Below, in pieces: positions 1 through 64,000 of a DNA stretch of 64,000 nt. The notes beneath the pieces were generated by a model. The model was not told the DNA's origin and searched no databases. It saw nothing but the letters and a program-made list of their open reading frames with translations. Where the stretch lies: positions 62,001-126,000 of the forward strand of contig JAFMVD010000002.1 of the NCBI GenBank assembly GCA_025499625.1, read 5' to 3'. The stretch's first letter is position 1. Each line of letters opens with the position of its first letter. Source of the DNA: Carboxylicivirga fragile. GTDB lineage: Bacteria > Bacteroidota > Bacteroidia > Bacteroidales > Marinilabiliaceae. Both the position numbers and the translations under genes were made by a program.

Positions 1-176
1 TTGCCAACAAAGGGCCACAAGCTACCAAGACGCTTAAGGCTTTAATGAACCAAAGTCAAGACTCTAACCTTGAAACAGGCTCTCAGCAAGAAAGAGAAGC
101 ATTCAGCAAACTTTTTAATTCAGAAGCACAAGAAGGCATGCAAGCCTTTCTTGAAAAAAGAAAACCCAATTGGTAA
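1..176 (+). CDS. Enoyl-CoA hydratase/isomerase family protein, C-terminal end (5' end outside window)
   Basis: An open frame enters from the left edge and stops at 174-176, giving the last 57 residues of a protein that ends FLEKRKPNW. That ending, a helical tail rich in Glu and Lys closing with E-G-(x)3-F-L-E-K-R-K-P, is typical of crotonase-family enoyl-CoA hydratases ('EGMQAFLEKRKP'). The catalytic part lies outside the window, so hydratase and isomerase cannot be told apart. It sits 22 bases before a 3-hydroxyacyl-CoA dehydrogenase gene, and a beta-oxidation operon follows, which supports the call. Confidence 0.75.
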   Translation, partial: ANKGPQATKTLKALMNQSQDSNLETGSQQEREAFSKLFNSEAQEGMQAFLEKRKPNW

Positions 177-198
177 GTACACATAAACATTATACATC

Positions 199-1530
199 AT
201 GAATCATCACCTAGAACGATATAAAAACATAAGCGTACTCGGAGCAGCAGGAAAGATGGGCAGTGGCATTTTACTATTAAATGTTCTCCACTCAGCCAAG
301 TTGATGCATCATCCCGACTATGTTGGCCAAACATTCGTTGTTAATGCCATTGATCAGAGCTTCGAACAGCTTGACAAATTGAACCATTACATTAAGGATC
401 AAGTAACAAGATGGGCTGAGAAGAACATTATTTGGTTACGCAAAGCCTATAACAACCGACCTCATCTTATTGATAATAAAGATATCATTGACACTTTTGT
501 GTTTGAAGCTTTATCTCTTATTAAACCCTCTATCAACATCGAACCAACATACCGTTCAACTCTGATATTTGAAGCCATCATTGAAAATGAAGATGTAAAA
601 ACTAAGCTTTTCAAACAAATAAACGATAACAACCCAAACAAACCATTCTTTTTAAGCAACACAAGCTCAATCCCCATCTCTGTATTAAATGACAAAGCTG
701 AGTTAAATGGCAATATTATCGGTTGTCATTTTTATAACCCACCTGCAGTTCAAAAATTAATTGAGGTCATCGAAACAGAGAATGGCAACCCTGATTTAAC
801 CAAATTAGTTTATGGTTTTGCCAATCACATGCAAAAAGTACTAGTCCCATCTAACGATCTTGCCGGATTTATTGGAAATGGCTTTCTAATGCGTGACATT
901 CTATATGCCGAAAAACAATACAACAACCTTAAACCCGATATGGGCCACAACAAAACAATTTTAAGCATCAATACCATAAGCCACGAATTGTTAATTCGCC
1001 CAATGGGAATATTTCAACTTATCGATTATGTAGGCATCGAAGTTTGCACCTATATCATGAAGGTAATGAATCACTATTTAGAGGATGAACTAATTAGCCC
1101 ATTATTAAATAAGTTACTAAGCCTTGGTATCAAAGGGGGACAAAATCCAGATGGCACACAAAAAGACGGATTCTTTCAATACAGCGAAGGCGATATTGTA
1201 GGAATTTATGACTTAGAATCTAAATCCTATATAAGCACTGGTGATTTAATGGAAGAAGTCAAGCATTTTCTAGCTGTAAAAACAGAAGCTTATTCATGGA
1301 AACAACTGAGTCAATCAAAACGTGCAGCGAAACACCTTGACAACTTCTTTAGTGAGCTTATAAAAGAAAACAGTATTGGTGCAAAAATGGCTTGCAATTA
1401 CATGCGAGCCATGAAAGATCTCGGAATTCAATTACAAGCAGACGGTGTATGCAGTTCTACCGAACATGTAAATACAGTTATGAAGAATGGCTTTTTTCAC
1501 CTCTACGGCCCAGTTAACAACTATATCTAA
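199..1530 (+). CDS. 3-hydroxyacyl-CoA dehydrogenase
   Basis: This 443-residue protein should oxidise 3-hydroxyacyl-CoA to 3-ketoacyl-CoA with NAD+, the third step of beta-oxidation. The N-terminus has a Rossmann dinucleotide site (SVLGAAGKMGSG, about residues 13-24). The middle carries the family blocks IFEAIIENEDVKTKLF, SNTSSIPIS and GCHFYNPPAVQKLIEVI, the last holding the catalytic His region. The C-terminal half is helical, as in the dimerisation domain. It lacks the hydratase domain of FadB-type fusions, so hydration is done by the separate upstream enzyme. It begins 22 bases after the hydratase stop and is followed 9 bases later by the thiolase gene, so co-transcription is likely. Chain-length preference cannot be read from the sequence. 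Confidence 0.88.
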   Translation: MNHHLERYKNISVLGAAGKMGSGILLLNVLHSAKLMHHPDYVGQTFVVNAIDQSFEQLDKLNHYIKDQVTRWAEKNIIWLRKAYNNRPHLIDNKDIIDTFVFEALSLIKPSINIEPTYRSTLIFEAIIENEDVKTKLFKQINDNNPNKPFFLSNTSSIPISVLNDKAELNGNIIGCHFYNPPAVQKLIEVIETENGNPDLTKLVYGFANHMQKVLVPSNDLAGFIGNGFLMRDILYAEKQYNNLKPDMGHNKTILSINTISHELLIRPMGIFQLIDYVGIEVCTYIMKVMNHYLEDELISPLLNKLLSLGIKGGQNPDGTQKDGFFQYSEGDIVGIYDLESKSYISTGDLMEEVKHFLAVKTEAYSWKQLSQSKRAAKHLDNFFSELIKENSIGAKMACNYMRAMKDLGIQLQADGVCSSTEHVNTVMKNGFFHLYGPVNNYI

Positions 1531-1539
1531 ACCAACATT

Positions 1540-2778
1540 ATGCAAAGAAGAATATTTTTAGTTGCTGGATACAATACAATAGCACTTGGAACAGGTCGTA
1601 AAGAGTTTCATCCTAAAAAGGAGCGTCCAGGAATAGAATACTATATGCAAGAAGCAGGACGGGCAACTCTAAAGAAAATTGGTGGCGCAGGCAATGTGGA
1701 TGAAAGTGTTGTTGGTAATTTTATGGCCTCACGGTTTAACAATCAAGCTCACTTGGGAGCATTTATTCCTTCCATTGACAAAAAATTACAATACAAACCA
1801 GCCATGCGTGTTGAAGGGGCGTGTGCCTCAGGAGGACTAGCTATGATTTCTGGCATCAAGTCAATATTAGCGGGCACAGCCGATGTTGTTTTAGCCATAG
1901 GTGTAGAAGTTCAAAATACGGTTAAAGCGATGTACGGAGCAGATCATTTAGCACTGGCTGGCTATTACAAGAATCGCAAAAATGGTCATGCTTATTTCTT
2001 CCCTGGCGAATTTAGTGATCGGGCAGGAAGTTATTCTAAAACCTACGGTGACGATTACGCGAGAAAAGGAATGGCTACTTGGTATGCTAACTGCATTCAA
2101 AATGCTCGCCTGTGCGAAACAGCTCAAGAACACCACAACGATTCTGAACACCTATTCGACACAGGCATGGAGGCGCCAAATGCCGAACTTTTTGTTGACA
2201 ACCTTAACTATGCCGATTGCTCAAAAGTATCCGATGGCGCATCTTCAATTGCTATTGTATCCGAAAAAGGATTGAAGAGAGTTGGCTTACCATTATCCGA
2301 AGCAGTTGAATTAGTTGGCTTTAGTCAGGTTGAAGAAAACATTATGGAGCCACCCATTGACGAATGTGAACTAAGTACGACCAAAAATGCCGTTAGCAAA
2401 GTTCTAGAAATGGCACAAATCACCAAAGATGAGCTTGCCACCGTTGAAACACACGATTGCTTCACAATTGCAGGCGTACTTGCCACCGAAGCCATTGGAT
2501 TTGCTGCTAAAGGTAAAGGTGCTCAGTTTGTAGCAGACGGTCATACTTCCCGAGAAGGCAGTATACCCTTTAATACTACTGGTGGATTAATTGGATGGGG
2601 ACATCCAACTGGCGCCACAGGTGTTCATCAGGCCGTTACTATCTGGGAACAGTTAACTCATCAGGCTGGCAGAGCTCAAATCTCTATCCCAGAGCACAAA
2701 CCATACGGACTGACGGTTAATATGGGTGGTAATGATAAAACAGTGGTTTGTATGGTACTCAAAAAAACAACAGGATAA
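1540..2778 (+). CDS. Thiolase (acetyl-CoA C-acyltransferase family)
   Basis: This 412-residue thiolase should cleave 3-ketoacyl-CoA with CoA to acetyl-CoA and a shortened acyl-CoA. The nucleophilic Cys95 lies in EGACASGG, a second conserved stretch is ETHDCFTIAG, and the C-terminal glycine-rich motif is GWGHPTGATG. The HDCFT form and the spacing resemble the SCP-x/SCP2-type thiolases more than FadA, so substrates may be branched or unusual; this is inference. It lies between the dehydrogenase gene and the acyl-CoA dehydrogenase gene in one operon, with short gaps on both sides. Confidence 0.88.
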   Translation: MQRRIFLVAGYNTIALGTGRKEFHPKKERPGIEYYMQEAGRATLKKIGGAGNVDESVVGNFMASRFNNQAHLGAFIPSIDKKLQYKPAMRVEGACASGGLAMISGIKSILAGTADVVLAIGVEVQNTVKAMYGADHLALAGYYKNRKNGHAYFFPGEFSDRAGSYSKTYGDDYARKGMATWYANCIQNARLCETAQEHHNDSEHLFDTGMEAPNAELFVDNLNYADCSKVSDGASSIAIVSEKGLKRVGLPLSEAVELVGFSQVEENIMEPPIDECELSTTKNAVSKVLEMAQITKDELATVETHDCFTIAGVLATEAIGFAAKGKGAQFVADGHTSREGSIPFNTTGGLIGWGHPTGATGVHQAVTIWEQLTHQAGRAQISIPEHKPYGLTVNMGGNDKTVVCMVLKKTTG

Positions 2779-2800
2779 AGACACACTTAAATCTCCCAAT

Positions 2801-3949
2801 ATGAATTTTCAATTTACAGAAGAACAACTCATGATTCAGCAAGCAGCACGCGATTATGCCCAACGCGAGCTCATAAAAGATGTTATTGAACGAGATGAGA
2901 AAGCCATTTACCCAACAGAACATATCCGCAACCTTTCTGAATTAGGTTTTTTAGGTATGCTTGTAGCACCTGAATACGATGGCAGCGGCATGGACACAAT
3001 ATCCTATGTTTTAGCCATGGAGGAATTATCAAAAGTTGACTCATCAATTGGGGTTATCATTTCGGTCAACAACTCCCTCGTATGTTATGGCATTGAGAAA
3101 TATGGCTCAGAAGAGCAAAAACAGAAATTTCTAAAACCATTGGCGAGAGGCGAAGTAACTGGTGCCTTTTTACTTTCTGAACCAGGAGCTGGATCAGACG
3201 CCACATCACAACAAACAACAGCCATTGACATGGGTGATCATTACCTTGTAAATGGCGTTAAAAACTGGATAACCAATGGCAATTCAGCATCAACCTATAT
3301 TGTAATAGCACAAACAGATAGAGAAAAAGGTCACAGAGGCATAAATGCAATAATTGTTGATCGTCACTCAGAAGGCATATCGCTTGGGCCACACGAAAAC
3401 AAAATGGGCATGCGAAGCTCCGATACGCATTCAGTTCAGTTTACCGATGTTAAAGTACCTAAAGAAAACAGGATTGGAGAAGATGGATTCGGTTTTAAAT
3501 TCGCCATGAAAACCTTGGAAGGGGGACGCATTGGTATAGCATCTCAAGCCTTAGGTATTGCATCAGGGGCGTATGAATTAGCTGTTAAATATGCCAAAGA
3601 ACGTAAAACTTTCGGCACAGAAATTATCAATCACCAAGCCATAGCTTTTAAATTATCAGACATGGCTACCCAAATTGAAGCAGCACGATTCCTTTGTCTC
3701 AAGGCTGCTTGGCTAAAAGATCAAGGACAAGCCTACGGCATTGCCAGTGCCATGGCTAAACAATACACTGCCGACATGGCCATGCAAGTAACAACCGAAG
3801 CCGTTCAAATACACGGAGGATATGGCTATGTGAAAGAATATCACGTGGAACGCCTTATGCGTGACGCAAAACTCACTCAAATATATGAGGGAACATCTGA
3901 GATTCAGAAAATCGTAATCTCACGCGCCATAGCTAATGGCGATATCTAA
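2801..3949 (+). CDS. Acyl-CoA dehydrogenase (short/branched-chain type)
   Basis: This 382-residue FAD enzyme makes trans-2-enoyl-CoA from acyl-CoA and passes electrons to the electron-transfer flavoprotein encoded just downstream. I place the start at the ATG at 2801 (MNFQFTEEQL), the usual N-terminus of the family; an in-frame ATG at 2726 lies inside the thiolase gene and adds 25 unrelated residues. Visible motifs are GAFLLSEPGAGSDA, WITNG, the C-terminal QIHGGYGYVKEY and YEGTSEIQ, where Glu363 is in the position of the catalytic base of short-chain (butyryl-CoA) dehydrogenases. The similarity is greatest to butyryl/isobutyryl-type enzymes, but the exact substrate is not settled by sequence. 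Confidence 0.9.
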   Translation: MNFQFTEEQLMIQQAARDYAQRELIKDVIERDEKAIYPTEHIRNLSELGFLGMLVAPEYDGSGMDTISYVLAMEELSKVDSSIGVIISVNNSLVCYGIEKYGSEEQKQKFLKPLARGEVTGAFLLSEPGAGSDATSQQTTAIDMGDHYLVNGVKNWITNGNSASTYIVIAQTDREKGHRGINAIIVDRHSEGISLGPHENKMGMRSSDTHSVQFTDVKVPKENRIGEDGFGFKFAMKTLEGGRIGIASQALGIASGAYELAVKYAKERKTFGTEIINHQAIAFKLSDMATQIEAARFLCLKAAWLKDQGQAYGIASAMAKQYTADMAMQVTTEAVQIHGGYGYVKEYHVERLMRDAKLTQIYEGTSEIQKIVISRAIANGDI

Positions 3950-3973
3950 TTTCTAATCTTTAAAACTTTAAAT

Positions 3974-4717
3974 ATGCGTTTACTTGTTTGTATAAGCAGC
4001 GTACCTGACACAACGTCTAAAATTAAATTTACCGATGACTCAAGTCGTTTTGATGATTCAGGAATACAATGGGTAATTAACCCATGGGATGAATTAGCAC
4101 TAACACGTGCTATTGAGCTAAAAGAAGATAACACAAATCCCGTAACTGAAGTCGTAGTCATAACTATAGGTACATTTCAAACAGAACCAACCCTGCGTAA
4201 ATGCCTTGCCATAGGTGCTGACAAAGCAGTTCGTATCGACATCGAACCACTTGATGCCTATCAAACAGCAAGTCAACTGGCAGCCTACATTAAGAATGAA
4301 GAATTTGGATTTATTATATGTGGCATTGAGTCGGGCGACTATAACGAAGCATCGGTAGGCGGCATGCTAGCCGAGTTGCTCGATTTTGTTTCAGTCTCCT
4401 CGGTATCATCCGTTCGCTTTAATAAGGATCAGCCAATTTTCCAGCGCGATGTCGCAAATGGGAAAGAAGAACTAAGCGTGAACGGCACCGCAGTGCTGAT
4501 TGTACAGAAAGGCTTTGCTTCCGTTCCAAAGATTCCGAATATGCGCGGCATAATGACTGCAAGAAGTAAACCTCTTGAATTAATAAAAGCTAGCTCAAGC
4601 AAATCACTAATCAAGTTTGTCAACTACCATTCTCCAAAAGAAAAAGAAGCCGTTCAAATGCTAGAATCGAGCGATGAACTTGTAGAAAAGCTAAGCAAAG
4701 AAGCTAAACTAATATAG
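3974..4717 (+). CDS. etfB: Electron transfer flavoprotein, beta subunit
   Basis: This 247-residue protein is the small subunit of the ETF heterodimer, which takes electrons from acyl-CoA dehydrogenase. It starts MRLLVCISSVPDTT as EtfB proteins do, has the INPWDELALTRAIELKE block, and the C-terminal IPNMRGIMTARSKPLE segment of the family. It lies 24 bases after the acyl-CoA dehydrogenase gene and 19 bases before etfA. The pair is followed by a membrane Fe-S oxidoreductase, so electrons probably go to menaquinone rather than taking part in bifurcation. Confidence 0.9.
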   Translation: MRLLVCISSVPDTTSKIKFTDDSSRFDDSGIQWVINPWDELALTRAIELKEDNTNPVTEVVVITIGTFQTEPTLRKCLAIGADKAVRIDIEPLDAYQTASQLAAYIKNEEFGFIICGIESGDYNEASVGGMLAELLDFVSVSSVSSVRFNKDQPIFQRDVANGKEELSVNGTAVLIVQKGFASVPKIPNMRGIMTARSKPLELIKASSSKSLIKFVNYHSPKEKEAVQMLESSDELVEKLSKEAKLI

Positions 4718-4736
4718 TCACACTTAAACTTAAAAC

Positions 4737-5714
4737 ATGGCAATCCTAGTATATATAAGAAACGTAGCTGGTACAATTAAAAAACAAAGTCTTGAACTTA
4801 GCTCCTATGCTCATGCTATGGCTGAAGCAACCAATCAAGAAGTTATTGGCATCGTCATTGGCGAAATCGATGATTCTGCACTAAGCGAACTTGGCAATTA
4901 TGGAATGAGCCAAATACTAAAAGCAGACAACCCAAACTTCAACATGCGTGTTAATCGGGTCTATACGCGCATCATTGAACAAGCTGTACTAAAAACAAAT
5001 GCACAGTATATTTTATTTCCCGACAACAATCAGGGTAAAGCTATAGCACCTAGACTTTCAGTAAGGTTGCAGGCCGGGTTTGTTCCGCAAGTACTAGGAC
5101 TACCAAGCTCTTACGAGCCCTTCCATATTGAAAAAAGAGCTTTTACCGGTAAAGCATTAGCAAATATTGAAGTTAACACTGAGCGCATAATCCTTTCACC
5201 CATACTCAATAGCTATGGTCTGAATGAAAACAAGACAGAGTTGAAAATTGAAAACTTTGAGCCAGAAATTGACGAGCCAGAATCACGATTGACAATTCTT
5301 GATAAAAAGGTAAATACTGAACGAATTAACCTACTTGATGCCGACATAGTGGTTAGCGGTGGCAGAGGATTAAAATCAGCTGAAAACTTTAAATTACTTG
5401 AAGAATTGGCCACAACTCTCGACGGCGCATTAGCTTGCAGCAGACCAGTAGCCGATGATGGATGGCGACCAGCAGATGAGCACGTTGGGCAAACAGGTAA
5501 AATCATATCGCCCAACATCTATTTTGCTGTTGGTATCTCTGGCGCAATACAACATGTTGCTGGCGTGAGTGGATCGAAATGCTTGGTAGCCATTAATGCC
5601 GATCCTGAAGCTCCAATTTTTGACGTGGCCGATTATGGCATTGTTGGTGACGCATTAAAAATTGTACCTGAACTAAATGAGGCATTTAAACAGCACCTAT
5701 CAGACAATCAATAA
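4737..5714 (+). CDS. etfA: Electron transfer flavoprotein, alpha subunit
   Basis: This 325-residue protein is the FAD-carrying large subunit of ETF. The C-terminal third holds the typical FAD-binding blocks [47 protein letters not shown] and [11 protein letters not shown]. The N-terminal half is the less conserved domain that packs on EtfB. The gene follows etfB after 19 bases and ends 17 bases before the membrane oxidoreductase gene, so the three are expected to be made together. Confidence 0.92.
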
Positions 5715-5731
5715 GTAAGAAACTGGCATCT

Positions 5732-7006
5732 ATGGAACAGATTATTTTTGCGTGCACATTCTTAATCACCCTTATTTTACTAGGGTTCACTTTCATGCGT
5801 CTAAGGGCTTTCTTTAAACTATGCAAACCTCTAAAGTACGATGGCAAGCTCAAAGAAAGATTAAGCCTAACTGCAAGAGTTGCTTTTGGTCAAACCAAAA
5901 TTTTACGTAAACCAATCATTGGTTTTCTTCACGCTTTGGTCTTCTGGGGATTCCTGGTGATTACCATTGGTAGTATTGAAATGGTAATTGATGGATTATT
6001 CGGCTTAAATCGATCACTAGCTTTTTCAGGTATTGGGTATGATATCATAACCGCAAGTGGAGACATCTTTTCATTGATTGTACTTTTGGGTGTTTTCATC
6101 TTTCTCTTGCGACGCCTATTTCTTAAAATACGGCGTTTCTCCGGGGTGGAATTAAAACCTAAAAATAAACTGGATGCCAACATTGCCTTAAGTTTTATAA
6201 TCTTATTGATGGTATCGCTAATTGGCATGAATACCTTTGATATCCTTCTGCATAAAGAGGCACTAGCTGGTACTTATCCGATTTCAAGTTCTTTAGCTGC
6301 TTGGATTAATCATCACAACAATACTTCAATTCTGTTTCATTTTTTCTGGTGGTTACACATTGTTTTAATCTTTGCCTTTGCTAATTACCTACCATACTCC
6401 AAGCACTTTCATGTTTTCATGTCAATCCCAAATGTGTTTTTTAGCAACCTTAATCCTCTCACTTTTTTACCGGCCATGCCTGAAGTAAGCAAGGAGGTAA
6501 AACTAATGTTGAGTGGTGATGCATTTCAGGAACCTAGTGACTCCGCTCCATCTCGTTTTGGTGTGAAAGACATTGAAGATATAACACAGAACAATTATCT
6601 GGATTCGCTTACATGTACACAGTGCGGAAGATGCACTGAGGTGTGCCCGGCTAACATTACTGGCAAATTGCTTTCGCCACGAAAAATATTTGTGGATGTT
6701 CGCAATCGCATGTTGGAAAAAGGACCATTTTTAAACAAAGCTCCCAAATATGACGACCACAAAGCTTTAATTGGCGATTACATCAGTCACGAAGAACTAT
6801 GGGCATGCACCACTTGCAATGCTTGTGCTCAGGAGTGTCCTTTAAACATTAGCCACCCTAATTTAATTATGGACATGCGGCGCTATCTGGTATTGGAGGA
6901 AGGCCAAGCGCCCGAAGAACTTAATGTGATGTTTGCCAATATAGAGAACAATGGTGCGCCATGGAAATTTTCACCTGAAGATAGACTGGATTGGACACAG
7001 TACTAA
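5732..7006 (+). CDS. Membrane Fe-S oxidoreductase, ETF:menaquinone oxidoreductase-type (heme b/HdrC-like subunit)
   Basis: This 424-residue protein has five likely membrane spans in its first 230 residues, with His residues in spans (FLHALVFW, HFFWWLHIV) that could ligand heme b as in NarI-like domains. Two 4Fe-4S motifs follow: CTQCGRCTEVCP and CTTCNACAQECP. The layout matches the N-terminal and middle parts of the fused Fe-S oxidoreductase found beside etfBA in Firmicutes (FadF type), here without the CCG domains, which are in the next gene. It probably accepts electrons from ETF and reduces menaquinone. The role is inferred from architecture and position. Confidence 0.82.
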   Translation: MEQIIFACTFLITLILLGFTFMRLRAFFKLCKPLKYDGKLKERLSLTARVAFGQTKILRKPIIGFLHALVFWGFLVITIGSIEMVIDGLFGLNRSLAFSGIGYDIITASGDIFSLIVLLGVFIFLLRRLFLKIRRFSGVELKPKNKLDANIALSFIILLMVSLIGMNTFDILLHKEALAGTYPISSSLAAWINHHNNTSILFHFFWWLHIVLIFAFANYLPYSKHFHVFMSIPNVFFSNLNPLTFLPAMPEVSKEVKLMLSGDAFQEPSDSAPSRFGVKDIEDITQNNYLDSLTCTQCGRCTEVCPANITGKLLSPRKIFVDVRNRMLEKGPFLNKAPKYDDHKALIGDYISHEELWACTTCNACAQECPLNISHPNLIMDMRRYLVLEEGQAPEELNVMFANIENNGAPWKFSPEDRLDWTQY

Positions 7007-7041
7007 CTCCATTTTTTAATTAAAAAATCAAACACAATTAT

Positions 7042-7830
7042 ATGCCTCAAATAGACGTGCCAGTAATGGCAGACGAAATAAGTAAGGGCCAACAACCAGA
7101 ATATCTATATTGGGTTGGTTGCGCGGGTGCTTTCGATAAGCGTTATCAAAAAGTAAGTCGCTCATTTGCAAAAATATTGAATGAAACAAAAGTAAGCTAT
7201 GCCGTTCTTGGTAAAGAAGAAACCTGTACCGGCGATCCTGCCAAGCGTGCTGGCAACGAGATGCTTTTTCAGATGCAGGCCATGCAAGTTATTGAAACAC
7301 TCAAAACCTATGACGTTAAAAAAATACTATGCACTTGCCCCCATTGTTTCAACATCCTGAAAAATGAGTATCCCGAACTAGGCGGCCAATTTGAAGTCAT
7401 TCATTATTCTACTTTTTTACAATCACTTCTTGATACAGGTACCATACAAATCAAAAAAGAAGTATTCAAAAACAAACGTATTACATTTCACGATCCTTGT
7501 TATTTGGGACGAGGCAATGGAATATACGATGCTCCTCGCAAAGTGATAGATGCCATTGATATTGATTATACTGAAATGAAACGTGCCAAAAGCTTTTCGT
7601 TGTGCTGCGGCGCAGGTGGCGCCCAGATGTTTAAAGAAGCTGAAAAAGGCGATAAGGAAGTTTACATGGAACGCACCGAAGATGTGCTCGCTTCGGGAGC
7701 CGACATTGTTGCCACCGCTTGTCCTTTCTGCATGACAATGCTTAGCGACGGAATTAAATATGCCAATAAAGAAGAAAAATTAGTCAACATGGACTTAGCC
7801 GAATTAATTGCGACTAACATGGATTTATAA
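7042..7830 (+). CDS. Fe-S oxidoreductase with two CCG domains (HdrB/GlpC-like subunit)
   Basis: This 262-residue soluble protein carries two cysteine-rich CCG-type domains. The first has WVGCAG, EETCTGDPAKRAGNE (Cys-Thr where many homologues have Cys-Cys) and CTCPHC; the second has HDPCYLGRGNG, LCCGAGGAQM and ACPFCM. Such domains bind noncubane 4Fe-4S clusters in HdrB. It follows the membrane subunit after 35 bases and precedes icmF by 9 bases. Together the two genes equal one fused FadF-type protein, so I read this as the catalytic half of the ETF:menaquinone oxidoreductase. Confidence 0.82.
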   Translation: MPQIDVPVMADEISKGQQPEYLYWVGCAGAFDKRYQKVSRSFAKILNETKVSYAVLGKEETCTGDPAKRAGNEMLFQMQAMQVIETLKTYDVKKILCTCPHCFNILKNEYPELGGQFEVIHYSTFLQSLLDTGTIQIKKEVFKNKRITFHDPCYLGRGNGIYDAPRKVIDAIDIDYTEMKRAKSFSLCCGAGGAQMFKEAEKGDKEVYMERTEDVLASGADIVATACPFCMTMLSDGIKYANKEEKLVNMDLAELIATNMDL

Positions 7831-7839
7831 TCTTAAAAA

Positions 7840-10800
7840 ATGACAGACGTAAAACCATATAAAACAAAAAACAAGATCCGGATAGTTACCGCAACTTCCC
7901 TTTTTGACGGACACGATGCATCCATTAACATCATGCGTCGAATATTGCAGGCAAGTGGTGCCGAAATCATACATCTTGGCCATAACCGATCAGTCCAAGA
8001 AATTGTAGACTGTGCTATTCAGGAAGATGTTCAAGCCATTGCAATCACATCCTATCAAGGGGGACATTTGGAGTTTTTTAAATACATGTTTGATTTGCTC
8101 AAAGAAAAGCAATCGGAGCACGTAAAGATTTTTGGTGGTGGTGGTGGCGTTATTCTACCTAAAGAAATTGAGGAATTACACAATTACGGCATTTGTCGAA
8201 TATTTACACCTGATGATGGTCGTCATCTTAGTCTGCAAGGAATGATAAATCATGTTCTCGAAGCATCTGATTTTATTCCCATACATCAATCCAAAAATAA
8301 ACAAATCACTTTCAACAACACCAGCTACCTGGCACATTGTATTTCAGCATTAGAAAACGATTGGTCAGATGCAAGTGAGATTCGTAAACTAAAACCTAAG
8401 ATGGGAAGAAAAACCACTCCTGTCATTGGTATATCTGGAACTGGTGGAGCCGGAAAATCTTCATTAATAGATGAGTTAATACGAAGAATAAACACGAGCT
8501 CACCTACGCTCAAAATTGCAATCATATCCGTTGATCCAAGCAGACGTAAATCGGGTGGTGCTCTTCTTGGTGATCGCATCCGTATGAATAGTATCAATCA
8601 CGAAAATATATTTATGCGCTCAATGGCAACTCGCGGAGCCAACCTATCACTATCGGCACACATCGGCGAAACCATTGCATTATTTAAACAGGCTGAAGCT
8701 GATTTAATTATCCTTGAAACATCAGGCATCGGACAATCCGATACTCAGATCGTTGATTTTAGCGACCTCGCATTATATGTTATGACACCTGAATATGGTG
8801 CTCCATCGCAACTCGAAAAAATTGACATGCTCGACTTTGCCGACATGGTTGTACTTAATAAATCAGATAAAAACGGTGCCATCGATGCCCTTCGGGATGT
8901 TAAAAAACAAGTATGGCGAAATCGTCAAGACTGGGATAAATCGACAGAAGATATGCCAGTATACCTGAGTAATGCTTCACATTTTTTTGATATTGGCTTG
9001 GATAAATTCTATGATGCTTTACAGAAGAGGTTAACTAGCGACTACCCAGATCTGAAACTCAATACCAACGAAAACGTAAACGCAGGAGAAAAAATAAAAT
9101 CTATCATTCCCGGCAATCGCAAACGTTACTTGGCAGAGATAAGTGAAACAGTGCGTAATTATAATTCAGAATCCGAAACTCAATCAAAAATAGCAGGCCA
9201 ACTGTATGCCTTAAAACAAAGCAAAGAATTACTACAAGAATCTAATAAGGACATCTCTTCGATTGATGAATTGGAAAAATCACTTCTCGATAAATTAAAT
9301 CAAGAAAATAAGGACATTCTAGATAATTGGACATTCTTAAAGCAAAATTATCAGAATGATGTTTTTCAATACACCTCACGTGGAAAAACCATTGACATAA
9401 TAACCAAACACAGTTCTCTTTCACAAACCAAAATTCCAAAAATAGCAGTCCCAAAATACAACAACTGGGAAGACATACTAAGATGGCAATTGAAAGAAAA
9501 CTTCCCAGGTTTCTTTCCTTATGCAGCTGGTGTATTTCCCTTCAAGCGAGAAAATGAAGACCCAACACGAATGTTTGCTGGCGAAGGTAGTCCCGAACGC
9601 ACTAATAAACGCTTTCATTATTTATCCAAAGGGCAAAAAGCAAAGCGACTATCAACTGCCTTTGATTCGGTAACATTGTATGGTGAAAACCCACATTCAA
9701 GACCTGACATATATGGAAAGATAGGCAACTCGGGTGTATCAACAGCCACCTTGGATGATATAAAAAAGTTGTATTCTGGTTTTGATCTATGTCACCAACT
9801 CACATCAGTAAGCATGACCATTAATGGCCCGGCTCCCATTCTTATGGCATTTTTCCTCAACGCCGCCATCGACCAACAATGTGAAAAAGAATTAGTCAAT
9901 TCTCTTAAAGAGACAATAGATAAAAAACTTAAACCCAGCTATCACTCTTCTCTTCCAGATGGAAATGATGGACTTGGCCTAAAACTATTAGGAGTCAGCG
10001 GTGACAGAGTAATTCAAAAGGATCGTTATGAAGAAATTATAACTGAGACCCTAAAAGCTGTTAGAGGAACAGTACAAGCTGACATATTAAAAGAAGATCA
10101 GGCGCAAAACACTTGCATATTTTCAGTTGACTTTTCGTTGAAGTTGATGGGTGATGTACAAGAATATTTCACTCAAAATAATGTGCAGAACTTTTACTCT
10201 GTATCTATTTCAGGCTATCACATTGCTGAGGCAGGTGCCAATCCAATTACCCAGCTTGCACTAACACTAGCAAATGGTTTTACTTACGTAGAATATTACC
10301 TTTCACGAGGAATGAACATAGATGACTTTGCTCCTAACTTATCGTTTTTCTTTTCAAATGGTATTGATCCTGAGTTCTCGGTTATTGGCAGGGTAGCTCG
10401 TATCATCTGGGCAAAAGCCATTAAATACAAATATGGCGGAAACTCTCGTTCTCAAAAATTAAAATACCACATTCAAACATCGGGGCGCTCACTTCATGCT
10501 CAGGAAATAGAGTTTAACGATATACGCACTACTTTACAAGCGCTTTATGCCATCTATGATAATTGTAATTCACTACACACCAATGCCTACGACGAGGCCA
10601 TTACAACTCCAACGGAAGAGTCTGTACGACGGGCACTTGCCATCCAATTGATTATTAATCAAGAATTAGGATTAAATAAGAATCAGAACCCTTTACAAGG
10701 ATCGTTCATAATTGAAGAACTTACTGAAATTGTAGAAGAAGCGGTCTTATCTGAATTCGACAGACTGAATGAACGAGGTGGAGTATTAGGTGCCATGGAG

Positions 10801-11163
10801 ACCAATTATCAACGAAGTAAAATTCAAGAGGAATCGCTGCATTATGAGCAGATGAAGAACAATGGAAAACTTCCTTTGGTTGGCGTTAATACTTTCCTAT
10901 CCAAATCAGGATCGGAAACCATTCTACCAAAAGAGGTTATCAGAAGCAGTAATACTGAAAAGGAAAATCAGATTTCAGAATTGGATAAATTTCACCTTAG
11001 AAATAAAGATCAAAGCTTAATAGCGCTCGAAAAGCTAAAGGCTGTAGCCATAAACAACGAAAACGTTTTTGCAGAATTAATGGAAACGGTAAAATACTGT
11101 TCATTGGGACAGATAACCAAGGCCTTGTATGAAGTTGGTGGGCAATACCGCCGTAATATGTAA
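7840..11163 (+). CDS. icmF: Fused isobutyryl-CoA mutase (IcmF)
   Basis: This 1107-residue adenosylcobalamin enzyme interconverts isobutyryl-CoA and n-butyryl-CoA. Domain order is a B12-binding domain (residues 10-150, with His25 in DGHDAS as the lower Co ligand), a MeaB-like G-protein chaperone (Walker A G200-S207 in [17 protein letters not shown]), a linker, and the mutase barrel (about 550-1107). Phe579 in RMFAGEG and Gln756 in AQNT stand where methylmalonyl-CoA mutase has Tyr and Arg, so the specificity is that of an isobutyryl-CoA mutase and not of methylmalonyl-CoA mutase. It is the last gene of the beta-oxidation operon, which suggests that branched acyl-CoA is turned into butyryl-CoA for the upstream enzymes. 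The related isovaleryl/pivalyl-CoA reaction is possible. Confidence 0.93.
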
Positions 11164-11179
11164 GCCTGCTTACAAATAC

Positions 11180-11215
11180 AAAAGAGACAAATCAATATTT
11201 CGATCTGTCTCTTTT
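11180..11215. terminator. Bidirectional hairpin terminator after icmF
   Basis: The 10-bp perfect arms AAAAGAGACA (11180-11189) and TGTCTCTTTT (11206-11215) enclose a 16-base loop. A-runs and T-runs on both sides let it serve icmF on the plus strand and the convergent lipoprotein gene on the minus strand. Confidence 0.8.
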
Positions 11216-11251
11216 GCATTTGAGTTATATTATAACTACAGCATCAAGAGT

Positions 11252-12460
11252 CTACTTTAGTCGATCTTCTACATCACATAGAAAATCTTCAAATTCAATT
11301 TCAAACTTGGATAAATCATCCTCAAAAAAGTCTTCCGCGCTAATTTCGCTCCCATCGTTAAATTGCAACAAGAAATTTACGAACCAGTCATTATCATCCA
11401 TATTAGTATTGGAAGGAAAAGCAATTGCCTTTGCAATAATAGCATTATCGGAAACATAACGCACCTTCATATCAACATGCTTATTAACAGCATCAGCCAT
11501 ACTTTTAGCCCAGATCTCTCCAGTCAACCCAAGCTTTTCGATTAAAGCTAATTCGGTAACAAAACCATTACCTTCAACACTAGCTACCATTTTAATATCT
11601 TTTATCTGGATGGATGATTGCCCCTTTCGAATCATCATATACTCACTAGTTCCTGCTATCTCAGCATATAATAAATGCTCAAAAACAACTTCTGAATCAT
11701 TCAAAAAGGAATAACGCCACTTTGAATGATCGTTAGCATTGACAGCTTCCATCTGAAATGAAAAAGGTAAAGGATTGAAAGTCATAACCACATTCTCAAT
11801 ATCCCCGGAATTAGAAATATCAACATTAATATTGCTCGTGGCCACCAACTCATCCTGCAACTTCATCTCAAAAAATAGACTGCTTATCATTTCAGTTACA
11901 ATGGTTCCATCTTCAAGTTCTTCTCCCTTTCCAGGAAAATCGCCATCGTAAACTTCAAAATCGTAGATTCTTAAGATCAGATCATTGCTTATCGATTCCT
12001 TTGAAGATGGCAACTTATAAATGATTTCCTCGTCAGTCTCACTAACCCTTATAAAATCATTGATTTCAGAATCCCACTCCCAAGTGCCTTTTCCATCTTG
12101 CCATAAAGAACTCAAACTCTCTTCTCCATTCCTTGAAATTCCTTCGATTGCCTCGAAGTGATCACAAATAGATTCTTCATTGGCCATTGACATTCCAAGC
12201 TCAGCAATTGAATGCACCACTCTTTTGTTAGAGCTATTGGAATTATCAGCCATCATGTCCATCAAACCAGCACTAAGCTTTGCAAATTTCGTATCTGAAA
12301 GTTCACCAATATTAGTAAATAATGAATGTCCAGCAGCTTCTAAACGTGCCTTATCCACTTCAGTTCCTAAGGAACTATAGACATCTCCCTCCTCGTTTTT
12401 GCTACAAGCCACAAAAACTATTAATAATAGGACAATTAAATTTTTTATCAGGTTGTTCAT
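11252..12460 (-). CDS. Lipoprotein of unknown function
   Basis: The 402-residue product begins with a short charged end and a hydrophobic stretch closing in VFVACSKNE, a lipobox with Cys19 as the likely acylated residue. The rest is acidic, without Cys-rich or enzyme motifs that I recognise. The start at 12460 is supported by an unusually clear ribosome-binding site, AAGGAGAG, a few bases upstream. The gene stands alone: it faces icmF across a shared terminator and is divergent from the amidase gene. I do not recognise the family and assign no function beyond likely anchoring in the cell envelope. Confidence 0.75.
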   Translation of the reverse strand: MNNLIKNLIVLLLIVFVACSKNEEGDVYSSLGTEVDKARLEAAGHSLFTNIGELSDTKFAKLSAGLMDMMADNSNSSNKRVVHSIAELGMSMANEESICDHFEAIEGISRNGEESLSSLWQDGKGTWEWDSEINDFIRVSETDEEIIYKLPSSKESISNDLILRIYDFEVYDGDFPGKGEELEDGTIVTEMISSLFFEMKLQDELVATSNINVDISNSGDIENVVMTFNPLPFSFQMEAVNANDHSKWRYSFLNDSEVVFEHLLYAEIAGTSEYMMIRKGQSSIQIKDIKMVASVEGNGFVTELALIEKLGLTGEIWAKSMADAVNKHVDMKVRYVSDNAIIAKAIAFPSNTNMDDNDWFVNFLLQFNDGSEISAEDFFEDDLSKFEIEFEDFLCDVEDRLK

Positions 12461-12756
12461 TTCTCTCCTTTTTACTTATCCATCGAATCTTTCAATTCAT
12501 TTGGCAAACATTCCCCAATGCTTACACAATGATAAGTTTGACAGTAAAATGCTCTTAAAGCACAATACCATCTGTACTTTCCATTAATATGACAATAGAA
12601 AACATCATCACACGTATTTGGTACGATATAAAAACACAAAAGTTTACAGTAATGAACTATTTCGAGCAATTAATTATACTTGTTAATGTAGACCTTGCGC
12701 TTTAAATAAACTATCTTTATTAGTTTACGAACATTGATACACCAAAAGGATAAAAG
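12461..12756. other. Divergent intergenic region between lipoprotein and amidase genes
   Basis: This 296-base stretch must hold the promoters of both flanking genes, but I do not find a convincing pair of Bacteroidota promoter boxes. On the minus strand 12472-12669 there is an open frame whose translation has eight cysteines in 65 residues, ending 11 bases before the lipoprotein start; it has only a TTG start, so I do not call it a gene. Confidence 0.4.
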
Positions 12757-14367
12757 ATGAAACGCCGACATTTTATACTCAACACAATATTAGGTGGAGC
12801 TGCCATTGGGCTTCATTCATGTAGCAGCAACGAGACTAAAGACGAAGGAAATAGCAAGACAGCTCAGTCATTTGTTCTTGAAGAAATGAATGTACCTGAA
12901 TTACAAAAACTGATAAAAAATGGCACCTATAGCAGTGAAAAAATTACCCAATTATACATTCAGCGTATTAAGAACATCGACCATGCAGGCATCAACTTAA
13001 GATCAGTAATTGAAATAAACCCAGATGCTATTTTAATTGCTCAAGAATTAGATAAAGAACGAGCAGAAGGAAAAACACGAGGTCCATTGCACGGAATCCC
13101 TGTTTTGATAAAGGAAAACATAGATACTGGCGATAAACAAATAACATCGGCTGGCTCAGTAGCTTTATCATCGCACAAGGCTAAAACTGATGCCTTCATT
13201 GTTGAACAACTCAGAGCTGCGGGCATGGTGCTACTTGGCAAAACCAACCTAAGCGAGTGGGCTAACTTTCGTTCAACGAATTCAAGTAGCGGCTGGAGTA
13301 GTCGAGGAGGGCAAACTCGAAACCCATACGTATTAGACCGAACACCATGCGGTTCATCTGCTGGATCGGCAGTTGCCATATCTGCCAATTTAGCACCCTT
13401 AGCCATAGGAACAGAAACGGATGGATCGATAGTTTGTCCTTCTGGCATTAATGGTGTGGTGGGCATTAAACCTACAGTTGGATTATGGTCTCGATCGGGC
13501 ATTATCCCCATATCACACAGTCAGGATACTGCCGGACCAATGGGAAAAAGTGTACTTGACGCTGCCCTATTGTTACAAGCATTAACCGCAAAGGATGAAC
13601 ACGACAAAGCATCCCAAGCCCAGCCAGATGAATTAAATATTTACCTCAACTTTGATAGAAATACCATAAACAGTGCCCGAATAGGTTACATGAAACAATA
13701 TTCAGCCTTTGACAAAAGGGTGGCTAAAATAATGGATGAAACAATTTCGAAATTGGAGGAAGCAGGGGCTATTATAGTTGACATAGACAATCATGAAGAA
13801 GCTAATGAAATAGGTCAATACGAATGGACAGTTTTGCTATACGAGTTTAAAGACGGAATCAATAATTACTTAAAATCACACCCTGAAATACCGATCAATA
13901 GCCTGAGTGAATTGATTACATTTAATAAAGAAAACCACAAAGCTGCTATGCCTTGGTTTAGCCAGGAGATTCTTGAAATGGCCAATGAAACAAGTGATTT
14001 GAACGACAAAAAATATCTGGAAGCCAAAAAGCTTTGTAAAGAATTAGCACAAGACAAAGGAATTGACAAGCTGATAGAAACGCATCAACTAGATGCCTTG
14101 ATGGCTCCAACCAATGGCCCAGCCTGGACAATAGACTATGTAAATGGTGACAATTTTAAAGGAGGTAGTTCAACACTAGCGGCTGTATCAGGTTATCCTA
14201 GCGTTACCGTTCCTGCTGGCAACATTTTGGGTTTACCAATAGGCGTTTCCTTTTTTGGCAAAGCCTGGACCGAAAGTAGGTTAATCCAAATCGCTCACGT
14301 ATATGAGCAAGCAAGTAAACAACGAATTGTTCCAACATTCAAAACGAGCCTTCTTGATGAAGAATAA
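12757..14367 (+). CDS. Exported amidase (amidase signature family)
   Basis: This 536-residue enzyme belongs to the amidase signature family (GatA-like hydrolases). The Ser-cisSer-Lys triad is visible: Lys119 in VLIKENIDTG, Ser200 in CGSSAGSA and Ser224 in TETDGSIVCPS, with the 24-residue Ser-Ser spacing normal for the family. The N-terminus MKRRHFILNTILGGAAIGLHSCSS has a twin-Arg, a hydrophobic stretch and a lipobox-like LHSC, so it is probably exported, perhaps as a lipoprotein. Export and the lack of gatB/gatC neighbours argue against tRNA amidotransferase function; hydrolysis of an external amide or peptide amide is more likely. Substrate is unknown. Confidence 0.86.
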   Translation: MKRRHFILNTILGGAAIGLHSCSSNETKDEGNSKTAQSFVLEEMNVPELQKLIKNGTYSSEKITQLYIQRIKNIDHAGINLRSVIEINPDAILIAQELDKERAEGKTRGPLHGIPVLIKENIDTGDKQITSAGSVALSSHKAKTDAFIVEQLRAAGMVLLGKTNLSEWANFRSTNSSSGWSSRGGQTRNPYVLDRTPCGSSAGSAVAISANLAPLAIGTETDGSIVCPSGINGVVGIKPTVGLWSRSGIIPISHSQDTAGPMGKSVLDAALLLQALTAKDEHDKASQAQPDELNIYLNFDRNTINSARIGYMKQYSAFDKRVAKIMDETISKLEEAGAIIVDIDNHEEANEIGQYEWTVLLYEFKDGINNYLKSHPEIPINSLSELITFNKENHKAAMPWFSQEILEMANETSDLNDKKYLEAKKLCKELAQDKGIDKLIETHQLDALMAPTNGPAWTIDYVNGDNFKGGSSTLAAVSGYPSVTVPAGNILGLPIGVSFFGKAWTESRLIQIAHVYEQASKQRIVPTFKTSLLDEE

Positions 14368-14397
14368 AACAAAACGAAACTATCAAAAAAACAAACT

Positions 14398-14476
14398 CGC
14401 TCATCGAGCGTAGTCGAGATGAAAAAATATTTGAACTAACTTCAATATGTTATCACTTCGACTACGCTCAGTGAAC
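14398..14476. repeat. Imperfect inverted repeat between convergent amidase and gltD
   Basis: The left arm (about 14398-14422) and right arm (about 14452-14476) share the 12-base core GAGCGTAGTCGA in inverted orientation, with small mismatches outside it, around a 30-base AT-rich loop. The sequence is more GC-rich than its surroundings. It resembles the dispersed palindromic intergenic repeats often seen in Bacteroidota genomes, and may also end transcription from both sides. Confidence 0.6.
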
Positions 14477-14492
14477 GGTTGTATATAATATT

Positions 14493-15914
14493 CTATTCGG
14501 CTAAATACTCATGAATTCTTTCAGCTGCTTCGCGCCCTTTTGCAATGGCCGTTACTACCAAGCTAGCGCCATTTGAAGCATCACCTGCTGCAAATACCTT
14601 TGCTTGACTGGTCTGGTATTTCTCATCAACTTTAATATTTCCCCTTTGATCAAGATCTAAACCAAGTTCGCTTACCAAACCTTCGTGCACAGGGCTTACA
14701 AAACCCATGGATAACATTACAATTTCAGCATCTACAATGTGAGCTGTCTCGGGCTTTTCAGACATTTGCCATTGACCATTGTCCCCCTTATTCCATTCCA
14801 CTTCAACCAACTCAACTTGTTTCAAAACACCATTTTCTCCTATGAAACGTTTAGTATTCAAACTCCACTTTCGCTCACAACCTTCCTGATGCGAAGTGGA
14901 CGTTTTTAGCACGTTTGGCCAATAAGGCCAAGGATTTCCTTCCGCTCTCTTTGCTGGAGGTTTTGGTAATATTTCAATTTGGGTTACCGACTTCGCTTTC
15001 TGGCGTATGGAGGTACCAACACAGTCGCTACCAGTATCACCACCACCAATAACTAAAACATTTTTACCCTTAGCTATTAATCTTTCACCATTTGTAAACT
15101 GCTCACCTCTATTTACCTTATTCTGTTGCTTTAAAAAGTCCATTGCAAAATGCACACCTTGCAAATCTCTTCCTTCAACAGGTAAATCACGCGGTTTCAT
15201 AGCACCGATGGTTAAAACAACAGCATCAAAATCCTTCAATAATTCATCGCCTTTAACATCCTCACCAATGGCCGTATTTATTTTAAAAGTGATTCCTTCC
15301 TGCTCAAAAATAGCAAGTCGACGATCAATCACTTTTTTATTCAGCTTGAAATCAGGGATTCCATATCGCAATAAACCACCAATGGCATCGTCCTTTTCGA
15401 ACACAGTTACTTCATGACCAGCCTGATTCAATAGATCAGCTGCAGAAAGCCCTGCCGGACCTGAGCCAACCACTGCAACTTTCTTACCAGAGCGTTTCTG
15501 TGGTATACGCGGAGTAACATAACCCGAATCAAATGCTTTTTCTACAATCGAGGCCTCGTTTTCGCGAATGGTAACGGCTTCTTCATGAATTGCCAAAACA
15601 CACGATTTCTCGCATGGGCTTGGACAAATACGACCAGTAAACTCTGGAAAACTATTTGTTGAATGCAATATATCACTAGCTAACTTCCATTCTCCCTTAT
15701 AAACTGCATCTTGCCATTCAGGAATCTTACTCCCAACCGGACAAGCCCAATGGCAAAACGGAATGCCACAATCCATACAACGCGACGCCTGAAGGGTACG
15801 ATCCTCTTGATTGAGCGTTTGTTCAACTTCACCATAATCATCCACCCGCTCACTTATAGGTCGGTTACCACCTTCTTTACGTGCAATATGCATAAAACCT
15901 TTTGGATCAGCCAT
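14493..15914 (-). CDS. gltD: Glutamate synthase small subunit
   Basis: This 473-residue protein is the NAD(P)H-oxidising subunit of glutamate synthase. The N-terminus has the cysteines of two 4Fe-4S clusters (CMDCGIPFCHWACP and CPSPCEKSC), then an FAD site (VAVVGSGPAGLSAADLL) and an NAD(P) site (VLVIGGGDTGSDCVG). I start at the ATG at 15914 (MADPKGFM), because the in-frame GTG at 15962 lies inside a hairpin in the gap after gltB. It is downstream of gltB on the same strand with a 91-base gap. Its electrons drive reduction of 2-oxoglutarate plus glutamine-derived ammonia to glutamate in GltB. Confidence 0.93.
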   Translation of the reverse strand: MADPKGFMHIARKEGGNRPISERVDDYGEVEQTLNQEDRTLQASRCMDCGIPFCHWACPVGSKIPEWQDAVYKGEWKLASDILHSTNSFPEFTGRICPSPCEKSCVLAIHEEAVTIRENEASIVEKAFDSGYVTPRIPQKRSGKKVAVVGSGPAGLSAADLLNQAGHEVTVFEKDDAIGGLLRYGIPDFKLNKKVIDRRLAIFEQEGITFKINTAIGEDVKGDELLKDFDAVVLTIGAMKPRDLPVEGRDLQGVHFAMDFLKQQNKVNRGEQFTNGERLIAKGKNVLVIGGGDTGSDCVGTSIRQKAKSVTQIEILPKPPAKRAEGNPWPYWPNVLKTSTSHQEGCERKWSLNTKRFIGENGVLKQVELVEVEWNKGDNGQWQMSEKPETAHIVDAEIVMLSMGFVSPVHEGLVSELGLDLDQRGNIKVDEKYQTSQAKVFAAGDASNGASLVVTAIAKGREAAERIHEYLAE

Positions 15915-15930
15915 AATTATCTTTTTTAAA

Positions 15931-15985
15931 AGAAACCGGGAATGGCTCCTTTGAACCTTCACTCATTCTCATTTCCCGGTTTTCT
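15931..15985 (-). promoter_or_regulatory. Hairpin in the gltB-gltD gap (possible attenuator)
   Basis: AGAAACCGGGAATG (15931-15944) can pair with CATTTCCCGGTTTTCT (15970-15985) with one or two bulges; the AACCGGGAA core is perfect. On the transcribed minus strand the hairpin is followed by a short T-rich run, so it may be a weak terminator or a stability element that sets the ratio of GltB to GltD. Confidence 0.5.
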
Positions 15986-16005
15986 TTTTTTAATATTCTA
16001 TTTTT

Positions 16006-19000
16006 CTATTCTCTAATAAACGGAGCGTCTTCAGTATCACGTAGTTTTTGCTCCAATTCCTTAATTTTTTGCTCTTGCAACACCTTCTTGTATTCAAACG
16101 GTATCACCTTCACAAACTTCGGTAAATACTGATTCCAGTTAACCAATATCTCTTGTGCTTTAGAACTATTGGTATGCAACAAATGCTTGTTTAGCATAAA
16201 CTGTAGTTCTTTTACATCGGCTCCATCTTCCACAGGAGTAAGGTCTACCAAACCCTTATTACAATAATAGTCAAGGTTGTTATCCTCATCGAGCACATAG
16301 GCAATACCACCACTCATACCTGCCGCAAAGTTTCTACCTGTTTTACCAAGCACAACAACTCTACCGCCAGTCATGTATTCGCAACAGTGATCGCCCACGC
16401 CTTCAACAACGGCATGTGCACCTGAATTACGAACTGCAAATCTTTCTCCAGCAACTCCACGTACATAGATAAATCCAGTAGTGGCACCATACAACACCGT
16501 ATTACCAATAATGATATTTTCTTCTGGTTTGAAGCTCGAACCATGAGGCGGCACAACAATAATTTTACCGCCCGAAAGACCTTTACCGAGGTAATCATTA
16601 GCATCACCTTCGAGACGGAAACTCACCCCTTTAGTAAGAAAAGCTCCGAAACTCTGCCCCGCAGAACCTTTGAAGGTGCAATTGATTGTATTTTTACCCA
16701 GACCTTCTTCACCGTAAGCTTTTGATACTTCACCTGAAAGCATGGCACCAACCGTACGATCCACATTTCGAATGTCTCGCGCTAACCACACCTTAGATCC
16801 ATTTACCAAGGCTGGCTGTGCTTCTTTAATCAAGCTACGATCCAATACCTCCTCAATATCATGATCCTGAACTGATGTATGGTGAATAGGATATTTCTTT
16901 CCTTCTTCAGGAAAATAAAGCAATTTACTTAAGTCAACTCCTTTTGACTTCCAGTTTCCTACTTCTTTATTTTGCTCCAATAAATCGCTACGACCAATGA
17001 TTTCATCCAATGATTTATAACCCATTTCGGCTAAGTACTCACGTACCTCTTCAGCAATAAAATTAAAGAAGTTGACAACATACTTATATCTACCGATGAA
17101 GCGCTTACGTAGTTTTTCATCCTGAGTGGCGATACCTGCCGGACAGGTATTTAAATGACACTTACGCATCATAATACAACCCAAGGTAACCAATGCTGAA
17201 GTGGCAAAACCAAATTCCTCAGCTCCTAACATGGCCATTTTAACCACATCAAAACCGGTCTTCAACTGTCCATCAGTCTGCAATTTCACACGACCACGGA
17301 GATTATTCATCACCAAGGTCTGTTGCGTTTCGGCCAAACCAATTTCAACAGGCAAACCAGCATGTTTGATGGAACTGCTTGGGCTCGCTCCCGTTCCTCC
17401 TTCAGTTCCACTTATCACAATTAGATCGGCTTTAGCTTTGGCAACACCTGCCGCTACTGTACCAACACCATTCTCAGAAACCAATTTCACACTAATACGT
17501 GCACTTGGATTAGTATTCTTCAAATCATATATCAACTGAGATAAATCTTCAATGGAATAAATATCGTGATGTGGCGGCGGTGATATTAAGGTAATTCCTG
17601 GTGTTGAATTACGCAACTTTGCGATAATTTTATCCACCTTAAATCCAGGCAACTGTCCACCTTCACCAGGTTTAGCACCCTGAGCAATTTTAATTTGTAA
17701 CTCATCAGCATTAACCAGGTAATTGTTGGTTACACCAAATCGTCCACTGGCAATCTGCTTAATGGAGCTACGTGCATCACTATTAAAACGCTGAGCATCT
17801 TCACCTCCTTCACCGGTATTGCTTCGTCCGCCAACGGCATTCATAGCTTTTGCCATGGCTTCGTGAGCTTCTTTGGAAATGGAACCATATGACATAGCAC
17901 CAGTTACAAAACGTTTCATGATTGCCGAAGCCGGTTCCACCTCACTTATATCGATGGACTTACCCTTCTTCAACTTCATCAAACCTCTTATAAATAAAGG
18001 TGTTCGATTATCCTGATCTACCCGACTACTATATTCTTTATATTTCGCATAATCGTTTTCGGCAGTTGCCCATTGCAACAAACCAACCGTTTCAGGGTTC
18101 CAACCATGCTTCTCACCATATTTGCGGTAAGCAAAACTTCCTTTTGTATCAAATGGATTCTTGTTAAACGTAGGTTGATACGCTTTTGCATGATCCAATT
18201 GTATTTCTTTAGCTATCTCGTCGAAACTTACACCGCCGATTTTAGTTGGTGTACCCACGAAACACTTATTAATTACTTCACTTGAAATACCAATGGCCTC
18301 AAAAATCTGAGCTCCATGATAACTTCGAAGTGTACTAATTCCCATTTTAGAGAAAATCTTAAGTAGTCCTTTATCAACCGCCTTAATATAATTTTCGCGC
18401 GCAACTCCGTATTCGAGATCAACACTTCCATTTTTCACCATCTCGTCAATGGCTGCGAAACAAACGTAAGGATTAATTACACTAGCACCATAACCTAGCA
18501 ATAGTGCGAAATGCATCACTTCACGCGCTTCACCAGTTTCAACAATTAAACCAACCTGCGTACGTTTTCTGGCTTTTATTAAATGGTGGTGTGTAGCAGA
18601 AACTGCTAACAAAGAAGGGACTGATGCGAAATCAGCATCAATATCTCTATCGCTTAATATGATATAGTTATTACCATCATCAACCGCTTTCTCAGCTGCA
18701 GCACAAATGGAATCAATCGCCTTTTGTAACCCTTGACTTCCCTCGCTCACACGATATACCATAGGAATAGACACATGCGTAAATTCTTCACGCTTGAAAT
18801 CCTTTATTTTTCCAAGGTCCGTATTGGTCATGATTGGACTTTCGAACTTAATCGATCGACATTGCGATGGCTCTTCGCTCAACAGATTTTTCGAAACGGA
18901 ACCAATGTAATTGGTCAATGCCATTACCAATCCCTCGCGAATTGGATCAATTGGCGGGTTGGTAACCTGAGCAAATAATTGTCGGAAATAAGAAAACAAA

Positions 19001-20526
19001 CGCTGTGGCTTATCCGACAAAACTGCAATTGGCGTATCGTTACCCATGGAGCCAATTGGCTCACCACCAGTTACAGCCATAGGTTTTATAATCTGATCGA
19101 AATCTTCCTTATTGTATCCAAATGCCTTTAGATAAGAACTGTATTTATCACCCAAATCAGAAGGCACACGGTGTTGCACTTCTATTTCGCGCATCCTAAT
19201 ACGGTTCTCTTTTAACCAATTAGAATAAGGGTGACGCTTTGAGAGTTGCGACTTTATTTCTTCATCAGGTATAATAATACCTAACTGAGTATCAACTAAC
19301 AAAAGCTTTCCAGGCTTTAAACGGCCTTTCTCTTTGATCTCTTCGGCAGGGAACGTTTGAACTCCCACTTCCGATCCCATTACGATCATATCATCTTTGG
19401 TAATGACATAACGCGATGGACGTAAACCATTCCTATCTAAAGTACCACCAATATAGCGACCATCAGAAAACACAATTGAAGCTGGACCATCCCATGGCTC
19501 CATTATTGTAGAGTGATACTCGTAATAGGCCTTTAGACTTTTCGGGATTGGATTCTTACTATTCCACGATTCCGGAATCATCATACTCAATGCGTGTGGC
19601 AATGAGCGACCTGTCAAGAATAAGAATTCCAGCACATTATCAAGCGATGCTGAGTCGCTCATGTTTGGCTCAACAACAGGGAAAAGTTTCTTCAAATCAT
19701 CGCCAAATAAATCTGACTCCAAAAGACTCTCGCGAGCTTCCATCCAAAGACGATTACCTTTAATGGTATTAATCTCACCATTGTGCGCCATAATACGGAA
19801 AGGCTGTGCCAAATCCCACGTTGGGAAAGTATTGGTACTAAATCGTGAGTGCACCAATGAAATAGCACTCTTAACACGTGCATCCTTTAAATCAAGATAA
19901 TATTCTCCTAATTGATCAGGAGTAAGCATACCTTTATATATAAATATCTTTGAAGAGAAGCTTGGCAAATAAAAAGCCTCCTTTTCAACAAGGTCTGATT
20001 GACGAATTGTATTTTCGGCTTGCTTACGCGCTAAATATAATCTACGCTCCAATGCATCCTGCTCATAATTGCCTTTCACAAAAATCTGACGAATACATGG
20101 TTCTGTCTGGCGGGCAATTTCTCCAATCACATCGCTATCAACAGGAACATCGCGATAACCAATCAACTCCAATCCTTCACTTAACACGTACTTATCCAGT
20201 ACTTCAAGGCATTTGTGAGCCTCTTTTTCATCTCTTGGTAAAAACACCAAACCCGTTCCGTACTTACCACTTTCTGGTAAATTAAATCCACATGTTTGAA
20301 AAAACTCATGCGGAACCTGCATTAAAATACCTGCACCATCTCCTGATTTATTATCCGAGCTCTCCGCTCCACGGTGGGTCATATTACTTAATACCTCAAG
20401 ACCACGCATTACAATATCATTCGTTTTCTGACCTTTAATATTAGCCACAAAACCAATTCCACAATTGTCGTGTTCATTCGCTGGGTCATACAAACCCTGA
20501 GGTAAGGGAAATCTTTTCTGCATCAT
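16006..20526 (-). CDS. gltB: Glutamate synthase large subunit
   Basis: At 1506 residues this is a full-length bacterial GltB. Cys22 in EHDNCGIGF is the expected N-terminal nucleophile of the glutaminase domain after removal of a 21-residue propeptide. The central and FMN domains follow (for example GEGGEDAQRFNSDARSSIKQ and PGEGGQLPG), then the 3Fe-4S cysteines in CIMMRKCHLNTCP (near residues 1115-1127) and the C-terminal glycine-rich beta-helix (GKGLSGGKI, YGATTGF, VVLGKTGRNFAAGMSGG). It converts glutamine and 2-oxoglutarate to two glutamates with GltD. A promoter and an upstream palindrome are listed separately. Confidence 0.95.
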   Translation of the reverse strand: MMQKRFPLPQGLYDPANEHDNCGIGFVANIKGQKTNDIVMRGLEVLSNMTHRGAESSDNKSGDGAGILMQVPHEFFQTCGFNLPESGKYGTGLVFLPRDEKEAHKCLEVLDKYVLSEGLELIGYRDVPVDSDVIGEIARQTEPCIRQIFVKGNYEQDALERRLYLARKQAENTIRQSDLVEKEAFYLPSFSSKIFIYKGMLTPDQLGEYYLDLKDARVKSAISLVHSRFSTNTFPTWDLAQPFRIMAHNGEINTIKGNRLWMEARESLLESDLFGDDLKKLFPVVEPNMSDSASLDNVLEFLFLTGRSLPHALSMMIPESWNSKNPIPKSLKAYYEYHSTIMEPWDGPASIVFSDGRYIGGTLDRNGLRPSRYVITKDDMIVMGSEVGVQTFPAEEIKEKGRLKPGKLLLVDTQLGIIIPDEEIKSQLSKRHPYSNWLKENRIRMREIEVQHRVPSDLGDKYSSYLKAFGYNKEDFDQIIKPMAVTGGEPIGSMGNDTPIAVLSDKPQRLFSYFRQLFAQVTNPPIDPIREGLVMALTNYIGSVSKNLLSEEPSQCRSIKFESPIMTNTDLGKIKDFKREEFTHVSIPMVYRVSEGSQGLQKAIDSICAAAEKAVDDGNNYIILSDRDIDADFASVPSLLAVSATHHHLIKARKRTQVGLIVETGEAREVMHFALLLGYGASVINPYVCFAAIDEMVKNGSVDLEYGVARENYIKAVDKGLLKIFSKMGISTLRSYHGAQIFEAIGISSEVINKCFVGTPTKIGGVSFDEIAKEIQLDHAKAYQPTFNKNPFDTKGSFAYRKYGEKHGWNPETVGLLQWATAENDYAKYKEYSSRVDQDNRTPLFIRGLMKLKKGKSIDISEVEPASAIMKRFVTGAMSYGSISKEAHEAMAKAMNAVGGRSNTGEGGEDAQRFNSDARSSIKQIASGRFGVTNNYLVNADELQIKIAQGAKPGEGGQLPGFKVDKIIAKLRNSTPGITLISPPPHHDIYSIEDLSQLIYDLKNTNPSARISVKLVSENGVGTVAAGVAKAKADLIVISGTEGGTGASPSSSIKHAGLPVEIGLAETQQTLVMNNLRGRVKLQTDGQLKTGFDVVKMAMLGAEEFGFATSALVTLGCIMMRKCHLNTCPAGIATQDEKLRKRFIGRYKYVVNFFNFIAEEVREYLAEMGYKSLDEIIGRSDLLEQNKEVGNWKSKGVDLSKLLYFPEEGKKYPIHHTSVQDHDIEEVLDRSLIKEAQPALVNGSKVWLARDIRNVDRTVGAMLSGEVSKAYGEEGLGKNTINCTFKGSAGQSFGAFLTKGVSFRLEGDANDYLGKGLSGGKIIVVPPHGSSFKPEENIIIGNTVLYGATTGFIYVRGVAGERFAVRNSGAHAVVEGVGDHCCEYMTGGRVVVLGKTGRNFAAGMSGGIAYVLDEDNNLDYYCNKGLVDLTPVEDGADVKELQFMLNKHLLHTNSSKAQEILVNWNQYLPKFVKVIPFEYKKVLQEQKIKELEQKLRDTEDAPFIRE

Positions 20527-20655
20527 ACTATCATCATTATGGAGAGTTACTCTACTACATATACCTAATAAGGTATCCTAATCTACCACAGTCCTAAATT
20601 ACATCTCCTCTTACATTTAGAAAGTTAATCGGACTTATTATTGAATAATCGTAAG

Positions 20656-20686
20656 CAAAAGTAATAATAACAATAGCAAATTCCAA
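20656..20686 (-). promoter_or_regulatory. Predicted gltB promoter
   Basis: Read on the minus strand, TTG (20686-20684) is followed after 20 bases by TACTTTTG (20663-20656), a good match to the Bacteroidota promoter TTG-N19-21-TAnnTTTG. It would start transcription near 20650, giving a leader of about 125 bases before gltB. Confidence 0.65.
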
Positions 20687-20704
20687 TTTATTAACACTTT
20701 CGTC

Positions 20705-20721
20705 ATGTCATTTTATGACAT
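20705..20721. promoter_or_regulatory. Perfect palindrome upstream of the gltB promoter
   Basis: ATGTCAT-TTT-ATGACAT is a perfect 7-3-7 inverted repeat. Its centre lies about 63 bases before the predicted gltB start point and 20 bases outside the -33 box, where activators often bind. No regulator gene for it is visible nearby. Confidence 0.5.
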
Positions 20722-20988
20722 TTAGCATGTTTTATTACACGAATGGAAGTTCTCGTATCATTTACGAACCAAGACTATACAAAGAAAATACCTCAAAAAA
20801 TTCATTTTAGAAATAAAATGAAATCATCTGCAAAGCCTATCAATGATAATTCTCCACAATAAATAATCAGTACCCCCATAATTTCACCCCTCTATTTAAA
20901 TAAAAGCACAATTACACAAAATACACCCTATTCTGAAAGGGGTTAAAAGTTATATTTTTATATTTTTTCAATATTTACCCCTTAAATA

Positions 20989-21021
20989 TTTGGGGGTCTA
21001 AAATAAAATACGATATATTTG
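20989..21021 (+). promoter_or_regulatory. Predicted promoter of the torF-like/PII/amt operon
   Basis: TTTG (20989-20992) is followed after 21 bases by TATATTTG (21014-21021), a perfect TAnnTTTG box. The transcript would begin near 21028 with a leader of about 105 bases. Confidence 0.68.
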
Positions 21022-21030
21022 CACAGCACC

Positions 21031-21049
21031 CCCTCAAAAAAAGAGAGGG
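21031..21049 (+). promoter_or_regulatory. Small hairpin at the 5' end of the torF-like leader
   Basis: CCCTC (21031-21035) pairs with GAGGG (21045-21049) around an A-rich loop, right at the predicted start of the transcript. A second weak hairpin (GTTGA 21076-21080 with TCAAC 21090-21094) precedes the AAGGAG-containing region. They may affect stability or translation. Confidence 0.4.
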
Positions 21050-21134
21050 TCGAAATAAAAAAGCACTTTTTAAAAGTTGACACCCCCAATCAACAAGGAG
21101 CAAAAGCAAACATTAACAAATTAACCACACTCGC

Positions 21135-21824
21135 ATGAAAAAGATTTTATTGATTTTGGGATTAGGCGTGTCCTTTCTGTCAAACGCTCAGGAGGAGAAA
21201 AAAAGTAGTTTTGATGTTTCCGCTGATTTAGTATCGCGTTATGTTTTTAGAGGTGTTGATTTTGGTAACTCACCAGGAATCCAACCAACAATTGAGTTTT
21301 CTAGCGGCGGATTTTCAGCTGGAGCTTGGGGCTCATATGCTTTTTCAAACTCATCAGCAGGTGCCGATGCCTTCCAGGAAGCAGACATTTATGCCTCATA
21401 TGGCTTTGATTTCGGATTAAGTCTGGGCATAACAGATTATTATTACCCAGGTAGCAGCTGGTTTGAACTCGATGATGAAATATCAAGTCATGCAATTGAA
21501 TTAAACCTGGGTTACGAAACAGGCGCTTTTAGTTTCGCTGCCAATTATGCCCTTAACGACTCCAGAGCTGGAGCCGGCGAACAGGATGGCGTAATGTATT
21601 TTGAAGCAGGTTATGCTTTTGGCTCATTCAACGCCTTTATTGGAGGTGGTGACGGATGGCATGTATCTACAGGAGAAAAAGGAGATTACCAAGTTGTTAA
21701 TATGGGGGTTGGAACAGAAAAAGAAATTAAAATATCAGACACATTTTCTATCCCAATGTTTGGACAAGTTATCGTTAATCCTAATAGCGAGCAATACCAC
21801 ATTGTCGTTGGAATATCATTATAA
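21135..21824 (+). CDS. TorF-like outer-membrane protein (putative porin)
   Basis: The 229-residue product has a signal peptide (MKKILLILGLGVSFLSNAQ, cleavage near residue 19) followed by alternating beta-strand sequence rich in Tyr, Gly and Ser, starting DVSADLVSRYVFRGVDFGNSPGIQP. The phrase SRYVFRG is typical of the TorF/Gcw_chp family of putative porins. The C-terminus, HIVVGISL, is a plausible last outer-membrane strand. It is the first gene of a cluster with PII and Amt, so it may let ammonium or another small nitrogen compound cross the outer membrane; that role is inferred from position only. Confidence 0.78.
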   Translation: MKKILLILGLGVSFLSNAQEEKKSSFDVSADLVSRYVFRGVDFGNSPGIQPTIEFSSGGFSAGAWGSYAFSNSSAGADAFQEADIYASYGFDFGLSLGITDYYYPGSSWFELDDEISSHAIELNLGYETGAFSFAANYALNDSRAGAGEQDGVMYFEAGYAFGSFNAFIGGGDGWHVSTGEKGDYQVVNMGVGTEKEIKISDTFSIPMFGQVIVNPNSEQYHIVVGISL

Positions 21825-21852
21825 AAATATCATCAATCCAAATCTTGAAGTA

Positions 21853-21919
21853 AAAGAGCATCCTGGATTACAAACATAAATCTACAACTACACCTTTATC
21901 GCCACCATGGGTGCTCTTT
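21853..21919 (+). promoter_or_regulatory. Long-loop inverted repeat between the porin and PII genes
   Basis: AAAGAGCA (21853-21860) pairs perfectly with TGCTCTTT (21912-21919) across a 51-base loop, followed by ACTTTAAAATTT. It could reduce read-through from the porin gene into the PII gene or protect the upstream mRNA. Confidence 0.4.
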
Positions 21920-21952
21920 ACTTTAAAATTTAACATTAAACAAAACAACGTT

Positions 21953-22297
21953 ATGAAAAAAATCGAAGCCATTATCCGCTTATCACGTTTTGAAGCGGTA
22001 AAAAAAGCCTTGGAAGAACAGGACATTACATTTTTCTCATACTGGGATGTAAGAGGAACTGGTGTGGCCCGAGAAGGTCATTTATATAGAGGAACCCTCT
22101 ACGACACAAGCATTATCGAACGTCGCATATTATCGATCATTGTTCGTGATGAAAATATGGATAAGACTATTCAAACCATAATTACATCTGCCAAAACCGG
22201 AGAAATAGGTGACGGCCGCATATTCGTTTCTGACATGGCCGACACCTATAGGATCAGGACTGGTGAATCGGGACCCGAAACACTTTACGAGAAGTAA
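21953..22297 (+). CDS. glnK: PII nitrogen regulatory protein (GlnK-like)
   Basis: This 114-residue protein starts MKKIEAIIRLSRFEAVKKAL, the standard PII N-terminus; the in-frame ATG at 21911 would add 14 residues lying in the upstream hairpin. The C-terminal half has VRDENMDKTIQTII and GEIGDGRIFV, the PII signature. The T-loop (about residues 35-53) is unlike the enterobacterial one: it reads GTGVAREGHLYRGTLYD, with Tyr45 and Tyr50 as possible modification sites but no canonical Tyr51 motif. Its position before amt (37-base gap) fits a role in gating the ammonium channel. Confidence 0.92.
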   Translation: MKKIEAIIRLSRFEAVKKALEEQDITFFSYWDVRGTGVAREGHLYRGTLYDTSIIERRILSIIVRDENMDKTIQTIITSAKTGEIGDGRIFVSDMADTYRIRTGESGPETLYEK

Positions 22298-22334
22298 TTA
22301 ATTCAGACTGAAAAGAAATTTAAAACAAGAAATT

Positions 22335-23525
22335 ATGGACGCAAATAGCGCTTTAGATATTTTATGGGTCTTACTGGCAGGTATATTAGTCTTTTTTATG
22401 CAGGCTGGATTCGCCATGGTAGAAGCAGGTTTTACACGAGCCAAAAATGTAGGTAACATTATTATGAAGAACTTCATGGACTTTTCAATTGGTTCATTAT
22501 TGTTCTGGATAATTGGATATAGTATGATGTACGGAGGAGAAGGTGCTTTCTTCGGTGCATTTGATTTCTTTTACAACGACGGTACTGACTTACACAATTT
22601 ATTCTTTCAAACCGTATTTGCAGCTACTGCGGCTACAATTGTTTCAGGAGCCATGGCTGAAAGAACCAAGTTTAGTACCTATTTAGTTTTCTCAATTTTC
22701 ATCACTGTTGTTATTTATCCAATCTCGGGTCACTGGGTATGGGGTGGTGGCTGGTTAAGCGATCTTGGTTTCCACGATTTCGCAGGATCAACCGTAGTTC
22801 ACTCTGTTGGTGGCTGGGCTGCCCTTGCTGGCGCTTGGACCATTGGTCCCCGAATTGGTAAATACAACGGTAAAACCAATGCCATCCCTGGACACAACAT
22901 GGTATTGGGTGCATTAGGCGTATTTATTCTTTGGTTAGGATGGTTTGGATTTAACCCTGGATCGCAATTAGCCATAAGTGGCGACAATGCCTATTCAGTA
23001 GCATTAATTGTAATCACTACAAATCTTGCAGCCGCAGCGGGCGCTGTAACAACCATGTTTGTAACATGGATTCGCTACGGCAAACCTGATTTATCAATGA
23101 CCTTAAATGGTGCCTTAGCAGGGTTAGTAGGGATTACTGCAGGCTGTGATATCGTCTCTCCTGCAGGAGCTGTTGCCATTGGAGCAATTGCTGGTTTGGT
23201 TGTTGTTTTCTCAATCGAATTTATCGATCAAAAACTAAAAATAGATGATCCAGTTGGTGCCATTTCAGTACACGGCGTTGTTGGTGCTGTAGGTACACTA
23301 ATGGTAGGCTTCTTTGCTACCGAAGGTGGTGTCTTCTATGGAGGAGGCTTTGCCTTACTTGGCACTCAAGCTATTGGTGTAGCGGCCATTGGTGCATGGG
23401 CATTCGGTCTTGGACTAATTTTATTCAAAACCCTTAAAGCCACAATGGGACTTCGCGTATCAGAACAAGAAGAACGTGAAGGATTGGATATCCATGAGCA
23501 TGGACAAAGCTCATACAACTATTAG
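22335..23525 (+). CDS. amt: Ammonium transporter
   Basis: This 396-residue inner-membrane protein has about 11 spans and the family signature blocks MQAGFAMVEAGFTRAKN, FQTVFAATAATIVSGAMAER and DFAGSTVVHSVGGWAAL. The twin histidines of the ammonium pore are His156 (VVHSVGG) and His313 (SVHGVVG). The C-terminal tail, with LRVSEQEEREGLDIHEHG, is the normal site for PII contact. It ends the operon, before a strong terminator. Confidence 0.95.
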   Translation: MDANSALDILWVLLAGILVFFMQAGFAMVEAGFTRAKNVGNIIMKNFMDFSIGSLLFWIIGYSMMYGGEGAFFGAFDFFYNDGTDLHNLFFQTVFAATAATIVSGAMAERTKFSTYLVFSIFITVVIYPISGHWVWGGGWLSDLGFHDFAGSTVVHSVGGWAALAGAWTIGPRIGKYNGKTNAIPGHNMVLGALGVFILWLGWFGFNPGSQLAISGDNAYSVALIVITTNLAAAAGAVTTMFVTWIRYGKPDLSMTLNGALAGLVGITAGCDIVSPAGAVAIGAIAGLVVVFSIEFIDQKLKIDDPVGAISVHGVVGAVGTLMVGFFATEGGVFYGGGFALLGTQAIGVAAIGAWAFGLGLILFKTLKATMGLRVSEQEEREGLDIHEHGQSSYNY

Positions 23526-23554
23526 ATGTTGCGTTGTTTTACTACATAGAAAGT

Positions 23555-23593
23555 GAAATGGCCGAATCAAACGTGATTAGGCCATTTCTATTT
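23555..23593 (+). terminator. Rho-independent terminator after amt
   Basis: GAAATGGCC (23555-23563) and GGCCATTTC (23580-23588) form a perfect 9-bp stem followed by TATTTT. The hairpin also ends the convergent lysC gene region. Confidence 0.85.
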
Positions 23594-24963
23594 TATCCAA
23601 AAAATTCGTCATGAATTGCACCTATGGCCTTATCCTGATCAGATGCATCAACAATAAAATAACTTGCTACCGCAGATGCTCCAGATACAATCATCTTAAC
23701 ATTCACATCCTGACGAGCCAAAGCCATGAATAAACGACCTGATATACCCGGCTTGTCAAGTAAGCCCTGCCCAACAACAGCAATGGTAGAAATCTGCTCT
23801 TCCACGACCAACTCAGTTATAGCAGATAACTCCAACTCTTCTACAATACGATAAGCTTTTTTAATATCACTAACTGAAAGCATCAGGTTAATTACAATTT
23901 GCGATGTAATAACTGACTTAATATTTATTCCTGCCTTATCCAGAGCTACCGTTACTTTGGCTAAAACCCCGCGCTTTAATCCAACACCTGCACCTCGTAA
24001 CTTAAGGATACAAAAATCATTACTATAGGTAACACTCTTAATAATGGCATCGGTCACCTCTTCGGTTCCGCACACCACAGTACGAGGCTCAATCACCCCA
24101 CTAAAGGCATCAATATTTCCAATATTTATTGGAATATTTAATCGCTTAAGCGGCTCAACAGTACGCGGATGCAGTATGCCTGCACCAAAATAAGATAACT
24201 CAGCGGCTTCGGCATAACTTAAAGACTTCAAGCGACGTGGCGCGTTAACCAGTTTTGGATCGGCACTCATAAAGCCATCCACATCTTTCCACACATCTAA
24301 AGATTCAGCCTCGAGGCAGCGCGCCAAAGCAGCGGCTGAATAATCGCTACCTCCTCTTCCTAATAAAGTAACTTTACCCTTTGGCGATACACCATAAAAC
24401 CCTGGCACCACATAAACCTTATCTTCTCCCAAACGTTTCTGCACATGCTCCGATGCAACCTTATAATCAACCGTTGCATTACCAAACTCACCATCAGTTA
24501 CCAAAGGCATTTCTTCGGGCAAAGCCTCTTCTGCTTCTATTCCGTTAGCTTGTAGAATTGATGTCAAAACCAAAGAACTCAAACGCTCGCCGTAACTCAA
24601 CACAACATCTTCAACAAACTCAGGCACATCACCAATATAATGAACACCAGTTAAATATCTACTTAATTCTCCGATACGCTCCTCAACCAATCGCATGGTT
24701 TTCTCTTGCCAATGCTTTTCCTCAAAATTTTCAAGAATGGCTTCTTCTTTTAATTCACGTAAAAAACGCGTTAAAGTATTTATATAAGATTCATCTTTTT
24801 TTACTTCTGCAAGCGAAGTAATTAAATGATTTGTAATGCCATAAAATGCTGAAACAACAATGACCATTGGACGATTATAAGCTTTTATAACGCCAACTAA
24901 TTTTTGAATATCTTCTTTCTTCTTAAGGTTTGAACCGCCAAATTTGGCTACAACTTTCTTCAT
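23593..24963 (-). CDS. lysC: Aspartate kinase
   Basis: This 456-residue monofunctional aspartokinase makes aspartyl phosphate, the first step to lysine, threonine, methionine and diaminopimelate. The N-terminus VVAKFGGSNLKKKEDI is the KFGGSS-type phosphate site (Asn replacing the last Ser); GRGGSDYSAAALA is the aspartate-binding region. The C-terminal third (from about residue 310) has two ACT-type regions (VALDKAGINIKSV, MALARQDVNVKMIVSGAS) for feedback control. Length matches E. coli LysC-type enzymes, so it is not fused to homoserine dehydrogenase. Confidence 0.92.
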   Translation of the reverse strand: MKKVVAKFGGSNLKKKEDIQKLVGVIKAYNRPMVIVVSAFYGITNHLITSLAEVKKDESYINTLTRFLRELKEEAILENFEEKHWQEKTMRLVEERIGELSRYLTGVHYIGDVPEFVEDVVLSYGERLSSLVLTSILQANGIEAEEALPEEMPLVTDGEFGNATVDYKVASEHVQKRLGEDKVYVVPGFYGVSPKGKVTLLGRGGSDYSAAALARCLEAESLDVWKDVDGFMSADPKLVNAPRRLKSLSYAEAAELSYFGAGILHPRTVEPLKRLNIPINIGNIDAFSGVIEPRTVVCGTEEVTDAIIKSVTYSNDFCILKLRGAGVGLKRGVLAKVTVALDKAGINIKSVITSQIVINLMLSVSDIKKAYRIVEELELSAITELVVEEQISTIAVVGQGLLDKPGISGRLFMALARQDVNVKMIVSGASAVASYFIVDASDQDKAIGAIHDEFFG

Positions 24964-25314
24964 GGTGTATAAAATATACCGGACTATGCCGAAACGAATA
25001 ATAAATTTTAATGATGCATATTCAAATGCAATAAACGGAGGTAATCATTATAGAAGCCACAAGGGCATTCGAAAACATTGTTGAAGTAAAATCATATAAT
25101 TGGTTTAAATTCATCATCTTCCTTTCGGAATCAGGTTTTGGCACCTGCCGTTTTGGTGGTTGCCAGAAGTTCATAGAGCCTGTCTCTCCCTTCTTCTTAA
25201 TAAACTCAAACGCTTTTTGCACAAATACAAAAAGCTGCACAAAACTAAGTGAAGCAATTTTAATAAACAAATGAGAGCTTAAATTGAAAAGCTGATTTTA
25301 CTCAAATAGAAATG
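24964..25314. other. Intergenic region with a possible gene remnant
   Basis: A short imperfect palindrome GGTGTATAAAATATACC (about 24965-24981) lies directly before the lysC start. On the minus strand 25022-25270 an 82-codon open frame could encode a peptide with a middle section reading QPPKRQVPKPDSERK that looks protein-like, but it has no recognised domain and its first 30 residues look like chance. I treat it as a possible remnant or small gene, not as a supported CDS. Confidence 0.3.
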
Positions 25315-26139
25315 CTATGCGAAATTATCAACATCCAGCATCTTCATTAAATCGTCGTAAACAAACTCATAATCCAATATGCTTTTCACTTTATCATTAC
25401 TTACAATTTTGTAAGGTATGGTGAGATTAGAAGCATCAAATACTGGTGCAGGATTACCCTTAATCGAAGTCGCTTTGCTATAGAAATCTTCTTTTTTAGG
25501 ATGCGTAGATGCACAGCCGTTAAAAACATTTCCCCATATTTCCTTATCAATGACAGTTTTAATAATTCCTATACAGTCATCAAGATGAATGAGGTTAATG
25601 GGCACCTTCGCTCCTTTAACAATTCGACCTTTGCCAAAGAATCCACCAGGATGCCGCTCTGGCCCAATTAATCCAGCAAAGCGCACAACTGTTACATCAA
25701 TATTTCTAAGGCTCTGAAAAAGACGCTCAATGACTAACATACGATTGGCATCACCATCCATAGAATCAGTATCTTCCTCTTTAACAACTGAATTCGTATT
25801 TTCATACACAGATGTTGAACTAACCAGCACTAGCTTTTTTACTCCTGAAAAAGATAAGGCATTAATAAGTGCAGCATATGAATCAGTCTGAGCAAGACCT
25901 TTGCTAGGCGGCACATTAACGATTAAGTACTCCGAATCAAGAAAATCAGCAAACTCATTCTTCCCAATAGCTTCACCCAACTGTAATACGTAAGGTTTAA
26001 TGTTGTTGGCTTCTAATAAGCTTTGCTTTTCAGGACTTGTGGTTGATCCCTTAACATACCAGCCACCCTTATTCAAAGCTTTTGCCAAAGGAAAACCTAA
26101 CCACCCGCAACCTAGTACACTAATCACTTTTTGATTCAT
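25315..26139 (-). CDS. NAD(P)-binding epimerase/dehydratase-like protein (YeeZ-type SDR)
   Basis: This 274-residue protein begins VISVLGCGWLGFPLAKAL, a Rossmann GxGxxG site, and continues like atypical short-chain dehydrogenases of the YeeZ type (VNVPPS, LVLVSSTSVYENT, VVRFAGLIGPERHPGGFF, INLIHLDDCIGII). The catalytic Tyr is expected in STSVYEN. Substrate unknown. It lies 51 bases downstream of the CotH-like gene on the same strand, so they may share a transcript, but no functional link is evident. Confidence 0.78.
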   Translation of the reverse strand: MNQKVISVLGCGWLGFPLAKALNKGGWYVKGSTTSPEKQSLLEANNIKPYVLQLGEAIGKNEFADFLDSEYLIVNVPPSKGLAQTDSYAALINALSFSGVKKLVLVSSTSVYENTNSVVKEEDTDSMDGDANRMLVIERLFQSLRNIDVTVVRFAGLIGPERHPGGFFGKGRIVKGAKVPINLIHLDDCIGIIKTVIDKEIWGNVFNGCASTHPKKEDFYSKATSIKGNPAPVFDASNLTIPYKIVSNDKVKSILDYEFVYDDLMKMLDVDNFA

Positions 26140-26190
26140 TCCTGTATTTAAAATTCAACTCTAATTAGAAGCATCTACTCCCATCTTTGT

Positions 26191-27237
26191 TCAATAGCGA
26201 TCCATACATGAGTTGTGCAAATTTCGCTTAAAACGCTCTGGCTTTTCCAATTCCTCATAAAAATCCTCAACAAATTTAAAGACACGCTTTCTTTGCTTCA
26301 GCTCAAGATATTCAAACTCATTAATCGTTTTTAACATCTGCTCTTTAACTTTTAAAAAATCTTCTATTAGTACATCGTAGTTGGTATCAAATGTCCGACA
26401 TCTTCCGGTAAAATCACGTTCAGTTACTCGCTCTGCTTCGGACCATTCCGATGGCAAGGCATAACTTGTATTAATCAAACCTGCATGGTCAAAATCGTAA
26501 GGCACAGGCACAACCTCCTCTTTTCTATGATTCTTAATCTTCAGAAACTTTATATTGTGTCCACTTTTAATCCGCCAATCCGTATTTCCAATCATGTACA
26601 TAAAAATAGCAACCCGATCGGCTTCCAATTCATTAATTTCAGCATCATTAAAATACTTCCCTTCAATCTCTATTACATCAGTGCGCTCACAGAATACATC
26701 CATTGGCTCAATAAGAAATCCCAATTGATCCACATTGCGTTCTCGTTTTCCAGTATCACGATATTCTATATCAGCCATCCTAACCCTTAAGCTATAAGGA
26801 CTTATCAAAGCATACAACTTATAAATCAGGTATTCTTTTAACACATAATCCCTATAGGTATCAGAATCGTAACAGTGCGACACCAACTTAACCTTTACAT
26901 ATTTACCATCATCTACAATCAAGGTATCAGGCTTGAAATTCAACATCAATGGAGGAAAACCACAATTCATTTTACGGTAATAACCACGTGGCTTAAGCCT
27001 CAATTCGCGTTCAAATGCATCTTTTTTTGAAAAACGAATAGAAATTAAGGCAGGAATATAATTCTCATCTTCCTTATTTTTTAATAAAGATGTAAAATCA
27101 GCACTTAATTTTATTTGAAGTTTTTCTTCTCCTTCAAATAAACTATTGCGACCAGTCTCCTTTTCTACCTGCGCCAAAGAGCTCACAGCAAACGATGTAA
27201 GCCCAAATAACATTATTATTAAAATTCGCCACCCCAT
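26191..27237 (-). CDS. Exported CotH-like (kinase-fold) protein
   Basis: The 348-residue product has a signal peptide (cleavage near LAQ, about residue 23). The segment around residues 215-265, with MYMIGNTDWRIKSGHNIKFL followed by VPVPYDFDHAGL, resembles the catalytic region of CotH/atypical protein kinases, where the Asp of D-W/H and the DFD motif bind metal and ATP. An RLKPRGYYRK block earlier matches the positively charged strand of that fold. CotH kinases modify secreted spore proteins; the target here is unknown. The call rests on motif pattern only. Confidence 0.6.
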   Translation of the reverse strand: MGWRILIIMLFGLTSFAVSSLAQVEKETGRNSLFEGEEKLQIKLSADFTSLLKNKEDENYIPALISIRFSKKDAFERELRLKPRGYYRKMNCGFPPLMLNFKPDTLIVDDGKYVKVKLVSHCYDSDTYRDYVLKEYLIYKLYALISPYSLRVRMADIEYRDTGKRERNVDQLGFLIEPMDVFCERTDVIEIEGKYFNDAEINELEADRVAIFMYMIGNTDWRIKSGHNIKFLKIKNHRKEEVVPVPYDFDHAGLINTSYALPSEWSEAERVTERDFTGRCRTFDTNYDVLIEDFLKVKEQMLKTINEFEYLELKQRKRVFKFVEDFYEELEKPERFKRNLHNSCMDRY

Positions 27238-27359
27238 ACTTTCGTCTTTCTAGTCACTATTAAAATATTGCATAATTTATAAAATTATAAGCAGAAGAAA
27301 AATACATCTTGATTTTGGTCAATATTCTTAGTAGTTTGAAGTATCTAAAGAGAATTACT

Positions 27360-28259
27360 ATGTACAGATTCGCTATTGACAATCAGGAAGAGTTAAGAGA
27401 CGGTATATCTCGCGTATTGAATGAACAATATTCGCACATCGAAGAACAGATAAAGATTACTGATAACATTGATATAAGTGTCCACGAAATTCGAAAAACC
27501 TTAAAACGTGTACGCGGCGTTTTGCGCTTAATCCGCTATGACATTGGTGAGGAGTTATATCACATTGAAAATGTTAAGTGTAGAGAATTAGCTAGGCTCT
27601 TATCCAAAATACGAGACTTACATGTTATCATATCCTACTTGGCGGAATGTTTCGAAGCAGAAGAAATAAAGGTTAATGAAGGCAGCTTTATTAAATTTAT
27701 CGACCATCTTAATACACAAAAAGAGTTGGCCTTGCAAAAGATAGTTGACAACAATGTGTTTCAACACATCAGCGATAAAGCAAGTGATTCGAAAAAAGCT
27801 ATCGAAAATTATCCATTAAATAACTTGGGGCCACATACAATACAAGAAGGTGTTACAAAGGTGTATCAACAATGCCTAGGAAAGATGGAGGAATCTCAGC
27901 TTAACCTTGACGATCATTCAACTCATCAACTACGTAAAAAAGTAAAGTATCTTTTAAATCAAATGCTTTTGATGCAAGAAGTTTGGCCCGACTATTTTGT
28001 ACATTATTCTTCTTCCTTAAAAACAGTTTCTGATTTACTGGGCGATGATCATAACCTGGCAGAAACAGTGGCCATAATCCAAGAATGTCCTGACACCATA
28101 TTAATTCAGGAAGAAAAAGACAAGATGATTAAAAGCATCAATAACGAAAAGTCACAAATACATGATGACGTATGGCCACTCTTGGGGAAAATATTTACAG
28201 AAGAACCTGAAGCATTTGTAAAAAGAATAAAATCGTATTGGTTAATTAGCCGAGAGTAA
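27360..28259 (+). CDS. CHAD domain protein
   Basis: This 299-residue helical protein begins MYRFAIDNQEELRDG (start at 27360; an ATG-less extension upstream is unlikely). Residues 35-100 read VHEIRKTLKRVRGVLRLIRYDIG and later RDLHVIISYL; the second half has HQLRKKVKYLLNQMLLMQ and LLGDDHNLAETV. This is the paired-repeat pattern of CHAD domains, where conserved His, Arg and Lys bind polyphosphate. Most CHAD proteins occur near polyphosphate metabolism; a Ppx/GppA phosphatase is encoded about 5.5 kb away but is not in the same operon. Confidence 0.85.
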   Translation: MYRFAIDNQEELRDGISRVLNEQYSHIEEQIKITDNIDISVHEIRKTLKRVRGVLRLIRYDIGEELYHIENVKCRELARLLSKIRDLHVIISYLAECFEAEEIKVNEGSFIKFIDHLNTQKELALQKIVDNNVFQHISDKASDSKKAIENYPLNNLGPHTIQEGVTKVYQQCLGKMEESQLNLDDHSTHQLRKKVKYLLNQMLLMQEVWPDYFVHYSSSLKTVSDLLGDDHNLAETVAIIQECPDTILIQEEKDKMIKSINNEKSQIHDDVWPLLGKIFTEEPEAFVKRIKSYWLISRE

Positions 28260-28264
28260 AAATA

Positions 28265-28288
28265 GGAGGAAGCATTGTAACTTCCTCC
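28265..28288 (-). terminator. Terminator of creD
   Basis: GGAGGAAG (28265-28272) and CTTCCTCC (28281-28288) form a perfect 8-bp stem. On the minus strand it is followed by TATTTTTA, so it ends creD transcription; on the plus strand it lacks a T-run. Confidence 0.75.
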
Positions 28289-28299
28289 AAGGTTAACTA

Positions 28300-29640
28300 T
28301 TAGGAATCAAGCGCCTGTTTTTCATCCGAAACATTGGCGTTTTTTATTTTCGAAGAAGCTTTCATTATAAAACCGAGTGCAACAAACAAACCTACATTAC
28401 CTGCTAAGAAGGCAAAATCGTTTAATTGCAGAAGTACAAATAAGAAAGTATACAGTACTACTAGTAGTAAAAATATCCAGAATGATTGTTGGCGATCACC
28501 AAGTATACCATACGAATAGAGAGTTACCATTAAAATGATACTTGTCGACGCCACCACGTAGGCCCAGGTAAAACCAATGTGCTCACTCAAGGCTGTGAGG
28601 ATAGAAAAAAACAATACCAAAGCCAAACCCACCAACAAGTATTGCAAAATTTGGATCGTCTTCTTTTTAACCAATTCAATAAAGAGAAACACCAATAAAG
28701 TAAGGCAGATGATAAGAATTCCATATTTAGCTGATCTAAGTGATTTTTGATAATGATTGACAGGCACATATAATTCTACACCTAACTGATGTTCGTAAAC
28801 CTTATGACGACTTCCTACCCAATACTGCGGGAAATTTCGGTTTAAATGTGTAATGGTCCAGTTTGCAGTGAATCCATCGACGTTCACATCGTGTGTAGTT
28901 GGCAAAAATGAGCCATTAAAACTAGGATCTTTCCAATCTGATTGAAGCGTTATACTGCTCTTTTTTCCAAGTGGATTAAACGATAAGGTTTTGGCTCCAC
29001 TCAAATTTAAAATAATTGAAAAGGGGCGGTCGTCATTTAAACTTTCAACATCAATAGGGCATGCTAATGACATGCCTGAAGTACTTAAATCGCGTGTAAT
29101 TAATCCTGCCTCAGGCTCACTCATCTCACCATTCCACGAGAAACTAACTTTTCCTTTAATACCTCTATTATCTGCAACCGCCATTGTAACATAGGCACCT
29201 TGCCAATCAATTTCATCAGCATCGTGAACCATCTTATGCAGATTACTAAATTTCCCGGAAATATTCAGATTAGCATTATAAACAGGCGTTTCGTAAATGC
29301 CTCGTTTACGCAATTCTGTTTCAATATTACCGTTCACATCCAAATCCTCTGGCATGATGTGTAACCACTTTTTAATCTGACTTACCTCATTGTCCTTATC
29401 TTTTACATTGTAAAAAACAGGAACGTGCATGGTTGGCCCCGAAACAACTTGTGGGCCGCCCCACTGCTCCATTATTTCTAATTCAACCTGCTCATCCGTC
29501 ACTTCCCGTTCACGAATAACAGATTTAACCATTCCCAACGGAATAAGTAAAATCAATACCAATAAACCAATTAGTAACATTTTAAATGTTATGGTCTGAT
29601 ACCATTTTTCATCATCAAGCATAATATTAAGTTTAGTCAT
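28300..29640 (-). CDS. creD: Inner-membrane protein CreD
   Basis: This 446-residue protein matches CreD in length and layout: one N-terminal span (ITFKMLLIGLLVLILLIPLGMV), a periplasmic beta-rich domain with IREREVTDEQVELEIMEQWGGPQVVSGP and FPQYWVGSRHKV, then five or six C-terminal spans starting LRSAKYGILIICLTLLVFLFIELV. In enterobacteria CreD is induced by CreBC and linked to envelope stress and beta-lactam response. Here there is no creBC; instead a small winged-helix regulator gene lies 54 bases upstream on the same strand, with an operator between them. Confidence 0.9.
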   Translation of the reverse strand: MTKLNIMLDDEKWYQTITFKMLLIGLLVLILLIPLGMVKSVIREREVTDEQVELEIMEQWGGPQVVSGPTMHVPVFYNVKDKDNEVSQIKKWLHIMPEDLDVNGNIETELRKRGIYETPVYNANLNISGKFSNLHKMVHDADEIDWQGAYVTMAVADNRGIKGKVSFSWNGEMSEPEAGLITRDLSTSGMSLACPIDVESLNDDRPFSIILNLSGAKTLSFNPLGKKSSITLQSDWKDPSFNGSFLPTTHDVNVDGFTANWTITHLNRNFPQYWVGSRHKVYEHQLGVELYVPVNHYQKSLRSAKYGILIICLTLLVFLFIELVKKKTIQILQYLLVGLALVLFFSILTALSEHIGFTWAYVVASTSIILMVTLYSYGILGDRQQSFWIFLLLVVLYTFLFVLLQLNDFAFLAGNVGLFVALGFIMKASSKIKNANVSDEKQALDS

Positions 29641-29657
29641 ATCTAATAAATTAAAAG

Positions 29658-29676
29658 TACTTTGAAATACAAAGTA
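29658..29676. promoter_or_regulatory. Palindromic operator upstream of creD
   Basis: TACTTTGAAATACAAAGTA is a perfect 7-5-7 inverted repeat ending 17 bases before the creD start. The same palindrome occurs at 30720-30738, so it is very likely the binding site of the regulator encoded at 29695-29991. Confidence 0.75.
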
Positions 29677-29694
29677 TATATGTAAAAAAAATAG

Positions 29695-29991
29695 CTACTC
29701 AGCGTTCAATAATTTTTCTAATGCCGACAAATGTTTCCTAAACGATAATTTACCAAGCTCACTAGCGCTGTAAGTTGTATTAGGTTTTTTCCCAATAAAC
29801 TGTTTACTCACAATAATCAATTCATTTTTTTCAAGCGCTTTCAAATGACTAGCAAGGTTCCCATCTGTAACTCCCAGCAGCTCTTTTAAGGCATTAAAAT
29901 CGAGCACATCATTCACCATTAAAGCCGACATAATGCCCAACCTTACCCGATTTTCAAACTGCTTATTTAATCCTTCTATAATGCTTTTCAT
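29695..29991 (-). CDS. Small winged-helix transcriptional regulator (HTH_34 type)
   Basis: This 98-residue protein is a single winged-helix domain: helices FENRVRLGIMSALMV and LDFNALKELLGVTDGNLASHLKALEKNELI, then a wing with GKKPNTTYSASELGK. This matches the HTH_34/MarR-like group of compact regulators often found with CreD in Bacteroidota. It lies between the membrane-protein gene and creD on the same strand. Both neighbours have the same 19-bp palindrome upstream, so it probably represses or activates both transcripts and its own. Confidence 0.85.
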   Translation of the reverse strand: MKSIIEGLNKQFENRVRLGIMSALMVNDVLDFNALKELLGVTDGNLASHLKALEKNELIIVSKQFIGKKPNTTYSASELGKLSFRKHLSALEKLLNAE

Positions 29992-30076
29992 ATGATTATA
30001 CGTTCATTCTATTGCCATATGGAACTCGCCTGAAAAATAACCATTTCCTGTATGAGTACTTTACACATGGCTCGTT

Positions 30077-30712
30077 TCATCGATCGTATTTAAGGTACAT
30101 GCTTACCCCGTAAACAATGTGAAATACACCAAAGCCCAAGGTCCAAAATACTAAGCCATAGTTTAAAAACACACCTGCTAACAAACCAAGGCCAATCTCG
30201 GTATAACCCAAGTATTGAATATCGCGCAAGGTATAGCGCGAGGCCATTAATAAAGCCAAGCCATAAAATATTAGCATCACCGATGCCACCAAACGAATAT
30301 TTTCGTGGTAAATCAATATCAAACTAAAAACACCACCAATAAACAATACAAAGCAAAGATTCCAAGCTACTTTACGCGTACTTGCAGTCCAAAAAGGAAG
30401 CGACGATTTACGCGATTTTCGCCAGCTAAACAACCAAGCTAATGAAACGGCCAAAACAAATACAACAGCAGCTAACAACATTAAACCAAATCGAATCTGA
30501 TTGGTATCCGCATTTTTCAAGCCATTCATATATTCATCGTAGGTATTGGTTCCGCCATCGAGCACAAACCAATAGGCCAAAGCAGCGCCAATGATTGCAA
30601 CAACTCCAGCCGCAACCCCTGACAAACCACTTAATGATAAAAACTTAGATGAATCCTCCATCATCTTTCGGATGGCCTTAATGTCTTGAATTGACGCTTC
30701 TTTTTCTTTCAT
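30077..30712 (-). CDS. Multi-span membrane protein of unknown function, co-transcribed with the regulator
   Basis: The 211-residue product has a soluble N-terminal helix (SIQDIKAIRKMMEDSSKFLSLSG) and five or six membrane spans (for example VAAGVVAIIGAALAYWFVL, LMLLAAVVFVLAVSLAWLF). I know this type only as a conserved neighbour of HTH_34 regulators; no enzyme motif is visible. It lies 85 bases upstream of the regulator gene and carries a copy of the palindromic operator in front of its own start. Confidence 0.7.
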   Translation of the reverse strand: MKEKEASIQDIKAIRKMMEDSSKFLSLSGLSGVAAGVVAIIGAALAYWFVLDGGTNTYDEYMNGLKNADTNQIRFGLMLLAAVVFVLAVSLAWLFSWRKSRKSSLPFWTASTRKVAWNLCFVLFIGGVFSLILIYHENIRLVASVMLIFYGLALLMASRYTLRDIQYLGYTEIGLGLLAGVFLNYGLVFWTLGFGVFHIVYGVSMYLKYDR

Positions 30713-30719
30713 TTCATAG

Positions 30720-30738
30720 TACTTTGCAATTCAAAGTA
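30720..30738. promoter_or_regulatory. Second copy of the palindromic operator
   Basis: TACTTTGCAATTCAAAGTA is a perfect 7-5-7 inverted repeat 7 bases before the start of the membrane-protein gene. Fifteen or more positions, including both 7-base arms, are identical to the copy at 29658-29676. It sits where it could block transcription start or ribosome access. Confidence 0.75.
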
Positions 30739-30817
30739 AATGCTTTTATTTCAAATATTCAAATTCTTCTTAAAACTTTTCGGCATTAGTGCTGTTTAAT
30801 TTCAAAACATAAAATAT

Positions 30818-31258
30818 ATGTACACAGGTTTACTTCACGCACATAGCGGTTTCAGATATATCGCACTAATTTTAATTCTTGCGGTTATTATACAAAGCTT
30901 TATAGGGTGGCAACGAGAACGCAAATTTTCGAATGCCCACAGAAAATTATCCTCTGTCTCGATGATAATTCTCCACATTCAATTGATTATTGGATTTGTT
31001 CTATTTGTTATCAGTTCAAAAGTAATGTTTGATCCAATAATGATGAAAAACACTTTACTTCGCTTTTTCACAATGGAACATCCTCTCTTAATGCTCATTG
31101 CAATTATAATTATTACAATTGGCCATAGCAAATCGAAAGCATTTAGCAACTTCCATAGTCATAAGCGACTATTCTGGAGTAACCTCATTGGTCTCCTAAT
31201 TATTATAGCATCTATACCATGGCCATTTAGAGCCGAATTGGGAGCAGGCTGGTTTTAA
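30818..31258 (+). CDS. Four-span membrane protein (cytochrome b-like hypothetical)
   Basis: This 146-residue protein has four likely spans and His residues near or within them (LLHAHSGFRYIALI, IILHIQLIIGF, MEHPLLMLIAIIIITIGH, FHSHKRLFWSNL), in a layout often labelled cytochrome b-like in Bacteroidota, and closes with GAGWF. Heme binding is possible but unproven. It is divergent from the operator-carrying gene and followed by a good terminator, so it is a single-gene unit. Confidence 0.68.
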   Translation: MYTGLLHAHSGFRYIALILILAVIIQSFIGWQRERKFSNAHRKLSSVSMIILHIQLIIGFVLFVISSKVMFDPIMMKNTLLRFFTMEHPLLMLIAIIIITIGHSKSKAFSNFHSHKRLFWSNLIGLLIIIASIPWPFRAELGAGWF

Positions 31259-31283
31259 ACTACAAGCTCAAAATATAATATTT

Positions 31284-31320
31284 AGCACAATCAATTCTTC
31301 TTTGATTGTGCTTTTTTATT
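31284..31320 (+). terminator. Terminator after the four-span membrane protein gene
   Basis: AGCACAATCA (31284-31293) and TGATTGTGCT (31303-31312) form a perfect 10-bp stem followed by TTTTTATT. Confidence 0.88.
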
Positions 31321-31378
31321 GTAGCACCAAAAAGCCTATCTTCACACTTCGAAATAAAACACATTAAATACCAAACCT

Positions 31379-32317
31379 ATGATATTTTTAGAAGCAAGGC
31401 AGGTTGTTAAGCAATATGCCAATCATTTGGCTCTTAACAACGTCAGTTTGCAGGTTCCTGAAGGAAGCATCTACGGACTTTTAGGGCCTAATGGAGCTGG
31501 TAAAACCACTCTTATACGAATAATCAATCAAATTACTGGCCCCGATTCTGGTGAAGTCTTACTCAATGGACGTAAACTTCAAGCCGACGATGTACATCGC
31601 ATCGGATACCTTCCTGAAGAAAGAGGTTTATACAAAAAAATGAAAGTTGGTGAACAAGCTGTTTACCTTGCACGACTTAAAGGTCTATCGCGAAATGATG
31701 CCATTAAAAAATTAAAATTTTGGTTCGAAAAGTTTGAGATTCAAGCTTGGTGGGATAAAAAAGTTGAAGAGCTTTCGAAAGGTATGCAACAGAAAATACA
31801 GTTCGTTGTAACAGTATTACACGAACCTAAATTATTGATATTTGATGAACCTTTCAGTGGTTTTGATCCTATCAATGCTAATATACTAAAGCAGGAAATC
31901 TTAAGTCTGAAAGAGCAAGGCGCTACCATTCTTTTTAGTACACATAACATGGGATCGGTTGAGGAATTATGCGACCACATTACACTTATCAATCAATCGC
32001 AAGCAATTCTTAGTGGCGAAGTTCATGACATACGCCAGCAATACAAGGACAATTTAATTAAGGTTGATTATTCGGGCGAACAAAACCTTATCGAGCAACA
32101 CCTTGACGACAAGTATATAATAGAAAGTATTTCGCCTAACCATCATCAAAACACCGCCTTCGTAAAAATGTCTTCTGACGGATCGGTAAATAATATGATT
32201 GGTCAATTATTAAATCATGTTGAAATACATGGTCTGCAAGAAGTACTTCCTACGATGAATGACATATTCATTAAAGTAGTTGAGCAAAGTAACCAGTCTA
32301 AATCCGAAAATCGCTAA
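31379..32317 (+). CDS. ABC transporter ATP-binding protein (NatA-like exporter)
   Basis: This 312-residue protein has Walker A GPNGAGKTT, signature LSKGMQQKIQ, Walker B LLIFDEPFSGFDP and the switch His in FSTHNMG. A C-terminal extension of about 80 residues resembles the DUF4162 domain of NatA/YhaQ-type exporter ATPases. The gene ends 2 bases before the permease gene, so the two form one exporter. Sodium, peptide or lipid export are all known for this family; substrate is not evident. Confidence 0.88.
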   Translation: MIFLEARQVVKQYANHLALNNVSLQVPEGSIYGLLGPNGAGKTTLIRIINQITGPDSGEVLLNGRKLQADDVHRIGYLPEERGLYKKMKVGEQAVYLARLKGLSRNDAIKKLKFWFEKFEIQAWWDKKVEELSKGMQQKIQFVVTVLHEPKLLIFDEPFSGFDPINANILKQEILSLKEQGATILFSTHNMGSVEELCDHITLINQSQAILSGEVHDIRQQYKDNLIKVDYSGEQNLIEQHLDDKYIIESISPNHHQNTAFVKMSSDGSVNNMIGQLLNHVEIHGLQEVLPTMNDIFIKVVEQSNQSKSENR

Positions 32318-32319
32318 TT

Positions 32320-33660
32320 ATGAATAAAATATCACTCATCATAAAAAGAGAATACATTACAAGGGTCAAAAAAAAGAGCTTTGTAATCATGAGTATAGTT
32401 GGTCCATTATTGTTTTCATTAATGATAATATTACCAACATGGTTCGCTTCGATGGACAATACAGAAGAAATGAATATTGCTGTTGTTGACCAAACTAACA
32501 AATACGACCAACAGATTGAAGATACCGAATACATTAAATTTCTCTGGTTAAAATCATCTAATAAAGAAACTTTAAGCACTGAATACAAAGAACAAGGATA
32601 CGATGCTTACATCGTTATACACGACGATCTACTTAAAACACCTGACGCCATTAACATCTATTCTGATGCGCAAATCACGATGGATGTAAAAAGGCATATC
32701 TCACGAAATCTTGAAGATTTTTTGGAGAAAGAGAAATTAGAAAGTTATCAGATTGATGGCTTAGATGCTATTATTGAAGATGTTCACAATGTAGATATAG
32801 ACATTAAAACAATTAAACTTGGTGATGATGGTTCTGAAAAAGAAAGCTCCACTGAAATCACTATGGTTTTCGGTATCATATTCGCTTTAATGGTATATAT
32901 GTTTGTCCTCATGTACGGCACGCAGGTTATGCGTGGGGTAATGGAAGAAAAAACCAATCGAATTGTTGAAGTGATTATTTCATCTGTAAAACCGTTTCAA
33001 CTGATGATGGGTAAGATTATTGGAATTGCCATGGTGGCGCTAACGCAATTTCTTATATGGGTTATCCTTTCATTTGGTGTTGCAAGCGTTCTATCTTCAG
33101 TTTTTTTAGATGGGGCAATGCCACAAAATAGCCAGGTTGAAATGGTGCAAGGCATGAATACGGAAATGGATCAAGCGCAAACAACTGAGTTTGCTGATTC
33201 ACTTACTAAAGTGTTCGAAAAAATTGACCTATCAACTCTAGTTTATAGTTTATTTGCCTTCATGTATTTATTTATTGGAGGGTATTTATTATATGCCAGT
33301 TTATTTGCGGCAATTGGTGCTGCGGTAGATAGTGAAACCGATTCACAACAGTTTGTTCTACCTATCATTATGCCACTCATACTATCCATGTATGTTGTTA
33401 TGGGTGTTTTCAAAAACCCGGGCAGTGATTTGGCCTTTTGGTTTTCAATGATTCCATTTACATCTCCTGTTGTAATGATGGCGCGCATCCCGTTTGAACC
33501 ACCTTTGTGGGAAGTTATACTTTCGATGGTGATATTAACTGCTTCATTTATTTTCACAACCTGGTTTGCTGGTCGCATTTATCGAGTAGGTATATTAATG
33601 TATGGTAAAAAGATATCGTACAAGGAACTGTGGAAATGGTTTAGATATTCTTCGAAATAA
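32320..33660 (+). CDS. ABC-2 type permease (NatB-like)
   Basis: This 446-residue permease has one N-terminal span (IVGPLLFSLMIILPTWF), a large outside domain (residues 45-180) and five or six C-terminal spans, with the VMEEKTNRIVEVIISSVKPFQLMMGKIIG block that is diagnostic for NatB/YhaP-type ABC-2 permeases. It partners the ATPase encoded 2 bases upstream. Substrate unknown. Confidence 0.88.
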   Translation: MNKISLIIKREYITRVKKKSFVIMSIVGPLLFSLMIILPTWFASMDNTEEMNIAVVDQTNKYDQQIEDTEYIKFLWLKSSNKETLSTEYKEQGYDAYIVIHDDLLKTPDAINIYSDAQITMDVKRHISRNLEDFLEKEKLESYQIDGLDAIIEDVHNVDIDIKTIKLGDDGSEKESSTEITMVFGIIFALMVYMFVLMYGTQVMRGVMEEKTNRIVEVIISSVKPFQLMMGKIIGIAMVALTQFLIWVILSFGVASVLSSVFLDGAMPQNSQVEMVQGMNTEMDQAQTTEFADSLTKVFEKIDLSTLVYSLFAFMYLFIGGYLLYASLFAAIGAAVDSETDSQQFVLPIIMPLILSMYVVMGVFKNPGSDLAFWFSMIPFTSPVVMMARIPFEPPLWEVILSMVILTASFIFTTWFAGRIYRVGILMYGKKISYKELWKWFRYSSK

Positions 33661-33670
33661 AAATATATTG

Positions 33671-33696
33671 AAAGCCGGCTCGCCCGGCTTTTTTAA
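33671..33696 (+). terminator. Terminator after the ABC exporter operon
   Basis: AAAGCCGG (33671-33678) and CCGGCTTT (33684-33691) form an 8-bp GC-rich stem followed by a T-run. Confidence 0.88.
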
Positions 33697-33733
33697 ACTT
33701 CATTTTCGTAATTTAGCCACAAAGAGGAGAAAC

Positions 33734-34666
33734 ATGCGAATTGCAATAATTGATTTAGGTACCAATACCATTAACCTTCTAATTGTTGAGCAAAATGGTT
33801 CAGATACTTACAATATACTTCACGAGAGTAAATACCCAGCTAAATTAGGAAAGGGTGGAATAAACGATCGTACTATTTTACCAGAAGCCATGGAACGAGG
33901 GATTGATGCCTTAAAAACACATCAAGCCACCATGCAGCCTTACCAGATCTCAAAAACCATTTGCATTGCAACAGCTGCCATACGTAGTGCCAAAAATGGT
34001 GGTGATTTTGTAAAAAAGGCCAAAGAAGAGTGCGGGTTAGATATTAATGTGGTTGACGGGCAAAAGGAAGCTCAACTCATTTTTGATGGTGTAAAACAAG
34101 TTATCCCCATCGGAGACGAAAGAATCATGATATTAGATATAGGTGGTGGTTCAAACGAGTTTATCATTGCCAATAAAGATGGTGTTATTTGGAAACACAG
34201 CTTTGATTTGGGTATTGCACGTCTATTAGATCGTTTTCAACCATCTGATCCAATCACTGAAATAGAAATTGAAGATGTAGAAAATTACATAAAAGAAGAA
34301 CTTCAGCTTTTATACGATGCATTCAAGAAATACCCTTGCGATACTTTGATAGGCTCTTCCGGATCGTTTGATACTATTTCCGGAATGATAGCGGCCATTC
34401 ATCATCCACACCTTGATATGAAAAAGGTTTTAACTTACCATGTTCCTTTGGAGTATGTTCATGAATTGCACAACATCTTTTTGAAGTCGACTCATGAGCA
34501 GCGCGAACAAATGGAACGCATGGATCTACACCGTGTCGAAATGATTGTATTGGCAAGTATTTTCATTAACTTCATCGTTCGTGAATTCAATATTAAAAAC
34601 TTCTGGCAGTGCTCATTTGCACTAAAAGAAGGAACGATTTATCAAACATTACGCAACCAGTTATAA
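33734..34666 (+). CDS. Ppx/GppA phosphatase family protein
   Basis: This 310-residue protein begins MRIAIIDLGTNTINLLIVE, the phosphate-1 loop of the ASKHA fold, and has the second loop in MILDIGGGSNEFIIA and DTLIGSSGSFDTISG. I use the ATG at 33734 because it has GAGGAGAAAC just before it and because the family starts here. It lacks the C-terminal HD and further domains of E. coli Ppx, so it is the short form common in Bacteroidota. Substrate may be polyphosphate or pppGpp. It is 9 bases upstream of the NtrC-like gene, so co-transcription is likely. Confidence 0.87.
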   Translation: MRIAIIDLGTNTINLLIVEQNGSDTYNILHESKYPAKLGKGGINDRTILPEAMERGIDALKTHQATMQPYQISKTICIATAAIRSAKNGGDFVKKAKEECGLDINVVDGQKEAQLIFDGVKQVIPIGDERIMILDIGGGSNEFIIANKDGVIWKHSFDLGIARLLDRFQPSDPITEIEIEDVENYIKEELQLLYDAFKKYPCDTLIGSSGSFDTISGMIAAIHHPHLDMKKVLTYHVPLEYVHELHNIFLKSTHEQREQMERMDLHRVEMIVLASIFINFIVREFNIKNFWQCSFALKEGTIYQTLRNQL

Positions 34667-34675
34667 AATTCAAGC

Positions 34676-35839
34676 ATGGCAAAAATATTAGTCATTGATG
34701 ACCAACGAAGCATAAGAAATACGCTTAAAGATATTCTCGAATACGAGAAACACGAAGTTGAATTGGCTGAGAATGGTGAGGACGCCTTAGAAATGTACAA
34801 TGCCAATAAATACGATGTAGTTTTGTGCGACATAAAAATGCCTAATATGGATGGCATGGAAGTGCTTGATAAATTGGTCAGTCACAATAACGATGCTCCC
34901 ATTATCATGATCTCCGGCCATGGCAATATCGACACTGCTGTTGAAGCTATCAAAAAAGGGGCTTACGATTTTATTGAGAAACCACTTGATCTTAATCGTC
35001 TATTAGTAACCATACGCAATGCCATTGAGAAAAAGGATTTAGTTGCTGAAACAAAGGTATTAAAACGTAAGGTAAGCAAGACCTACGATATGATTGGCGA
35101 GTCGGAACCAATTGCCAAGGTAAAAGAGATGATTGACAAGGTTGCACCTACCGATGCACGTGTGCTTATAACCGGAGGAAACGGCACTGGTAAGGAATTA
35201 GTGGCTCGTTGGTTACACGAAAAAAGCAATCGAGCTGGCAATCCTTTCATCGAAGTTAATTGCGCAGCCATTCCATCCGAATTGATCGAGAGTGAGTTAT
35301 TTGGCCATGAAAAAGGAGCCTTTACATCGGCACATAAGCAGCGCAAGGGCAAGTTTGAACAAGCCAACGGAGGTACTATCTTTTTAGATGAAATTGGTGA
35401 TATGAGCTTAACTGCTCAAGCCAAAGTACTCAGAGCGCTTCAAGAAAATATTATTAGTCGCGTAGGAAGCGATAAAGACATAAAGGTGAATGTTCGTGTA
35501 TTAGCAGCGACCAATAAAAGTTTGAAAGATGAAATCGCTGACAGTAAGTTCAGGGAAGATTTATACCATCGCTTAAGTGTCATCTTAATTCATGTCCCTG
35601 CATTAAACGATCGCAAAGAGGATATTCCATTATTAACCAAACACTTTAATGAAATAATCTGTGCAGAGCAAGGCATGCCTCAAAAAACCTTTACAGATGA
35701 CGCCATTGCCGAACTTAAAGCAATAAACTGGACTGGTAACATTCGAGAATTCCGAAATGTTATTGAACGTCTTATCATACTTGGTCAAGATAATATTGAA
35801 GGTGATGATGTAAAATCATACGCGCGGCCACTTGCTTAA
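34676..35839 (+). CDS. NtrC-type response regulator without a DNA-binding domain
   Basis: The 387-residue protein has a receiver domain (Asp52 in LCDIKMPN) and a complete sigma-54 type AAA+ domain: Walker A GGNGTGKE, GAFTSA (the usual motif is GAFTGA), Walker B GGTIFLDEIGD, and the sensor region WTGNIREFRNVIERL. The chain stops about 20 residues after that, where NtrC has its Fis-type HTH, so it cannot bind an enhancer in the normal way. It could activate sigma-54 RNA polymerase from solution. It is between the ppx-like gene and aspA (11 bases). No cognate kinase is adjacent. Confidence 0.85.
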   Translation: MAKILVIDDQRSIRNTLKDILEYEKHEVELAENGEDALEMYNANKYDVVLCDIKMPNMDGMEVLDKLVSHNNDAPIIMISGHGNIDTAVEAIKKGAYDFIEKPLDLNRLLVTIRNAIEKKDLVAETKVLKRKVSKTYDMIGESEPIAKVKEMIDKVAPTDARVLITGGNGTGKELVARWLHEKSNRAGNPFIEVNCAAIPSELIESELFGHEKGAFTSAHKQRKGKFEQANGGTIFLDEIGDMSLTAQAKVLRALQENIISRVGSDKDIKVNVRVLAATNKSLKDEIADSKFREDLYHRLSVILIHVPALNDRKEDIPLLTKHFNEIICAEQGMPQKTFTDDAIAELKAINWTGNIREFRNVIERLIILGQDNIEGDDVKSYARPLA

Positions 35840-35850
35840 AAAGGCATCTT

Positions 35851-37290
35851 ATGAGGATTGAACAAGATTTTATAGGAGAACTAGAATTACCTGACGATGC
35901 CTTGTATGGTATCCATTCACTGCGAGCTAAAGAAAACTTCCCTAATAGTACTGCATTTCAATTGGAATGGTACAAGGCTATGGGACAAGTTAAACTGGCT
36001 TGCTATAACACCTATGCAAAATTTAAGCTTGCTGCAGAGCAAAAATTAGAATCTGCGAAGCTTCCAATTCAATTCTTCAGTGATGAGCTTATTGAAGCAC
36101 TGAGCATTGCTGCCTCTGAAATATCAGAAGGGAAACACTTCGAACAGATGATTGTACCAGCCATACAAGGTGGTGCTGGTACTTCAATCAACATGAATGT
36201 GAACGAAATAATTAGCAACCTGGCACTACTTAAGCTTGGTGATAAACCAGGCAACTACCAATTGGTTGATCCTTTTGAGCATGCTAATATTTTTCAATCC
36301 ACTAACGATGTTGTACCGAGTGCTCTGAAAGTGGCATCAATGAATCTGCTCGATCAGCTGGAAAATGACATTAATGCCTTACGTAATGAAGTTGAACAAA
36401 TCGAAGGAAAATATAGAAATGTATTAAGGCAGGGTTACACACAAATGCAGGCTGCTGTTCCTTCAACATATGATAAACTTTTTAGCACCTACAACAATGC
36501 TTTATCGCGCGATTGGTGGCGAGTATCAAAATGCTCGGAACGAATTAAAGAAGTAAATTTGGGAGGTGGTGCCATCGGAACTGGTTTAAGTATTCCACGT
36601 TTCTTTATAATGCAAGTGGTTACTGAACTTCAACATTTAACAGGTCAGCCAATTACTCGCAGCGAAAACTTAAGTGATACAACATCTAATCTAGATAGCT
36701 ATGTTGAGGTTCATGCAACACTGAAAGCGCATGCCGTTAACCTGGAAAAAATGCTTAATGATTTGCGACTTTTAGGCGCTGATTTATTCACTAACCGTGT
36801 ACTAATTTTACCACAAAGACAAGTTGGCAGTTCAATTATGCCTGGCAAAGTTAATCCGGTTATACCTGAATTCGTAATTAGTAGCGTACATAAAGTTTAT
36901 GCTAACGATATCTTAATCTCAAATCTTTGTGGCCAAGGCTGTCTTGAATTGAATGCCTACATACCAGTTATCGGACAAGCACTGCTTGAGTCAATTCAGC
37001 TTCTAATAAATGCTAATAAAAGCATATTAAATAATGTTATGCGCGAGTTGAAAATTGTCAACAATAACACGCATACGTATTTCTCCCCATCAATTGCAAC
37101 AGCGCTCATTCCCAACCTTGGTTATCATAAATCAACTCAGATTTCAAATTACATGAAACAACATAAGACTACTATTTTTGAAGCTAATGAAGCCTTAAAA
37201 CTAATTAAGCAGGATCAACTTGTTGAGCTAATGAAACCGGAGGCACTTGTGCGACAAGGCTATAGTTTGAAGGACTTAAAAATAGATTAA
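35851..37290 (+). CDS. aspA: Aspartate ammonia-lyase
   Basis: This 479-residue enzyme splits aspartate into fumarate and ammonia. It has the superfamily signature GSSIMPGKVNPVIPE with the catalytic Ser loop, and QSTNDVVPSALKV and GGAGTSINMNVNE, which fit aspartase better than fumarase C (which has GSGTQSNMN). Its start ATG is 11 bases after the NtrC-like gene. A link between the regulator and nitrogen or C4 metabolism is possible but only inferred from position. Confidence 0.9.
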   Translation: MRIEQDFIGELELPDDALYGIHSLRAKENFPNSTAFQLEWYKAMGQVKLACYNTYAKFKLAAEQKLESAKLPIQFFSDELIEALSIAASEISEGKHFEQMIVPAIQGGAGTSINMNVNEIISNLALLKLGDKPGNYQLVDPFEHANIFQSTNDVVPSALKVASMNLLDQLENDINALRNEVEQIEGKYRNVLRQGYTQMQAAVPSTYDKLFSTYNNALSRDWWRVSKCSERIKEVNLGGGAIGTGLSIPRFFIMQVVTELQHLTGQPITRSENLSDTTSNLDSYVEVHATLKAHAVNLEKMLNDLRLLGADLFTNRVLILPQRQVGSSIMPGKVNPVIPEFVISSVHKVYANDILISNLCGQGCLELNAYIPVIGQALLESIQLLINANKSILNNVMRELKIVNNNTHTYFSPSIATALIPNLGYHKSTQISNYMKQHKTTIFEANEALKLIKQDQLVELMKPEALVRQGYSLKDLKID

Positions 37291-37384
37291 TTCACTAAAA
37301 ACTACTGCTTTCATAGTAGGATTTCAAACAACTTTCCTATATTTAACCTGAAAACATAATACACCTGACCCAAAATTATTAATA

Positions 37385-37993
37385 GTGAAATCAAATTCAA
37401 TTGATGCCCCGGATAATATTATGGCTTCCTTTAAAGAACAATCTGATATGAAAAGTTTATTCGACTTTACATATGAACTTGTTGCCGGAGGTAAGGCTAC
37501 TGGAAATATTTCTTTTGGCGAGCAAAAGGTTCCTTTCACTGTTAACAACTCGAGCAATCCCTTATTCGATTTATTAAAAGGCATGTCTTCATTAATATTT
37601 GAACCTTCGCATATATGGGGCGAAGATAATATTAGTTGGATAGACTGGTACGAAGAAGTGGGTGCTTTAAAATGGATATTATCAACAGAAGATGGTATGC
37701 ACATTCTCGTTAAAATCGTTAAGTATGACGACATATTCGATGAATCATCAGCCAATTTGATAATTGACATGAAATATGACATGCAAGATTTCTTTTACGC
37801 CATCATCAACAAACTAGATATCTTTATTAAGAAAATTGGCTTACTCAATTATGAGCAACAGTGGCAGAAAGACGAATTCCCATTAACCTATTTTTTACTA
37901 CTGAAAAAATACCTCATTGAAAAAGGAAATTGGATACCAACCAATGAAAAACTTGGTACATTAAGTGACGAAATAGATTTTCTACTTGCTTAA
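37385..37993 (+). CDS. Hypothetical protein, 202 residues
   Basis: The open frame starts at a GTG (37385); the next ATG in frame is at 37421, and the first amino acids do not decide between them. The product is acidic, with many aromatic residues in its centre (SHIWGEDNISWIDWYEEVGALKWIL) and a helical C-terminus (DFFYAIINKLDIFIKKIGLL). No signal peptide or known motif is seen. An antisense open frame at 37324-37782 overlaps it, but the plus-strand frame has the more natural composition. I do not recognise the family. Confidence 0.6.
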   Translation: MKSNSIDAPDNIMASFKEQSDMKSLFDFTYELVAGGKATGNISFGEQKVPFTVNNSSNPLFDLLKGMSSLIFEPSHIWGEDNISWIDWYEEVGALKWILSTEDGMHILVKIVKYDDIFDESSANLIIDMKYDMQDFFYAIINKLDIFIKKIGLLNYEQQWQKDEFPLTYFLLLKKYLIEKGNWIPTNEKLGTLSDEIDFLLA

Positions 37994-38084
37994 GCATACT
38001 TTTATCGCACCTTAGAACAATAAGATCAATACTTTTTTATATCTTGAAATATTCCATTTCAAACACTATTGATTATACTTCTTA

Positions 38085-39635
38085 ATGGGCCATAAACCAA
38101 CATATCAAGAATTAGCTCAACGCGTTAAACAGCTCGAGGAAGAACTGTCGCTTTCTAGAAGTGAAAAGAACAATCGAAAATTAATAGACAGTGAATCGCG
38201 CTATAAGGCATTATCAGAAGCAGCGCATGAAGGTATTTTCATTACTGAGAATGGGATCTGCATAGAAGCCAATCAGGCAGGGTGTAATCTTTTTGGTTAT
38301 AGCATTACTGAAATCATAGGCATGCACGCCTTATCCATTTTCACAGATGAAACCAAGGATATTGTACTTCATAATATAAAAAATGAAGTAACCGACAGTT
38401 ACGAAGCAGTTGGGGTACGCAAAGATGGAAGCTTATTTAATGCTGAAATAAGAGGTCAAAATTACAATTATCAAGGTCGTAATGTTAGAATAGCTGCCAT
38501 ACGTGACATTACCGAACAGAAAACAGCCGAAACAGCCCTTAAAGAAAGCGAAGCGAAATTCAGGGAAGTAGTTGAAAATGCTGGAGATGGTATTTTACTT
38601 GGAAATCTGAATGGAGAAATAATTGATGCCAATCATGGTTTTTTAAAAATGACCGGTTTTGATAGGGATGAAATAGTTGGCCAACATATTAGCAAGATCT
38701 TTGATCCTAAAGTAATCAAGGAACGACCCTTGCGCTTTGATTTATTAAACAAAGGTCAATCAATAATTATTGAACGAGATATTGTTGGTAAGAATAAAGA
38801 ACTCATTCCCATAGAAATGAATTCAAAACGTCCTCATGCCAATTATTACTTATCAATTATACGCGATTTAAGGGAAAGAAAGAAAGCCGAAAAAGATCTT
38901 AAGAAAACTAACATTGAACTTAGACAGGCCAAGGAAAAGGCTGAGGAAAGTGATCGGTTAAAATCGGCATTTTTAGCAAATATGAGCCATGAAATTAGAA
39001 CCCCAATGAATGGCATACTGGGTTTCTCAGAACTGCTTAAAGATGAGAATTGCGATGTAAAAAGCCGAAACGAATACATCAATGTTATCATTGAAAGTGG
39101 CATGCAATTACTTAACATTATCAATGATGTATTGGAAATCTCAAGAATTGAAACAGGTCAGATAAAAGTTGAACACCGTGAATTTCTCGTCAACAAAGCA
39201 ATCAACGATATTGCCTCCTTTTTCCAACAAATTGTTAAAGAAAACCACAATACCCTTGTTCTTGATATTCCTGAAAATACAGATCAATTAGTACTAAAGA
39301 GTGACGAATCAAAGCTAAAGCAGGTATTAACCAACCTCATAAATAATGCACTTAAATTTACACTCAATGGGAAAGTTACTGTTGGTTATAGCATCAAAGA
39401 TGGATTTGTTCAGTTCTACGTTAAAGATACTGGAATAGGTATTCCAGATGATTTCATGAACAAAATCTTTGATCGCTTTCGTCAAGTTGAATACAACGAT
39501 CAAATTAAACAAAGTGGAACTGGCCTTGGTCTCTCAATATGTCAGAAACTGATCGAGCTGATGAGTGGTGAAATTTGGGTCACTACGGAAAAAGATAAGG
39601 GTTCAACTTTCTACTTTACTTTACCAATACTATAA
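38085..39635 (+). CDS. PAS-domain sensor histidine kinase
   Basis: This 516-residue protein starts with a coiled-coil (YQELAQRVKQLEEELSLSRSEK), followed by two PAS domains (residues about 40-150 and 160-270; FITENGICIEANQAGCNLFGYS and GILLGNLNGEIIDANHGFLKMTGF). The HisKA region reads FLANMSHEIRTPMNG with the phospho-accepting His, and the ATPase domain has the N, G1 (DTGIGIP) and G2 (GTGLGLSI) boxes. There are no membrane spans, so it senses a cytoplasmic signal. No receiver is attached and no response regulator is adjacent. Confidence 0.92.
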   Translation: MGHKPTYQELAQRVKQLEEELSLSRSEKNNRKLIDSESRYKALSEAAHEGIFITENGICIEANQAGCNLFGYSITEIIGMHALSIFTDETKDIVLHNIKNEVTDSYEAVGVRKDGSLFNAEIRGQNYNYQGRNVRIAAIRDITEQKTAETALKESEAKFREVVENAGDGILLGNLNGEIIDANHGFLKMTGFDRDEIVGQHISKIFDPKVIKERPLRFDLLNKGQSIIIERDIVGKNKELIPIEMNSKRPHANYYLSIIRDLRERKKAEKDLKKTNIELRQAKEKAEESDRLKSAFLANMSHEIRTPMNGILGFSELLKDENCDVKSRNEYINVIIESGMQLLNIINDVLEISRIETGQIKVEHREFLVNKAINDIASFFQQIVKENHNTLVLDIPENTDQLVLKSDESKLKQVLTNLINNALKFTLNGKVTVGYSIKDGFVQFYVKDTGIGIPDDFMNKIFDRFRQVEYNDQIKQSGTGLGLSICQKLIELMSGEIWVTTEKDKGSTFYFTLPIL

Positions 39636-39637
39636 AA

Positions 39638-39668
39638 AAAGCTAGAGTAAGATACCCTAGCTTTATAT
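39638..39668. terminator. Hairpin between convergent histidine kinase and ligase fusion genes
   Basis: AAAGCTAG (39638-39645) and CTAGCTTT (39657-39664) pair perfectly. The minus-strand side is followed by a run of seven T, the plus-strand side by a weak AT tract, so it mainly ends the minus-strand gene. Confidence 0.75.
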
Positions 39669-39675
39669 TATTAGT

Positions 39676-42141
39676 TTATACGACTTCTTGATTTGTCGCG
39701 ATTTGTGCATGCACAACATTGCTCAGTGCATCATAGGTAATATCCTTAGGGTAAACTGGCTTTAAAAACTCAACACTTACTTTTCGCCAAGGTCTCGGAA
39801 AAATTGAACCCTTAGGTAAAGCATCTACAGCACCTTTGATAGAAACAGGAACGATAGGCACACCCAATTCTCTACTCAGGATTGCAAAAGTCTTCTTAAA
39901 TTCACCTAATTTACCATCCAAAGACCGTGTCCCCTCTGGGAAAATAATCAGGTTTTTCTTCTTCTTTAAAGCCTCTCCCATCTTCTGAATGGATTCCTTC
40001 AGATCCTTATTCAAATCCATTACAATAATATGGTGACGATTGGCAAAAAACTTCATCCAACGCGAACTTACATGTTTTTCTTTAGCATAGAAATAAGTAT
40101 TGCGAATCATCTTATTCTTAAGGAAGGAAGCAACAAACAAACCATCAAAATAACTTTGATGATTAGGCGCAATAATACACGGTTCATCTGGAATATTGGC
40201 TACTCCATTACCTCTAAAGCGGAAATAAATACTAAAAAACACCTTTGATATTTTTACAAATAAAGTACCCGTAAACCATGTTCGCGGCAAAGGCAGATTT
40301 ACTTTTTCCTTCAGAATCTTCGACCAATTAATTTTCTCAATGGATAATCGTGTGCGCTTACTGGCTATATATTCGCTCAGTTTAAGAACCGAAGGATAAG
40401 CCATAATATCATTAACCTCCATTTCAACACCAAATGTAGATTGAATAAAAACCTGTAGTCCAACCTTATCCAGCGAATCCATTCCCAGATTCATTTCCAG
40501 ATGATCATTAGGTCGAACCTGACAATTCTTTTCATTAGCTATAAAATCACTAATAACTTGAAATTCTTTTAGTTCTACCTCATTAACCTCTTCAATAGCA
40601 TCTTCTTCTTTCTTCAGCAAATCGGTCAACAAAAAGCGTTGTAGCTTACCTAAGCGTGTTCGTGGCAACTCTCCATTAAACACTGTAAACGACATTATTT
40701 TCTTGTATGGAGAAACCGACTGGTTATAGGAATCGATTACATCCCATCGTATTTTCTCTTCAATTTGTTGTTCATTTAGTCCCGCTAATTCTGCCATATT
40801 TGGTACAAGAATAGCGCGTAATTGATCGCCTTCGGCAAAAACACCAATATCCGAAATGCAGGCAGCTGTATTTTCAATTTTTGCTTCTATCTCGGCAGGG
40901 TTTATATTCTTACCTGTTGACAATACTATAATTTCTTTCTTTCGCCCTGTGATAAATAAATAACCATCATCAGAAAGCCTTCCTAAATCCCCGGTATACA
41001 ACCATCCATCCTTAATTACTTCAGCTGTTTCTTCTGGACGATTAAAGTAGCCTTGCATTATATTTGCACCACGAACCGTAATTTCATCGTTCACAATCTT
41101 AACTTCAGCACCTGGTAATATTTCACCCGGACTACCAATTCGAACTCTACCAGGTCTGGTAAATGTAATCATTGGTGCCGCTTCTGTCATTCCATAACCT
41201 TCGAGCACCTCAAAACCTAAGGTCTTATAATCACTGCCAACTTCAGGATCCAGCGCAGCTCCTCCAGCCACCATAAACTCAACTGCGCCACCAAATTTCT
41301 GATGAACAGCTTTAAATATTTTTCGTGAAAACTTAGGCGAATCAACTTTCTTAGCCAACGCAAATAAAGTTCTTGCCACAAAACTTTTCTCTATTTTGGC
41401 CATGATACCTTTTCGTATGGCAGCGTATAAACGCGGAACACCAATTATAATGCTAACCTTATTATCCTGAAGCGTTTTAAGTATATCTTCAGAAGCCATT
41501 GATGGCGACATAGCAATGGTAGCACCAACAAACAAAGGCGCCATCATTGTTCCCATTAATGGAAACATGTGATGCAAAGGAAGGAGCATCATCACCATAT
41601 CCTTTTCAGAATAAATAGGAATATAATTGGTAACGGCATTGATATTCGTAATTAAATTCTCAAAAGAAAGCATAACCCCCTTGGGACTTCCCGTAGTTCC
41701 AGAGGTATAAATAATCACAGCCGTTCTTTCATTACTTGTATCCAAATCTGGCATCTCATTAATCGGACTGTTCTCTAATTCTTCACAATCTTCAATAACG
41801 AGTACTTTTATTTCAACTCCGGCTTTTTCAATGGCCTTCTCTAAATCCTCCTTTTTATCTCTTGATACAAAAATAACTTCAGGAGTACAATCACCTAGTA
41901 TATAAGCAACTTCATCAATTGACGACATAAAATCGATTGGAACAAGGGTAGCATCCGTGTACCAACCAGCATAGAAGGCATATATCCATCCGACCTGATT
42001 TTCTGAATAAATAGCAACTCTTTTGGCGTCAATTCCTTCAAGCATCTTTTTGTATGCTACAATCTTACCATTTAAATCACTATAAGTCACACGGTGTTCT
42101 CCGCACACTATGGCTGTATTCTGTTCAGCTTTAAAAATCAT
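39676..42141 (-). CDS. AMP-ligase, acyl carrier and acyltransferase fusion
   Basis: This 821-residue protein has three domains in order: an AMP-forming acyl-CoA/acyl-ACP synthetase (residues 1-510, with TAVIIYTSGTTGSPKGVML, EGYGMTEAAP and WLYTGDLG), an acyl-carrier domain (about 535-610, with the phosphopantetheine Ser in GMDSLDKVG), and a PlsC-type acyltransferase (620-821, with NHQSYFDG and FPEGTRS). The order suggests that a fatty acid is activated, loaded on the built-in carrier and transferred to lysophospholipid or a similar acceptor, as in E. coli Aas but with an added ACP. Acceptor unknown. Confidence 0.9.
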   Translation of the reverse strand: MIFKAEQNTAIVCGEHRVTYSDLNGKIVAYKKMLEGIDAKRVAIYSENQVGWIYAFYAGWYTDATLVPIDFMSSIDEVAYILGDCTPEVIFVSRDKKEDLEKAIEKAGVEIKVLVIEDCEELENSPINEMPDLDTSNERTAVIIYTSGTTGSPKGVMLSFENLITNINAVTNYIPIYSEKDMVMMLLPLHHMFPLMGTMMAPLFVGATIAMSPSMASEDILKTLQDNKVSIIIGVPRLYAAIRKGIMAKIEKSFVARTLFALAKKVDSPKFSRKIFKAVHQKFGGAVEFMVAGGAALDPEVGSDYKTLGFEVLEGYGMTEAAPMITFTRPGRVRIGSPGEILPGAEVKIVNDEITVRGANIMQGYFNRPEETAEVIKDGWLYTGDLGRLSDDGYLFITGRKKEIIVLSTGKNINPAEIEAKIENTAACISDIGVFAEGDQLRAILVPNMAELAGLNEQQIEEKIRWDVIDSYNQSVSPYKKIMSFTVFNGELPRTRLGKLQRFLLTDLLKKEEDAIEEVNEVELKEFQVISDFIANEKNCQVRPNDHLEMNLGMDSLDKVGLQVFIQSTFGVEMEVNDIMAYPSVLKLSEYIASKRTRLSIEKINWSKILKEKVNLPLPRTWFTGTLFVKISKVFFSIYFRFRGNGVANIPDEPCIIAPNHQSYFDGLFVASFLKNKMIRNTYFYAKEKHVSSRWMKFFANRHHIIVMDLNKDLKESIQKMGEALKKKKNLIIFPEGTRSLDGKLGEFKKTFAILSRELGVPIVPVSIKGAVDALPKGSIFPRPWRKVSVEFLKPVYPKDITYDALSNVVHAQIATNQEVV

Positions 42142-42239
42142 ATCCCCACTTTTGATTACGACACAAATATATTAATAAACAAGTTAATGTGTCAGATGTT
42201 ATAAATTGCAAGCTATTTTATAATTATGTACCTATTTCT

Positions 42240-43463
42240 TTATAGGTAATCAGTACCTATCTCTTTTTGATTTTGCACAAAAGGAGCGACTGCCCGTTGA
42301 TATATTCCTTGCACATAAGCAATTGTCATACCATAATTAGTAATTGGCACATTTGAATCTTTTGCTTCGCCCAATCTGTTATGTAATTGCTTACGCGTAA
42401 TCATACATGCACCACACTGAATGATTAATGAATAATCACCAATAGGACGCTCTACCTTATCCAGTCCGGCAACAACATCATATTGCAGGTTTTTTCCAGT
42501 ATAGGTCGAAATCCACCTCGGAATTTTTACTCTTCCAATATCGTCGCAAGCCACATGATGAGAACATGATTCTAACAATAATACCCTATCACCGTTATCT
42601 AAATCATCAATTTTGGGCGTTCCTTTTAGGTAATTGTCAAAGTCACCTTTAAAATGAGCCAATAGAATACTAAAACTTGTTAGGGGAATGTCCTTGGGAA
42701 TAGATGCATCAGCTTTGAGGAAAATTTGACTATCGGTAATGGCTAATGCAGGCTTAATGGCTGATTTCTTCAAAAATGCATCCACTTCACGTTCCTTAAG
42801 CACAATGCATATTGCATCGTTATCAAGTGCATCACGAATAGCCTGTACCTGAGGCAGAATCAATCGACCTTCAGGTGCCTCAATATCAATTGGTGTGATT
42901 AATAAAACGATATCGCCATATCGAACCAAATCTCCCAGTAAAGATGGAGTAGAGTAGGCAGATTCAGGAATCGATTTCTTGATCAAAGTAATTAATTCAT
43001 CAGGTTTATTATCTATAGTATTAAAAACTATGGTGCCACTACATCCTTTAATATTAACACGTTCAATCCATGTATCCGTCGGTTTATTTAAATCCGATTT
43101 ATTATGCACAATTATGTACGGCGTATCCTGTTTCTGAAATGCTTCAACAAGCTGCTTTTCTTCATTGGCCCACTCATTGTTTACAACAACTAAAATGGCC
43201 AAATCAACCAACTTAATTGCTTGCATCGTTTTTACCACACGCTTTTTACCTAATTCTCCTTCATCATCAACGCCTGCGGTATCAATAAGTACAACTGGCC
43301 CAAAGCCAGATATTTCAAAGGACTTTTTAACAGGATCTGTTGTGGTACCCGCATAATCAGACACAATGGCTACTTCTTGATTAGCCAATCTGTTTACTAT
43401 AGAACTTTTACCATTATTACGCCGGCCAAATAAGCCAACGTGTGGTTTCCGATCCTTGCTCAT
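42240..43463 (-). CDS. hydF: [FeFe]-hydrogenase maturation GTPase HydF
   Basis: This 407-residue protein has a G domain (Walker A GRRNNGKSS, Walker B LIDTAG, NKSD) followed by dimerisation and cluster-binding domains. The C-terminal cysteines in CSHH (near residue 300) and CGAC (near residue 348) match the CxHx(46-53)CxxC cluster motif of HydF, the scaffold that delivers the 2Fe subcluster to HydA. HydE, HydG and the hydrogenase are not within this window, so they must be elsewhere if HydF is active. The presence of HydF argues for an anaerobic, fermentative side of metabolism. Confidence 0.92.
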   Translation of the reverse strand: MSKDRKPHVGLFGRRNNGKSSIVNRLANQEVAIVSDYAGTTTDPVKKSFEISGFGPVVLIDTAGVDDEGELGKKRVVKTMQAIKLVDLAILVVVNNEWANEEKQLVEAFQKQDTPYIIVHNKSDLNKPTDTWIERVNIKGCSGTIVFNTIDNKPDELITLIKKSIPESAYSTPSLLGDLVRYGDIVLLITPIDIEAPEGRLILPQVQAIRDALDNDAICIVLKEREVDAFLKKSAIKPALAITDSQIFLKADASIPKDIPLTSFSILLAHFKGDFDNYLKGTPKIDDLDNGDRVLLLESCSHHVACDDIGRVKIPRWISTYTGKNLQYDVVAGLDKVERPIGDYSLIIQCGACMITRKQLHNRLGEAKDSNVPITNYGMTIAYVQGIYQRAVAPFVQNQKEIGTDYL

Positions 43464-43604
43464 TAGTCATTATTTTTTAGCAAAGTTAAATAAAAAGAAA
43501 TCATATCATAACACGCTGACTTCGCATCAATTAAGTATTAAATAGTAGAAAAAGCAAAATTAACACGAATCCTTATCACCCTTTTTACAGATTTAAGTGT
43601 CTAT

Positions 43605-43612
43605 ATATTTGA
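43605..43612 (+). promoter_or_regulatory. Possible promoter -7 box for an intergenic RNA
   Basis: TATATTTG matches the Bacteroidota -7 box TAnnTTTG exactly and is identical to the box of the porin/PII/amt operon. No TTG lies at the expected -33 place, only a T-rich run, so the promoter is uncertain. Confidence 0.3.
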
Positions 43613-43669
43613 ATGCGAAAGCGTATTTAACTATTGGCGAAAGTGAATAGTTTCTCATGGGTTTAGAAA

Positions 43670-43743
43670 AGGGCTGTGGTTATTTTAAAGACATTTTATT
43701 CAACGACTAAAGGTTTAAATTGCAGGACATTAACCACAGCCCT
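43670..43743 (+). ncRNA. Candidate small RNA stem-loop
   Basis: AGGGCTGTGGTTA (43670-43682) pairs perfectly over 13 bases with TAACCACAGCCCT (43731-43743) around a 48-base loop. The 414-base gap between hydF and the next gene has no ORF I believe in, has a possible -7 box at 43605 and a strong terminator at 43818. A plus-strand RNA of about 230 bases is therefore possible. No known RNA family is recognised. Confidence 0.35.
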
Positions 43744-43817
43744 ATTTGAGTATTTTATTGAACTTAACGATGAAAGAGGAATCTCCTCTTAATCCTTAAA
43801 TAACTATCCTAAAAAGA

Positions 43818-43851
43818 AAAAGAGAGAAATCACGTTTGATTTCTCTCTTTT
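43818..43851. terminator. Strong bidirectional terminator
   Basis: AAAAGAGAGAAATCA (43818-43832) and TGATTTCTCTCTTTT (43837-43851) form a perfect 15-bp stem with a 4-base loop and A/T runs on both sides. It ends the minus-strand gene at 43878 and could end the candidate RNA on the plus strand. Confidence 0.85.
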
Positions 43852-43877
43852 ACAAGCAATATTAACAGAATATTTTC

Positions 43878-44231
43878 TTATCCAGTAAAAGCATATAAGT
43901 TTTGCTTTAAAAAAATTCGATACGTTAACGCATCTAGTTGTTTGAAAGGCAAAACAGCCATATTATCAAACTTCAGGTTATGCTCAAATCGATTGATTAT
44001 TACATCCACATCCTTTGAGTAGTTAGGATATTTCGATTTAATTGAACGACAGCTTTCTCTAATAATTTTAATCTTCACATCATTCTCCTCATGAGGTGTA
44101 GCGAAATTTGAAAGTCGTTGATTTATATGGTGTAGCACTTTGGTTTTATTAGATATATTTAGTTGAATATCAGTCCATGCTGATGTTCCCTTTTCAACCA
44201 ACTTTCTCAAGATTTCATCGTGTAATTTCAT
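43878..44231 (-). CDS. Hypothetical protein, 117 residues
   Basis: This small basic, helical protein (MKLHDEILRKLVEKGTSAW at the start, KQLDALTYRIFLKQNLYAF near the end) has no signal peptide, membrane span or recognised motif. It is an isolated unit with its own terminator. Natural composition and a helical pattern make it more likely a gene than chance. I do not recognise the family. Confidence 0.55.
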   Translation of the reverse strand: MKLHDEILRKLVEKGTSAWTDIQLNISNKTKVLHHINQRLSNFATPHEENDVKIKIIRESCRSIKSKYPNYSKDVDVIINRFEHNLKFDNMAVLPFKQLDALTYRIFLKQNLYAFTG

Positions 44232-44423
44232 CTGTTTATAATTTTAATTTTACCAGATGGAACTCTCATAAAAATTTAATCGCTAGATAAACGCCTCTAC
44301 TTTGACAATATCTCCAAGATTAAAATTTATATGCTCGTTTCATTTTGTGTTAGGATTAATAGCAACTTTATCTATTAATACCCAAAAGTCGAAATCGTAA
44401 CACATTTTTTGGAACTTTTTTTA

Positions 44424-44456
44424 CAAAAAAAAAGAGCCGCAATAAATGCGGCTCTT
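44424..44456 (-). terminator. Terminator of the T9SS-linked operon
   Basis: AAGAGCCGCA (44432-44441) and TGCGGCTCTT (44447-44456) form a perfect 10-bp GC-rich stem; on the minus strand it is followed by a run of T. It ends the five-gene operon that finishes at 44479. Confidence 0.9.
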
Positions 44457-44478
44457 AATCAGTATCATATTATGGTAT

Positions 44479-47400
44479 TTACAACTTTACACCCATGAAT
44501 AGTACATCATCAATTTGCTCCAATTCTCCCATCCAATTTTCAAAATTCTCTTTCACCATTTTGTACTGTTCATCTGCAGGCTTCTCATAAATCTCTTCTA
44601 TCAGATTCTGAACTCCCACTTTCATGAACTTTTTGCCTAATGGCCCTCCAAATTGATCTGGATATCCATCGGAGAACATATAAATTTGATCACCCTTAGA
44701 GCAGTTATATTCAATATTTACAAAATCACCTAAGCCATCATCCATGTCGTCACCAATACTTCGTCTGTTACCTTTATACAAGGTCATTTCATCATTTATA
44801 ATCAGATATACCGGACGTTTGGCCGAAGCAAGTCTCACTTTGTTAGTTGGCAGATGAATTTCAATTACCGAAATATCCATACCATCCTTGCTCTCTGAAT
44901 CTTCGTTCTTTTGCAGCAAGACTTTTATTTCTTTATCCAGCCTTTCGAGCATTGCGGCAGGTGAATTTATCTCAGGTAACCTGAAGATATCGTTTAATAT
45001 TGTGGTACCTATCATCGACATAAACGCTCCAGGAACACCGTGCCCAGTGCAATCAGCACAACAAATTACCATATAATCCTTAGACCTATTAAACCAATAG
45101 AAATCACCACTAACAATATCGCGCGGTAAAAAGTAAACAAAGGAATCGGGCAACACCTCATTCAGTTCCGATAATGGTGGAAGAATGGATGACTGAATCT
45201 TCTTGGCATAGTTAATACTATCCGTTATATCTCTGTTTTTACGTTCTATCTCATCCTTTTGCTCACGCAACACAACAGTTTGTGAGGCCACCTCCCGCTG
45301 TAAAATTTGCTTTTGGTGCTGTAACTTACGTTCGCGATATTTTATAAACAGAAATATTAAAAACACAATAAACGCTGCTGATGGAATAATAAACCAAATA
45401 GTTTCCCAAAATGGTTTACTAATTAACACATCAATAGTAGCTGGTGTTATAGTACTAACACCATCGGCATTATAAGCCCTTAAACGAATTCTGTGATCTC
45501 CGTTACGTAAGTAATCTATCTCCTTAAAGTTTATTTTACCAAGCTTCGACCATTCCTTTTGATCCTCTTTTGATGCACCGATATCATCAATTTTAAAATC
45601 ATACTTAACTCCTTCAGGATTAACAAAACTTATGGCGCGAAATTCAAGCTTTAAATTATAGTAATTTTTACCATAGGGGAATTTAAGCTTAATTGGCTTA
45701 TTAGCTGGATAACTTTCATCATCTATTTTAAGTGAAGTTAAGTTTAGTAATGGCGCAACTTGATTGACAATATCACCTAGTGGGTTATAATTAACCACCC
45801 CATCACTTGAAGCAAACCAAAGCGTGCCATTTTCTGCCTTTATCACTTGGTTAAACTCACCGTCCATATTGTTTTCGTAATCGAAAGTACGAATCTGACC
45901 GGTATTCAAATCAACACTACTCAAACCAACATGATGGCAAACCCATAATCTATTTTTACTATCACAATCGATACTATAGCAATAGTTCTTTTTCAATCCT
46001 GACTCGATGGTAATACTTCTTAAGCTATCGGCTGAGTACATGAGAATACCCTTATTTTTGGTAGCCAACCACTTATTCCCATCCTTATCTTCCGTCATAT
46101 CAACCACATTAACTGCAGCTTTCAGGATTTTATGACGTTCTATTTTATTTTCAACGACACTACAAATTCCATTATCCTTGGTACCAACCCATATCACACC
46201 ATCCATATCACGATAAACAAAATTGATCGTGTTGTGCGACAAACCATTGGCCATGTCGTAAAAAATCTGAGATCTATCTCTTGTATTTATTACATATAAA
46301 CCCTCACTTGTACCCAAGTATAATTTTTCTTCAAAGCCAATTATGTCATTAATCTTTTTACCTGAAGCGGATTTAGTATAAACAAATGGTTTAAAACGAA
46401 GCTCTCCTTTGGGGCGATAATAAAGTCCATTATTTGCAGATGCTACCCATAAAACTTCATTTTCATCCTCATATAACTTTACAATCTTATCGCGAGGAAT
46501 GCCCAAAGCTGGATCGTAAAACTCAAAATCGGTAAAACACAAAGGATCATGTTTGATTAAACCATTATCCAATCCCAACCAAAGTTCATTACCAGACTCT
46601 AAAACTGAATAAACTTTCTGACTTTTAAATCCAATTTCTTCAAGATCGTAAAAGATAAAATACTGATTGATGAGTGATGCAACACCACCACCATAGGTCC
46701 CAAACCAATAGTTTCCTTCTCTATCACTTAAGATACCTGTAACGTAATCAACATTTAATCCATTGATGGTAGAAAAGTTCATTGACTCATGAAAGATATC
46801 GCGCTCACTGTCGTAAAACAATTTAATAACACCATTTCTCTTGGTTGCAATCAACAAGTGACCATCTTGATCTTCGAAAATATCATTAACAGTTTCTCGT
46901 TCAATATTAAATTTTAAACACAGTTTGTTATCCGTTATTTGCTCCGATTCGGATGAACCATACTTATACTTATAAAAACCGTCTCCATTGGTACCAATCC
47001 AATACTCATTCACACCACCTTTGCAAGGCACAATAACGTTAATCTTCTCCTGAGGGATACCTTCAACATCAGTAATTAGAACCGAGCTATAATTAGAGTC
47101 AGTAAAATGAAACTGAACCAGACCATCATCAGTACCCACCAGAAATTTCCACGGGGTTAAAGCCTGAATTGAATAGTAACGTCGATTTCCATATTTTTTT
47201 CTGCCAAAGTAGGTGCTCACCTCACCCGAATTTGAAATATGTATAAGACCCTTTGTTTGCTCAACAGCCCATATTCCCCCTTGGTCATCTTCTGAAATAT
47301 CTGTTATTAACTGAGATGTTTCATCTATAACATACTTTGTAAAAATGCCGTCTTTATAATACGTTAAATCACCATTTTTATGACCTAACCATAAATTCCC

Positions 47401-47688
47401 ATTTTTTGCAACATGCATGGTGTTGATAAAATCATGAGCCAGGGAATCAGATGTAGTAAATACCTTAAAATCGAATCCATCATAGCGAACTAAGCCTTCG
47501 CCTGTTGCCATCCAGATGTAGCCATTATTACCTTGCTCCACACCATAAATATAGTTCTGAGGCAAACCAATTTCGCTATTGTAGTTTTTAAAATCGAATG
47601 ATTGCGCATTGATATCCGCTGAAAAAAAACAGCAAATGACTATCAAAAACAAAACAAGCGAACACCTTATGGTTTTATAGTAACCCAT
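44479..47688 (-). CDS. Beta-propeller sensor with SpoIIE-type phosphatase domain
   Basis: The 1069-residue protein has a signal peptide, a long region of two-component-regulator propeller repeats (repeated NGLWVGT/GYIWMATGEGLVRYDG-like units, residues 30-680), a Y_Y_Y-type domain (about 690-780), one membrane span (IWFIIPSAAFIVFLIFLFI), a coiled coil, and a cytoplasmic PP2C/SpoIIE phosphatase (SSILPPLSEL, VSGDFYWF, CADCTGHGVPGAFMSMIG, MFSDGYPDQFGG). It probably senses an outside ligand and dephosphorylates an anti-sigma-antagonist or similar protein inside. It is the last gene of the T9SS-linked operon, 10 bases after the previous one. Confidence 0.9.
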   Translation of the reverse strand: MGYYKTIRCSLVLFLIVICCFFSADINAQSFDFKNYNSEIGLPQNYIYGVEQGNNGYIWMATGEGLVRYDGFDFKVFTTSDSLAHDFINTMHVAKNGNLWLGHKNGDLTYYKDGIFTKYVIDETSQLITDISEDDQGGIWAVEQTKGLIHISNSGEVSTYFGRKKYGNRRYYSIQALTPWKFLVGTDDGLVQFHFTDSNYSSVLITDVEGIPQEKINVIVPCKGGVNEYWIGTNGDGFYKYKYGSSESEQITDNKLCLKFNIERETVNDIFEDQDGHLLIATKRNGVIKLFYDSERDIFHESMNFSTINGLNVDYVTGILSDREGNYWFGTYGGGVASLINQYFIFYDLEEIGFKSQKVYSVLESGNELWLGLDNGLIKHDPLCFTDFEFYDPALGIPRDKIVKLYEDENEVLWVASANNGLYYRPKGELRFKPFVYTKSASGKKINDIIGFEEKLYLGTSEGLYVINTRDRSQIFYDMANGLSHNTINFVYRDMDGVIWVGTKDNGICSVVENKIERHKILKAAVNVVDMTEDKDGNKWLATKNKGILMYSADSLRSITIESGLKKNYCYSIDCDSKNRLWVCHHVGLSSVDLNTGQIRTFDYENNMDGEFNQVIKAENGTLWFASSDGVVNYNPLGDIVNQVAPLLNLTSLKIDDESYPANKPIKLKFPYGKNYYNLKLEFRAISFVNPEGVKYDFKIDDIGASKEDQKEWSKLGKINFKEIDYLRNGDHRIRLRAYNADGVSTITPATIDVLISKPFWETIWFIIPSAAFIVFLIFLFIKYRERKLQHQKQILQREVASQTVVLREQKDEIERKNRDITDSINYAKKIQSSILPPLSELNEVLPDSFVYFLPRDIVSGDFYWFNRSKDYMVICCADCTGHGVPGAFMSMIGTTILNDIFRLPEINSPAAMLERLDKEIKVLLQKNEDSESKDGMDISVIEIHLPTNKVRLASAKRPVYLIINDEMTLYKGNRRSIGDDMDDGLGDFVNIEYNCSKGDQIYMFSDGYPDQFGGPLGKKFMKVGVQNLIEEIYEKPADEQYKMVKENFENWMGELEQIDDVLFMGVKL

Positions 47689-47698
47689 TTCTATTTAA

Positions 47699-48667
47699 TT
47701 AGTCTTTTACGTGAGTAGCCTTTGGTATGTATTTAGGTATTCCGCCAATTGGAACACTATACAACTTTAAACCTTCACCATCCTGATTTTCTAAACGAAT
47801 AACAACATTGTTATTTTTTATTCGAGCACTCTTATTCTTTACCATTCGAATATCTAATGACGAATAATATTCACGTTCGCGGATCTTAAAGTTACTATGT
47901 GACCAATGATCGTCACCCGAAGTTTTCATTAAACTCCCTTTACGATCAATGGAACGAACCATTATTACACCATCGTTATCCCAATCAAAATTGGATTGCT
48001 TGATGTACACAGTAGATGAATCGTTTATATAAGGATAAATGTGTGAAATCTGATTGACATCGTCGTGTAAACGAAATTTATACTTAAAGTAATAAGCAAA
48101 AGCCCCCTCCACTTCGTGATTGGCATTTTCCTGAGAACTTAGAAACAAACGGTATAGATTACCATCTCCTCCTGAAAGGCCCTCAACTACTATCTTAAAA
48201 ATATAACCGCCATCCTCAGGCAAATACTCACCTTCCGTTGGATTAAATGGGCCAAAAGTATACCATTTTAAATCATATTCGGGATCATCATCAAATGATT
48301 TGGAATCAAGTAAAGAACCACTATCGTATTCTCCATCCAGGTTTCCATCTCGTGCATCCTGATTAGAACAACTTCCTTTTCCACCATAAATGCCAAAACG
48401 CATACGTGTATCCCATTCTCCTTGCTGCTCATCATTGCCTCCTCCAATATCCGGATCGTAAACACGAATGTAAATTGGTGCCGAATGCGTCTCAGGCACA
48501 GAAAAGAAAATAATCTGGCAGAAGTTATCATCACCCCAATAGGTCTCTGAATCACCACCAAATGTAACTAAGTTAGGAATATTCTCATCGGCTCCCGGTA
48601 CTGGCTGAGCTTGTGCTACAAGTACCGCAAAAAACAGAAACACTAATAATTGATATGCTTTATTCAT
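47699..48667 (-). CDS. Exported hypothetical protein
   Basis: The 322-residue product has a clear signal peptide (LLVFLFFAVLVAQAQP, cleavage near residue 20) and a beta-rich body with segments such as PIYIRVYDPDIGGGNDE and YSSLDIRMVKNKSARIKNNNVVIRLENQDG. The N-terminal half looks like a beta-sandwich of the pre-peptidase or jelly-roll sort, but I do not recognise a family. It starts 2 bases after the previous gene and is 10 bases before the phosphatase sensor gene, so it is surely co-transcribed with them, perhaps acting as a partner of the sensor. Confidence 0.65.
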   Translation of the reverse strand: MNKAYQLLVFLFFAVLVAQAQPVPGADENIPNLVTFGGDSETYWGDDNFCQIIFFSVPETHSAPIYIRVYDPDIGGGNDEQQGEWDTRMRFGIYGGKGSCSNQDARDGNLDGEYDSGSLLDSKSFDDDPEYDLKWYTFGPFNPTEGEYLPEDGGYIFKIVVEGLSGGDGNLYRLFLSSQENANHEVEGAFAYYFKYKFRLHDDVNQISHIYPYINDSSTVYIKQSNFDWDNDGVIMVRSIDRKGSLMKTSGDDHWSHSNFKIREREYYSSLDIRMVKNKSARIKNNNVVIRLENQDGEGLKLYSVPIGGIPKYIPKATHVKD

Positions 48668-48669
48668 AG

Positions 48670-50076
48670 TTACTCAGTTACAATAATTTCAATTGATGAA
48701 CACATTTTTAGTTGAGGATGCACACTCGATACTGCTCCACATTTAATAATGTACTTACCCTTTGTTCGAAAAATATGCTGAATAGTTTCACCTTTTTGCA
48801 ATCTTCCGTCATCTAATTCCCAATAAAACTCTTTTGCTTCAAAATCGCCCAAATTAGAGTTTGCCACACTAAGGGTAACTAAATCATTAACTACCAAATC
48901 ATCCGGACAAGTAATATACAATTGTTCGGGCCTTAAAACATCTAAAGTATACTCGCTCAATGCAAAAACTTCTTGATTAACCAAAGTGTCTATTAGGCTC
49001 AATTTTACTTCGTACTCACCTGGACGATCAAAACAGTAACGAACGGTATCACCATCCAAACTTTCAGAATTACCGAATGTCCAACGGTAGATATAAGGCC
49101 CAGATTCATCCTCCATTACTTCATCAAAGAACTTATAACAATACGTTTCCTCTTCTTGTAATTCACAAGCTTCAAATACAGGAAATCCTCTATCAAAACG
49201 GAAAATATTATCTCTTCCTTCGCGGTCAGAAGCAAAGAAACCCCATTGCTCATCATCGCCTATATAACAACTAAACTCATTGGCCTCGGTATTGATGTCT
49301 TTATCAAAAGAAACAGGCTTACTCCAACCATCTGCCGTTTGTATCGAATAAAAAAGGTCTAAACCACCTTCTCCTCCATGTCCATCAGAAGCAAAAAACA
49401 ATTTGCCGCTTGAATGGTAAAAAGGAAATACCTCTGTTTCGGCGGTATTAATTTGATCACCTATATTAATGGCTGGCCCCCATTCATCATTAATCTTTTC
49501 AGAATAATAGATATCAGTTTTACCTTGTCCTTCAGCATTATCAGAAGTAAAAAACAAAAAACGACCATCGTCTGATATACTCGGATGACCAGTATTGTAA
49601 TCTCGACGGGAATTAAAAGGCATGCTGCTTTTTCTGGACCATCCTCTATTACCATCTGTTGACACATACACGCCCATGCCATTACCATTCTTGCTTTTTT
49701 GGCTACGCTTATAGGTATCGTATGTATTCTGGCCAATATACATTTGATCACCATCTTTTGACAATACGATGGAACCTGTATTAAATGGAGAAAAATAATC
49801 CTTCATGTACTGCTGAGGCTCTGTCCAGCTTGAATCTGCTCGTAACACAGCTTGATAGATATGATAAAGGTTTTCCTTATCCTCGTTGTAGTATTTTAAA
49901 AATAAAGAATTGCTCCTATTGGAACTAAAATAAAGCGTGGAATCCATAAAGAAAGGTGCCATCTCATTTCCACTTCTCGAATTCACTGATAACTTTTTAA
50001 CTTCAACATCTTGCGCAAATGAGCTGTATGTTAAAGCAGTTATCAGAAAAAATATAAGACTATATATTATTCGCAT
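48670..50076 (-). CDS. Exported WD40-like (PD40) and PKD domain protein
   Basis: This 468-residue protein has a signal peptide (cleavage near SFAQ), a six-bladed-type PD40 region (YFSSNRSNSLF, GRFLFFTSDNAEGQGKTDIYYSE, KLFFASDGHGGEGGLDLFYS, WGFFASDREGRDNIFRF) and a C-terminal PKD-like domain (YIYRWTFGNSESLDGDTVRYCFDRPGEYEVKLSLID). It lacks the OmpA peptidoglycan-binding domain found in many PorE-like homologues. Its position after the PorP/SprF gene points to a periplasmic or surface role in the T9SS-linked system. Confidence 0.8.
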   Translation of the reverse strand: MRIIYSLIFFLITALTYSSFAQDVEVKKLSVNSRSGNEMAPFFMDSTLYFSSNRSNSLFLKYYNEDKENLYHIYQAVLRADSSWTEPQQYMKDYFSPFNTGSIVLSKDGDQMYIGQNTYDTYKRSQKSKNGNGMGVYVSTDGNRGWSRKSSMPFNSRRDYNTGHPSISDDGRFLFFTSDNAEGQGKTDIYYSEKINDEWGPAINIGDQINTAETEVFPFYHSSGKLFFASDGHGGEGGLDLFYSIQTADGWSKPVSFDKDINTEANEFSCYIGDDEQWGFFASDREGRDNIFRFDRGFPVFEACELQEEETYCYKFFDEVMEDESGPYIYRWTFGNSESLDGDTVRYCFDRPGEYEVKLSLIDTLVNQEVFALSEYTLDVLRPEQLYITCPDDLVVNDLVTLSVANSNLGDFEAKEFYWELDDGRLQKGETIQHIFRTKGKYIIKCGAVSSVHPQLKMCSSIEIIVTE

Positions 50077-50088
50077 GCGAAGCTATTT

Positions 50089-51006
50089 TTAAAAGAATTT
50101 AGGATTAGGTGTTTTGATCTTATATCCAAAATCAAATTGAATACCGATTTCATGAGTACCATTATTATAGGCACTGATCTCCCCCAATGAATAATCAAAA
50201 CTATAGGAGAAGCGTAATTGAGGTGTTACCTGGTAACCCAACAAGGCAACTACATCACTAGTTGTTCGATACGATACGCCCAACCAAATCATCTCACTGT
50301 AAATAAGGGTAGCATTCAAATCAACATGTGTTGTCTCTGCCGGATTAAAACGTGTGAGAACTGTTGGTTGCAAATCGAATTGTTTACTTAGCTCAAACAA
50401 ATAACCACCAGTTACAATATAATTTACATCTCCAGGCGCAAACTCAGAGCTACCTCCCTCACTTATGTCATACTTAAATAAGTTTGGTGCCGATACACCG
50501 GCAAAAAAGTTTTTTCCATACCATGCCGCTCCAAATCCCACCAATGGCGACGAAACATTCTCATTATTTTGAAATTCCGGATCTTCCACAAATTCGTCCA
50601 GAGTTGTAATATCTGTCCAGTTCGAAGCATTAAATGACATTCCTCCGCTCAAACCAAAACTTAATATCTGATCATTATCTAATTTTAGTCGATAGGTATA
50701 TGACAAAGAAAAGCCCGTTTGACGTGTAACACCGTACTGTTGATTATACACATCTAACCCGAGTGCTATTTTTTCGTTTCTTAAGGGCGAATGCACACTA
50801 AAATATTGAGCAGATGGCGAGCCATTAATGCCCATCCATTTTTTACGAAAAGTTCCATTTAAAGAAAGTGCTTCTCTGTTACCGGCAAAAGCAGAGTTTA
50901 CCGAGTAGCGATTATGCATGTACTGACTCATCACCAAATCTTTCTGAGCCACAGCAGATACTCCACCAACAAGAACAAACAACACTATACTTACAAATTT
51001 ATTCAT
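50089..51006 (-). CDS. PorP/SprF family outer-membrane protein
   Basis: The 305-residue product has a signal peptide and the family start after it (KDLVMSQYMHNRYSVNSAFAGNREALSLNGTFRKKWMGINGSP), then beta-barrel strands to the last one ending in IKTPNPKFF. PorP/SprF proteins help export or anchor particular T9SS cargo, and usually follow the gene of a large protein with a type B C-terminal domain, which is the gene directly upstream (12-base gap). SprF-like genes occur in many copies, so this one probably serves that neighbour. Confidence 0.9.
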   Translation of the reverse strand: MNKFVSIVLFVLVGGVSAVAQKDLVMSQYMHNRYSVNSAFAGNREALSLNGTFRKKWMGINGSPSAQYFSVHSPLRNEKIALGLDVYNQQYGVTRQTGFSLSYTYRLKLDNDQILSFGLSGGMSFNASNWTDITTLDEFVEDPEFQNNENVSSPLVGFGAAWYGKNFFAGVSAPNLFKYDISEGGSSEFAPGDVNYIVTGGYLFELSKQFDLQPTVLTRFNPAETTHVDLNATLIYSEMIWLGVSYRTTSDVVALLGYQVTPQLRFSYSFDYSLGEISAYNNGTHEIGIQFDFGYKIKTPNPKFF

Positions 51007-51018
51007 CTATTTAAGTGT

Positions 51019-53295
51019 TTATTGATTCCCTTTAATCACAAGAAAATCTTTCACGGGTGAAATACCATCACCTGTGAAAACATAATAATAAGTACCATTT
51101 TTAAGTTTTGATCCGTCCATTCCAACACCGTTCCATCCTATATCACCATCATGTCCAAATTCTTCCTTCTCGTAAACCAACTTACCCTCCACTGTAAAAA
51201 CCAACAGCTTGTTATTTTCGACTTTATTAGCTCCTCCAATCATAAAGGTATCATTAATAGTATCACCATTTGGAGAAAATCCTGTTGGGTTAGTTAAGCC
51301 TTTTGCAGTAACCACAATTGTAGTAGGTTCAGCTTCACAAACTCCATTCGATACCGCCCATGTTAATTCATTCTCTCCCATTTTCAATTCAGAAGCAGTT
51401 CCGTTCTCTCCATTGACATCACTAAAGAAGACATCAGTATTAGATGTCCATAAGCCGGTCATTCCATCTTCTAGCCCTGTCGCAGCATACTTATATTTAT
51501 CATCGTTATAAATGGTTGTATCTTTTCCTGCCGATACATTAGCTGGTTTTTTGTCTAGAATAACTTGAGTGGTAATATGTGCCGTACAATTGTTATTAAG
51601 ATCATTCACAATCGACCAGTTTACATCAAACATCTGCGTTACCAATTGATTGGATTCATCAACACTAAAAGTAGCCTTAGGGTCATTAACATCAGTAAAT
51701 ACGCCATAAATCGAAGACCATGTTCCACTTTCGTTCTCACCTAATACAGCATTTAACAAAATAGATGAGCCGCATTCTGGATCGTATACTCCCGCATTTG
51801 GAGTCGGCAGATTGTTGACAGTAACATTAAACACATCGCTTAAATCGGTTGAGCATTTAGCAGCATCTGTGATACTAATCAACTGATAAGCTGCTAATCC
51901 ATTACCTGAAGGTGTTAAAGGAATTTCTGAGTAAGGAGTTTTGATTTCAATTATTGAAGAATTAGTTCCATCTGAATAACTTAAATCCAAATCGTAATGA
52001 GCACTTACTGTTGAAACTCTAAGCATAGCTGTACTTCCATTACATATAGCGGTATCAGCTTTAAGGAGCGTTAACTTTGGTGGGTCAACAAACGTGATAT
52101 CAACACTTGCTTGCTCACTACAGCCCAAATTAGTTTCTTCCCAAATTAATTTATGTGTTTCATAACTTGGAGCTGTAGCCATAGTTATAGGCTGATCATC
52201 TGGAGTAAAAGTTACTAACGAGTTACTTAACCAACGTCCTCCCTCCCCCTTATCCAGCACTGCTTCTAATCTTAAAGAATTAGAACAATTAAAATCTTTT
52301 GTTTTAATAATTGAAGCGTTTGGCTTTCTATCTACAATAGTAGCTACACCAGTCATACTCTCCGTAAGTGATTCACATCCATTGGCATCAGCCACTTTAA
52401 TCACACGCCACTCAGCGGCTTGCATCGCATCTATCGCAGGTAAAGCATTATCGCCTACATCACCAGTACGATTTTTTATAGTATTTACTCCATCACTAAT
52501 GTCGTAAGTGAAATCACCATCTCCTTGAAAATTTACATTTGCTAACAAATCATAATCCAAACCATCATTTGAGCAAATTTCAACATTACCACTTATAACA
52601 GATATGGCATGGCCTTTAATGTTTAATTGAACCTCATCCGTTCCAGCATCTGCTCCTTTACAAGCTCCAAATTCTTCATTTAAAGTAAGCGTATATATAC
52701 CTGGTGCATCAGGTGTGAAAGTTGCATTTGGTGTATCTGGGAAATCAAACTCACCGGCTCCCCCACTCGTAATTTCCCATAACATGTTATTAGTCGGATC
52801 TTGTAAAGATCCTTTAAGCTGATAAGAAAACTCACAGATTTTATCTTCATTGGGACCAGCTTCAGGCTGTGGTTTATCATTAATAATTATATTCATTTGC
52901 CCATGCACATCTGTTGAGCCATAGCCATTATCATTAAGAAAATATTTCCAATCTGCAGCAGGAATTGAGTTATCAAAAACCTCAATTAGGTTAATTTCAG
53001 AAGTACTTCCTACATTTATCGTACTCGTAGACCAAATACCATTTTCCAAATCATTCTCAAATATATCTTGATTAAGTTCCTTCTGAATACTTTTTCCTCC
53101 AGTTTCAAGATTTACTATTTCATATACAACACCATATGGAGCTTCCCCATTTTCAAACCTAATTTGTAAAACTGGATTCCCACTCTCGCAAAAAGTTTCA
53201 TCAGCACTAACAATTGTTGCAATTGGCTGAGCAGATAAATGTATAAAATTAGCTCCCGCAAGAACTAAACCGATCCAAAGTATTATAACTTTCAT
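51019..53295 (-). CDS. T9SS cargo protein with gliding-type (type B) C-terminal domain
   Basis: This 758-residue secreted protein has a signal peptide, several Ig/PKD-like repeats with Cys and the recurring pattern C-x(n)-W-x-S-x(n)-F-x-D, and a C-terminal gliding-motility type domain: NPTGFSPNGDTINDTF, then LLVFTVEGKLVYE, WNGVGMDGSKLKNGTYYYVFT and FLVIKGNQ. That type B domain directs export by T9SS and leaves the protein at the surface. I start at the ATG at 53295; a TTG two codons upstream is possible. First gene of the five-gene operon. Function is probably adhesive, as inferred from the repeats. Confidence 0.9.
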   Translation of the reverse strand: MKVIILWIGLVLAGANFIHLSAQPIATIVSADETFCESGNPVLQIRFENGEAPYGVVYEIVNLETGGKSIQKELNQDIFENDLENGIWSTSTINVGSTSEINLIEVFDNSIPAADWKYFLNDNGYGSTDVHGQMNIIINDKPQPEAGPNEDKICEFSYQLKGSLQDPTNNMLWEITSGGAGEFDFPDTPNATFTPDAPGIYTLTLNEEFGACKGADAGTDEVQLNIKGHAISVISGNVEICSNDGLDYDLLANVNFQGDGDFTYDISDGVNTIKNRTGDVGDNALPAIDAMQAAEWRVIKVADANGCESLTESMTGVATIVDRKPNASIIKTKDFNCSNSLRLEAVLDKGEGGRWLSNSLVTFTPDDQPITMATAPSYETHKLIWEETNLGCSEQASVDITFVDPPKLTLLKADTAICNGSTAMLRVSTVSAHYDLDLSYSDGTNSSIIEIKTPYSEIPLTPSGNGLAAYQLISITDAAKCSTDLSDVFNVTVNNLPTPNAGVYDPECGSSILLNAVLGENESGTWSSIYGVFTDVNDPKATFSVDESNQLVTQMFDVNWSIVNDLNNNCTAHITTQVILDKKPANVSAGKDTTIYNDDKYKYAATGLEDGMTGLWTSNTDVFFSDVNGENGTASELKMGENELTWAVSNGVCEAEPTTIVVTAKGLTNPTGFSPNGDTINDTFMIGGANKVENNKLLVFTVEGKLVYEKEEFGHDGDIGWNGVGMDGSKLKNGTYYYVFTGDGISPVKDFLVIKGNQ

Positions 53296-53322
53296 CCCCA
53301 AAAATATTTAAATATGCGATAC

Positions 53323-53346
53323 CATGACATGATTATTATTGTCATG
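53323..53346. promoter_or_regulatory. Palindrome in the T9SS-linked operon leader
   Basis: CATGACA (53323-53329) and TGTCATG (53340-53346) form a perfect 7-bp inverted repeat with 10 bases between. It lies 28 bases before the first gene. A likely -7 box TAAGTTTG (minus strand, 53393-53386) is upstream, without a clear TTG, so the palindrome would fall inside the leader. It could be an operator or an RNA hairpin. Confidence 0.4.
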
Positions 53347-53573
53347 AAATAATTACCACAAATACGCTCTCGTCCTTAATACTTACAAACTTATACATAA
53401 AAAATAAAAATTAACTCTTTTTAACCCTTACTCTCAGCCAATTTATAAATGAATTAAATGCATTCATCAAATAAAATGAATCATCCATCAACATAAACGT
53501 CATTTACTGGCTATCTTATGATAAAAAATGAAAGGCCAAAAAAGCGGTAATAGCACTTTAGAAGTGCTACAAT

Positions 53574-54137
53574 TTATGATAAGGATAAATCCTCTGGTCT
53601 GTTACAGTTTTGAAATAGTAATGGATAGCTCTCAAGCAAACTATCGAAAGAAACAATCTTGGAAGAAACACCTTCTATAAAAGTCATCATCTTGAGCTTA
53701 TCAGCTAATAAGTGTTGCTCCATTGCAGATAACAAGCGTCGATTATAAACAGCAAATAAAGGTTGAAATTTTGAATTTACGGATGGAATAAAACAATCAT
53801 GCTTTTCATCAATTTCAGCAATCAAGACTTCAATAGCTTCCTTGTTTAAATTGGGCATATCACATGACAAAACTAATACCTTATCATTGGTCGCAAATTT
53901 TAATCCTTCGTAAATACCAGACAATGGTCCTTTAGACAAAAACGAATCTGCAATAACCTTAAATCCAAACTGACCATATAGGGGCGAATTAGTACTAATA
54001 ATTATCTCATCACAATAAGCTTCTAATAATTCAATAGCGTAACTAACAAGTTTTTTTCCCTTGTAATCAAGCATCCCCTTATCGGCTCCCATTCGAGAAC
54101 TTTTACCGCCAGCTAATACGACACCACTAATTTTCAT
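53574..54137 (-). CDS. mobA: Molybdenum cofactor guanylyltransferase
   Basis: This 187-residue enzyme attaches GMP to molybdopterin, making the bis-MGD cofactor used by DMSO-reductase-type enzymes such as the one encoded next to it. The N-terminus has the nucleotidyltransferase signature VVLAGGKSSRMGADKG; further blocks are SKGPLSGIYEG and VLSCDMPNL. Length is normal for the family. It is divergent from the reductase operon, with a 190-base gap between the two. Confidence 0.88.
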   Translation of the reverse strand: MKISGVVLAGGKSSRMGADKGMLDYKGKKLVSYAIELLEAYCDEIIISTNSPLYGQFGFKVIADSFLSKGPLSGIYEGLKFATNDKVLVLSCDMPNLNKEAIEVLIAEIDEKHDCFIPSVNSKFQPLFAVYNRRLLSAMEQHLLADKLKMMTFIEGVSSKIVSFDSLLESYPLLFQNCNRPEDLSLS

Positions 54138-54325
54138 TACATGATTTTTGTTAGCTCATAAAGCTACGAATCGGAATAGAATATTCAAAACACACTATAT
54201 TACAAACGATTATAGCAAAAACAAATGCCTTATTAATATTAAGTCTAAATATCAATAGATTCACACATCTAATTATCTGTATATTTTCCTTATTTTGTAC
54301 GTAGAACTCATAAATCTTTACATTG

Positions 54326-56560
54326 ATGAGGAATAGCAGACGTGAATTTATTAAGATTTCGGCACTTGGTACAACAGGTGCAATTGTGGGCTCACAATTA
54401 TTGATGGCCAAGAATAATAAAGTGGTTCCCGAAAATAGTAAAGGCCCTTGGAAAATGCCACATGACCTTGAGCGAACGCCAACCTATTGCGAGGTTTGTT
54501 TCTGGAAATGTGCTGGCTGGACTTACAAGAATGACGATGGTAAAATCCAGAAAATAATAGGTCATGAAGATGATCCTAATAGCAATGGCCGCTTTTGTCC
54601 GCGCGGAACCGGTGGTGTAGGCATGTACTATGACGAAGATCGATTGAAAAATCCGATGATCAGGGTTAATGCTGCCGATGGCTCACAAACTTTTAAGGAA
54701 GTTAGTTGGGATGAAGCATTTGATTACATCAGTGTTAAGCTCGAAAAAGTAATTGAAGAACACGGTCCGGAATGCATTGCTTTATTTACTCATGGCTCAG
54801 GAGGTAATTATTTTGGTAACCTGCTAAAAGCCTTGGGATCGCAAAACATAACTGCTCCTTCCTATGCGCAATGTCGCGGCCCACGTGAGGTTGGCTTCAT
54901 TGCTACCTTTGGCGATGGACTAAGCTCTCCGGAACCTACCGATATACGTGACACACGCTGCATGGTGCTTATTGGCTCTCACATTGGTGAGAACATGCAT
55001 AACGGCCATGTGCAGGAGATGTCTGACGCAATTGACAAGGGAGCAACTATTATTACGGTTGATCCACGCTTCTCAACCGCTGCGGGCAAATCAAAATTCT
55101 GGCTACCTATAAAACCAAGTACCGATTTGGCTCTGTTATTGGCGTGGATGCACGTCCTAATTTATGAAGAGCGCTATGATAAGAAATATGTAGAACAATA
55201 TACCTTTGGTTTTGAGCAACTAAAAGAACATGTGAAACACATGACACCTGAATGGGCCTATGGTATCACAACTATTAAGCCTCAGGTAATACGTGAAACG
55301 GCGCGTGAAATGGGTAATGCCTCTCCAGCGGTTATTATTCACCCCGGCCGACATGTAACCTGGTATGGTGATGATACTCAGCGCCTGCGCGCGGTGGCTA
55401 TGTTGAATGCATTATTAGGCTCATGGGGCCGACGTGGTGGTTTTTATATACCAGACAAAGCGAAAGTGCCGGGCGTACCTCATCCTCCATACCCAAAGCC
55501 ACGACGTACCTGGCGCGATGCCATGGGTGGCAAATACGAATTGGCAGATTTAGCTTTGGCAAATGGTGTATGTGATGCAACGGTTCCAAGTGCTACCATG
55601 GATTGTAGTATTAAAGCATGGATTGTAAATGGCACCAACCTCATCGAGACCTTACCCAATCGGCCTAATACCTTGGAGGCTATTAATGCCTTAGATTTGA
55701 TGGTAGTAGTTGATACAATGCCAATGGAGATAACAGGTTTTGCTGATGTTATTCTGCCTGAGTGTACCTATTTAGAAAGATACGACTCGTTGCGCGTTAC
55801 ACAACATCGCGAACCGACGATTGCCCTGCGCATGCCGGCCATGAAACCAAAATACAACACCAAACCAGCTTGGTGGATGGCTAAGAATCTAGCTGAACGC
55901 TTGGGTAAAGGTGACTATTTTCCATTTGATTCCATTGAGGAAGAACTGGATTATCAACTTAAAAAAGTAGGCACTTCCTTGGAAGAAATGCAACGCATAG
56001 GTGTTAAAAAAATGGATCGCCCGTATGATGATCTATATTATACAGATGGAGAGGAAATAGAATTTAACACCAATACAGGTAAGATTGAACTCTACTCTAC
56101 TTCTCTTGAAGAATACGGCTTTGATCCGATGCCAAAATTCACTCAACACCCTGAACCACCTCAAGGTTATTATCGTCTGATATATGGTAGAGCTCCAATG
56201 CATACCTTCTCACGTACGGCTAATAATCCGAACTTAACGGATTTAATGGATGAAAACACGGTATGGGTCAACCCAAAAGTTGCCAAAGAGTGGGATCTGA
56301 AAAATGGACAAGAAATATACTTGCAAAATCAAGACAATGTAACCTCCAGCTTCCCAATTAAAGTAAGGATTACTGAACGCATCAGATGGGACTCTGTATA
56401 CATGGTACATGGTTTTGGTCACTCCAAAAAACAATTGAGCAGAGCCTTTGGTAAAGGTGCCAGCGATACTGAATTAATCACCAATGTGATGATGGATCCG
56501 ATTATGGGAGGAACAGGCATGAGAGGTAATTTTGTAACATTTAAATATTCAAAAGCTTAA
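54326..56560 (+). CDS. Molybdopterin oxidoreductase, polysulfide/thiosulfate reductase-type catalytic subunit
   Basis: The 744-residue protein has a Tat signal (NSRREFIKISALG) and a 4Fe-4S motif C-x2-C-x3-C-x(n)-C in YCEVCFWKCAG and GRFCPRG. Cys183 in YAQCRGPREVG is the probable Mo ligand. MGD-binding blocks follow (IGSHIGENMH, VDPRFS, and the C-terminal FSRTANNPNL). Together with the following ferredoxin and NrfD-like genes it forms a PsrABC/PhsABC-like complex, facing the periplasm. I start at the ATG at 54326; a TTG one codon upstream is possible. Tetrathionate or another sulfur compound cannot be ruled out as substrate. Confidence 0.88.
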   Translation: MRNSRREFIKISALGTTGAIVGSQLLMAKNNKVVPENSKGPWKMPHDLERTPTYCEVCFWKCAGWTYKNDDGKIQKIIGHEDDPNSNGRFCPRGTGGVGMYYDEDRLKNPMIRVNAADGSQTFKEVSWDEAFDYISVKLEKVIEEHGPECIALFTHGSGGNYFGNLLKALGSQNITAPSYAQCRGPREVGFIATFGDGLSSPEPTDIRDTRCMVLIGSHIGENMHNGHVQEMSDAIDKGATIITVDPRFSTAAGKSKFWLPIKPSTDLALLLAWMHVLIYEERYDKKYVEQYTFGFEQLKEHVKHMTPEWAYGITTIKPQVIRETAREMGNASPAVIIHPGRHVTWYGDDTQRLRAVAMLNALLGSWGRRGGFYIPDKAKVPGVPHPPYPKPRRTWRDAMGGKYELADLALANGVCDATVPSATMDCSIKAWIVNGTNLIETLPNRPNTLEAINALDLMVVVDTMPMEITGFADVILPECTYLERYDSLRVTQHREPTIALRMPAMKPKYNTKPAWWMAKNLAERLGKGDYFPFDSIEEELDYQLKKVGTSLEEMQRIGVKKMDRPYDDLYYTDGEEIEFNTNTGKIELYSTSLEEYGFDPMPKFTQHPEPPQGYYRLIYGRAPMHTFSRTANNPNLTDLMDENTVWVNPKVAKEWDLKNGQEIYLQNQDNVTSSFPIKVRITERIRWDSVYMVHGFGHSKKQLSRAFGKGASDTELITNVMMDPIMGGTGMRGNFVTFKYSKA

Positions 56561-56571
56561 AATAGACAACT

Positions 56572-57105
56572 ATGAGATATGCAATGGCCGTTGATACAAA
56601 GAAATGTGTAGGCTGCAGCGACTGTGTTGTAGCTTGTCAAACGGAAAATGATGTACCCATTGGTTACTGCCGCGACTGGATCGTGGAAGTAACAGATGGT
56701 ACCTATCCACAACTAGAGTTGGAACATCGATCAGAAAGGTGTAACCACTGCGAAAATTCGCCATGCGTACGTTGCTGCCCAACAGGAGCTAGTCATTACA
56801 GCGATGGTGGAATTGTGATGGTAACTAAAAATAAATGCATTGGATGTGGAGCTTGTATAGCCTCGTGCCCTTACGATGCAAGATATACACACCCCAAAGG
56901 CTATGTTGACAAGTGTACTTTCTGCGAGCATCGCACTAAAAAAGGACAATCACCAGCTTGTGTCGCCGTTTGCCCAACTAAATGTATGTATTTTGGTGAT
57001 TTAGACGATCCAAATTCAGATGTTAGCAAAGTGATTAAGAAGCGTAAATACAAAACTTTGATTCCTGAAGCAGGTACAAAACCTCAATTATACTTTTTGA
57101 TATAA
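56572..57105 (+). CDS. Four-cluster ferredoxin subunit (PsrB/PhsB-like)
   Basis: The 177-residue protein has four groups of cysteines for four 4Fe-4S clusters: CVGCSDCVVAC, CNHCENSPCVRCCP, CIGCGACIASCP and CTFCEHRTKKGQSPACVAVCP. It has no signal peptide; such subunits cross the membrane with the Tat-exported catalytic subunit. It lies 11 bases after the catalytic gene and 18 bases before the membrane subunit gene. Confidence 0.92.
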   Translation: MRYAMAVDTKKCVGCSDCVVACQTENDVPIGYCRDWIVEVTDGTYPQLELEHRSERCNHCENSPCVRCCPTGASHYSDGGIVMVTKNKCIGCGACIASCPYDARYTHPKGYVDKCTFCEHRTKKGQSPACVAVCPTKCMYFGDLDDPNSDVSKVIKKRKYKTLIPEAGTKPQLYFLI

Positions 57106-57123
57106 ACCATTCAAGATAAAAAA

Positions 57124-58065
57124 ATGAGAGAAGAATTAATCGTAAGTGGTCGAATGAATCCACATATCGATCCACAATTACAAATATGGGAATGGCACAT
57201 ACCTGCCTACCTTTTCTTGGGTGGTTTAGCCGCTGGTATTTTATTTTTTGCATCTTACTTCTACATCAAAGGTAAGAGCGAGGAATATCCAACTGCCGTA
57301 AAGTTAGCACCGATTATCACTCCTATCTTAATTGGATTAGGACTGTTATTCCTGATGCTTGACTTAAAACACAAGCTCTACTTTTGGAGACTCTATACCG
57401 CTTTTAAGATTGAATCACCTATGAGTTGGGGCGCATGGACTTTAATGGCCATCATGCCATTATCTGCAATTTGGGCAGCCTTCAATATAAAAAGCCTTTT
57501 CCCTAAATGGGACTGGAAATTCAATATTATCAAAGATGCTCTAAGATGGTTGGAAAATTACAAAACAGCCATTGCCTGGACCATCATGATTCTTTCGGTT
57601 ATTCTAGGTATATATACAGGCATATTGTTGTCAGCCTTTAATGCACGTCCACTATGGAACACTTCCATACTTGGGCCATTGTTTTTAATCTCTGGTATGT
57701 CAACAGGCGCAGCAGCCATTATCATCTTATCCAAATCAAAAGCTGAACGACATGCCTTTGCTCGCATCGACCTGGTACTGATTGCCATCGAATTATTCTT
57801 GATCGTACATATGTTCATGGGATTCAATGCAAGTACGCAGGTACAAATAGATGCGGCAGCTATGTTTTTGGGCGGAGAGTTTACTGCTCCATTCTGGATT
57901 TTTGTTGTAGGCTTAGGTTTAGTTATTCCGGCCGGACTGGAAGTAATGGAAATGCGCAAAATTAAAATTCCTTACATGTTAGCACCTGCCTTGGTATTAT
58001 TTGGTGGATTATTATTCCGTTTTATTATGGCCTATGCAGGTCAAATGAGCCGTTGGTTATATTAA
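57124..58065 (+). CDS. NrfD/PsrC-like membrane subunit
   Basis: This 313-residue protein has eight likely spans, beginning WEWHIPAYLFLGGLAAGILFFASY, a block typical of NrfD/PsrC quinol oxidoreductase subunits. It would take electrons from menaquinol and give them to the ferredoxin subunit. The spacing to its neighbours indicates one operon. A 114-base gap follows, containing an odd GC-rich patch (58074-58130) with a small hairpin around CCGAA/TTCGG. Confidence 0.9.
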   Translation: MREELIVSGRMNPHIDPQLQIWEWHIPAYLFLGGLAAGILFFASYFYIKGKSEEYPTAVKLAPIITPILIGLGLLFLMLDLKHKLYFWRLYTAFKIESPMSWGAWTLMAIMPLSAIWAAFNIKSLFPKWDWKFNIIKDALRWLENYKTAIAWTIMILSVILGIYTGILLSAFNARPLWNTSILGPLFLISGMSTGAAAIIILSKSKAERHAFARIDLVLIAIELFLIVHMFMGFNASTQVQIDAAAMFLGGEFTAPFWIFVVGLGLVIPAGLEVMEMRKIKIPYMLAPALVLFGGLLFRFIMAYAGQMSRWLY

Positions 58066-58179
58066 CAGAGTCCTGAGCTCGAAGCAGACAGTTCGGGGCT
58101 TGCAGTCCGAAGTCCGTTAATTCGGGGACTTTATGACCAGGACGATTTAAATAGAAAATAAAGATTAAAATATAGAAAT

Positions 58180-58704
58180 ATGAACGAAGATCGTAGTAAA
58201 AAATACCTCAACCCATATTTGGGTGGTACCTTACTCGGCTTAGTATTACTCACTGCCTTTTACTTCTCGGGTAGAGGTTTGGGTGCCAGTGGAGCCGTAA
58301 AGAGTGCCGTAGTTGCGAGTGTTGAAATAGTTGCACCAACACATGTTGAAACAACTGATTTTTATAGCAACTATAAGGAATCGCATCCCGGAGGACCATT
58401 AAAAGATTGGTTAGTATGGGAAATGTTGGGTGTGCTTGTGGGTGGTTTCATCTCAGGTGCCTTTGCGGGTCGCTTAAAATTAAAAGTGGAGCATAGTCCC
58501 AAAATCACCAGTAAGGTTAGATTGATTTTTGCTGCCATTGGCGGCATCTTATTTGGCTTTGGCTCGCAATTGGGTCGTGGCTGTACAAGTGGTTCTGCAT
58601 TGAGTGGCATGGCTGTACTTTCGCTTGGCGGATTTATTACCATGGCCTTCATCTTCGGAACGGCTTTCGCCTTAGCTTATATTGCACGTAAATTATGGAT
58701 TTAA
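58180..58704 (+). CDS. YeeE/YedE family transporter, first half
   Basis: This 174-residue membrane protein has four to five spans. The motif GFGSQLGRGCTSGSALSG carries the conserved Cys of the thiosulfate channel family (YeeE/TsuA, YedE). Full-length members have about 330-400 residues with two such repeats; here the halves are two separate genes 13 bases apart. It probably brings a sulfur compound such as thiosulfate into the cell, or its sulfane sulfur. Confidence 0.86.
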   Translation: MNEDRSKKYLNPYLGGTLLGLVLLTAFYFSGRGLGASGAVKSAVVASVEIVAPTHVETTDFYSNYKESHPGGPLKDWLVWEMLGVLVGGFISGAFAGRLKLKVEHSPKITSKVRLIFAAIGGILFGFGSQLGRGCTSGSALSGMAVLSLGGFITMAFIFGTAFALAYIARKLWI

Positions 58705-58717
58705 TTAAGAAACAGAT

Positions 58718-59308
58718 ATGGGACCTTTAGTTGTATACGAAATAATATCAGCAAACACTAATCTTGTGATGGCTTTCATCATAGGTATTGGATTTGGCTT
58801 TGTACTTGAAAGCAGTGGCTTTTCATCATCGCGCAAACTTGCAGGCCAGTTTTACGGTTACGATTCTACTGTGCTTAAAGTATTTTTTACGGCCGCCGTT
58901 GTGGCCATGTTAGGTTTATTATTTTTCAGCCTATTTGGATGGATCGATTTAAGCCTTATATACATTAATCCTACCTTTTTATATTCGGCCATGGTTGGTG
59001 GTGCCGTTATGGGTGTTGGATTTATATTGGGTGGATTCTGCCCTGGAACAGCATTTTGTGCCTTATCAATTGGCAAACTTGATGCTTTGAGCTTTATTGG
59101 AGGTTTAGTAATTGGTGTATTGCTTTTCACCGAAGCATTTCCTTTGGTTGAAGAGTTATTTTATGCCGAAAACATGGGAACCCCAACCATCAATGAATTT
59201 TTAAACATGTCGCGTGGCACCTTTGGTTTAATATTAATCCTTATTGCACTTGGTATGTTCTTTGTCGCTGAATGGGCCGAGAAGAAATTCCCAAGAGAAG
59301 AATACTAA
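58718..59308 (+). CDS. YeeE/YedE family transporter, second half
   Basis: The 196-residue protein has about five spans and the partner motif GFILGGFCPGTAFCALSIGK, with the two Cys of the second half repeat. It begins 13 bases after the first half gene, so the two should form one channel. Such split pairs are known beside sulfur-metabolism genes. Substrate not evident, but the surrounding genes suggest thiosulfate or polysulfide sulfur. Confidence 0.86.
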   Translation: MGPLVVYEIISANTNLVMAFIIGIGFGFVLESSGFSSSRKLAGQFYGYDSTVLKVFFTAAVVAMLGLLFFSLFGWIDLSLIYINPTFLYSAMVGGAVMGVGFILGGFCPGTAFCALSIGKLDALSFIGGLVIGVLLFTEAFPLVEELFYAENMGTPTINEFLNMSRGTFGLILILIALGMFFVAEWAEKKFPREEY

Positions 59309-59384
59309 ATAGAGTTTTAGATTGATTGACAATTACATTAACAACAAACTACTAGCTAATCGCTAGCAGCTAAAAGCGATAATC

Positions 59385-60005
59385 ATGAACATGCGATTAA
59401 AATTAGCAATGGCCATAATCCCCCTGGGAATAATCATTGCTGCCGTACCCGAAAATACTACCCGACCTTATAAGTTGAATGCTGAGCAGATGCTTGAGGA
59501 GGTGAAGGAAGGCATGCAATTTGTTTCGCCAGATGAAGTTGCTCACATGTTGGTTCAGAAGGATCCTTCATTGCAACTAATTGATGTGCGCGACAAGGAT
59601 AGTTACGACAAATTCCATTTACCTGGAGCCATCAATATTCCTTTAGCAGATATTCTATCGACGGAAAACGAAGACTATCTGAATCAGGATGTAACGATGA
59701 ATGTATTCTATTCAAATGGAGCAACATCGGCCAATGAGGCATGGATGATAACGCGTCAGCTTGGATACATCAACAACTATGTGCTTCAGGGTGGATTAAA
59801 CTATTATGCCGAAACCATCATGAATCCGCAGAAGCCCAAATCAACGAGCCCTGATGATGAGTTTGCACGTTACGATTTCCGACAAGGAGCTAGTGCGGCT
59901 TTAGGTGGTGGTAATTTAAATGCGGCCACTGAAAGTGCTCCAGCTGCAGCTAAGCCAGTAATTAAAAAGCGTAAGAAAAAGAAAAGAGTTGCTGGTGGTT
60001 GCTAA
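59385..60005 (+). CDS. Exported rhodanese-like protein without active-site Cys
   Basis: The 206-residue protein has an N-terminal hydrophobic signal (LKLAMAIIPLGIIIAAVP) and a rhodanese fold at about residues 45-150: LQLIDVRDKDSYDKFHLPGAINIPL, then VFYSNGATSANEAWMITRQLGY. In active rhodaneses the loop begins with Cys (for example C-x3-G-x-R/S); here the corresponding place is Ser in YSNGATS, so persulfide formation at that site is not possible. The tail is Ala-rich and basic and ends KRKKKKRVAGGC, with a single C-terminal Cys. I infer a sulfur-binding or anchoring role for the tail. Last gene of the sulfur operon. Confidence 0.8.
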   Translation: MNMRLKLAMAIIPLGIIIAAVPENTTRPYKLNAEQMLEEVKEGMQFVSPDEVAHMLVQKDPSLQLIDVRDKDSYDKFHLPGAINIPLADILSTENEDYLNQDVTMNVFYSNGATSANEAWMITRQLGYINNYVLQGGLNYYAETIMNPQKPKSTSPDDEFARYDFRQGASAALGGGNLNAATESAPAAAKPVIKKRKKKKRVAGGC

Positions 60006-60051
60006 CCCGCTAATCATCTTTTTTTCTGAATTGCGTCGTCAATGCGGGTTA
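60003..60051 (+). terminator. Inverted repeat after the rhodanese-like gene
   Basis: TAACCCGC (60003-60010, starting at the stop codon) pairs with GCGGGTTA (60044-60051) across 33 bases. It lacks a T-run, so it may be a stability element or a weak terminator. Confidence 0.4.
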
Positions 60052-60188
60052 ACCCCGACATAATTGCACTTAATTTTGAGCATCAAAATTATTAGTAAAA
60101 CTTAGTCGGCATGCAACTTGTGTTTTTTTAAAAAAATATTTGGGCTAATCAAGCTTAAAAACATAACTTAGCAATAAGTTGTTAAATA

Positions 60189-60302
60189 TAAATCTCCGAG
60201 CTCTTAAACCTTTAAAATGGTTTGCTAGCCGATGGGTTAAACCGGAAACAGTTTAGCCTCCCGATTCCGTTACATCGGAATAATTTGGAAAGGAGAGATT
60301 AG
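60189..60302 (+). ncRNA. Moco riboswitch (aptamer)
   Basis: The RNA has the conserved blocks I associate with the Moco motif: TCTCCGAG at the 5' side, GCCTCCCG (60256-60263) in the core and TTTGGAAAGGAGAG at the 3' side. Visible stems are P1 (60191-60196 with 60295-60300), a stem AAACC/GGTTT (60206-60223), a stem GGG-x-TAAAC with GTTTA-x-CCC (60234-60262), and ATTCCG/CGGAAT (60264-60281). It precedes the Moco biosynthesis operon, as Moco riboswitches do. Confidence 0.82.
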
Positions 60303-60318
60303 GATAAAAGCATTAATT

Positions 60319-60361
60319 AAATGCCTGATCTCTGCGTATACGTAAGAGTCAGGCATTTTTT
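60319..60361 (+). terminator. Riboswitch expression-platform terminator
   Basis: AAATGCCTGA (60319-60328) and TCAGGCATTT (60349-60358) form a perfect 10-bp stem, extended by CTCT/AGAG, followed by T-run to 60361. ATCTCT (60328-60333) can instead pair with AGAGAT (60294-60299) in the 3' side of aptamer P1. P1 and the terminator can therefore form together, or the antiterminator can form. Confidence 0.85.
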
Positions 60362-60372
60362 AGTTTATAAAC

Positions 60373-60903
60373 ATGGTATTAAATAATTATCTGCTCATTG
60401 CCGGAAATGGTCGAAATGTTGGTAAAACATGGCTAAGCGAACTGTGTATACGCGAGCTTGCCAAACAGCATGATGTCATCGCTCTTAAAATTGCATCGCA
60501 TGCACATGCAATTAACGAAGACATTGAACAGCTTGCAGGTAAAAACAAACAATGGATGATTGGCTTGGAAACCAATCGTAATTCATCGAAAGATAGTGCA
60601 CGCATGCTGAAAGCCGGTGCTGCCCTTGCCTATTATGCCCAATTAAATAATGATGCCTTTTTACCTGATTTACTTCAATGGTTGAAAGAAAATATCAAAG
60701 CTGATCAGCCTGTTATTTGTGAATCATCCGCCATTGGTCGATTTATTAAACCCGGCCTGGCCTTTTATGTGGAAGATCATAGCAATAGCGACAAAACTTG
60801 CGCCTGGGATTTTCCCTTTAGCACACAGCAATCGCAGCAAAATAGAATTATTAACCCTCCAAGTACAATCAGATGGGAAAAGAACAGTTGGCAAATAAAA
60901 TAA
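60373..60903 (+). CDS. MobB-like P-loop protein
   Basis: The 176-residue protein has Walker A GNGRNVGKTW near its start and LALKIASHAHAIN-type sequence after it, as in MobB and related small P-loop proteins (dethiobiotin synthetase-like fold). The position as the first gene behind the Moco riboswitch, overlapping moeA by 31 bases, favours MobB, which assists guanine dinucleotide cofactor synthesis. It is more divergent than typical MobB, so a related P-loop protein is possible. Confidence 0.6.
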   Translation: MVLNNYLLIAGNGRNVGKTWLSELCIRELAKQHDVIALKIASHAHAINEDIEQLAGKNKQWMIGLETNRNSSKDSARMLKAGAALAYYAQLNNDAFLPDLLQWLKENIKADQPVICESSAIGRFIKPGLAFYVEDHSNSDKTCAWDFPFSTQQSQQNRIINPPSTIRWEKNSWQIK

Positions 60904-62075
60904 TTAGCATCGATGAGGCCAAAGCCATTGTTGAAAGTGTTGTTACAGCTCTAAGTACAGAAAAACTACCTCCCCATCTGGCCATAGGGCGTAATTTAAG
61001 TTCTGAGGTCATAGCTACGGTGTTTATCCCGCCCTTTAACCGTTCGGCCATGGATGGTTTTGCATGCCGCTTAGAGGATTTATCTGAACCACTAAAAGTA
61101 CTTGGCACCATTGCTGCAGGCGAAAGCTCAAATATCACACTTAATAAGGGAGAATGTTTGCGTATCATGACTGGCGCACCTGTGCCCAAAGGCGCAGATA
61201 CAGTTATCATGGTGGAACACAGCGAAAGCATAGATGAAAATACAATTCGCTTCACGAAGGATAAAACAAAATCAAACATCAGCCCCAAGGGCAACGACCT
61301 AAAGCCAGGTGATGTATTACTGAAGGCTGGTAGCATCATCAAATCACCTCAAATAGCATTACTGGCTTCCTCGGGCATAAGTGAAGTAAATGTTTACCAA
61401 CAGGCAAAGGTCGGCATCATCTCTTCAGGCAGCGAATTGGTTGAACCTGGTAACGCTTTGCAAGAGGGGCAAATATACAATAGCAATGGCCATCAACTAA
61501 CATCACGTTTAAACGAGTTGGGCATAGTAGCTAATAATTATGGTGTTAGTGTTGATGACTATGACTTACTAAAAACAAACATAAGCGAAGCCATCACTGC
61601 CAATGATTTATTGCTTATTACGGGCGGCGTGTCGGTTGGCGATTACGATTATATTCCCGCCATTGTTGAAGAACTAGGTTTTGATATTCATTTCTCAAAA
61701 CTGCATGCTAAACCAGGCAAACATACCCTTTTTGCTAGCAAAGAGAATAAAGTAATACTGGGCCTTCCGGGCAACCCTGTTTCCACACTTATACAATTTG
61801 AAGAATGCGGCCAGTGGATATTAAAAGCTTTTGCAGGGAGTACACATCAAGCCTTACGCATTAAATCACAGATGGCATGTGACTATTCGCGTAAGAAAAG
61901 CGATCGTTACGAGCTATTGCCTGTCATCATTAATGAAGAAGGACAGGTTAAAACAATCGAATATCACGGTTCTGCCCACATGCAAGCGATAACTGAAGCC
62001 AATGCCTTGCTTGAGATACCCATCAATATAAACTCATTAAAAAAAGGAGAAAGCGTGTATGTTAGACCCTTTTAA
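60873..62075 (+). CDS. moeA: Molybdopterin molybdenumtransferase
   Basis: The 400-residue enzyme inserts molybdate into adenylylated molybdopterin. Recognised blocks are PPFNRSAMDGFAC, IMTGAPVPKGADTVIM, GIISSGSELVEPG, LLITGGVSVGDYDYI and GLPGNPVST. Length is normal for MoeA. It overlaps the MobB-like gene by 31 bases and moaA by 17 bases, so the three are translationally coupled. Confidence 0.93.
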   Translation: MGKEQLANKIISIDEAKAIVESVVTALSTEKLPPHLAIGRNLSSEVIATVFIPPFNRSAMDGFACRLEDLSEPLKVLGTIAAGESSNITLNKGECLRIMTGAPVPKGADTVIMVEHSESIDENTIRFTKDKTKSNISPKGNDLKPGDVLLKAGSIIKSPQIALLASSGISEVNVYQQAKVGIISSGSELVEPGNALQEGQIYNSNGHQLTSRLNELGIVANNYGVSVDDYDLLKTNISEAITANDLLLITGGVSVGDYDYIPAIVEELGFDIHFSKLHAKPGKHTLFASKENKVILGLPGNPVSTLIQFEECGQWILKAFAGSTHQALRIKSQMACDYSRKKSDRYELLPVIINEEGQVKTIEYHGSAHMQAITEANALLEIPININSLKKGESVYVRPF

Positions 62076-62859
62076 GCGACATATAAATTATTTACGTATC
62101 TCGGTCACCGATCGTTGTAACCTTCGTTGCCGCTATTGCATGCCCGAGGAAGGCATTGATATGATAGCGCACGAAGATATTCTGAGCTTTGAAGAAATAG
62201 AAGATTTGGTGCGACTGAGTGTTGAACAAGGTGTTACAAAGATTCGCTTAACAGGAGGTGAACCCTTAGTGCGAAAAGGCATCGTTAACCTGGTTCAAAT
62301 GATTGCAAATATCGAAGGCGTTGATGATTTGGCCATGACCACCAATGGTATTTTACTTGAGGCGATGGCAACAGATCTAAAGGATGCCGGCTTACAGCGC
62401 GTTAATATCAGCCTCGACACTATGGATGCCAAGAAATTTAAACACATAACACGAGGTGGCGATATCAACAAAGTATTTGCAGGCATTAGCGCTGCTCAGG
62501 CAGCAGGATTAAATCCAGTAAAGATAAATTGTGTGGTTCGTAATTCGGGCGATGAACCCGATGCCAAGGAAGTAGCTGCTTTTTGTAAGGCTAATAATTT
62601 ATCCATCCGTTACATTCATCAGATGAATCTTGAAGATGGTTCCTTTTCGAAGGTTGAGGGTGGTGAAGGTGGCAAATGCGATACCTGCAACCGAATACGC
62701 CTGACCGCCGATGGCACCTTTAAGCCTTGCTTATTTAATGAGGCTGGCTACAATACCAAAACGCTGGGAAATAATGAAGCATTTAATCAAGCCATAACCA
62801 ACAAACCTAAATCGGGAACAAAAAATAAAAGTGGTCGCTTTAATCAAATAGGTGGTTAA
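62059..62859 (+). CDS. moaA: GTP 3',8-cyclase MoaA, short form
   Basis: This radical SAM enzyme makes 3',8-cyclo-GTP, the first Moco intermediate. It has the SAM cluster motif in TDRCNLRCRYCMP, LTGGEPLVRK, the second cluster motif C-x2-C-x13-C in KCDTCNRIRLTADGTFKPC, and the C-terminal Gly-Gly (NQIGG) needed for activity. At 266 residues it is about 60 shorter than usual MoaA (about 325-330): the region between the barrel and the second cluster is reduced. All catalytic elements seem to be kept, so I do not call it broken. It overlaps moeA by 17 bases. Confidence 0.9.
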   Translation: MLDPFKRHINYLRISVTDRCNLRCRYCMPEEGIDMIAHEDILSFEEIEDLVRLSVEQGVTKIRLTGGEPLVRKGIVNLVQMIANIEGVDDLAMTTNGILLEAMATDLKDAGLQRVNISLDTMDAKKFKHITRGGDINKVFAGISAAQAAGLNPVKINCVVRNSGDEPDAKEVAAFCKANNLSIRYIHQMNLEDGSFSKVEGGEGGKCDTCNRIRLTADGTFKPCLFNEAGYNTKTLGNNEAFNQAITNKPKSGTKNKSGRFNQIGG

Positions 62860-62928
62860 AAAAATGAAACACTTGACACTATTAACAAAATTAGAACTAA
62901 ACATATGGTGCGAAATAAAAATATAAAA

Positions 62929-62954
62929 CCTCTGTGTCTTTGCGCCTCTGCGTT
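62929..62954 (+). repeat. Intergenic repeat-like sequence
   Basis: The stretch reading CCTCTGTGTCTTTGCG followed by CCTCTGCGTT, in the 143-base gap between moaA and moaC, resembles a short sequence that occurs in many bacterial intergenic regions. It contains the internal repeat CCTCTGxG. Nothing else is visible in this gap. Confidence 0.3.
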
Positions 62955-63002
62955 AATTTATCTTTTATCTTAATACTTATATCTTGATACTATTTAATAA
63001 AC

Positions 63003-63452
63003 ATGAAAAATAAACTATCACACATAGATAAAAAAGGAAAAGCCAACATGGTAGATGTGGGCGATAAAGCCATTCAGAAACGAAGTGCCAAAGCCTGTGG
63101 TTTTATTCAACTCAACGAAGAAACATTAGAGCAAATAAAGGAGAACAACAATAAAAAAGGCGATGTGCTTACGGTAGCTGAAATAGCTGGCATACAAGCC
63201 GCCAAAAGATGTTCTGATTTAATTCCACTTTGTCATACACTTCTATTGAGTAAAGTAGCTGTGACATGCGAACTTAAAAGCAAAGGCGTTTATGTTCATT
63301 CCGAAGTAAAATGCAAAGGAGAAACAGGTGTAGAGATGGAAGCTCTTACTGCGGTTAATGTGGCTTTACTTACTGTCTACGACATGTGTAAAGCAGTGGA
63401 TAAAAACATGGTGATCACTGACATCAAGCTACTTGAGAAAAAGAAAAAATAG
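63003..63452 (+). CDS. moaC: Cyclic pyranopterin monophosphate synthase MoaC
   Basis: This 149-residue enzyme turns 3',8-cyclo-GTP into cyclic pyranopterin monophosphate. The family blocks are SHIDKKGKANMVDVGDK, LIPLCHTLLLSKV, and GVEMEALTAVNVALLTVYDMCKAVDK. Length is slightly short of the usual 160 residues but all core blocks are present. It works directly after MoaA; the next gene carries the MogA domain of the pathway. No moaD or moaE is within the window. Confidence 0.93.
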   Translation: MKNKLSHIDKKGKANMVDVGDKAIQKRSAKACGFIQLNEETLEQIKENNNKKGDVLTVAEIAGIQAAKRCSDLIPLCHTLLLSKVAVTCELKSKGVYVHSEVKCKGETGVEMEALTAVNVALLTVYDMCKAVDKNMVITDIKLLEKKKK

Positions 63453-63489
63453 TAACCCAATTCTGGCGATAAAATAATACAATTATATC

Positions 63490-64000
63490 ATGCAAATAAA
63501 AGTTTTAGCTGTTAATACTTCCGAAAAGAAAGGCACTGTTAAAAAACCGCAAGATCAAATCACGCTTGATGCCAATGGTGTTATAGGTGATGCACACAGT
63601 GGCCCCTGGCACCGTCAAGTCAGTTTATTGGCTACCGAAAGCGTGAAGAAGTTTGAGAAGGACGCCAAACGAGAGATTAAGCCTGGCGAGTTTGCCGAGA
63701 ACATCACAACCAGTGGAATAGAGTTGCATAAACTTCGTCCTTTTGATAAGTTGATAGGGCAAAACATAGAGTTAGAGGTAACACAAATTGGTAAGAAATG
63801 CCATGGCGATAATTGCAACATCTTTAAAGAGGTTGGTAACTGTGTGATGCCCAAAGAGGGCATTTTTGCGCGTGTATTAAAAGGTGGTACTTTACAAGCC
63901 GATGATTCTTTTATGTATTTTCCACGTACCTTCAAATGTCAGATTATTACCATGAGCGACAGAGCCTACGCCGGCGTGTATCATGACAAAAGTGGCCCCT
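63490..64000 (+). CDS. MOSC domain fused to MogA/MoaB-type domain (3' end outside window)
   Basis: The frame begins at the ATG at 63490 and runs off the right end. The first 150 residues form a MOSC domain, with GVIGDAHSG, RQVSLLATESVK, LRPFDKLIG, GKKCHGDNCNIF and GIFARVLKGG; Cys residues in that last region fit sulfur or molybdenum-cofactor handling. From about residue 155 the chain reads CQIITMSDRAYAGVYHDKSGP, which is the start of a MogA/MoaB-like molybdopterin adenylyltransferase domain. The fusion would couple cofactor adenylylation to a MOSC domain. Confidence 0.85.
   Translation, partial: MQIKVLAVNTSEKKGTVKKPQDQITLDANGVIGDAHSGPWHRQVSLLATESVKKFEKDAKREIKPGEFAENITTSGIELHKLRPFDKLIGQNIELEVTQIGKKCHGDNCNIFKEVGNCVMPKEGIFARVLKGGTLQADDSFMYFPRTFKCQIITMSDRAYAGVYHDKSGP

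Follow-up and report, generated by a model that had tools for sequence, protein, structure and literature searches.

A Moco/Tuco riboswitch aptamer without stem P3 ahead of molybdenum cofactor genes in Carboxylicivirga fragile, with a predicted terminator/antiterminator switch

Riboswitches of the Moco RNA motif were described by Regulski et al. (2008, PMC2408646), with 176 RNAs of which 58 are without stem P3. Since tungsten genes occur in 17 of the 19 organisms with a P3-lacking RNA, the authors proposed the tungsten cofactor (Tuco) as the ligand of this type, and this correlation of 2008, i.e., presence or absence of P3, is the published rule for discriminating between molybdenum (Mo) and tungsten (W) in this class. 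P3-lacking members are found ahead of Moco synthesis genes, and terminator platforms were described for some of them. The Moco riboswitch of Escherichia coli moaA has P3 and a platform at the ribosome site (PMC2408646); for the same leader, termination was reported in an RNA-seq analysis of 2025 (PMC12121620). A Moco RNA of Caldithrix abyssi, which belongs to another phylum outside the 2008 list, lies near genes for Moco synthesis and transport (PMC5317091). Bacteroidota are not mentioned in the available main text of PMC2408646 (no occurrence of 'Bacteroid'). A literature search of partial coverage found neither a paper reporting a Moco riboswitch in Bacteroidota, although the Rfam member list may hold such RNAs, nor a later test of the P3 rule.

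Here, a stretch of 64,000 nt from Carboxylicivirga fragile (GCA_025499625.1, contig JAFMVD010000002.1, positions 62,001 to 126,000; referred to as the window) was analyzed. Its RNA resembles the P3-lacking type of PMC2408646 in that it scores over the family cut-off, has P1, P2, P4, the GAAA tetraloop and the conserved core, is without P3 and precedes Moco synthesis genes. It differs from this type by an extra P5 hairpin and by a host without tungsten genes. With the E. coli moaA riboswitch it would share the feedback control of Moco synthesis genes, but it has no P3, and its platform is a classical terminator/antiterminator. The C. abyssi RNA comes from a phylum other than that of the window's host. 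By score and by logic, the window RNA belongs to a known riboswitch class; its predicted termination switch is unusually easy to read, and its lineage goes against the published metal rule. On the basis of the aptamer match, the alternative helices with their folding order, the operon and the conservation in relatives, the locus is very probably an OFF switch that would act by transcription termination. Judged from gene content, its probable ligand is the molybdenum cofactor.

Aptamer and operon

A covariance search with RF01055, which an earlier sequence-only reading of the window had proposed, matched positions 60182-60311 of the forward strand with 58.1 bits (gathering cut-off 36; E 2.5e-11), and this was the sole RF01055 match found in a search of the genome. 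The family and orientation named in that reading were supported by the profile score and by folding. The model was matched over its whole length (1-135), with the columns of P3, between P2 and P4, deleted in the alignment. The earlier reading had labelled the RNA a Moco switch and had passed over the missing P3, the proposed mark of tungsten-cofactor sensing. The features of the locus are as follows.

60139..60171, + strand: candidate promoter, TTTG (60139-60142), 21 nt, TAACTTAG (60164-60171) (from the sequence)
60182..60311, + strand: Moco/Tuco aptamer without P3 (RF01055 match)
60193..60197, + strand: 5' strand of P1, pairs with 60292-60296 (Rfam register, folding, relatives)
60200..60229, + strand: P2 with collapsed tetraloop-receptor loop, CCU 60209-60211 and AUGG 60217-60220 (folding, sequence, relatives)
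60234..60259, + strand: P4 with GAAA tetraloop 60245-60248 (RF01055 alignment, folding, sequence)
60264..60281, + strand: extra P5 hairpin, AUUCCG/CGGAAU (folding, relatives; insert of at least 12 nt in Bacteroidota rows)
60292..60296, + strand: 3' strand of P1 (Rfam register, folding)
60294..60303, + strand: 5' strand of the antiterminator, overlaps P1 (folding, relatives, enforced folds)
60319..60358, + strand: intrinsic terminator hairpin, T-run 60356-60361 (folding, hairpin scan, sequence, relatives)
60324..60333, + strand: 3' strand of the antiterminator, also within the terminator 5' arm (folding, relatives, enforced folds)
60373..60903, + strand: first gene, P-loop protein of 176 aa, distant MobB relative (15 of 28 aligned members match PF03205 MobB, E<=0.01)
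60873..62075, + strand: moeA (profile matches)
62059..62859, + strand: moaA, 266 aa (TIGR02666, 294.5 bits, cut-off 284)
63003..63452, + strand: moaC (profile matches)
63490..64000, + strand: MOSC-domain gene, ends beyond the window at 64419 (PF03473; part match to NF011069)

The folding energy of the 181-nt leader was low (z = -4.67), and none of 200 shuffles was equally low. Rfam register and minimum-energy fold agree on a P1 of 5 bp (UCUCC/GGAGA). The pairing of 60191-60196 with 60295-60300 given for P1 in the sequence-only reading can form, but it is a slipped register that is 1.5 kcal/mol worse (-55.0 versus -56.5). P4 carries the GAAA tetraloop expected of RF01055. The putative tetraloop receptor in P2 has kept CCU and AUGG, but its distal stem is reduced to a short loop. 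For this collapsed loop (60209-60220), the window sequence is CCUUUAAAAUGG, and the loci G004, G006 and L149 have CCUGUAAAAUGG.

The RNA stands ahead of the Moco synthesis genes moeA, moaA and moaC and the MOSC-domain gene, which is the gene context expected of RF01055. The second half of the MOSC-domain gene appears MogA/MoaB-like by eye. The first gene product by itself matched no Pfam or NCBIfam family, and a search of solved structures for this MobB-like protein returned none at E<=0.1. It is conserved and has the P-loop motif GNGRNVGKT; the MobB matches of its aligned members are weak. The upstream genes of the same strand encode a PhsA-like molybdopterin oxidoreductase and its NrfC-like and NrfD-like subunits, each scoring below the cut-off of its family, and further a rhodanese and two proteins of the sulfur-transport family PF04143. 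A second riboswitch, of the SAM family RF00162, was found elsewhere in the window (25108-25206, - strand; 68.0 bits). It precedes the gene at 23593-24963, which by eye is aspartokinase-like.

Occurrence and the question of the metal

The RNA was found in 10 of 60 related genomes (own included) and in 7 of 14 within the genus. In the family it occurs in at least 9 of 71 genomes and in the phylum in at least 21 of 395 at E<=0.001 (at least 19 over the cut-off), counts that are lower bounds because the larger searches filter more strictly; 19 of the 21 lie outside the window's class. About five of the 22 phylum matches seemingly have a P3-like stem (L012, L014, L019, L026, L031; by eye). A pattern scan of named genomes for the P3-lacking core gave at least 118 loci, and those listed comprise 60 from Bacteroidota (including five contigs identical to G004, G005, G007, G011 and G022), 3 from Chlorobiota or Kapaibacteria and 55 from other phyla or without a phylum name. 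Contigs of C. marina, C. mesophila, Carboxylicivirga sp. M1479 and an uncultured Carboxylicivirga are among those on which the scan found the RNA. All 12 of the listed loci that were checked exceeded the RF01055 cut-off. The sequence-only reading had expected a Bacteroidota copy to extend the range of the class; the phylum does lie outside the groups in the abstract of PMC2408646, but the copies are many and not isolated. Isolate hosts of P3-lacking RNAs belong to Carboxylicivirga, Marinifilum, Labilibaculum, Ancylomarina, Maribellus, Draconibacterium and Sunxiuqinia, so that the P3 rule is testable in cultured bacteria.

An insert in P5, mostly a hairpin, marks the Bacteroidota RNAs. The distance from CCUCCCG to the conserved GGAAAGG was 12 to 28 nt in all 64 listed Bacteroidota rows (62 distinct loci, two being held twice) and 15 to 24 nt in the three listed rows of Chlorobiota/Kapaibacteria, compared to 5 nt or less in 51 of the 55 listed rows of other phyla (exceptions L063, L073, L074 and L125). 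The insert forms a hairpin of at least 3 pairs in 52 of the 62 listed loci, and in 48 of the 62 it does so at p<=0.05 versus shuffles. This hairpin follows phylogeny, and Bacteroidota with AOR carry it too. Neither P3 nor P5 could be retained as a clean metal marker inside Bacteroidota, where the same P5-extended, P3-lacking form occurs with and without AOR.

Four markers were searched in genomes with and without the RNA: AOR (PF01314), WtpA (TIGR03730), TupA (NF041772) and ModA (TIGR01256). The window's genome (G000) had no match to TupA, WtpA or AOR, and its ModA scored 158 bits. Among the 60 relatives, AOR was present in 7, WtpA in 6, TupA in none and ModA over the cut-off in 20. The 10 RNA-bearing genomes of these 60 had no AOR, WtpA or TupA, and none of the 7 genomes with AOR has the RNA. 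Taken alone, this difference (0/10 versus 7/50) does not reach significance (p 0.59, in a test that treats related genomes as independent). For a wider sample, 35 Bacteroidota genomes with an exact match to the core pattern were picked from the 60 listed loci, isolates first, and 33 of them were searched (13 isolates and 20 MAGs; two isolates were missing). AOR was found in 6 of these 33, TupA in none, WtpA over the cut-off in 3 and ModA over the cut-off in 19. Its 13 isolates had no AOR, no TupA and no WtpA over the cut-off, and all 13 had ModA over the cut-off; the single weak WtpA match among them (32.5 bits, in G460) overlies the ModA of that genome. Where the operon begins with a MobB-like or MoeA gene, a tungsten marker over the cut-off was present in 0 of 23 genomes and ModA over the cut-off in 22.

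Outside Bacteroidota, 14 genomes showed AOR in 14, TupA in 10 (none over the strict cut-off), WtpA over the cut-off in 6 and ModA over the cut-off in 5. These genomes were hand-picked (15 chosen from the 55 listed loci, of which 14 were searched), several of them for a visible tup or AOR gene near the RNA, so that the 14 of 14 with AOR serve as a positive control of the marker searches and do not give a rate. The first genes behind the listed RNAs outside Bacteroidota, unpicked, matched TupA in 12 of 48 and AOR in 6 of 48 (7 of the 55 listed loci had no readable first gene). None of the 57 readable first genes in listed Bacteroidota loci matched a solute-binding or AOR family (3 of 60 had no readable first gene). 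The marker and first-gene counts thus show the 2008 correlation outside Bacteroidota, whereas it breaks down in most of the Bacteroidota that were examined.

The strongest competing explanation is that the window RNA is a Tuco sensor, as the rule of 2008 predicts, and that tungsten is used in an enzyme hidden from the three tungsten markers. It is favored by the missing P3, by the tungsten genes in 17 of 19 organisms in PMC2408646 and by the TupA and AOR first genes in other phyla. The absence of the three markers leaves room for tungsten use, 6 of the 33 searched Bacteroidota genomes with such an RNA do carry AOR, and the PhsA-like oxidoreductase upstream, below its family cut-off, could use either metal. 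Some formate dehydrogenases accept both Mo and W. Against a Tuco sensor stand the 10 RNA-bearing relatives without any tungsten marker, the AOR genomes among the relatives, all without the RNA, and the lack of solute-binding or AOR first genes in the listed Bacteroidota loci. On balance, a Tuco sensor is considered unlikely. Somewhat less likely still is a P3-lacking, P5-extended RNA that does not discriminate and reports any metal-loaded pyranopterin, Mo or W. The occurrence of the same RNA type with AOR in 6 and without AOR in 27 of the 33 Bacteroidota genomes (among the loci listed) fits this explanation; however, the genomes with AOR could have retained a Moco sensor for their molybdoenzymes.

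Despite the missing P3, Moco rather than Tuco is therefore taken as the probable ligand, as judged from gene content. The P3-lacking set is large, and most of the searched genomes of the isolate genera look Mo-using, without known tungsten genes. Loss of P3 alone is thus no mark of tungsten use, and the Carboxylicivirga-type lineage probably senses Moco.

First genes behind the RNA

Of the 57 listed Bacteroidota loci with a readable first gene, 33 begin with a TauE/SafE (PF01925) permease. The others begin with MobB-like P-loop genes (21, by motif), MoeA (1) or TonB receptors (2); Pfam MobB itself was matched by 7 of the 57. The order RNA, permease, MobB-like gene was seen in many loci; in Carboxylicivirga a MobA gene also lies in between. 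Examples with the permease first are L048:6200-6928, L060, L070 and L035.

The two kinds of operon differ in their ModA content. ModA over the cut-off was found in 1 of 16 genomes with permease-headed operons (the exception, G015, at 66.6 versus 62.5 bits) compared to 22 of 23 with other-headed operons (Fisher 1e-8, with genomes treated as independent though they are related). Four genomes were left out of this comparison: L037 and L121, in which a TonB receptor is first and no ModA is over the cut-off; G022, whose first gene is off the contig (ModA 182 bits); and G037, whose first gene was not identified (no ModA). The MoeA tree implies at least 3 changes between the two operon kinds, and three independent pairs, too few for significance, point nearly all in the same direction. 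This pattern suggests that the TauE/SafE permease may import molybdate. Since all 6 AOR genomes among the 33 Bacteroidota are permease-headed, import of tungstate is possible as well. In the available text of papers joining TauE or TSUP with molybdate, molybdenum or riboswitches (including PMC7266159), no statement of such transport was found, and the regulon points to a transporter family that was not found described there as a molybdate carrier.

A broader proposal can be put forward tentatively, at slightly less than even chances: the Bacteroidota RNAs would be Moco sensors of a third structural type, in which P3 is missing and P5 is extended, and the TauE/SafE permease would be an undescribed importer of molybdate, perhaps of tungstate, replacing ModABC. 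If true, P3 is not the feature that discriminates Mo from W, and comparison of P5-extended with P5-short P3-lacking RNAs should reveal that feature.

Several further arrangements were seen behind the RNA. In Carboxylicivirga, the same upstream genes precede two versions of RNA plus operon (L151, L152, L153 and L156 versus L154, L157 and L159), and the MoeA proteins of the two versions are far apart on the tree; this looks like replacement in place. A chromate-transporter (PF02417) half follows a small companion protein behind the Moco RNA in L013 (1995-2513; profile), and a similar arrangement was noted by eye in L017, L023, L028 and L031, which like L013 are from other classes of the phylum. 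In L015 (1674-2282), L016, L020, L021, L022 and L024, a small membrane-protein-like gene follows the RNA, with a weak PF09819 match below the cut-off in L015 and none in L020; it may encode the substrate component of an energy-coupling-factor transporter. A TonB-dependent receptor gene lies directly behind the P3-lacking RNA in L037, L063 and L121 (profile) and, by size and place only, probably in L073; these receptors may take up molybdate, tungstate or a chelate across the outer membrane.

Terminator and antiterminator

Folding gave a 10-bp antiterminator helix between 60294-60303 (AGAGAUUAGG) and 60324-60333 (CCUGAUCUCU), unbroken and with one U-G pair, and a terminator with the arms 60319-60336 and 60341-60358 (-19.5 kcal/mol in the hairpin scan). 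A simple consensus terminator scan did not report this hairpin, probably because its stem is interrupted. When the terminator 5' arm was shuffled, 10 of 20,000 shuffles reached a helix of this length overlapping P1; a looser test, open to every helix in the 120 nt downstream, gave a p of about 0.013. P1, antiterminator and terminator are mutually exclusive helices, as judged from folding and conservation in relatives. The competition among these three helices and its OFF logic had been proposed in the sequence-only reading and are supported by the profile score and by folding. Of the helices it had drawn, the antiterminator (60294-60299 with 60328-60333) is predicted with 10 bp, not 6 bp, and the terminator hairpin is as given, except that 60328 lies inside the 5' arm and is not its start.

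In the predicted folds of growing transcripts, the helices formed in the order P1, antiterminator, terminator. The mean pair probability of P1 was 0.54-0.94 up to 60330, that of the antiterminator 0.91-0.97 from 60333 to 60351, and P1 returned at 0.81 from 60354. These values come from ligand-free equilibrium folding at 37 °C, a crude proxy for co-transcriptional folding, and it is the minimum-energy fold at full length, together with enforced folds, that places the takeover by the terminator at 60354. With either P1 or the antiterminator enforced, a comparison close to the P1-on/P1-off check suggested in the earlier reading, the helices exchanged the lead along the transcript: the antiterminator was ahead of P1 by 5.8 kcal/mol at 60336, 3.9 kcal/mol at 60345 and 3.2 kcal/mol at 60350, and behind it by 1.8 kcal/mol at 60353, 7.6 kcal/mol at 60356 and 9.6 kcal/mol at 60362. 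At full length, the fold with P1 and terminator was 9.6 kcal/mol better than that with the antiterminator. Since the antiterminator leads by 3.2-5.8 kcal/mol at 60336-60350, a few kcal/mol contributed by the ligand would probably decide the outcome.

These folds are consistent with a cis-acting OFF riboswitch that would control by transcription termination. In the absence of ligand, 60324-60333, once transcribed, would capture the 3' strand of P1; the antiterminator would occupy the terminator 5' arm, and polymerase would enter the operon. The ligand-bound aptamer would hold P1 closed, leaving 60319-60336 free to pair with 60341-60358, and the terminator so formed would halt transcription at the T-run ahead of the first start codon. 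As the operon makes the molybdenum cofactor, the switch would represent end-product feedback. Riboswitch membership together with OFF control by termination is regarded as very probable from the profile match and the folding models.

The same leader was present in three relatives (G006, G004 and G022), with a mean column identity of 71% over the four sequences including the window. P1 is unchanged in all four, and 9 of the 10 antiterminator pairs are intact in all four. The antiterminator pair 60299-60328 varies from U-A to U-G and is still paired, in the terminator too. The outermost antiterminator pair is broken in two of the four (G006 and G022), and the outermost terminator pair is broken in G004. 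The terminator pairs 60320-60328/60349-60357 are intact in G006 and G004; the contig of G022 stops short of the complete terminator. Compensatory changes among the relatives were seen in P2 (60206-60223, 60207-60222 and 60209-60220) and in the P5 hairpin. Both alternative helices are kept in an otherwise diverged sequence, as the aligned leaders indicate. Covariation of P1 and antiterminator, which the sequence-only reading had looked to for a check, was not seen in the window and three relatives and gives no support either way, because P1 is invariant and changes in the antiterminator are confined to one pair that stays paired and to the outermost pair, which two of the four sequences break.

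An alternative in which the aptamer is real, the hairpin is incidental and the RNA acts on translation or stability is improbable, since six T follow directly on the window stem, the antiterminator shares sequence with P1 as well as with the stem (10 of 20,000 shuffles), and G006 and G004 have retained both the stem and the antiterminator, although a hairpin scan found no terminator in 32 of 64 listed Bacteroidota rows, the consensus scan missed the window hairpin and a platform at the ribosome site is described in E. coli (PMC2408646).

An antiterminator shared across Bacteroidota was looked for and not found. In a common test, 6 of 62 listed rows reached p<=0.05 versus 3.1 expected, namely L114, L124, L136, the window and L135/L157, the last two being one locus (5 distinct loci); G006 was at p 0.073, and in other phyla 10 of 57 listed rows reached p<=0.05. 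With a shorter aptamer stretch, p<0.05 was reached by 5 of the 32 listed Bacteroidota rows in which a terminator was found, which represent 4 distinct loci and, L124 excepted, belong to the clade of the window; none of the 36 other listed rows reached it.

Bacteroidota promoters have the consensus TAnnTTTG at -7 and TTTG at -33. The candidate promoter at 60139-60171 fits 7 of 8 letters of the -7 consensus and is weakly kept in relatives. A scan for sigma-70-type promoters gave three weak sites (1.6 expected), none directly ahead of the RNA.

Other hairpins were noted near the RNA in more distant loci. In L061, L123, L139 and L143, a hairpin-like stretch follows the RNA, and pairing of its first arm with UUGGAAAGG of the aptamer itself is possible; a U-run lies behind the second arm in three of the four, and none of the stretches is significant by itself. 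They are perhaps a different platform design. In L003, L004, L005 and L008, the aptamer is preceded by a hairpin with the arms AUGCCU/AGGCAU, whereas in the window a similar stem comes after the aptamer, as its terminator.
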